A program made the translations under genes and the position numbers. From positions 1 through 25,425 of IMG/VR virus record IMGVR_UViG_3300045912_000040: a stretch of 25,425 nt of DNA; one strand, given 5' to 3'. Source of the DNA: a virus. The notes below the pieces were generated by a model. That model was not told where the DNA came from and made no database searches. It was given only the letters and a program-made list of their open reading frames with translations. Positions 1 to 25,425 of this stretch are shown here, piece after piece (the first letter of the stretch is position 1; the number at the start of each line of letters is the position of its first letter).

Positions 1-2243
1 TAAGTGACATTGATTGCATTTGGCCTTTCTGCGTAGGCTCTATTAGAAGAAAATCCCCTAGAATTTCTGGGAGTAAATACCTGAACTGGAGTTGTCTTTC
101 TTTTATCAATCAAGACTCCGTACTGGCCGTCGATAATATTAAGGCTTGCCTGGCCGAGGCCAGTGAGTCTTCCTAGAAGATCCTGAAGTGTAATAGTGTA
201 ATCGACAATGAAGTTGGCCTGAAATCTCGGAAAAGAATATACTACGTCTGGAATCGGCGGATTTGGCGGAACCTCATCGCAATAGTCCCGCCACTCTAAA
301 ATAGATGGAAGATGCAACCTTGATTTGCTGACTGCTCTCTTATTGATCTCGCCAGTAAGTAGGTCTGTAAATATCCAAGCTGGATTTGAAGTAGGCTGTT
401 TAACCCATTGAGATCCGTTCCAGACATCGAGAACTGAAGTACAGATGGCAGATAGGTTTTGAATAGCGCCATTGAGTTGGTTTGTCGCTTTAATTCTGAC
501 CTCAAGATAAACATGGCGCTTTGTTGTAATAATTGGGTCAGAGTCAAATCTAGTTTGGAGCTGGCCAAATGTGAGGTTGTCTTGAATTTGGAATGTGGCC
601 GCTGAGAAGGATCTAATTCTTCTAACTCTAACTCTAATTGACTCCGTTGTTCGTGGAGTGAATTTGAAAGTAGAATAAACTGGAGAAGTTTCTAGGCGCT
701 GAATCCTTGCTCGTTTAAAGGCAGGTATTCCATAGCGTACTTTATTAGTTGAAGACCATCGCAATTCTGTAAATAAAGAGTCAGCCGGAACAGAATAAGA
801 GCCAGTCTCTACGCCAAATGTGCCAAGAACAAAAGACGAGTTTAGCCCCTGAGGGACTTCGACTTGAGTTCTCCCGCCACCTAGGTTTGTTACTTTATTT
901 ACTGGTCCGAGAAGTTGTCCGTTAATATAAAGATAAGAGTTAAGATTTACGGTACCCGTAGGAAATATAAAAACCTTTTGGTCTTTTAAATATCCAAATT
1001 GCCTATAATGTCTAATAGTCCTTGTAGACGACCTGCCTGAAGAAAGGGCTATCTGCTCTGTTTTTCCTAATTTTGAATATGCGCCAATAGAAATATTGGC
1101 CAAATTAGAAGGGGCTATCAAAGGAACATTTGCCCCAATGTCAATCTGCTGTGAGCCCCCGGCAGATTTAAAGTCAGATACAAAATTCAGATCATTCCAG
1201 GCTCTCCAAATATTGTCTGATGTCTGAGCAAACTCGATCTCTAAGTCTATTGTCCGAGGAGTCCTAGAGCCGTCAGATCCAAAACCAAAAAGACCACTAG
1301 GATTAACAAAATTAAGGCTAATTTCTTGAGAGACTCCATTAGTATTTGGCTTGCAATCCCTGATAACTTCCCATTCGGATACTGGGTCCCCTGATTCTTG
1401 GTTCCCATTTAGTGCTACTCCTATTTGCTCTGTGTTTACATCGCCCTTGTAAAGTCGGAGAGAGTCGATAAGAGCCTCATCCCATCCTCCCTCATCAACT
1501 GGGGGCTTGTTAAAATCGACGAAGTTATATTGAACTTCGTTAAATTGCCCAATAGGAGTGTCGCCGATTTTTAAATCGCTGATTAAATATGGCCCAAGGC
1601 CAAAGTCATAGATGGCATAGAAGTATTGAACAAGCTCACCAGTCGCGGGATCTACTTCAAGTTCCGTATATGGATTGGCTGCGATGTTTGGAAAGATCCT
1701 GTGAGTTCCGTACACTTTAGGAACTGGGCCAAGTCTTAAAACCTGGTTACTTTGAGATCCAAGAGTGTACATCTGAGATCCAGCGATGTCGCTTAATCCT
1801 CCAGAGAAGTCTGCGTTTTTAAATGGAATGAGCTGCGAGGCAATATAAAATGCGGCGACGCCGATAGCCGCATTTAACAATCCCGCAGTAAAAGCGGCAC
1901 CCGCGCCAGTAAGCCCCGCAGATGTTATTATACTCGGAGTAAGAAAAGCACCCCCGGCGGCTACTAGGATGACTCCCAAAAGGATTCTATTAAAATCTCT
2001 ACCGCCCTTTATTTTGGGAGCGACAAGAACAGTGTCTGTTTCTTTAAGCTGGGTAAAAGCCCAAAGGTCTTTTTCAATTGCGTGGCCATTAACTAAAACA
2101 TGAAATACTTCTTCGGCTGGCCTATCTAGTGGGACATCTTTGAGAATACGAGTGACAGCCGAATCTAGCGTTTCGCCAGACTCAATGGCTATCTCCAAGT
2201 CCCCCTTGTCCGTTCCTGTCGATGCAAGCCTTAATCTAATCAT
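1..2243 (-). CDS. Tail-tip / host-specificity protein, lambda J-like (3' end outside window)
   Basis: The frame stays open from an ATG at 2243 to the left edge, giving about 747 codons with no stop, so the C-terminus is missing. The first ~80 residues look like a beta-grasp domain of the kind seen in lambda gpI-type proteins, with VNG near residue 51 and a VAPKIKGG end. A long hydrophobic Gly/Ala-rich stretch follows (about residues 87-140), then a LGPVPKVYGTHR segment typical of J-like tail-tip proteins. Family knowledge: these proteins form the central hub of the siphovirus tail tip and contact the receptor. The ATG overlaps the stop of the NlpC/P60 gene as ATGA, which fits the lambda K-I-J order with an I-like part fused to J. 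The tail-tip hub call is firm; receptor specificity cannot be read. Confidence 0.88.
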   Translation of the reverse strand, partial: MIRLRLASTGTDKGDLEIAIESGETLDSAVTRILKDVPLDRPAEEVFHVLVNGHAIEKDLWAFTQLKETDTVLVAPKIKGGRDFNRILLGVILVAAGGAFLTPSIITSAGLTGAGAAFTAGLLNAAIGVAAFYIASQLIPFKNADFSGGLSDIAGSQMYTLGSQSNQVLRLGPVPKVYGTHRIFPNIAANPYTELEVDPATGELVQYFYAIYDFGLGPYLISDLKIGDTPIGQFNEVQYNFVDFNKPPVDEGGWDEALIDSLRLYKGDVNTEQIGVALNGNQESGDPVSEWEVIRDCKPNTNGVSQEISLNFVNPSGLFGFGSDGSRTPRTIDLEIEFAQTSDNIWRAWNDLNFVSDFKSAGGSQQIDIGANVPLIAPSNLANISIGAYSKLGKTEQIALSSGRSSTRTIRHYRQFGYLKDQKVFIFPTGTVNLNSYLYINGQLLGPVNKVTNLGGGRTQVEVPQGLNSSFVLGTFGVETGSYSVPADSLFTELRWSSTNKVRYGIPAFKRARIQRLETSPVYSTFKFTPRTTESIRVRVRRIRSFSAATFQIQDNLTFGQLQTRFDSDPIITTKRHVYLEVRIKATNQLNGAIQNLSAICTSVLDVWNGSQWVKQPTSNPAWIFTDLLTGEINKRAVSKSRLHLPSILEWRDYCDEVPPNPPIPDVVYSFPRFQANFIVDYTITLQDLLGRLTGLGQASLNIIDGQYGVLIDKRKTTPVQVFTPRNSRGFSSNRAYAERPNAINVT

Positions 2244-2626
2244 TCCACTTCCGTCCTAAAGTAACCAACAATTTGCTTTTTCCATCTTGCGACAGGCTCT
2301 AAACATGAGCCAGTTTTTTCCGTGGTGTGTAGCATCATACCGCCGCCCATAAAGATAGCAATGTGGCTTTCTATTCCTAGTATTTTTATCAGGACTATAT
2401 CCCCAAATCGGGGGTCTTCTACCCTTTTAAACTCCCCGACATTGGTATAGATTAAAGACTTCCTATCTGACCTTTCAAGTGGAGTGTGTTCGTAGTAAGA
2501 CTTAAGCTCAATTCCAAATACCCGCTGATAAAAATGCTGGGTTAGTCGCCAGCAATCCATCTTGGAATACTCTATCCCAATGAACTCAGAAAAGTCCTGG
2601 GTGTGTAAGGGGGGTGTATTTTTCAC
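2240..2626 (-). CDS. NlpC/P60-family tail-tip peptidase (lambda gpK-like)
   Basis: A 128-residue cysteine peptidase of the NlpC/P60 superfamily. The catalytic Cys is in KMDCWRL (Cys25), preceded by FIGIEY as is usual in phage members. The catalytic His is in IESHIAIF (His88), and a third polar residue may be His100 in MMLHTT. Family knowledge: tail-tip NlpC/P60 proteins cut peptidoglycan peptides during DNA entry or act in tip assembly. The start is GTG at 2626, with a weak GGA upstream, and the gene overlaps the DUF1833 gene by 41 bp in another frame. A later start would remove the IGIEY element or the Cys, so the long overlap is probably real. It ends in an ATGA overlap with the J-like gene. 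Confidence 0.88.
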   Translation of the reverse strand: MKNTPPLHTQDFSEFIGIEYSKMDCWRLTQHFYQRVFGIELKSYYEHTPLERSDRKSLIYTNVGEFKRVEDPRFGDIVLIKILGIESHIAIFMGGGMMLHTTEKTGSCLEPVARWKKQIVGYFRTEVE

Positions 2627-3059
2627 TGCTCAATTCCGTTTGTAAAAAGTTATCCAGATACAAAGTGGCTGTAATTTTGGATGCGTCATAAGTTATGGAT
2701 CTTATTTTTAGCTCCTCCACTTCGTATTGAACCTCGTCAGGAATTGATGCCAGCACCATTTCTATTTTTACATCAATGATATCTGTTATGTTTCTGACTA
2801 ACGAAATTAAGTCTAGGCTTACGTTATCAAGCTCTAGATTTATTTCTCTTGCAGATTCCCCGTCATCTGGAGGAAGCGCCAAGCTAAAAGGCAGGGCCAA
2901 GTAAGTGTTGCCTCGGCTAACAAAGTTTCTAGTGTCATTCACAAGTCTGATAGGCTCGGGCAAAGAATCGTGGTCTAGGGTAAGCAAAGTTAAAAACGGG
3001 TCGCCTGATTCTTGACCATAGAGCTGCGCTAATAGTTCAGGACTTAACTGGTTTGCCAT
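2586..3059 (-). CDS. DUF1833-family tail-tip protein
   Basis: A 157-residue protein that I recognise as the DUF1833 family of phage tail proteins. Hallmarks are an N-terminal LLAQLYGQESGDPFLTLLTL, then PIRLVNDTRNFVSRGNTY, a middle EINLELDNVS, and the conserved Pro-Gly-Leu-Phe end. In other siphoviruses members sit between the tape measure and NlpC/P60 genes, as here, and probably form part of the baseplate or tail-tip ring; no enzymatic role is known. The ATG at 3059 shares a base with the preceding stop (TAATG), so translation is coupled. It overlaps the NlpC/P60 gene by 41 bp; the family-typical C-terminus supports this reading of the overlap. Confidence 0.85.
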   Translation of the reverse strand: MANQLSPELLAQLYGQESGDPFLTLLTLDHDSLPEPIRLVNDTRNFVSRGNTYLALPFSLALPPDDGESAREINLELDNVSLDLISLVRNITDIIDVKIEMVLASIPDEVQYEVEELKIRSITYDASKITATLYLDNFLQTELSSEKYTPLTHPGLF

Positions 3060-3412
3060 TATGGTAATTTCTCCCAGATCATTTCAACTGTAAAGTCTGC
3101 CCCACTAATTGGCCGAGCAATTGGCGGCTGAATAAATCTAAACTCCTCTACAGTATTTGTCATAGGATTTGTGAACTCAAAAGGAAGCGTTCCCCCGGCA
3201 AGAGTTACGTCAAAGAAATTATAAAGAGTGTTCCATTGAGTTCTTGTGCAGTTTATTGTCACTGACATCTTGTCTACAGATTTAGTGAACCTGCGGCGAA
3301 CTTTAGGCGCACCAATGTCGTTTTCTGATCTTATTACCGTGTTACCTATCTCGTAGTTAAATCCAGACTGATTTGCTAATTGCTGAAGAGTAATTGGCCA
3401 CTGCGCTGCCAC
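3059..3412 (-). CDS. Small minor tail protein
   Basis: A 117-residue protein between the tape measure and the DUF1833 gene. It contains VRRRFTKSVDKMSVTINCTRTQWNTLY, a layout common in small siphovirus tail proteins: a basic segment, a beta-strand pair, a W-containing helix, and an aromatic-rich end with FTVEMIWEKLP. By position it is probably a distal-tail or tail-tip component (the lambda gpM slot), but no motif fixes a biochemical role. The start is GTG at 3412, forming a TAGTG overlap with the tape measure stop; its own stop overlaps the next start as TAATG. Tail membership is fairly secure from context; the exact ring position is inferred. Confidence 0.7.
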   Translation of the reverse strand: MAAQWPITLQQLANQSGFNYEIGNTVIRSENDIGAPKVRRRFTKSVDKMSVTINCTRTQWNTLYNFFDVTLAGGTLPFEFTNPMTNTVEEFRFIQPPIARPISGADFTVEMIWEKLP

Positions 3413-5664
3413 TAAACACCTCGTCTTTTAAGGCCATAGTTAGCCGTAAAGTCTCTATCAAAAATTCCCCTAGAGATTCCTTCTTTAACTTTATTAAAGA
3501 TAATGACATCCAATACTTTAGTGCCGTCGCTAGTAGTTCTTTCCCGTTGCTCAATTTGAGAGTCGCTTGAATTGTTGATTACATTCACAGTCATTGCAGA
3601 TTGGAAGTCTCCCGTCCCAAGTTTAGCTGAGGCAATTCCAGGGTTAAGGGGCACGTTTGAAGCCGGAGCATTAAATAAATCCCGAAATCCCGTTGTTCCA
3701 TTTCCTCCGGCTCCCGGAAGATTATTTATATTGTTGTCAGAAATTCCTATATTCCCACTAAAGAAAGAATTTACTCCCCTGGCGAGGTTTTGAACAATCA
3801 GGGTTCTAATTAGGACTCTATTTAAGTCATCAAGAACTGACTGAGCGAAATCTTTAAAGTTAAATTTTCCAGTCTTTGTAAAATCAAATAGTGCATCTTC
3901 AAGGCTACTGAAAGCGTTTTTAATAGTGTCTGAAAGCTGATTGGCCAAGGTCCCGATAGATTGAATATATTCCCTTGCCCCGCGCTCGAGGAAGTTTCCT
4001 CTGCCGAGTTTTTCATCAATTTCGATAAGCTCTTTTTTAAATTCTTTTAATGTTATCTTGCCTTGAGCCAGCTTGTCGGTTAGCTCTTCTACCTTTATTT
4101 TTCTAAGCCCGTCACTAAACTTTCTAAGACCTTCCGCTGTGTCCGTAAAAGTCCTATTAAGTTCCAATTCTTTTACTTTTCTTGCTGCTTCTCTATAAGA
4201 GAATAGGTCTTTAGTGCCTTTATCAAAATCCGCCTTTGCAAGACTTTCCTCAAGTTTAGCTACGCCTATCGCATAGGCATTGAGGTCCCCACTCTTTTTA
4301 AATTCGTTGTTAAGTTTAGTAAATTTCTCAATCGGGACCTTCTCAATAAGATTAGAAAGATCATTTAAATCTTTCTTTGTTTTTGGGAACTCTACAGTAC
4401 CAATTCCAAAAAATCCTGCGGGGGCGTTTGGCAATACGCCTGGGGTTATTGGGGCTCTCTCGAAGAAAGGAACTTCAGAGCCAGTAGCCAAAGTTCCAAA
4501 CTTTTTACGGCTGTCCTCTATTCTTTTCCCAAGATTATCAAAAAAGGAATTTACCTTATTTGTGGCCCCTGTTCCAAAAATAGAATTAAACAGTAAGTCA
4601 GAGCCAATAATTAATTTCTTAATTAGATCCAAAAATACTTGGGCCCCGATGGCTATAAGATCAAATGCCTTTTTAGCAGTTCTTTCAAATCCGCCTAACT
4701 GATTTATCAGGAATAATAAAGAAAGCGATATAAGGCTGAATATTCGAACAATTGGGTTCAATTTTAAAAATTCGAACAAGGCTACAAAAGCGGCCTTCAA
4801 TTTAATAGCAATAAGGGGAATTAAAACAGTGGCAATGAGGGCTATGAAAGTGCCAATGTTGTCAGTCAATTCTTGTATCAAAGCGTTCAGTTTCCCAGGG
4901 CCGTCGATCTGCTTACTGAAATTTGCAATCGCTACTTTAGCCCTATCCAGTGCTTGAACAAATACTTGGTTGTAAGTAATCCCAAGTTTCTCAGTCTCCG
5001 CCTGTAAATCTTTCTGGGATAGGAGCAATGCTTTAAATACTTTGGAAGCTGTGATGCCGCCCTGCTCTGCGAGTTTATACAGCTCTCCGCGAGTTACATT
5101 AAAAGTTTTTGACAGTAATTCACCGACAACTACGTTGGCCTCTAAGACTGATCTTAATTCTTGTCCGCGAAGCTGTCCTGATGCAAGACCTTGTGACAAC
5201 TGGATAGCCGCTGAAGTGGCCTCGCCCGTAGTCGCTCCAGATAGCCTAAAAGAGTTTTGTAGGGCTTCGGTAACTTTAAGGACCTGAGAAGTATCCGCCC
5301 CTAAATCTTTTGTCGCGGCAGCAAGCCTTGCGTAGACGATAGCCAAACTTTCTACTGAAGTTCTAGTTCGCACCGCTGCGGCCTGAAGACCGTCAAATAC
5401 TTGGGAGCCTTTGTCAGCCCCGCCAGACAAGGCGTTAATCCGATCTCTAAGTAAGTTGATAGAGTCTGCGGCCTGTGCAAATTGTTGAACTCCAATGCCA
5501 GCGAGGAAGGAACCAAATAGCGTCCCGACTCTACCCAATGCTCCGCTAATCCCGTTGATGCTTTTATTTAGTTGGCCGAATTGACGAGAAAGTCTTTGAA
5601 GAGCTGAACCGCCGTCAGTCTTGACGAAAACCACTACACTTCTGCGCTCATTTCCTGCGGCCAT
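3412..5664 (-). CDS. Tail tape measure protein
   Basis: A 750-residue protein with a typical tape-measure N-terminal domain: an Ala/Ser/Gln-rich helical region with SVESLAIVYARLAAATKDLG, SFRLSGATTGEATSAAIQLS and GQLRGQELRSVLEANV. A hydrophobic segment with two likely membrane-spanning stretches lies around residues 270-325, followed by Lys/Glu-rich helices and a Ser/Asn/Gly-rich end. It sets tail length and later helps form a channel for DNA entry. At the usual ~1.5 Angstrom per residue the tail would be near 110 nm (inference). The ATG at 5664 has an AGGGAAA ribosome site and lies inside the last codons of the frameshifted chaperone (17-bp overlap), the canonical arrangement upstream of a tape measure. 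Confidence 0.93.
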   Translation of the reverse strand: MAAGNERRSVVVFVKTDGGSALQRLSRQFGQLNKSINGISGALGRVGTLFGSFLAGIGVQQFAQAADSINLLRDRINALSGGADKGSQVFDGLQAAAVRTRTSVESLAIVYARLAAATKDLGADTSQVLKVTEALQNSFRLSGATTGEATSAAIQLSQGLASGQLRGQELRSVLEANVVVGELLSKTFNVTRGELYKLAEQGGITASKVFKALLLSQKDLQAETEKLGITYNQVFVQALDRAKVAIANFSKQIDGPGKLNALIQELTDNIGTFIALIATVLIPLIAIKLKAAFVALFEFLKLNPIVRIFSLISLSLLFLINQLGGFERTAKKAFDLIAIGAQVFLDLIKKLIIGSDLLFNSIFGTGATNKVNSFFDNLGKRIEDSRKKFGTLATGSEVPFFERAPITPGVLPNAPAGFFGIGTVEFPKTKKDLNDLSNLIEKVPIEKFTKLNNEFKKSGDLNAYAIGVAKLEESLAKADFDKGTKDLFSYREAARKVKELELNRTFTDTAEGLRKFSDGLRKIKVEELTDKLAQGKITLKEFKKELIEIDEKLGRGNFLERGAREYIQSIGTLANQLSDTIKNAFSSLEDALFDFTKTGKFNFKDFAQSVLDDLNRVLIRTLIVQNLARGVNSFFSGNIGISDNNINNLPGAGGNGTTGFRDLFNAPASNVPLNPGIASAKLGTGDFQSAMTVNVINNSSDSQIEQRERTTSDGTKVLDVIIFNKVKEGISRGIFDRDFTANYGLKRRGV

Positions 5665-6387
5665 TTTCCCTCGTCTTCGCCTTTTGTTTATTCGCCTCTA
5701 ACTCTAAAAACTTATAGTCCATAGCGCGAATAACATAGAGAAACTCGTCAAAGTCCTCTACATCATAAAGCCTAGAGTATTCAGCTATGGCTGTAAAGGG
5801 AATAGGCCCGATCCCAAAACCAGACTGTCTTGTTGTAGAGAGTTCCCTGAAGGCCTCAACGTACCAAATGAAAGGTTGAATATCCGGCTCGCGGTCTTCT
5901 TCTTTTAAAATCCCGCGAGCTATTAAGCTGTCATAGAATCCGCTTGCTACGTGCCCTGACCACTTATAATTCCACTCAACGTATCGCGTTAAGAGTTTCC
6001 CAAATCTTCTCTAAATACATCTGACTTGCTGGCGTGCTCAACAATCGTATCGCCCAGGTCCGGAAGACTACAGAACAATTTAACACAGGCCTCAACTGAG
6101 AATGGTTCTTGTTTACCGTCGATCTCAACGCCCTTCCAGTCGATCACACAAGACTCAACAAAAACACGGAACATAATTTCCAATTGTTTTTCACGAGGAA
6201 AAGTTCCAAGTTCGATTTGTTTTGCATAGGGCTTATAGTGCTTTGCCAGAGACTTCTTAACTTTCTCAGAGTTATATCCACCAAATCTTCGGCATAAGAA
6301 CCCTACTCCCTCAGAGACGTCGAACCACACTCCGTTTTCTTCCAGTTCCGCCGAGTTCTTAAAAAACTTATCAAGATTAGACTTCAT
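5648..6387 (-). CDS. Tail assembly chaperone, -1 frameshift fusion (lambda gpGT-like)
   Basis: The long form of the chaperone, made by a -1 shift near 6001-5995. The -1 frame is open from just after a TAG at 6013-6011 to a TGA at 5650-5648. It adds about 115 residues containing WYVEAFRELSTTRQ and IGPIPFTAIAEYSRLY. It has no ATG, GTG or TTG until a Met about 30 residues from its end, so it cannot plausibly be translated alone. The full fusion is 246 residues (741 translated nt, one base re-read). In lambda and many other phages the G and GT products bind the tape measure and recruit tube protein; the ratio is set by the slip efficiency. Placement just before the tape measure and just after the tube protein matches this role. 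Confidence 0.87.
5989..6387 (-). CDS. Tail assembly chaperone, short form (lambda gpG-like)
   Basis: A 132-residue zero-frame product ending at TAA 5991-5989. The protein is mostly helical and acidic/basic mixed, with FDVSEGVGFLCRRFGGYN near the N-terminus and a C-terminal SKSDVFREDLGNS. It lies between the tube protein and tape measure genes, the standard place for gpG-type chaperones, and carries the slippery site two codons before its stop. The ATG at 6387 is preceded by AAGGAG at good spacing. It is not expected in the finished virion; it keeps the tape measure soluble while the tube polymerises. The functional call rests on synteny and the frameshift rather than on sequence identity. Confidence 0.85.
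   Translation of the reverse strand: MKSNLDKFFKNSAELEENGVWFDVSEGVGFLCRRFGGYNSEKVKKSLAKHYKPYAKQIELGTFPREKQLEIMFRVFVESCVIDWKGVEIDGKQEPFSVEACVKLFCSLPDLGDTIVEHASKSDVFREDLGNS
5995..6004 (-). promoter_or_regulatory. Programmed -1 ribosomal frameshift site TTTGGGAAAC
   Basis: On the minus strand the zero-frame codons are GAT TTG GGA AAC TCT TAA. This holds two overlapping X XXY YYZ heptamers: T TTG GGA and G GGA AAC. Both permit tandem re-pairing into the -1 frame (TTT GGG AAA). The second is one base away from lambda's G-T slip site. The -1 frame has a TAG at 6013-6011 and the zero frame a TAA at 5991-5989, so any shift must occur in the ~20 nt between, exactly where the heptamers lie. I did not find a convincing downstream pseudoknot by eye. 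Confidence 0.87.
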
Positions 6388-6417
6388 GTTTTCTCCTTTT
6401 TGAGTTCTTAGGTAATC

Positions 6418-6460
6418 AAAAAGAAAGGGCCTAAGTCAACAACCGAATGACTTAGGCCCC
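6418..6460 (-). terminator. Intrinsic terminator after the tail tube gene
   Basis: Perfect 12-bp inverted repeat: GGGCCTAAGTCA at 6427-6438 and TGACTTAGGCCC at 6448-6459, with a 9-nt loop. Read on the minus strand the stem is followed at once by TTTCTTTTTG, a good U-tract. It lies between the tube protein stop and the chaperone start, so it probably trims read-through from the highly expressed tube gene into the chaperone and tape measure genes. Confidence 0.85.
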
Positions 6461-6462
6461 AA

Positions 6463-6487
6463 GGTAGGTGAAAGGAAAAAACCTACC
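6463..6487 (-). repeat. Second stem-loop just after the tail tube stop codon
   Basis: Perfect 7-bp inverted repeat GGTAGGT (6463-6469) and ACCTACC (6481-6487) with an 11-nt loop, beginning 4 nt after the tube gene stop. It lies upstream of the terminator in transcript order and has no U-tract of its own. It may protect the 3' end of the tube mRNA or pause polymerase before the main terminator; this is inference. Confidence 0.5.
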
Positions 6488-6490
6488 GGA

Positions 6491-7675
6491 CTATGAACGG
6501 TAGATTACAAAAGACTTTTCTTGGTTAGGCCCAACTTTGGCAGTGCCCGTCATGTTCAAAAGAATATCCTGATTGGCTCCAGCACTTGCAGGGTCATCAA
6601 AAGAAACCTGAACCGCTGGCATATAGAACCCATACCAGCCGCCGTTGTTCTTAACCATAAAGCCAACTTGGAAAGGATCTTGGTTTAATTTCTTATCAAG
6701 AATTGACCAGTTGGCATTGTTTAAGTAGGCGTTCATCTCAACCCCGATCTGGGCAGTTCCTGCCGAGTAATCAATCGGAGCAATATCCCCGATGACAGTC
6801 TGCGCTGACAAGTTGTTGTTAAGACTAATTGACAGACTTTGGACTGCAAGGTCAGAAGGGCCGAAAGTTCCAATAGCTGATGTGATAAAGAAAGGCATAT
6901 CGACGGAGCCGTTGAAAGTCTGAGTAGTCGCCGCAGGGTCAATAGTTCTTCCGTTGGTCATAAGCTCTGATGCAGTGTCGGCAGTTACATAGTCATTACC
7001 AGAGAAAGTAAAAGATCCGTTTACAAGTTCTCCAAAGGCAACATTGAGTTCCATCTCAGAAGCAATCATCCCTCGATAGTTAATTCCCTTGGTCGTCAGA
7101 TCAAGAAACTGTTTACACATTGAGAATGATTTTTTAGTAACACCAACTTCAAGTCGGTCAGCACGTTTATAAGCTGTCCCAGATCCTGATTCAGTGACAA
7201 GTGTTCCTACGGATACAACACGAATTACAGTGTTAGATATAATCTCAGCAACCATAACTTGAGTGTTGTTGGCAGCGTTTGAAAACCCAGAAAGAGTCAG
7301 CAAGTCACCAACAACAATCGTCGGAGACCAGTTACCCGCAGAGCGAGTGATCTGACTTGTTGTAGCGTCAATATCTAAATCGACTGTGACTAGAGCCTGG
7401 ATGTTCCAGTCTGAGTACATCGCGGATGCCATGAAATCTTCGAGGGCTTCCTCTTTGGCAAGCTCGAAGCTCAAAGCCCCGCCCACCTGAAGTCCAGTAA
7501 CAATCTGACCGGAACTCATTCGGTCAGTTCTAATTTGCTGAGACTCCACTGTGTCTGGAGTTCCAGACAAGGCCTCAGAAATAAATCTGGCAGTTTTAAA
7601 ATTCCCAGCAACGGGAGTTTGGCCGTAGGCCGTCTCCTCGATGTATGCCACTCTGACGAGATTGGATGAACTCAA
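6491..7675 (-). CDS. Major tail tube protein
   Basis: A 394-residue phage tail tube protein. It starts with LVRVAYIEETAYGQTP, followed by QIRTDRM and GGALSFELAKE, a pattern I recognise from the large siphovirus/HK97-group tube proteins. The C-terminal half has EMNAYLNNANW and VQVSFDDPA. A beta-rich inserted segment lies at about residues 100-170. The protein polymerises into hexameric rings around the tape measure. The start is TTG at 7675: an in-frame TAG lies four codons upstream and the next in-frame ATG is residue 53, so a non-ATG start is forced; an AGGGGG site precedes it. The gene is followed by two stem-loops including a strong terminator, fitting a highly expressed product. Confidence 0.88.
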   Translation of the reverse strand: MSSSNLVRVAYIEETAYGQTPVAGNFKTARFISEALSGTPDTVESQQIRTDRMSSGQIVTGLQVGGALSFELAKEEALEDFMASAMYSDWNIQALVTVDLDIDATTSQITRSAGNWSPTIVVGDLLTLSGFSNAANNTQVMVAEIISNTVIRVVSVGTLVTESGSGTAYKRADRLEVGVTKKSFSMCKQFLDLTTKGINYRGMIASEMELNVAFGELVNGSFTFSGNDYVTADTASELMTNGRTIDPAATTQTFNGSVDMPFFITSAIGTFGPSDLAVQSLSISLNNNLSAQTVIGDIAPIDYSAGTAQIGVEMNAYLNNANWSILDKKLNQDPFQVGFMVKNNGGWYGFYMPAVQVSFDDPASAGANQDILLNMTGTAKVGPNQEKSFVIYRS

Positions 7676-7688
7676 AGTAACCCCCTAT

Positions 7689-8138
7689 TTAAAGATCAAA
7701 GTCTCTTTCATAACCACAAATAAATGTCGCGGCTGTATATCCGCCTTCAAATTGAAGGGCCGCCCCGAATCCAAAATTGGCCGGAGTAACCGACTCAATA
7801 ATGATGTCCCCAATCCTTCTTCCCCGCAATAAATTTCTTAAGTCTTCGGCCCTGGCCATAATCCCGGGGGCAACTCCAAAGCCAACTGGGGCGACAACGT
7901 GAATAAGAACCTGGCCCGTTTCTCGATATCTGCCCTTGGTTCCGTCGGCATCTATTGTAATCGGGTCCTCGCTGTCCCCAATAAACTGAAGCCCTACCCA
8001 AGAATCGCTGGGCCCTACTCCATTGTCGCTTAGAAAATCCTGCATCTCGTCATAAACTCCGGATATGTCCAAAAAGGTCTCACTTGAGGAGCTAGTAAGG
8101 TAGGTCGTAATTTCATCTCTGACATACAAGGAAGACAT
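7689..8138 (-). CDS. Tail terminator protein (gpU-like)
   Basis: A 149-residue protein immediately before the tube gene. The order of an N-terminal helix (LYVRDEITTYL), a beta region with VGLQFIGDSEDP, then TGQVLIHVVAPVGFGVA, a helix containing RAEDLRNLLRGRR, and a final beta pair resembles the lambda gpU / tail terminator fold. Family role: it caps the growing tail tube at the head-proximal end and joins it to the neck. The ATG at 8138 has a GGAG site (GTAGGAGAAAAT). It follows the stop of the upstream completion-protein gene by only a few bases. Confidence 0.72.
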   Translation of the reverse strand: MSSLYVRDEITTYLTSSSSETFLDISGVYDEMQDFLSDNGVGPSDSWVGLQFIGDSEDPITIDADGTKGRYRETGQVLIHVVAPVGFGVAPGIMARAEDLRNLLRGRRIGDIIIESVTPANFGFGAALQFEGGYTAATFICGYERDFDL

Positions 8139-8146
8139 ATTTTCTC

Positions 8147-8953
8147 CTACAGCCTTATAGTTATAGACGGGTAAAGGTAGGTTTGTCCAATCCCCGCTGC
8201 CTGTTCTTTCCTGCCCCGTAGGTTGGCCCTGGAAGTAAATCTAGCCGCTCCTACATTTCTGCCATTGAAGTTACCTAAAGAACTTCCCGGGACGAAACTA
8301 AATTGAATCTGCCTTACTCTTTTATAAAGCCTTCTAACGGACCTGAAAACTCTGAAATAAACTCCATTAGGAGTTAATACTTTGTCGCCCGACCTTTTTC
8401 TCTTATCCTGGCTTTTAGTGTACCTGCGGCTACTGCCCTTATTAGTAACCCCAAGTCGCTCAAGTTTTCTTGCATAGGGCGCGACATTTAAAAAGCGAAT
8501 AGTGTCTCCGGGGACAATTCTAGGATTAGTCTTAAGCCAAGCCGTTAAGCTGGCTACGTCTGTCGCCACGATTGCCCCATTATAGGCAACAACATGAGAA
8601 GCAATATATTCGCCCTCTAAAATTGGAGACAGGTCTATAATTTGCTGCATAGTCTTAATTAGAATCTCAGGGTCAGAAAATTTAGCCGGGTCGACAAACT
8701 CAATCTTACCAATTGGATTTACATTTTGAATTGGTTTATTTCTTCGGTTATCAACAAAAACTATAGGGTTTTTAGTAAAGCCCTGTCGCTGTTCGTCTTT
8801 TAAAACTGCGTCCGCAGTAGATATAAGCACGGCCCGGATATAGGCAAAGAAGCCCTCTAATGTTTGTTGGCCTTGTAAGTCACTTTTAAGATCATAGGTA
8901 GGAAGGTCTTTGCCCCTACCTATTGCCCTTACTGATATCTCAGCCTTAAGCAT
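8147..8953 (-). CDS. Probable tail completion / neck protein
   Basis: A 268-residue, very basic protein between the head-closure and tail-terminator genes, the slot of HK97 gp10-like or gpZ-like tail completion proteins. NVAPYARKLERLGVTNKG resembles the PYA..LE.G segment in HK97 gp10-like proteins, and the last 100 residues are rich in Arg/Lys (RRYTKSQDKRKR, RVFRSVRRLYKRVRQIQF). It is about twice the length of a minimal gp10 protein. The family call is from position plus that short motif. Its start shares a base with the upstream stop (TAATG), so it is coupled to the head-closure gene. Confidence 0.6.
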   Translation of the reverse strand: MLKAEISVRAIGRGKDLPTYDLKSDLQGQQTLEGFFAYIRAVLISTADAVLKDEQRQGFTKNPIVFVDNRRNKPIQNVNPIGKIEFVDPAKFSDPEILIKTMQQIIDLSPILEGEYIASHVVAYNGAIVATDVASLTAWLKTNPRIVPGDTIRFLNVAPYARKLERLGVTNKGSSRRYTKSQDKRKRSGDKVLTPNGVYFRVFRSVRRLYKRVRQIQFSFVPGSSLGNFNGRNVGAARFTSRANLRGRKEQAAGIGQTYLYPSITIRL

Positions 8954-9276
8954 TAGTTTGTCCTTACCCTAAATCCCATTATATCTCCCCCGAGATTGAA
9001 CATTTCTCTAACCTCTGTGATGGTCAGCGTCCCAATGTCAGAAAACTCGAGTTGATCTCCTCGTCTGGGGAATGGGAAATTGACAGCGTCTAGTGCAAGC
9101 TTAGAAATAACAAACTCTCTTCCGCGAACGACAATATCAGACGGGCCTTCTAGGTTACGATAGTAGTTTGATGGCGCCACTCTAATATTGCCAGTAAGTA
9201 CCGTGGGGCCATTTCTAATAATGGTCGCCGGGCGACTATGTAGGAATAAAAGAGTGTTAAACGCATTATCCAACAT
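8953..9276 (-). CDS. Head closure / head-tail joining protein
   Basis: A 107-residue beta-rich protein directly after the gp6-like connector gene. A lone RGREFVISKLALDAV segment, FPRRGDQLEFSD and GTLTITEVREMF suggest a small beta-barrel like lambda gpFII or SPP1 gp16-type stoppers. Its role would be to plug the portal after packaging and form the tail docking surface. The start at 9276 overlaps the connector stop by 11 bp, and its stop overlaps the next start as TAATG. The call is mainly positional. Confidence 0.65.
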   Translation of the reverse strand: MLDNAFNTLLFLHSRPATIIRNGPTVLTGNIRVAPSNYYRNLEGPSDIVVRGREFVISKLALDAVNFPFPRRGDQLEFSDIGTLTITEVREMFNLGGDIMGFRVRTN

Positions 9277-9892
9277 ATACTAATCGCCCATTTCCGATGA
9301 TTGCTCTTTCGCTTCTATAAAAATCTAAAATATTCATATTTTTACCTAGAACACTCCCAAAGCCATTCTGTCTTTCGTTAGAGGTCAAAGTATAATCGAA
9401 GTCAATGGAGATTGTCCCTGGAATAGAAACCCGCTGAACATCCGAGCCAAAATTAAGCGGCACTCCTGAATTTTGTTTATTATATCTTTCCTGAACAAGG
9501 TCGAATACCACCTGTCTAACTGGAATTGGAGCCGCTGTATATCCAGCAACATACTCTACAATAAGTTCTTCCCCTGTTTGAAACCAACCTTTGGGTCTGA
9601 TTAAAGTGGCACTTGGAAGTTGGGATCTGTAATCATCTATAGGCTCGCCATCTTCTTCAATGGTTGTAACGGAGACCAAAGGAAACATAAAAAGCTCAAG
9701 CTCCTTTGGGTACACTAAAAAGTCGTCAAAATAAAAAGTCTGAGTATATGTGGCTTGTAGAAATTTTCTCCCGCAATATTGTTCGATAACGTCAGAAATG
9801 TATTGTAATTGCTGAGTCAAGAAAACATCCTGGGATGTATCAGTCAGAGGGATGTTAAGATAATTTTTCATGTCATTTAAAGTCACAAGCAT
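9266..9892 (-). CDS. gp6-like head-tail connector (adaptor) protein
   Basis: A 208-residue protein with the HK97 gp6-like / phage connector pattern: LVTLNDMKNYLNIPLTDTSQ, then a helix ending in IEQYCGRKF, a central beta insert with TLIRPKGW and LIVEYVAGYTAAPIPV, then the helix RQVVFDLVQERYNK. The family forms the ring attached beneath the portal. It is at the long end for the family. The ATG at 9892 has an AGGAG site 5 nt upstream, right after the stop of the preceding gene. It opens the neck/tail block after a run of accessory genes. Confidence 0.87.
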   Translation of the reverse strand: MLVTLNDMKNYLNIPLTDTSQDVFLTQQLQYISDVIEQYCGRKFLQATYTQTFYFDDFLVYPKELELFMFPLVSVTTIEEDGEPIDDYRSQLPSATLIRPKGWFQTGEELIVEYVAGYTAAPIPVRQVVFDLVQERYNKQNSGVPLNFGSDVQRVSIPGTISIDFDYTLTSNERQNGFGSVLGKNMNILDFYRSERAIIGNGRLVYVG

Positions 9893-9900
9893 ATAAGCTC

Positions 9901-10539
9901 CTAGTTTCTGACCTCATAAACGACTTCAAAGTCGCCGCAGTCATAGATCATTTGCGGGGTAATATTACCTTTAGTCTCAACAAGTTTAAAGAAGTTGGGC
10001 CATAATTCTCTATGGTTTTCTACTTCCTTTAAAGAATCATAAATAAGCTCTATGCAAGACACTTTCTTATCATTCATAACATCGAACAAATTATCATATT
10101 CGGTCCCATCAATGACGTGTCGTCTAGCTTCGTCGAGAATCATTTGCCAAGAAACTAAATGCACATTCTTAGGGATGAGGATTGCCACTCCATCGACATT
10201 TAAAACTTCTCTGGGCCCATTTACAACGACCCCTTTACCAATGGCCTCTACAGCCCAAATGCCATCATTAAAAAGAGCGTGTGCCCAATACATATCCCAC
10301 TTACCTGTAAGAATAAAATGGCCAATTTGAATTAGGTAAGTAGTTAGATGCGACTTTCGTCTAGTTAAAGTAATAGTATTCATGGACTTCCAAATTTGAA
10401 GGACCTCTCGATACTGGGCTGGGGTTAAATCAAACTTTCGGCCCTTTAAAATATATTTAAGAGTCTCCCAAGAAATCGGGGATATCACTTTTATAAAAAA
10501 CCAATCTAAAAAAGGCTCTAAGAACTTTGGAAACTTCAT
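9901..10539 (-). CDS. Probable permuted papain-fold (YiiX/C92-like) cysteine peptidase
   Basis: A 212-residue protein using the ATG at 10539. That start has an AGGGTGG site and an ATGA overlap with the upstream stop; a longer TTG start at 10602 has poor spacing. The order of motifs resembles circularly permuted NlpC/P60 proteins such as YiiX: first YWAHALF (His87) with a following WAVEAIGKGVVV (Glu98), and late in the protein EYDNLFDV followed by VSCIELIYDSL (Cys162). This His-before-Cys order and the YD..FD...CIELIY pattern are what I would expect of that superfamily. Known members hydrolyse amide or ester bonds. A cell-wall or lysis role in this phage is possible but unproven. It sits among head-accessory genes, an unusual place for a peptidase. 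Confidence 0.55.
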   Translation of the reverse strand: MKFPKFLEPFLDWFFIKVISPISWETLKYILKGRKFDLTPAQYREVLQIWKSMNTITLTRRKSHLTTYLIQIGHFILTGKWDMYWAHALFNDGIWAVEAIGKGVVVNGPREVLNVDGVAILIPKNVHLVSWQMILDEARRHVIDGTEYDNLFDVMNDKKVSCIELIYDSLKEVENHRELWPNFFKLVETKGNITPQMIYDCGDFEVVYEVRN

Positions 10540-10907
10540 GGCCACCCTAGCCATGCTTTCATTTGAGAAATAACCCAATTGAGTCTTTCTTGTGAAAGCC
10601 AATGCTCCGGAGATGTCATCGGGTCTGCCTCTCCGTAAATTGCCGCAAGTGTTGCTGTTTCTATATCTCCGGCGTAAATCATGTTGATAATATCTACTCT
10701 CTTCTCAATACCTCCAAGAGCTTCTGGAAAAGTGACTTTCCAGTCTCTTAGCCTGTGATGAAGGTGAATTGCTTGATACCATTGAATAGACTCTGAGATA
10801 TTTTTTTGCTTAAAGGCGAGCATAAGCCTTGCACCAAAGTCTTTTCTTGCCTCGTTGTCAGCCAGATAGGACGAATTTGAAAGATAATCTTCGTAATTCA
10901 AACTCAT
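10536..10907 (-). CDS. Hypothetical protein of the head-accessory block
   Basis: A 123-residue protein I do not recognise. It is predicted largely helical, with acidic N-terminal NYEDYLSNSSYLADNEARKDF, an aromatic/His segment IQWYQAIHLHHRLRDW and a Trp-rich end (WVISQMKAWLGWP). No signal peptide or membrane segment is visible. It lies between the concanavalin-like protein and the peptidase-like protein and ends in an ATGA overlap with the latter, so the two are probably made together. It could be a partner or inhibitor of that peptidase, but nothing in the sequence proves it. Confidence 0.7.
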   Translation of the reverse strand: MSLNYEDYLSNSSYLADNEARKDFGARLMLAFKQKNISESIQWYQAIHLHHRLRDWKVTFPEALGGIEKRVDIINMIYAGDIETATLAAIYGEADPMTSPEHWLSQERLNWVISQMKAWLGWP

Positions 10908-10910
10908 TCA

Positions 10911-11891
10911 CTACCTTCCAGAAGTTCTTTCAATCACAAGTCTCATCCAGTCGGTGTCCATGTTTCTTTGCGTTGCGCCGACAGTTTTTTCGATCTTAAA
11001 TCCTGCGCCAAAGGGGTTTCCGCCGCCTGGTAAGTTTGGAGCGTTGATCGTGGCTCGCAAAACGTCGTCAATATAGAACAAGGCTTGTTGTCCGTTTTCA
11101 GACAACTCAACTCTAAAAATGTGATAATCTAAATCAGGGCTAAATCCCGTGTCCACGGCTTGAATTTCCGTGCCTGCCACGCGCGAAACAGCTTCAAATC
11201 GACCGCCGTTTTGTAGATCTGTATATCTAAAATATAGACCGTTTGTGCCTTCGCCAGTGACAGAAAACGAGTCAGTCAATCCGCATCTGAAAACAAAAGT
11301 CTCAGTCAATGTTGAAAGCTGCTCAAGAGCGTGTCTTGCCTCATACACAAATCTTGCCGCTCCAGCTCTTGCGACTAGGCCGGACACTGTTCCAAGGCCA
11401 GCTCTTCCGTTGGACACTGTTCCAGTGTCAGATTGAAGAACTCCGATAGCGTTTTCAGTCAGATCTTGCCCATAAGTTCCTGTCTGATGAGAGGCTCCCG
11501 TTCCAGAAACAAAAGACGTAAAAATACTCGTTGCAGATCCGCCGACAAAGTCATCAAAAACCTGAGAAAATCGGTCTGGGTCCGTTCTTTGAATGTCTTT
11601 GACTCGGACTTTGAAAAAATCTCCGGAAGAAACATTTCTCAAATATAATTCATCTGCGATTCTTAATTGTGACAGTGGGATTTGTGTTGCGCCAGTGATC
11701 TCGGCTTGAATTGCCGCAACGGCGTCAGCGTCAGTATAACTGAGTCCGCTCTCGAGGTCTTTTACAACTCCGGCGGAATCTTGTCTCGTCAGACGATTGC
11801 CGTTCGATGAATTTAACCCCAAATAATGGTCACCAGCTTGTGGGTTTGGCGTTATTGGAAAAGGTCTGTTTCCGACATAAATTACTGCCAT
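10911..11891 (-). CDS. Virion surface protein with concanavalin A-like (jelly-roll) domain
   Basis: A 326-residue protein. Residues 1-100 resemble phage fibre heads, with a PQAGDHYLGLNSSNGNRLTR segment. From about residue 110 there is a LamG/concanavalin-like jelly roll: FTSFVSGTGAS near the start, LTETFVFRCGL, LYFRYTDLQNGGRFEAVSR, and the diagnostic YHIFRVELSENGQQALFYIDD near the end. Such domains bind glycans or decorate fibres. Its place between portal and connector, next to a collagen-like fibre, suggests a head-surface or head-fibre component. It follows the stop of the beta-repeat gene after one base. Carbohydrate binding is inferred from the fold only. Confidence 0.72.
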   Translation of the reverse strand: MAVIYVGNRPFPITPNPQAGDHYLGLNSSNGNRLTRQDSAGVVKDLESGLSYTDADAVAAIQAEITGATQIPLSQLRIADELYLRNVSSGDFFKVRVKDIQRTDPDRFSQVFDDFVGGSATSIFTSFVSGTGASHQTGTYGQDLTENAIGVLQSDTGTVSNGRAGLGTVSGLVARAGAARFVYEARHALEQLSTLTETFVFRCGLTDSFSVTGEGTNGLYFRYTDLQNGGRFEAVSRVAGTEIQAVDTGFSPDLDYHIFRVELSENGQQALFYIDDVLRATINAPNLPGGGNPFGAGFKIEKTVGATQRNMDTDWMRLVIERTSGR

Positions 11892-11892
11892 T

Positions 11893-12405
11893 TTATGCTC
11901 CTACTGCAAACTGGCCAGAAACTCTCAAGCCACCTGCGATTGATATAAATTCTCTAAAATAATGCTCAAAATCCTGTGCAATGTGAAATGTTTTATCTGA
12001 CAAAATCTTAAATGGGATCACTGCCGATGTCTCTGGTTCAATGCTGCCAAGAATTGTCATTCTGCCATCAACTCGTAACTCACTATTTACCCTAACAAAG
12101 GATGACGCAATCATTTCTTGGCTGGACGGTATTAGTTTAGGTGACAAAACTTCAAAGTGAGAGTAATTATCACCAGGGATTTGCGGGAATGGCGCCTGCT
12201 CTGGAAACTGACACACATAGGCCTCGCCGCTTACCTTAAGGGACCCATCAACTCTGATGGAGTTGCTTACTATCATCTGTTCTTGAGCCGGGATCTCAAT
12301 TTCTAGTCCCGACTGAATTTCTTTGAACGAAAAGTTAGGCGCTGCCCAGACATCTGTCTGGGTTACTCGACCTTGATCTAGTGTCAGCGCCTTTTCAAAA
12401 CTCAT
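11893..12405 (-). CDS. Beta-repeat fibre-associated protein
   Basis: A 170-residue protein with three related internal segments: EQMIVSNSIRVDGSLKVSG (about residues 42-60), QEMIASSFVRVNSELRVDG (about 95-113) and HYFREFISIAGGLRVSG (about 147-163). The alternating pattern suggests stacked beta strands like a short solenoid or fibre shaft. No catalytic motif is seen. Start and stop are tightly coupled to neighbours (TAATG at 12405). Its setting among fibre-like genes makes a virion fibre or adaptor role likely; the repeats are directly visible, the function is inferred. Confidence 0.65.
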   Translation of the reverse strand: MSFEKALTLDQGRVTQTDVWAAPNFSFKEIQSGLEIEIPAQEQMIVSNSIRVDGSLKVSGEAYVCQFPEQAPFPQIPGDNYSHFEVLSPKLIPSSQEMIASSFVRVNSELRVDGRMTILGSIEPETSAVIPFKILSDKTFHIAQDFEHYFREFISIAGGLRVSGQFAVGA

Positions 12406-12911
12406 TACAGTACGATCTCATCTGCGATCTCAACGTCCATTGTGGTCGCTGATAATGCTTTGCCAAGATACTGATGAATCACATCCCCGCCGGCCAAAGA
12501 TGGGGGAGTAGTTTGGATGTTGCCAGCAGTGTCTAAGTAGATTCTTTGTCCAGCCGTAAGGCCAGAAAGTTGGTCGTTTCTGCCTTCAAAATAAACAGTC
12601 GCGTTAGCAGATTGAGAAACTGCTGTTAAAACATATCCGACTGCTCTTCTATCGTTGCCTGAGTCCGCTTTTCTAACTTTAGGCGTGCCTGCATCATTCC
12701 AAATATTAACAAAGTCCCCAGCGTCCAGATCCTCTGAAGCCACAACAATTTGAACTTGTGGGCCAATCCCGGTTGGCAATAATGACAAGTCTAATTTCCC
12801 TGAGCTATCGAGTGCCGGAATTTTCCCGGCTTCTGCGGGCCCCGTAGATGTAACCGTCCCTTCGACCATTTGCTCCCGACCATTAATTAAACTCTGATAC
12901 TTGTCCGCCAT
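12405..12911 (-). CDS. Fibre/decoration protein sharing the collagen-like protein's C-terminal domain (paralogue 2)
   Basis: A 168-residue protein. I take the ATG at 12911 (Met-Ala-Asp-Lys) with an AGGGG site 10 nt upstream, rather than the TTG four codons earlier that abuts the site. A short linker GKIPALDSSGKLDLSLLPTG is typical of phage fibre proteins. It is followed by a ~115-residue beta domain with AVGYVLT, GLTAGQRIYLDTAGNI and YLGKALSATTMDVEI. The same layout recurs in the next gene upstream and at the C-terminus of the collagen-like protein. The domain resembles decoration/fibre-tip modules that trimerise. Head or fibre surface location is inferred from context. Confidence 0.72.
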   Translation of the reverse strand: MADKYQSLINGREQMVEGTVTSTGPAEAGKIPALDSSGKLDLSLLPTGIGPQVQIVVASEDLDAGDFVNIWNDAGTPKVRKADSGNDRRAVGYVLTAVSQSANATVYFEGRNDQLSGLTAGQRIYLDTAGNIQTTPPSLAGGDVIHQYLGKALSATTMDVEIADEIVL

Positions 12912-12928
12912 ATATATATACAACCCCT

Positions 12929-13453
12929 TTAAAGTATAATTGTAGTTCCTATATCTAAAAATATTGACCCGGGACCGAGACTCCGGCCAATAAGTTTATA
13001 ATGTCCAGCCGTAGGGGCTATTGCAACAATATTCCCCATAGTCCCCAAGAACAAATCAGTGTTTGCTGGATATGTAAAACTTGGGTCGTCTATTCTACCG
13101 AAAACCAATACAGGCCTTTGCTGATTTAAATTCCCCGCAAGTTTCGTCATGCCAACTACTCTAGCCTCGTCATACCCAATGTCGTTTGACGCAGGGTATA
13201 TTTTCCCATCGAGACCAACATAAACAAGTTTAAGTGCGGATATCGTCTGGCCATAAGTAAACACAGCTTCAATTTCTTTTGCTGCGTCGGCAGTTCCACT
13301 TGTTGGCGGCAATAAAGAAGAGTCTATTTTCCCATCTATTCCGGTCTTAACTGGAGACTGACTTCCATCAAAGGCGTCAATAAAATCAGAGCCAATAAAC
13401 CCATCGGCTTCGGTAGTTCTATTCTGATTATCCTTTATAAGCAGTTTAGACAT
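12929..13453 (-). CDS. Fibre/decoration protein sharing the collagen-like protein's C-terminal domain (paralogue 1)
   Basis: A 174-residue protein. The linker VKTGIDGKIDSSLLPPTSG matches GKLDLSLLP in the following paralogue. The C-terminal domain carries ARVVGMTKLAG, TDLFLGTMGNIVAI and YKLIGRSLGPGSIFLDIG, aligning with AVGYVLT, IYLDTAGNI and YLGKALS in its neighbour. The ATG at 13453 overlaps the stop of the collagen-like gene as TAATG. I infer that the three proteins derive from one ancestral module and form or cap the same fibre or decorate the same surface. There is no catalytic motif. Confidence 0.72.
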   Translation of the reverse strand: MSKLLIKDNQNRTTEADGFIGSDFIDAFDGSQSPVKTGIDGKIDSSLLPPTSGTADAAKEIEAVFTYGQTISALKLVYVGLDGKIYPASNDIGYDEARVVGMTKLAGNLNQQRPVLVFGRIDDPSFTYPANTDLFLGTMGNIVAIAPTAGHYKLIGRSLGPGSIFLDIGTTIIL

Positions 13454-15237
13454 TATCCCCTCAACACTCTTTCACCCCTAGAATATAACATCTGTGTAGG
13501 CGTTATAGGTTGTCCAATTCTAACAAGGACTGTACCAGGATCAACTGGGGCCAGATTTAACGGCACTATTCCCCCAGGATAAACGTCAGAAAGATAGTAC
13601 TCCTCAAAAATATCTAAGCCCAAATAGTTGGCAGCCGATATTCCAGAAATCCTAATATTGCATAAAGTTGGAGTTGGCTTGCTCTCGACGAGACCTATGA
13701 CATTTGAATTTTCATAGGCATCGGCCAAAGCATTAACTGCAAGTGGGGTGTAATTTAAAACGTCCAATCTTGGGATTAGTGCGAGCAGAGTCCATTGGTC
13801 CATATTAAGCTCAGTAAGTGATCCGTATTCCATTCTTACAGCCGCACCGACATAGACTGTAGCCTCACAAGGAATGTTTTCAATAACCTCAAGGCCCCCG
13901 CCCCCACCGCCGGAGATATTTACGTTTACCCTATTCCCAAGCCTAGTCGCACTTACCCCAAGGCCCGTGAAGTTTACTTCAGTGGCAGTCCCAATACTAA
14001 CGCCTTCGTCAAAAAACTCTATTGTCGCATCAAGACCGGGGTCCCCTTGAGGTCCTTGTGGCCCTTGTGGCCCTGGCTCCCCCTGTGGCCCTTGAGGTCC
14101 CTGTGGCCCTGGATCTCCTTGTGGTCCTTGGGGTCCTTGTGGTCCTTGGGGTCCTTGGGGTCCTTGCGGGCCGACTAATGAATCAAGCCAGTCTTGCTCA
14201 GTCCCGACGAATCCATTGTCGACGGCAATCTCATAGGCGGACTTTCCGTCTGTACCAGCCCCTCCGCCAACAATTCCGACATATCCGACAGATGTACTGG
14301 GAATTACAACGCTGTTAGTGTCTAGAACATCGCCGTTATCAAAAGTAAATCTGAGCCAGACATTGGAACCTTCTCTTTCAAAATCTATTCTCTGGATTTT
14401 TGGAGCGTCCTGTCCGTCTTTGCCTGGCCTGCCTTCTGGTCCCGCCGGGCCGATAACCCCTCGTGGTCCGATTGGGCCTCTCGGCCCAATCTCACCACGC
14501 TCCCCCTTTTCCCCTTGCTCGCCAGTAAGGCCGCGCTTGCCTCTCTGACCTCTAAGCCCCCTCGGGCCGCGAAGCATCTCGACCTCTGTCTCTGTCAGAT
14601 CAGAAAATTTTAACTTTAAAGAATTTTTCTCTTCGTCAGTTAGGTGTTCAAATTTTAATTTAAGGCCTGCACGGTCTTCCTCGGAAATATCCTCAAATTT
14701 AAGTTTAAGTTTCTCTATTTCATCTTTGGTAAGATCAGAAAACTTTAACTTTAATTCGTCCTTAATATTTTTTACTGACGAATCAATTAAAAGGCTTATT
14801 TCAGATTTATGTTCATCAAACACGAACCCACGGCCAGGCTTTCCGCGCTGTCCTCTGGGCCCCCTGATAGCCTGTATTTCAGAATCTGTAAGATCAGAGA
14901 ATTTAAGTTTTAAATCTTCTCTGGTTGCAGACACCACATTTGATACGATGTCTTGGATTTCTATCCGGTGCTCTTCAAAATTAAAATCCTTGCCGTCTTT
15001 ACCGTCTTGGCCCTTTAGCTCTGGAAGTCTTTCTTGTAACTTAGCAAATATCTCATCTGATTTTTCCCTGATAATTGCCTTAATAACCTCTTCGTGTTCT
15101 TCAAACACAAAATCATGTCCGGGCCTGCCTCGTTCCCCGCGAGGCCCTTTAAGCAATGGGATCTCTTCTTGAGAGAATCTTTCAAGTCTCTCATCTACCC
15201 ATTTTATGATTATTGCTAAAAGGACATCCTGGTTCAT
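13453..15237 (-). CDS. Collagen-like fibre protein
   Basis: A 594-residue fibre protein. Short Gly-X-Y runs ([29 protein letters not shown]) alternate with conserved FxFEEH helical segments. A 15-residue repeat beginning LKLKF (LKLKFSDLT-type) occurs five times between about residues 107 and 220. A longer collagen tract follows ([19 protein letters not shown] and on), then a beta linker and a second, purer Gly-Pro-Gln tract near residues 355-400. The last ~140 residues form a domain also found in the next two genes ([21 protein letters not shown]). Such proteins trimerise into triple helices. It starts in a TAATG overlap with the portal gene, so it is probably a head or neck fibre rather than a tail fibre. 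Confidence 0.85.
14039..14173 (-). repeat. 9-bp tandem coding repeats (Gly-Pro-Gln collagen tract)
   Basis: The DNA under the second collagen tract is built of near-identical 9-nt units, variants of GGTCCTTGT / GGCCCTTGG on the plus strand, encoding Gly-Pro-Gln on the minus strand with occasional Asp-Pro or Glu-Pro. Copies run with few breaks for about 130 bp. Such arrays can change length by recombination in steps of 9 nt without losing frame. Confidence 0.8.
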
Positions 15238-16541
15238 TACTTTGTCTTCAGAAAGTTAATTACAGCGTTTTCAAGTTCTCTGGAGTTGGTAGGCTCTACT
15301 TGTTGGCTTACATCCCGAGTTGGTTGTTGCTGTCCTTTCTGAAGTTGAGAGTCAATAATTTCATCTATTCTGTCGGCAGGGCTAAAGTTATTAACAGCAA
15401 TCCAATATCGGTCACCATCCGCATAGGGAGCCATGCCTTCTTTACGTCTAATTTGATTTGGTGTAATCGCCCCAGATTGCATCATCTTTGAGAAGTAGTC
15501 GGCTCGAGTTCTCATGTCGCCTCGGAACACTTCATACAGATCCATCTCAGTTCTTCGCCCGCCAAATCTCTTTTTAAGAAGTTTAATGTCGGCCTCTAGC
15601 TCTAAATTCTTTGTCCAAGCATCAAGAGTATCAGTAGCTACTTCAAGATTCGATTGCTCTTGGCTTGCATAACTTTGGCCTTCAGTATCGAAAAGTTTAG
15701 AGGGCGGAAGTCCTAGGAATCTAGCAATCTCAAGGACGTTAAACTTTCTGCTTTCTAAGAATTGCAATACATCAGGACTCATGGAGATCGGGGAGAAAGT
15801 AACCCCGCTTTCTAATACAGCCACTCCGCCAGCCTTTCGCCCGCCATGTTGCTGCTTCCAAGATTCTTTAATTCTTTGAAAAGCCTCATCGCTTAAAATT
15901 CCTGGCACCTGTAGAACTCCGCTTGGGAGTCCGCCATTAGCAAATAGATTCTTAGCTGTGTTGTCAGCGCCAAGGCTAATTCCAAGTACGTCACTTGCGT
16001 AGGCCACAATTCCTTGGCCGACAATACCGTCCTTGGTGTGGAAATTTTTAACATGAAAAACTTCCTCGGCCCTTAAGTAAACATCTTGTCCCCTTCTGGC
16101 CGCAGAGCCGCCAATAACTCGATAAAGAAACTGGCCATCTGGAGTTCTATAGGGCTCAACTTCACCGGAACGGATTGGCCACAATGCCACTGGGCGGCCA
16201 AGAGAGTCTCTTTCAATTTCTGCGTATGAGTTGCCATGAATGATTGCGTTTTGAATCATCGCGCAGCGAAACTGAAAAGAACTCATTTCTGGGTTTGGGG
16301 CCAGGTCAATGAGATTAGCCACAGTGTCCTGAATGATCTCATTGTCTTTGTCTTTTACTTGCCATGGAAGTTTGGCAATTTGGGTCGAAATATACATAAC
16401 CCCCCGATAGAAAGCTGAGACCTGCATTGCCGTTTCTTCATAGACAGGGATATTTACTCCCACTGTGAATCCCCTACGGGGAGCTTCGATTTGAACTGGA
16501 TCTTTCTTTCTTAAGGCTAGTATTTTCGACCAAATTGACAT
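15237..16541 (-). CDS. Portal protein, HK97-type
   Basis: A 434-residue portal of the HK97 gp3 / Phage_portal family. Recognisable parts are the N-terminal [55 protein letters not shown], the [15 protein letters not shown] helix, [17 protein letters not shown], and [20 protein letters not shown], then the C-terminal [21 protein letters not shown]. Twelve copies form the DNA entry ring at one capsid vertex and dock the terminase. It starts by TAATG overlap with the 77-residue gene. Its place downstream of protease and capsid genes differs from the usual terminase-portal-protease-capsid order. Confidence 0.95.
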
Positions 16542-16774
16542 TAGAGTAACTCCTCGGCCTGTTCTTTATTTTTCCTCTTAGGGCTTTGTTTTTTAGCCAC
16601 TACAGAATCTTCTAGAGTTTCTTCTTTTGGTAAAGCCACTTCAATAAAAACCTCTGCCACGCCTCGTCTAATCCAGCGATCAGCCGAGCCCGGGGTAGTG
16701 ATATCGTACACTTTACCTTTTTCAAAAGCGAGTTCTCCGCTGATGTAGGCGTCTTGGATAAACTTCAATTTCAT
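16541..16774 (-). CDS. Small head-module protein
   Basis: A 77-residue protein. The first ~45 residues (MKLKFIQDAYISG, KGKVYDITTPGSADRWIRRG, VAEVFIE) match a small phage protein type commonly found beside capsid and connector genes. In these a short beta motif carries a bulky residue near an RGVAE end. The C-terminal 30 residues are Lys/Glu-rich and probably disordered. Its function is not known to me; it may help head assembly. The ATG at 16774 has a strong GGGAGG site, and its stop overlaps the portal start (TAATG). Confidence 0.7.
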   Translation of the reverse strand: MKLKFIQDAYISGELAFEKGKVYDITTPGSADRWIRRGVAEVFIEVALPKEETLEDSVVAKKQSPKRKNKEQAEELL

Positions 16775-16782
16775 TTTGACCT

Positions 16783-16813
16783 CCCTTAAAAACGAAGGGG
16801 GCTTATAGCCCCC
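16783..16813 (-). terminator. Intrinsic terminator after the head accessory gene
   Basis: Perfect 7-bp GC-rich stem GGGGGCT (16797-16803) and AGCCCCC (16807-16813) with a 3-nt loop, followed on the minus strand by CTTCGTTTTTAA. It lies between the head accessory gene and the 77-residue gene, so portal and fibre genes would receive only read-through transcript from the capsid genes. Confidence 0.72.
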
Positions 16814-16822
16814 ATCCGATTA

Positions 16823-16842
16823 TTCTAAATTTCAGTTTAGAA
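16823..16842 (-). repeat. Stem-loop at the 3' end of the head accessory gene
   Basis: Perfect 7-bp inverted repeat TTCTAAA (16823-16829) and TTTAGAA (16836-16842) with a 6-nt loop, directly adjoining the stop codon at 16843 and upstream of the intrinsic terminator in transcript order. It is AU-rich and probably weak; a protective 3' structure is the simplest reading. Confidence 0.4.
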
Positions 16843-17331
16843 TTAAAGTGCCTCAGCGTATGCAGGGGCATATCGCACGTTAGACAAAACATACATTGTT
16901 GAAGCCAGTTTAGCCGCCCCAGCGTCTGCGATGTCTACAGATACGTATTTGAATCCGCCGTCAACGTCGAGTTCTTCAGCCAATACTTCAATAACAGCAA
17001 TTCCAGCCGCTCCGCCCAATTGAGTAGAGAGGTCTTTCAAAGCCGCTTTTGAAGTAGGGACAATCTTTGTGAATACAGTAGCAGAGCCAGCTTTCACATA
17101 GATTGGGTTATCAGACTCAAGGTTTTTAGAGTTTCCTGAAACAGGAGCGTCGTGCTGACGAAGAGTCAGTTGAACAGTAGCTCCAGTAGAAGCTCCACCT
17201 TGAAATACAATAGCAACTCTGTCACCTTTTTCGAGAGAAATTCTCTCGCCAGTGATAGCTGCCGCATTTAGATCCACGCCAACTGGGTGAGCCAGCTTTA
17301 GACCTTGTTTTTCTGCCAGTAAATGATTCAT
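16843..17331 (-). CDS. Probable head decoration / accessory capsid protein
   Basis: A 162-residue beta-rich protein directly after the major capsid gene: ISLEKGDRVAIVFQGGASTGATVQLTLRQHDA, a central VKAGSATVFTKIVP, and a long C-terminal beta segment with IAVIEVLAEELDVDGGFKYVSVDI ending in VRYAPAYAEAL. Lengths and placement fit a head decoration or stabilisation protein expressed at levels near the capsid protein. I do not recognise a named family with certainty. The ATG at 17331 follows an AAGGAG site. It is bounded by a stem-loop upstream (17355-17378) and a terminator downstream. Confidence 0.65.
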   Translation of the reverse strand: MNHLLAEKQGLKLAHPVGVDLNAAAITGERISLEKGDRVAIVFQGGASTGATVQLTLRQHDAPVSGNSKNLESDNPIYVKAGSATVFTKIVPTSKAALKDLSTQLGGAAGIAVIEVLAEELDVDGGFKYVSVDIADAGAAKLASTMYVLSNVRYAPAYAEAL

Positions 17332-17354
17332 GTTAATCTCCTTAAAATTTAGTT

Positions 17355-17378
17355 GAGGCCAGACTTATGTCCGGCCTC
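17355..17378 (-). repeat. Stem-loop after the major capsid gene
   Basis: Ten-base arms at 17355-17364 and 17369-17378 with a 4-nt loop. As minus-strand RNA all ten positions pair (one G-U); as plus-strand RNA one pair becomes A-C, so the structure favours the minus transcript. It has no clear U-tract and is followed by the ribosome site of the next gene. It is more likely an mRNA-stabilising or attenuating hairpin than a full terminator. Confidence 0.6.
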
Positions 17379-17390
17379 GTTATTACTTAA

Positions 17391-18662
17391 TTACGCTCGG
17401 TCCTCAAGAGTTACAAACGCTGACATATCGTAAGCGCCAAACTCAGTTCTCACTGGAGCTTTGAATGGGCACTGACCTGCAATTCTCATAGAGAATCGGA
17501 AAGCAGTTTCCGCTGTGTCAAAGTAAATGTGAGTTGAGATATCTTGCTTAACGCCAGTTGTTTTAACCGCAGAGTAGTAGTAGCTGAGGTCAACAAGCAT
17601 GATGTCACCTTCGTCACCAACGGCTTTAACCGCACCCATCATTGGCATGAGAGGACGACCGAAAAGTGTTCCGTAAGGGGCAACATCAAGGCCAGTAGGC
17701 GGCAAGTAAATTGGAGAGTTGTCAGTAAACTTCATCAAACGAAGTTGAGGAAGGATAGCTGGGTTTACAATCCAAACTGCACGTTGCAAAGACAGAGGCA
17801 AAATACGGCCCAACATCTTATTTACGTTCTCGAAAATAACAGTGTCGGCTGGCTGTCCAGTTTCTTTAGCTACACGAAATTTGAAACCAGAGTTCAATAC
17901 TCCCAAAGGCTGACCCGCGCCAGTTCCGGCGATGATTGCGTTGTTCACTTTGTTTACCATTGCCGCTGGAGCCTCAGCGCGAACCCATGATTCCAAAGCT
18001 GGAGCATCCTCAAGCAACTCTTCAGTCACTCGAACCATTGCAGTCAGCTTGTGGAGTCTCATAGACATATCGCCGAACTTAGTTTTTGACTCGCGGTATT
18101 GAGAAGCTTCACCTTCCCAGTAAGCTTGAATTCCAGAGCCATCCCACGGTGCCACTTCATAAGTGGGCAATACCAACTGATTAGAAGTAGTTTGGAACTG
18201 ACGAGTACGAGAAAGCAAAGACTCATCTCCAGTTACTTTACGTTGGATTTCAGTTCTAAAATCCGCAGGAATCAAGAACCCCCCATCCTCGCCGACTTTT
18301 TCTTGATGTCCGCCTTGGATGGTTAATCGCTTGTCAATTCTTCCGCTCGCCGCACCTGCGACAGCACGGAAAAATTCTCCGGCGTGGCTGAATCCGCCTT
18401 TTGGGTCCAAAGTGCGTCGATCAGTACCAACTTCAACTTTGTTCTCCGCTGGAGCTACTTTACGAACTGAAACAGAGGCTTGTGCGCTCATTGCTTCAAT
18501 TTTCTCTTTTGTTTCGATCTGTTTTTTCAAGCTCTCAAACTCTTCAGACAAAGAATTGATTTGCTCTACAGATTCGTCATCGTACTGTTCCAAAGCTTTA
18601 TACTCTTCAAGCTTCGCAACAATCGCGCTCAGTCGCGCTTTCATTTCTTCAATAGTTTTCAT
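17391..18662 (-). CDS. Major capsid protein, HK97 fold
   Basis: A 423-residue Phage_capsid-family protein. The first ~75 residues form a charged coiled coil (EEMKARLSAIVAKLEEY and on), the delta/scaffold domain removed by the protease in this group. The mature part begins near RRTLDPKGGFSHAGEFFRAV. It includes GGFLIPADFRTEIQRK, LPTYEVAPWDGSG, AVWIVNPAILPQLRLMKF and GRPLMPMMG, followed by GDIMLVDLSYYYSAV. It self-assembles into the icosahedral shell. The ATG at 18662 has an AGAGGAGA site. It follows the ClpP-type protease gene and precedes a probable decoration gene. Confidence 0.96.
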   Translation of the reverse strand: MKTIEEMKARLSAIVAKLEEYKALEQYDDESVEQINSLSEEFESLKKQIETKEKIEAMSAQASVSVRKVAPAENKVEVGTDRRTLDPKGGFSHAGEFFRAVAGAASGRIDKRLTIQGGHQEKVGEDGGFLIPADFRTEIQRKVTGDESLLSRTRQFQTTSNQLVLPTYEVAPWDGSGIQAYWEGEASQYRESKTKFGDMSMRLHKLTAMVRVTEELLEDAPALESWVRAEAPAAMVNKVNNAIIAGTGAGQPLGVLNSGFKFRVAKETGQPADTVIFENVNKMLGRILPLSLQRAVWIVNPAILPQLRLMKFTDNSPIYLPPTGLDVAPYGTLFGRPLMPMMGAVKAVGDEGDIMLVDLSYYYSAVKTTGVKQDISTHIYFDTAETAFRFSMRIAGQCPFKAPVRTEFGAYDMSAFVTLEDRA

Positions 18663-18718
18663 GTTATCTCCTCTATTTAAAAAAATCGGGCCGCTGCGCG
18701 TGCTGCGAGCTAATATCC

Positions 18719-19414
18719 CTATTTGTTTTTCCTAATAAACTCTTCAATTTTAGCCCGAACAACTTTGTCCCGAGTGGACAAATTTTTAGGGGCCCTAGTA
18801 ATCCATGTCGCTCTGTCCAAAACACTTGCCGCAATCCGCACATCGCTTTCTATGACTCGATCGGCAAACCCAATTTCAACCGCTTCTTCAGCATTTAGCC
18901 AAGTTTCTTTCTCGACCATGTCTCGGATCTCAGCACGAGGCTTTTTGGTCTTCTTAGTGTAAAGAGAGATAAGCTGCTCGTCGATGCTTTCAAGTCTTTC
19001 AATAACTCGCTCAAGTTCAAAGGAATTGCCAAATGCCATAGTCCAAGACTTATGGACCATGAACTGGGCGCCTTCGCCCATAATAATCTCGTCCCCAGCA
19101 AGCGCAATGACAGAGGCAATTGAGGCAGCTAGTCCGTCAATGTAAACTGTCTTTTTTGCGGGGTGTTGTTTGAGCTGATTATAGATAGCGTAGCCTTCAA
19201 AAACATCCCCGCCAGGGCTATTTAGCCTAAGCTCAATCTCTTTTACATTGGGCGATAGTTTTTTAAGTTCTTCAGAAAATTGTTTTGCTGAAATGGAGTC
19301 TTCCCATATCGAAGCGCCAATGGCCCCGTAAATGTAAACTTCAGCCTTCTTGTCGGACTTAGCCTCAATTCTGAAGGCTTTTTTACTTAAGGGAAAATCA
19401 ATCAACTTGGACAT
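18719..19414 (-). CDS. Prohead protease, ClpP (S14) type
   Basis: A 231-residue serine peptidase of the ClpP/SppA-like group used as phage head maturation protease. Motifs: NSPGGDVFEG (SPGG at 66-69), the nucleophile in DGLAASIASVIALAG (Ser98), the catalytic His in FMVHKSW (His121), and ETWLNAEEAVEIGFADRVI near the C-terminus, the usual third-residue region. It would trim the capsid protein's N-terminal delta domain during assembly. The ATG at 19414 has a GGAGGGG site. It is about the normal length for a stand-alone head protease, not fused to a scaffold. Confidence 0.93.
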   Translation of the reverse strand: MSKLIDFPLSKKAFRIEAKSDKKAEVYIYGAIGASIWEDSISAKQFSEELKKLSPNVKEIELRLNSPGGDVFEGYAIYNQLKQHPAKKTVYIDGLAASIASVIALAGDEIIMGEGAQFMVHKSWTMAFGNSFELERVIERLESIDEQLISLYTKKTKKPRAEIRDMVEKETWLNAEEAVEIGFADRVIESDVRIAASVLDRATWITRAPKNLSTRDKVVRAKIEEFIRKNK

Positions 19415-19470
19415 TATGCGCCCCTCCAGATTCGAGGCTAACTATGTAAATTTTCCAAGTCAAAAGGAAA

Positions 19471-21153
19471 TTAAAGGAACCTAATCCCCCTCTCCTCGTA
19501 AACAATCCCTCGAGATTCATTAAGAAGGTATGTAGCAAGAGCCATTATGATCGAAATAACCGGGTCAATCTTAAGTTTTTCATGAGACTTTCGTGGATAT
19601 ACGTTGCCGTTGTGGTCTTCCTTGCAGACTACATTCCCCAGACACCACCTAAGAAGCGGGCTTCCGTTGTGTCTTACTTTCCCCTGCCTAATAAGAGCAT
19701 CCAGCCTTTTTGTGGGCTCTGAAAGGTTGGCCGTGTTCATGCGAAACTCAACTACATTGACGCCATGCTTCTCAAGTCTTTGCATAATCTCGGTTGCGTT
19801 CCAGCGATCTGCATTGAGGTCCGTGACTCTGTAGTCTCTGCAAATTCCCATGATTTCATTAAAAATGTCGTCGTAGCTTATAGCCTCGCCTTTGGTTTGA
19901 ATAAGATGGCCTTGGCCTATGCAATTATCATAAAGGGCGTTCTTAGTATCCTTCACAGTTTGCTCTGGAATGAACGATCGGTCGAAGATGTAGTAAATGT
20001 CGCCCTTCTTAAAAACAATCGCAACGGAGGTCAAATCCACTTTACTGGCAACGTCCAGGCCAAGCACACAAGGCTGTTTCTTAAAGTCAGACATTTTAAG
20101 ATTTGGGTCAGCGCATAGGTCCCATTTATTTATATCAAAAAAAGCCTTTGCCTCACTTAGCCAAATATTAAGGTGCTTAACTTTAAAGTTCGCCAAATCT
20201 GAGGGGACTTCTTGGGCTTTTTGGGCCTTTTCAGCGAAAGTAATTGCATCGACAGATATTCCATAGTTCGGATTAGCTTTCCTCCAAGTGACCTCGTCAA
20301 ATATGTCGTCGCCTTCGTCCGCACAATATACCGCAGAGAAGAAAGACTCAGCCCCAACCTCGCCAAGGGCCACACGCTTTGCATATTGGCTTTGAGAGTA
20401 CCCTACGCCCTCTATGTCAAATCCAGCGGTTGTAATGCAAAATAGAAGCGAATCTGTACGTTTTGACATACCTGATGCGACGACATCGAACAGGCTTCTT
20501 GAAACACTGTGTAATTCATCTATTATTGCTAAGATATCATTAAGGCCATCAAGTCCCTTACTCTGACTCGACATTGCCCTGACCACCGAGTTGGACTTGG
20601 GGTGAATAATTTTATGGGCCAATACTCTTGTCCCTGTCGCCTTTCGATAGGCAGCATTTTTATCGGCCATAGCCCGAGCCGCATCAAGGACAATCCTAGC
20701 TTGGTCCACTTTAGTCGCAAAGGTAGAGATTACGTTCCCCGCTGGGTTATCCAAAGATAGAAAGTAAAGTGCTGCGGCAGAAAGAATTGTCGACTTACCG
20801 TTTCCCCTTGGGACTTCGAGATGGGCCGTTCGGTATCTTCTAAATCCAGTTACTGGGTTTTTAAATCCCATAATATTCATCATGGCCCATTTCTGCCATG
20901 GCTCATATTTGATATTAGGCGTTTCCCAGGTTCCAATAACGTGCTCAAACTTTTGGGTTAGTCTTAGGTATTTCTCTGCCCATTCAGCCTCGAAAGGGTA
21001 TTTGCCTTCTTTGAGGTCATTTAAATACCTATTACAAGCGCCAATAATGTAAATTGACGCTGGAATTTTACCGCTAACAACATCAAGGGCATATTGGTGG
21101 CCTTCGTAGCAGTTGGGGTATTTTAATTTATCAAAGGGATTATTCCCATTCAT
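19471..21153 (-). CDS. terL: Terminase large subunit
   Basis: A 560-residue packaging motor of the Phage_Terminase family. The ATPase domain has Walker A VPRGNGKST (about residues 114-122) and Walker B DILAIIDELHS (Asp212-Glu213). The RNase H-like nuclease begins at CVLGLDVASKVDLTSVAIVF, with a later acidic DLNADRWNATEIMQRL and the end near DPVISIIMALATYLL. I prefer the ATG at 21153 (MNGNNPFDKL), which overlaps the TerS gene by 14 bp, over a TTG at 21207 that would add 18 residues and a 68-bp overlap. It translocates DNA into the prohead and cuts the concatemer. The subgroup (cos or pac) cannot be decided by eye, but P27-type TerS partners often go with cos packaging. Confidence 0.95.
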   Translation of the reverse strand: MNGNNPFDKLKYPNCYEGHQYALDVVSGKIPASIYIIGACNRYLNDLKEGKYPFEAEWAEKYLRLTQKFEHVIGTWETPNIKYEPWQKWAMMNIMGFKNPVTGFRRYRTAHLEVPRGNGKSTILSAAALYFLSLDNPAGNVISTFATKVDQARIVLDAARAMADKNAAYRKATGTRVLAHKIIHPKSNSVVRAMSSQSKGLDGLNDILAIIDELHSVSRSLFDVVASGMSKRTDSLLFCITTAGFDIEGVGYSQSQYAKRVALGEVGAESFFSAVYCADEGDDIFDEVTWRKANPNYGISVDAITFAEKAQKAQEVPSDLANFKVKHLNIWLSEAKAFFDINKWDLCADPNLKMSDFKKQPCVLGLDVASKVDLTSVAIVFKKGDIYYIFDRSFIPEQTVKDTKNALYDNCIGQGHLIQTKGEAISYDDIFNEIMGICRDYRVTDLNADRWNATEIMQRLEKHGVNVVEFRMNTANLSEPTKRLDALIRQGKVRHNGSPLLRWCLGNVVCKEDHNGNVYPRKSHEKLKIDPVISIIMALATYLLNESRGIVYEERGIRFL

Positions 21154-21493
21154 CCTTATCTTCTTCCTTTGTGCTTTCTCCAGAGTCTTTAACAAGTGCG
21201 ATTCCAAGCATCTTGCAGTAGTTCCTAATTTCTCCCCGGCAGCGATTAAGCTGATTTACTTCAGGCGTAATTCGTTGCTGCTCGCCATTACGCCCGACAG
21301 AGACATAGGTGTAGCCGTCAAACTCAATAATACTCTGAAGCTTATGATACTCTACATAGAGGTCACATAGAATCTCAAGTTGGTGTAAGTGGACTTCCTT
21401 AAAATTAGGCCGCTCCATAACCTCTGGAAGAAATATATTCCAGTATTTCTTAAAGACAGGCTCCTCTTTGGGGCTTTTATATTTAGGCTTCAT
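21140..21493 (-). CDS. terS: Terminase small subunit, P27-like
   Basis: A 117-residue protein directly before TerL. It begins with FKKYWNIFLPEVMERPNFKEVHLHQLEILCDLYVEYHKLQ, then TYVSVGRNGEQQRITPEVNQLNRCRGEIRNYCKMLGI, and ends in an acidic tail. The pairing of a helical Y..Y region with ITPEVNQL....EIRNYCKMLGI is characteristic of P27/Terminase_4 small subunits, which bind DNA at the packaging site and stimulate TerL. The ATG at 21493 forms an ATGA overlap with the upstream gene. Confidence 0.85.
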   Translation of the reverse strand: MKPKYKSPKEEPVFKKYWNIFLPEVMERPNFKEVHLHQLEILCDLYVEYHKLQSIIEFDGYTYVSVGRNGEQQRITPEVNQLNRCRGEIRNYCKMLGIALVKDSGESTKEEDKDEWE

Positions 21494-21831
21494 TTATATG
21501 TCCCGGTCGATTCCACAAATGCAATAGCGTCTAAAAGAATATTGTTCCTATGCGCTTGTCCGGAAGGATTACACCTGTAAGTTTCCATAAAGCTTTCTTG
21601 CGTAGAGTGGTCTGTGAGCCAATATCCATTTGGTTTGCCAGTAGGACTTGAGAACCACTTCTGAAGAAAAGAAAGAAGATGGTCTTCTTCTTCCTTACTT
21701 ATTAAGCCCTTTTTTACTAAGGTGTCAGAAGAGAAATGGCACAGCCCAAAGCCTATTATGCCCCCATAAGTAAATTTGGATCTAACTTCTAAAGTCATCC
21801 ACATAATTTCAACCAGTCTATCGGCAGTCAT
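21490..21831 (-). CDS. Hypothetical protein between helicase and TerS
   Basis: A 113-residue protein that I do not recognise. It has an amphipathic N-terminus (RLVEIMWMTLEVRSK), a Gly-rich YGGIIGFGLCHFSSD, a charged helix ISKEEEDHLLSFLQKWF, and a polar C-terminal half with YWLTDHSTQES and RCNPSGQAHRN. It carries two Cys and several His, but these are not spaced like a common zinc finger. It is translationally coupled on both sides by ATGA overlaps, to the helicase upstream and TerS downstream. Coupling suggests a packaging- or replication-linked role, but this is inference. Confidence 0.75.
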   Translation of the reverse strand: MTADRLVEIMWMTLEVRSKFTYGGIIGFGLCHFSSDTLVKKGLISKEEEDHLLSFLQKWFSSPTGKPNGYWLTDHSTQESFMETYRCNPSGQAHRNNILLDAIAFVESTGTYK

Positions 21832-23438
21832 AATAAATCCCCTTCATCTTGCTCGATAGTCATTACTTTTTTATTCTGAGATGGACTATCGGGTTTTTTG
21901 GTTTTGGTCTTTTTTATCCCCAGCTTCTCTAAATCTAAAGTCCTAACATACTCGACGAATTTCATATTGGGCTGGATAAATACATCTTTAGTTTTATCAT
22001 CCTCCGAATATACGGCAGTGCCTAGCTTATACTTATTCATAAAGTAAAAAGACTCTAAGAAATTAGTTACTGACTTTCTTTGAACTCCCTTGAGCCCTGA
22101 CCTAACCGCCGCAGATAGTTTAAAAGGGTCCCCGTCGCCTTTGTACCCAATGACCAAATAATCAAATATCTCTCTTTTCCAGTTAGAAAGTGAATCAAGG
22201 GTAATTTTATAGAAATACTCTTCCTTGTAAGGCATAGTGCGGGAGTATTTAGGAGTCCTGTTTATAATGTAATGTCCGAATCTGGCGACTATATCCTTGT
22301 AGTCCCCTCTTAGGTGTAAAAATCCCTTCGCTATGTCGTCCATTTCTTCCTCGCTCATAGCCTCTCTGAGGGGCGTCTCCGTTATTTCTACAACACTATA
22401 TCTTCGGTCGTCCGGCTCTATTCCTAGTAGATCGGTATCATTGCAGGTTATGGCAAGACTTGCGGAGTTTACCTTTGTTTTTGCATCTTGGCCCTTGCCT
22501 TCGATAGACACCAAGGGGTTAAGAATCCTTTTTAGTTTATTTTTAGCCTCAAGAGTAATTAAGGAAACTTCGTCAGCATGGAGAAGTCTTTTTTGGTACA
22601 TATTTCCAGTAAACTTGTCTTCAAAGAAAGCCTGGGTCACTTTCTCTACTTGTTCCGGCCCAATTAAGGCAGAAACCAAACTTAAAAATATGTCTTTCCC
22701 GATCCCCCTTTTACCCGTCAATACCAATGCGGTGTCCGCACGGTCTGTAATTGCCCAGTAAAGCCAATCTAAAACAAACTCACGGGCCTTAGTCAGAGGG
22801 AAAAGGTGTTTTAGGAATCTATCAATTTTTGGGTGTATTTCAGGACTAACGTCCATTTTAAGCCAATACGGCCTCGGGCAAAGATTTATACAGGTTAACA
22901 TCTGCCCCGCATATTCCGCCTTATACATAAAGTCGGTGTTCTTAAACTCATACACAAATCTAATATGATATTTAGGGTTGGCCGCAATATCTTCTGGCCT
23001 TAGCCCCATAGAAAGCAGATATGACCTCGGGTGTATTTCAGTAAGGATCTGCTCGTTTTTCTCATCTATCATGTAAATAGCATCCACAAGCGAGGATGCC
23101 CTGGAGCCAACATCATAATAAGGCGTTACTTTGGAATAAAGCTCTGAGAAGTCCTGGCCAGTTGTAGAAGACTCTGGGGCTTTCTTATCGCTTACCGCTG
23201 CAACCTCTTTTAGAAGCGGGTACAGCAAGGAATATTTCTTATCCATCCTAATAGTGGCCAGCTTAAATTTTATGTCAGATGGTATAGAGTCAGGATATTC
23301 TTGGGCCAAAAGAGCCTTTAGTAATTTCTCCGGGCTGGGATACGAGGTGCCTTCAGTATGATATCTTTTACCATCAAATCCCCGATATCCTAAAGATTCT
23401 AGGGCATTTAAAAACAGCTCTTTCTCTTTTTCCGACAT
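21828..23438 (-). CDS. SF3/D5-like replicative helicase (primase-helicase C-terminal type)
   Basis: A 536-residue protein. The N-terminal ~200 residues may be a primase-associated or loading region. The ATPase has Walker A TGKRGIGKD (242-249), Walker B LLHADEVSL (Asp289-Glu290), motif C SASLAITCNDTDLLGIEPDDRRYS (sensor Asn333, Arg345-346) and a winged C-terminal region, matching SF3/D5 helicases like the DUF5906 group. No primase catalytic domain is evident, so priming may be by another gene. I chose the ATG at 23438 because a GGAG site lies 6 nt upstream, over a TTG two codons earlier inside that spacing. It would unwind phage DNA at an origin. It stops in an ATGA overlap with the next gene. 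Confidence 0.9.
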   Translation of the reverse strand: MSEKEKELFLNALESLGYRGFDGKRYHTEGTSYPSPEKLLKALLAQEYPDSIPSDIKFKLATIRMDKKYSLLYPLLKEVAAVSDKKAPESSTTGQDFSELYSKVTPYYDVGSRASSLVDAIYMIDEKNEQILTEIHPRSYLLSMGLRPEDIAANPKYHIRFVYEFKNTDFMYKAEYAGQMLTCINLCPRPYWLKMDVSPEIHPKIDRFLKHLFPLTKAREFVLDWLYWAITDRADTALVLTGKRGIGKDIFLSLVSALIGPEQVEKVTQAFFEDKFTGNMYQKRLLHADEVSLITLEAKNKLKRILNPLVSIEGKGQDAKTKVNSASLAITCNDTDLLGIEPDDRRYSVVEITETPLREAMSEEEMDDIAKGFLHLRGDYKDIVARFGHYIINRTPKYSRTMPYKEEYFYKITLDSLSNWKREIFDYLVIGYKGDGDPFKLSAAVRSGLKGVQRKSVTNFLESFYFMNKYKLGTAVYSEDDKTKDVFIQPNMKFVEYVRTLDLEKLGIKKTKTKKPDSPSQNKKVMTIEQDEGDLL

Positions 23439-23494
23439 AATCAACTCCGAATTTAGTAACTTGGTGTGGCCAAGATGCTACGAGGCCTTTAGAC

Positions 23495-23522
23495 TTGTCA
23501 ACTCTCGGCAATATGTTATTAT
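23495..23522 (+). promoter_or_regulatory. Candidate sigma70-type promoter on the plus strand
   Basis: TTGTCA (23495-23500) and TATTAT (23517-23522) are separated by 16 nt, each one mismatch from the -35/-10 consensus. Transcription would begin near 23529, run away from the helicase gene, and meet a strong hairpin terminator 40 nt later. The coupling of both signals on the strand without genes is what makes the promoter credible; the match alone would be weak. Confidence 0.4.
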
Positions 23523-23528
23523 TATTAA

Positions 23529-23604
23529 GTCTCTTAATCTTCTCGCGGAGATTTAGAACTTGGGGTAGTCCCTCAAAGGCCCAAACTTTTGAGGGACTTT
23601 TTTC
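23529..23604 (+). ncRNA. Candidate ~75-nt plus-strand small RNA
   Basis: A short transcript is implied between the plus-strand promoter at 23495-23522 and the intrinsic terminator at 23567-23604, antisense in direction to the phage's genes but not complementary to any coding sequence. It could fold a small stem around TCTC-GCG-GAGA (about 23540-23552) before the terminator stem. No ORF with a ribosome site is visible. It could be a regulatory RNA, an antisense control of the helicase leader, or a transcriptional by-product. No known RNA family is recognised. Confidence 0.35.
23567..23604 (+). terminator. Intrinsic terminator on the plus strand
   Basis: Perfect 11-bp stem AGTCCCTCAAA (23567-23577) and TTTGAGGGACT (23588-23598), 10-nt loop, followed on the plus strand by five more T. 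On the minus strand the stem is not followed by a U-tract, so it is directional. No protein gene in the window ends here. Confidence 0.75.
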
Positions 23605-23606
23605 AC

Positions 23607-23622
23607 TAGAGTAAGTACTCTA
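23607..23622. repeat. 16-bp palindrome, possible operator
   Basis: TAGAGTA (23607-23613), two bases, then TACTCTA (23616-23622): a perfect inverted repeat too tight to be a good hairpin and so more like a dimeric protein-binding site. It lies 3 nt after the plus-strand terminator and upstream of the helicase gene on the minus strand. The regulator is unknown. Confidence 0.4.
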
Positions 23623-23724
23623 AAGTTGAAAAAGAAAAAAATGGCCTTTTTTTAGGTTATTCCCCAATAAAATCATAGAGTTAGGCCGATTTTTGCATTT
23701 CTATTTCTTTTTCTCGGCCCGGCC

Positions 23725-23758
23725 AAAAAAAAAAAATAAAAAATTTTTTTTATAAAAA
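23725..23758. other. A/T-run element, possible DNA-unwinding site
   Basis: Twelve A, one T, six A, eight T, then ATA and more A, with no G or C for over 30 bp. It directly follows a GC-rich GGCCCGGCC block. Such asymmetric A/T runs bend and melt easily and are found at origins. It is ~300 bp upstream of the helicase start. Origin function is inferred from base composition and neighbours only. Confidence 0.35.
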
Positions 23759-23902
23759 TGGGAAATATACTAATATACCTAGGTTTTTAAAATTCCTTAA
23801 TGATTTCGTGTATTTACAGCGAAAATTTGCTGATCCGTTAATAGTGAGTGATTTCAATAACTTACGAAGGCATTTTTTTGACCCCCTAAAATTAGCCCTA
23901 AT

Positions 23903-23917
23903 TGAGAATAATTATCA
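23903..23917. promoter_or_regulatory. Fur-like palindromic operator, copy 1
   Basis: TGAGAATAATTATCA matches the Fur 7-1-7 consensus TGATAATnATTATCA at 13 of 14 scored positions. Flanking AAT extends the dyad. It is 23 bp centre-to-centre from copy 2 and lies downstream of the metallopeptidase stop, upstream of the helicase on the minus strand. Either host Fur or a phage repressor with a similar site may bind. Confidence 0.55.
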
Positions 23918-23925
23918 ACTGTAAT

Positions 23926-23940
23926 TGAGAACAAATATCA
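23926..23940. promoter_or_regulatory. Fur-like palindromic operator, copy 2
   Basis: TGAGAACAAATATCA, 11 of 14 matches to the Fur 7-1-7 consensus, again preceded by AAT and followed by ATT. It is a weaker half of a tandem pair with copy 1, spaced about two helical turns, as is usual for cooperative sites. Confidence 0.45.
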
Positions 23941-23956
23941 ATTAGAAACCTAGTTT

Positions 23957-24256
23957 TTAAAACAGTTTTTTCAGTATTTTTCGATTTTCGGTCAAAATTT
24001 TTGCAAGTTGGTCGATCATAACTTCTTCCAACTCATGTGGAAGGCCGCTTTGTTTGTAGCTGCATCTTTCAAAAGAACTGTGGAAAATTTCATGGCAAAG
24101 AGTCTCTAACCAAAGGTTAGAACCCACAGGAATGTCCTGATTTATGACTATCCGCATCTTTCCGTATTCGCATAGGCCTGCTTCATTTGGCGAGAGTTTG
24201 CCAGTTACGACCTGCCATTTCTGGCCGAAAATGTCGAGTTTTGCCACTTTTTTCAT
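23957..24256 (-). CDS. Small HExxH zinc metallopeptidase
   Basis: A 99-residue protein with a zinc-metallopeptidase signature: LWLETLCHEIFHSSF (His55, Glu56, His59) and a later acidic HELEEVMIDQLAKIL, whose Glu77 or Glu78 could be the third ligand. It resembles the small ImmA/SprT-like gluzincins often found in phage early regions. No HTH domain is attached. ImmA-type enzymes cleave repressors, but no repressor is visible here. The ATG at 24256 lacks its own good ribosome site; it overlaps the TGA of a short upstream frame as ATGA, which suggests coupled translation. Confidence 0.8.
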   Translation of the reverse strand: MKKVAKLDIFGQKWQVVTGKLSPNEAGLCEYGKMRIVINQDIPVGSNLWLETLCHEIFHSSFERCSYKQSGLPHELEEVMIDQLAKILTENRKILKKLF

Positions 24257-24336
24257 AAAGGACAGCCCATGGGCCGAATCACCCGGTAAAGGATTGGGAG
24301 TGCGAGGGCCCAGGACTGTGTTTTAATAATCGTCAC
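24253..24336 (-). CDS. Possible 27-residue leader ORF coupled to the metallopeptidase
   Basis: GTG at 24336 follows a perfect AAGGAGG site at 6-nt spacing, and the frame closes with TGA at 24255-24253, overlapping the metallopeptidase ATG as ATGA. The peptide starts MTIIKTQSWALALP and ends RPMGCPL. Because the metallopeptidase has no ribosome site of its own, this frame may exist mainly to load ribosomes. Part of it lies in a GC-rich block that may be a repeat element, so a coding role for the peptide itself is uncertain. Confidence 0.5.
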   Translation of the reverse strand: MTIIKTQSWALALPILYRVIRPMGCPL

Positions 24337-24353
24337 AAGAAGCCTCCTTAAAA

Positions 24354-25130
24354 TCAACAAGGTCTTACAAATTTATCCCTTAGGGCGAGTTTGCAAGAGG
24401 ACCCGCAATCCGTACACAAAAGCCGCTGATAGCGTTGCGTGGTCGTAGTTCTCATTCCATTTTTTATGAGAGACAGAGATCCACAAGTAGGGCACCTTGT
24501 TCCCTCCAAAGACCATAAGTTATGATTTGGCATATTCTTAACAAAAGGTCTAAGTTTTAAAAATACCTGCTCAAGGGTTTTTACGTCCTGCTTACAATAC
24601 TTTTCCATAGCGGATAAAGACCTCTCACAGCCAAGCCATATCTTTTCCCAAAGCTCCCAGCCGCCATTTTCCATCTTCTTTTCGGATGCAGTCAGTTCCG
24701 CCAAATCATTTAGCCTATTTCCAATTGTAAATAGATTGCCTTTGGCAAGTGCTTTTGTGTCCATGTGGGGAATAGTGGGGAGTGTTTCTAGTCCGTGAAA
24801 CAAAAGCCTTGTCTGGATAAATTTCCAGTCAAATTTTTTCCCATTCTGGGTTACCACTCCGTCTGCCGCTTTAATAATTTTAAGAAATTCTTGTAGGACA
24901 TATCTGTCGTCGTTTTTATCTGTTTTCCAATTCGGCCCGTCCCAAGCCCGAATCATGTTCACTTTCTTTTTGCCCAGTTCTTTCCAGCCAATACAAAGAA
25001 CTGAATTTATCGTGGCCTTCAAAGAACTTCCTGGCCAGTCGTCTATGCGCGGAAGGTATTTCAAAACTTGTCTTAAGTTAGGCAAAGTCTCTATATCAAA
25101 TACAATAATTCGAGGCTTCCCCAACTCCAT
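24354..25130 (-). CDS. DEDDy 3'-5' exonuclease (RNase H-like) with C-terminal zinc ribbon
   Basis: A 258-residue protein. Exo I is VFDIETLP (Asp12, Glu14), Exo II is QNGKKFDWKF (Asp101), and Exo III is YCKQDVKTLEQVF (Tyr178-x3-Asp182), the DEDDy form seen in DnaQ/YprB-like and family B polymerase proofreading domains. The tail has two CxxC pairs, CPTC (213-216) and CTDC (239-242), a zinc ribbon likely to bind nucleic acid. I chose the ATG at 25130, preceded by GGGGGG at good spacing, over a TTG at 25166. No polymerase domain is attached. Possible roles are replication repair or host DNA/RNA processing. It is the first gene after the right-hand Fur-like site. Confidence 0.87.
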   Translation of the reverse strand: MELGKPRIIVFDIETLPNLRQVLKYLPRIDDWPGSSLKATINSVLCIGWKELGKKKVNMIRAWDGPNWKTDKNDDRYVLQEFLKIIKAADGVVTQNGKKFDWKFIQTRLLFHGLETLPTIPHMDTKALAKGNLFTIGNRLNDLAELTASEKKMENGGWELWEKIWLGCERSLSAMEKYCKQDVKTLEQVFLKLRPFVKNMPNHNLWSLEGTRCPTCGSLSLIKNGMRTTTTQRYQRLLCTDCGSSCKLALRDKFVRPC

Positions 25131-25213
25131 AATACCCCCCGAACAAATTTCAGCATCTTTCCCCAACTTATTTAAGATAATTTAAGATTCTGGACTTAAT
25201 TCTGAAACTTAAT

Positions 25214-25228
25214 TGAAAATGATTCTCA
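25214..25228. promoter_or_regulatory. Fur-like palindromic operator, copy 3
   Basis: TGAAAATGATTCTCA, 12 of 14 matches to the Fur 7-1-7 consensus, flanked by AAT and ATT so that the dyad extends further (TTGAAAATGATTCTCAA). It lies ~85 bp upstream of the exonuclease start in the minus direction, where an operator would be expected. Confidence 0.55.
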
Positions 25229-25338
25229 ATTTCTAAAATGAATAATAAGCCAGTTTATATTCATCCCGCGCATATTTCAATTAGAGGTCTAGTAGAGTCG
25301 GTGTATTCGTTTTTAAATCTAATATAAGGGGTCCCTAT

Positions 25339-25367
25339 CTCGAATTTACCCCGCATAGAAATTCGAG
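25339..25367. repeat. Perfect 9-bp inverted repeat, 11-nt loop
   Basis: CTCGAATTT (25339-25347) and AAATTCGAG (25359-25367) separated by 11 nt. There is no U-tract on either side, so it is not a standard terminator. It has the same loop length as the repeat 23 bp further right. Confidence 0.6.
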
Positions 25368-25390
25368 TTGCGCACGGTCGCCAGTGATTT

Positions 25391-25423
25391 CGCATACTTA
25401 GCTCACTCCCCCCTAAGTATGCG
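25391..25423. repeat. Perfect 11-bp inverted repeat, 11-nt loop
   Basis: CGCATACTTAG (25391-25401) and CTAAGTATGCG (25413-25423) with an 11-nt C-rich loop. It ends 2 bp before the window edge, so a plus-strand U-tract cannot be excluded. It could be a terminator of a rightward gene outside, a recombination core or a protein-binding site. Confidence 0.65.
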
Positions 25424-25425
25424 GA

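Follow-up and report, generated by a model that had tools for sequence, protein, structure and literature searches.

The window analysed here is a 25,425-base IMG/VR virus contig that lacks end repeats and is probably a fragment of a phage genome. All of its clear genes are oriented leftward; they encode an exonuclease, a 99-aa HExxH protein, a DUF5906 primase/helicase-like protein, the terminase subunits, a protease, and capsid, portal and tail proteins. The DUF5906 gene heads the leftward run that continues into terS, terL and the protease and capsid genes, and the exonuclease gene has an alternative, longer ORF starting at TTG 25166. At the right contig end (25390-25425), an inverted repeat CGCATACTTAG...CTAAGTATGCG could form a hairpin or terminator.

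Three dyads of 17 bp each, related to one another, are located in intergenic DNA between gene-sized ORFs (Table 1). Dyads 1 and 2 are arranged in tandem with a spacing of 23 bp and are flanked by the HExxH and DUF5906 genes, dyad 2 lying 15 bp from the stop codon of the small ORF. Dyad 3 precedes the likely ATG of the exonuclease gene by 82 bp and is 47 bp from the alternative TTG. As a cluster of sites for a host regulator this arrangement is weak, consisting of two adjacent dyads and a third one 1.3 kb away; clustering is strong in the other phages described below. The idea that the two intergenic regions are duplicates of one another was discarded, their local alignment being no better than that of shuffles.

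Table 1. Features of the dyad region, in window coordinates.
Feature	Position	Strand	Remarks
DUF5906 / primase-helicase-like gene	21828..23438	-	phrog_1156 and PF19263; ATG 23438 likely, read from sequence
A/T-run tract	23725..23757	.	from sequence; between tandem dyads and helicase gene
Dyad 1, TTGAGAATAATTATCAA	23902..23918	.	Fur 7-1-7 match 13/14
Dyad 2, TTGAGAACAAATATCAA	23925..23941	.	Fur 7-1-7 match 11/14
99-aa protein, phrog_1233	23957..24256	-	HEIFH (HExxH) motif read from sequence
DNA polymerase exonuclease-subunit-like gene	24354..25131	-	phrog_403, E=4e-52; ATG 25131 likely, from sequence
Dyad 3, TTGAAAATGATTCTCAA	25213..25229	.	Fur 7-1-7 match 12/14; upstream of exonuclease gene
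Weak promoter-like site TTGAAA-17-TAAACT	25252..25280	-	9/12; just upstream of dyad 3

The initial annotation had described three related dyads resembling the Fur 7-1-7 box at 11-13 of 14 positions, and our count confirmed it. Scored against the consensus TGATAATNATTATCA, dyads 1, 2 and 3 carry 1, 3 and 2 mismatches, respectively, and all three lie at or above the level of approximately 11 of 14 matches taken to define a Fur box. Dyad 1 is the only window member of the exact TGAKAATNATTMTCA class, dyad 3 is one position off that class and dyad 2 is a degenerate copy. The accompanying statement that the dyads occur nowhere else was nearly right, since just two extra matches appeared, both inside ORFs: a match to the merged dyad with 3 mismatches at 7120 and a 12/14 match to the Fur consensus at 12158. 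Both are probably due to chance.

Chance could in principle account for the intergenic dyads as well, if AT-rich promoter-like words happened to form similar palindromes. In favour of this, two of the three sites are imperfect, the coding DNA at 12158 also holds a 12/14 match, and the feature was picked out post hoc. Against this, we applied a consensus-free criterion for a pair of dyads, in which each 17-mer had to be palindromic at seven or more of 8 positions and the two could differ by at most one mismatch. One such pair occurs in the window and none in 400 windows simulated with an order-3 Markov model. None of 100 shuffles attained 4 matches, albeit with a consensus derived from the window itself. 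Exact TGAKAATNATTMTCA-class dyads were absent from 678 kb of phage DNA, composed of loci fetched for their genes without regard to dyads, where permuted dyads led us to expect 0.015; at the permuted-dyad rate, about 0.0006 exact dyads are expected per 25 kb. The dyads exceed chance, and coincidence appears a highly improbable explanation.

It had further been proposed that the dyads are the control points of both early transcripts, a claim that our data do not uphold. No strong sigma70-like promoter overlaps the window dyads, and the only candidates are weak promoter-like sites present at chance rate (10 found versus 9.9 expected). The tandem pair is indeed upstream of the helicase gene, as the initial annotation indicated, but it is not close to it, being located behind the stop of the small ORF and about 460 bp from the likely helicase ATG, with the AT tract and an sRNA-like element in between. 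Dyads are also missing from all related phages tested. Moreover, the label of 'early transcript' is not established, since from the helicase ORF through terS and terL each gene overlaps or directly adjoins the next. The sole good promoter-like site of the dyad region (23495-23522) points in the opposite direction and leads into the sRNA-like element.

That element (23495-23604, plus strand) comprises an extended -10 sigma70-like promoter, TTGTCA-16-TATTAT (10/12), followed by an RNA of approximately 75 nt with two hairpins (fold z = -4.06) that ends in a 13-bp terminator stem and a T run. It would lie antisense to the leader of the DUF5906 gene and is possibly a small or antisense RNA of the phage; a search of Rfam with the element gave no match. 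Just beyond its terminator, at 23605-23625, there is a perfect 7-2-7 inverted repeat, TAGAGTA-AG-TACTCTA.

Relatives of the window's phage were found by protein searches with the exonuclease, the capsid and the terminase, while the helicase protein search found none. At two or fewer mismatches the dyads occur in 0 of the 12 related records tested, which have capsid or exonuclease genes in common with the window and protein identities of about 41-63%. Conservation within the family was thus not observed, a result that the initial annotation had listed as counting against its own proposal; no relative above about 63% capsid identity spans the dyad region, and three contigs in which a capsid segment is 100% identical (L012, L016 and L052) stop short of it. 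The comparable stretches of the relatives contain no similar repeated dyad pair of their own. One relative (L008) has, at 2081-2099, a single 19-bp perfect palindrome, TACACTTAAATTAAGTGTA, placed 9 bp before its exonuclease match, and a second copy is absent from the L008 locus. An attempt to identify the host through capsid relatives in bacterial genomes was abandoned, since the best hit, at 54%, was to a contig from a Clostridia MAG that is too remote to be used and may itself derive from a stray phage.

The absence of the dyads from relatives is what would be expected of fast-evolving operators, and the dyads could, as the initial annotation also suggested for a phage repressor, be operators bound by a repressor or Cro-like protein of the phage itself. 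In phage lambda, OR and OL are built of 17-bp odd dyads spaced 23-24 bp apart and bound by a phage repressor encoded alongside. The window shows the same kind of geometry (several similar dyads of 15-17 bp about 23 bp apart), with 17-bp odd dyads, a tandem spacing of 23 bp and two possible control positions, and its dyads are near-unique within it. The likeness extends to dyad size and spacing but not to a cognate repressor gene, none being seen among the scanned ORFs adjoining the dyads, a set that covered part of the small ORFs. Given that the window is a fragment, such a gene could fall outside it. The relatives' lack of dyad pairs in comparable regions counts against a phage operator, which would also leave unexplained the coincidence with a dyad that recurs in many unrelated phages. 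With two of the three sites imperfect, this is a serious rival for the window, even if we consider it on the whole unlikely.

The recurrence of the dyad was apparent in IMG/VR. A tandem pattern derived from the window matched 4 records and a slightly wider one 8, whereas a scrambled tandem built like the wider pattern matched none; a search for two perfect Fur-type dyads in tandem matched at least 120 stretches of IMG/VR. The dyad cluster was non-coding, that is, covered by no ORF longer than 150 aa, in all 82 loci examined, which represent about 57 distinct loci once near-duplicates are dropped. Removal of near-identical copies retained 50 of the 75 new loci, and we surveyed the 100 longest ORFs within 3.5 kb of these 50 clusters. 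The commonest families were terminase large subunit, portal, Gp88-like and primase/helicase proteins, indicating that the cluster-bearing loci are phage backbones, and iron-uptake families were absent from the 25 commonest Pfam families (of 38). A sigma70-like promoter of at least 10/12 overlaps 3 of the 50 clusters and is found within 300 bp of 22. The majority of cluster-bearing phages have no detectable protein in common with the window's phage. As the cohort was gathered by a Fur-pattern search, it shows that such phages exist, not that the window functions alike.

Among 65 cluster spacings none fell at 19-22 bp, and the 23 bp found in the window is both the minimum in the scanned range and the joint commonest value. 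Helical phasing of the spacings was considered and dismissed as not significant (R=0.19, Monte Carlo p=0.23). The central base of the dyad is C or G in 92% of the cohort, and dyad 1 of the window has the rare A. In two related phages (L076/L094 and L080/L095), whose terminases are 73% identical, tandem Fur-type dyads are located upstream of the terminase genes in a non-coding region of more than 1 kb, spacing and flanks differing between the two. A 97-kb virus contig (L082) carries eight Fur-type dyads at 6650-6935 with a regular period of about 38 bp.

The cohort also bears on whether the tandem dyads and the AT tract form part of a replication origin, the dyads being iteron-like sites for the DUF5906 protein or another initiator. 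The A/T-run tract lies near both the tandem dyads and the replication gene, and one phage (L077) has a similar tract with tandem dyads upstream of its helicase gene. An origin of the iteron type would call for at least three direct repeats adjoining AT-rich DNA; the window has the tract and just two tandem copies, the third being 1.3 kb off beyond two genes, and most cohort clusters have terminase and portal genes, not replication genes, as their neighbours. An origin function appears very doubtful.

Fur-type boxes were also found in cultured phages. A synthetic tandem enterobacterial Fur box matched 779 records at E<=10, of which the stricter limit of E<=0.3 left 462, among them T5-like phages, Justusliebigvirus and RaK2. 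Many of these 462 are close relatives of each other, with far fewer independent origins. One scrambled control matched 3 records at E<=10 and a second none at E<=0.3. The T5-like phage DT571/2 (L228, KM979355.1) contains dense overlapping Fur-type hexamers at 6970-7590, within a 1.9-kb non-coding stretch near the left end that is annotated as terminal repeat in sister records, while in phage alia four boxes fall within about 90 nt and RaK2 has six boxes spread over 1.4 kb. Read by eye, the arrays of these three phages are convincing. Two or more boxes each were observed in Roseobacter phage CRP-143, Microcystis phage Mic1 and Microbacterium phage Triscuit, of which only the additional boxes count as evidence, these phages having been found via chance-level matches. 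Direct similarity searches with the window's own tandem against cultured phages gave chance-level matches only. A tandem LexA-box query returned 0 phage matches and is not a valid comparison, since its TATATA run was possibly masked by the low-complexity filter.

A site common to unrelated phages whose own regulators differ argues for a host protein as the binder. A Fur encoded by the phage itself was rejected as a candidate, Fur homologues (PF01475) being absent from all 30 records tested, window included, in a search that was positive in 13 of 14 control genomes. The match to the consensus, the rarity of the dyads and their recurrence in unrelated phages all point to Fur, and we infer that it is the likely binder; other members of the family, such as Zur, have related sites. 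Our preferred reading, to which we assign a probability of about 0.58, is that the three dyads are sites for a host Fur-family metalloregulator in phage intergenic DNA. Hence, the earlier suggestion of host Fur binding gains from the presence of the same dyad clusters, and not of their scrambled versions, in intergenic DNA of many phages, and loses the part that made the dyads control points. With two imperfect sites out of three, the window makes a weaker case for Fur than the T5-like phages do. The absence of the dyads from the 12 related phages, the rare central A of dyad 1 and the lack of an overlapping strong promoter likewise count against Fur.

With sufficient iron, Fur dimers carrying metal would be expected on the tandem pair (23902-23941) and on dyad 3 (25213-25229). 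As one outcome, leftward transcription of the exonuclease gene and of the helicase-terminase genes might be repressed or gated by metal. Alternatively, replicating phage genomes might titrate Fur, leading to derepression of host iron uptake. Control of a promoter by sites lying upstream of it and titration of Fur are both possible effects of binding, and both would be compatible with the spacings and the promoter overlap observed. In a broader and more tentative proposal, which we regard as rather improbable, intergenic Fur-box arrays of many unrelated phages would serve as DNA decoys that titrate host Fur, so that iron uptake is derepressed while the infection proceeds. With its three boxes, the phage of the window would then be a minimal example. 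The differences in copy number and spacing, together with the small overlap with promoters, would fit decoys better than promoter control, and such arrays would amount to a naturally occurring counterpart of the Fur titration assay.

For the host, iron status is a central signal, and several phage receptors are siderophore transporters controlled by Fur. Should the arrays bind Fur, several phage lineages would either read the iron state of the host or rewrite it, an idea that the T5-like phages and other cultured phages of E. coli make directly testable. The window dyads resemble the Fur box of host iron promoters (7-1-7, or 19-bp inverted repeat) in sequence, as odd dyads with one central base, and in their intergenic location at adjacent sites. 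Unlike host boxes, these putative sites adjoin replication and packaging genes instead of iron genes and are not overlapped by a strong promoter.

The use of host regulators by phages through clustered sites is already known; Fur-type arrays in backbone DNA, recognised here by their sequence, would be the new part, and no report of them was found in the literature searched, whose coverage mostly excluded subscription journals. A close parallel is that of Alphaproteobacteria phages with clusters of CtrA-binding sites in promoters, for which binding and regulation have been shown (PMC9437464). Like the putative Fur sites presented here, these clusters are intergenic and occur in several unrelated lineages (PMC9437464); regulator and signal are different. 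The same source also summarises the cases of GIL01-type phages, with LexA operators, and of phi29, with Spo0A sites, where a host regulator is co-opted through sites in the phage genome, the signal being DNA damage or sporulation and promoter control having been demonstrated (PMC9437464). A Fur box has been reported upstream of sitABCD in lambdoid coliphages (PMC6969025). That box belongs to a cargo operon encoding an iron/manganese transporter (PMC6969025), whereas the candidate sites of the window are located in the phage backbone, apart from any iron gene.
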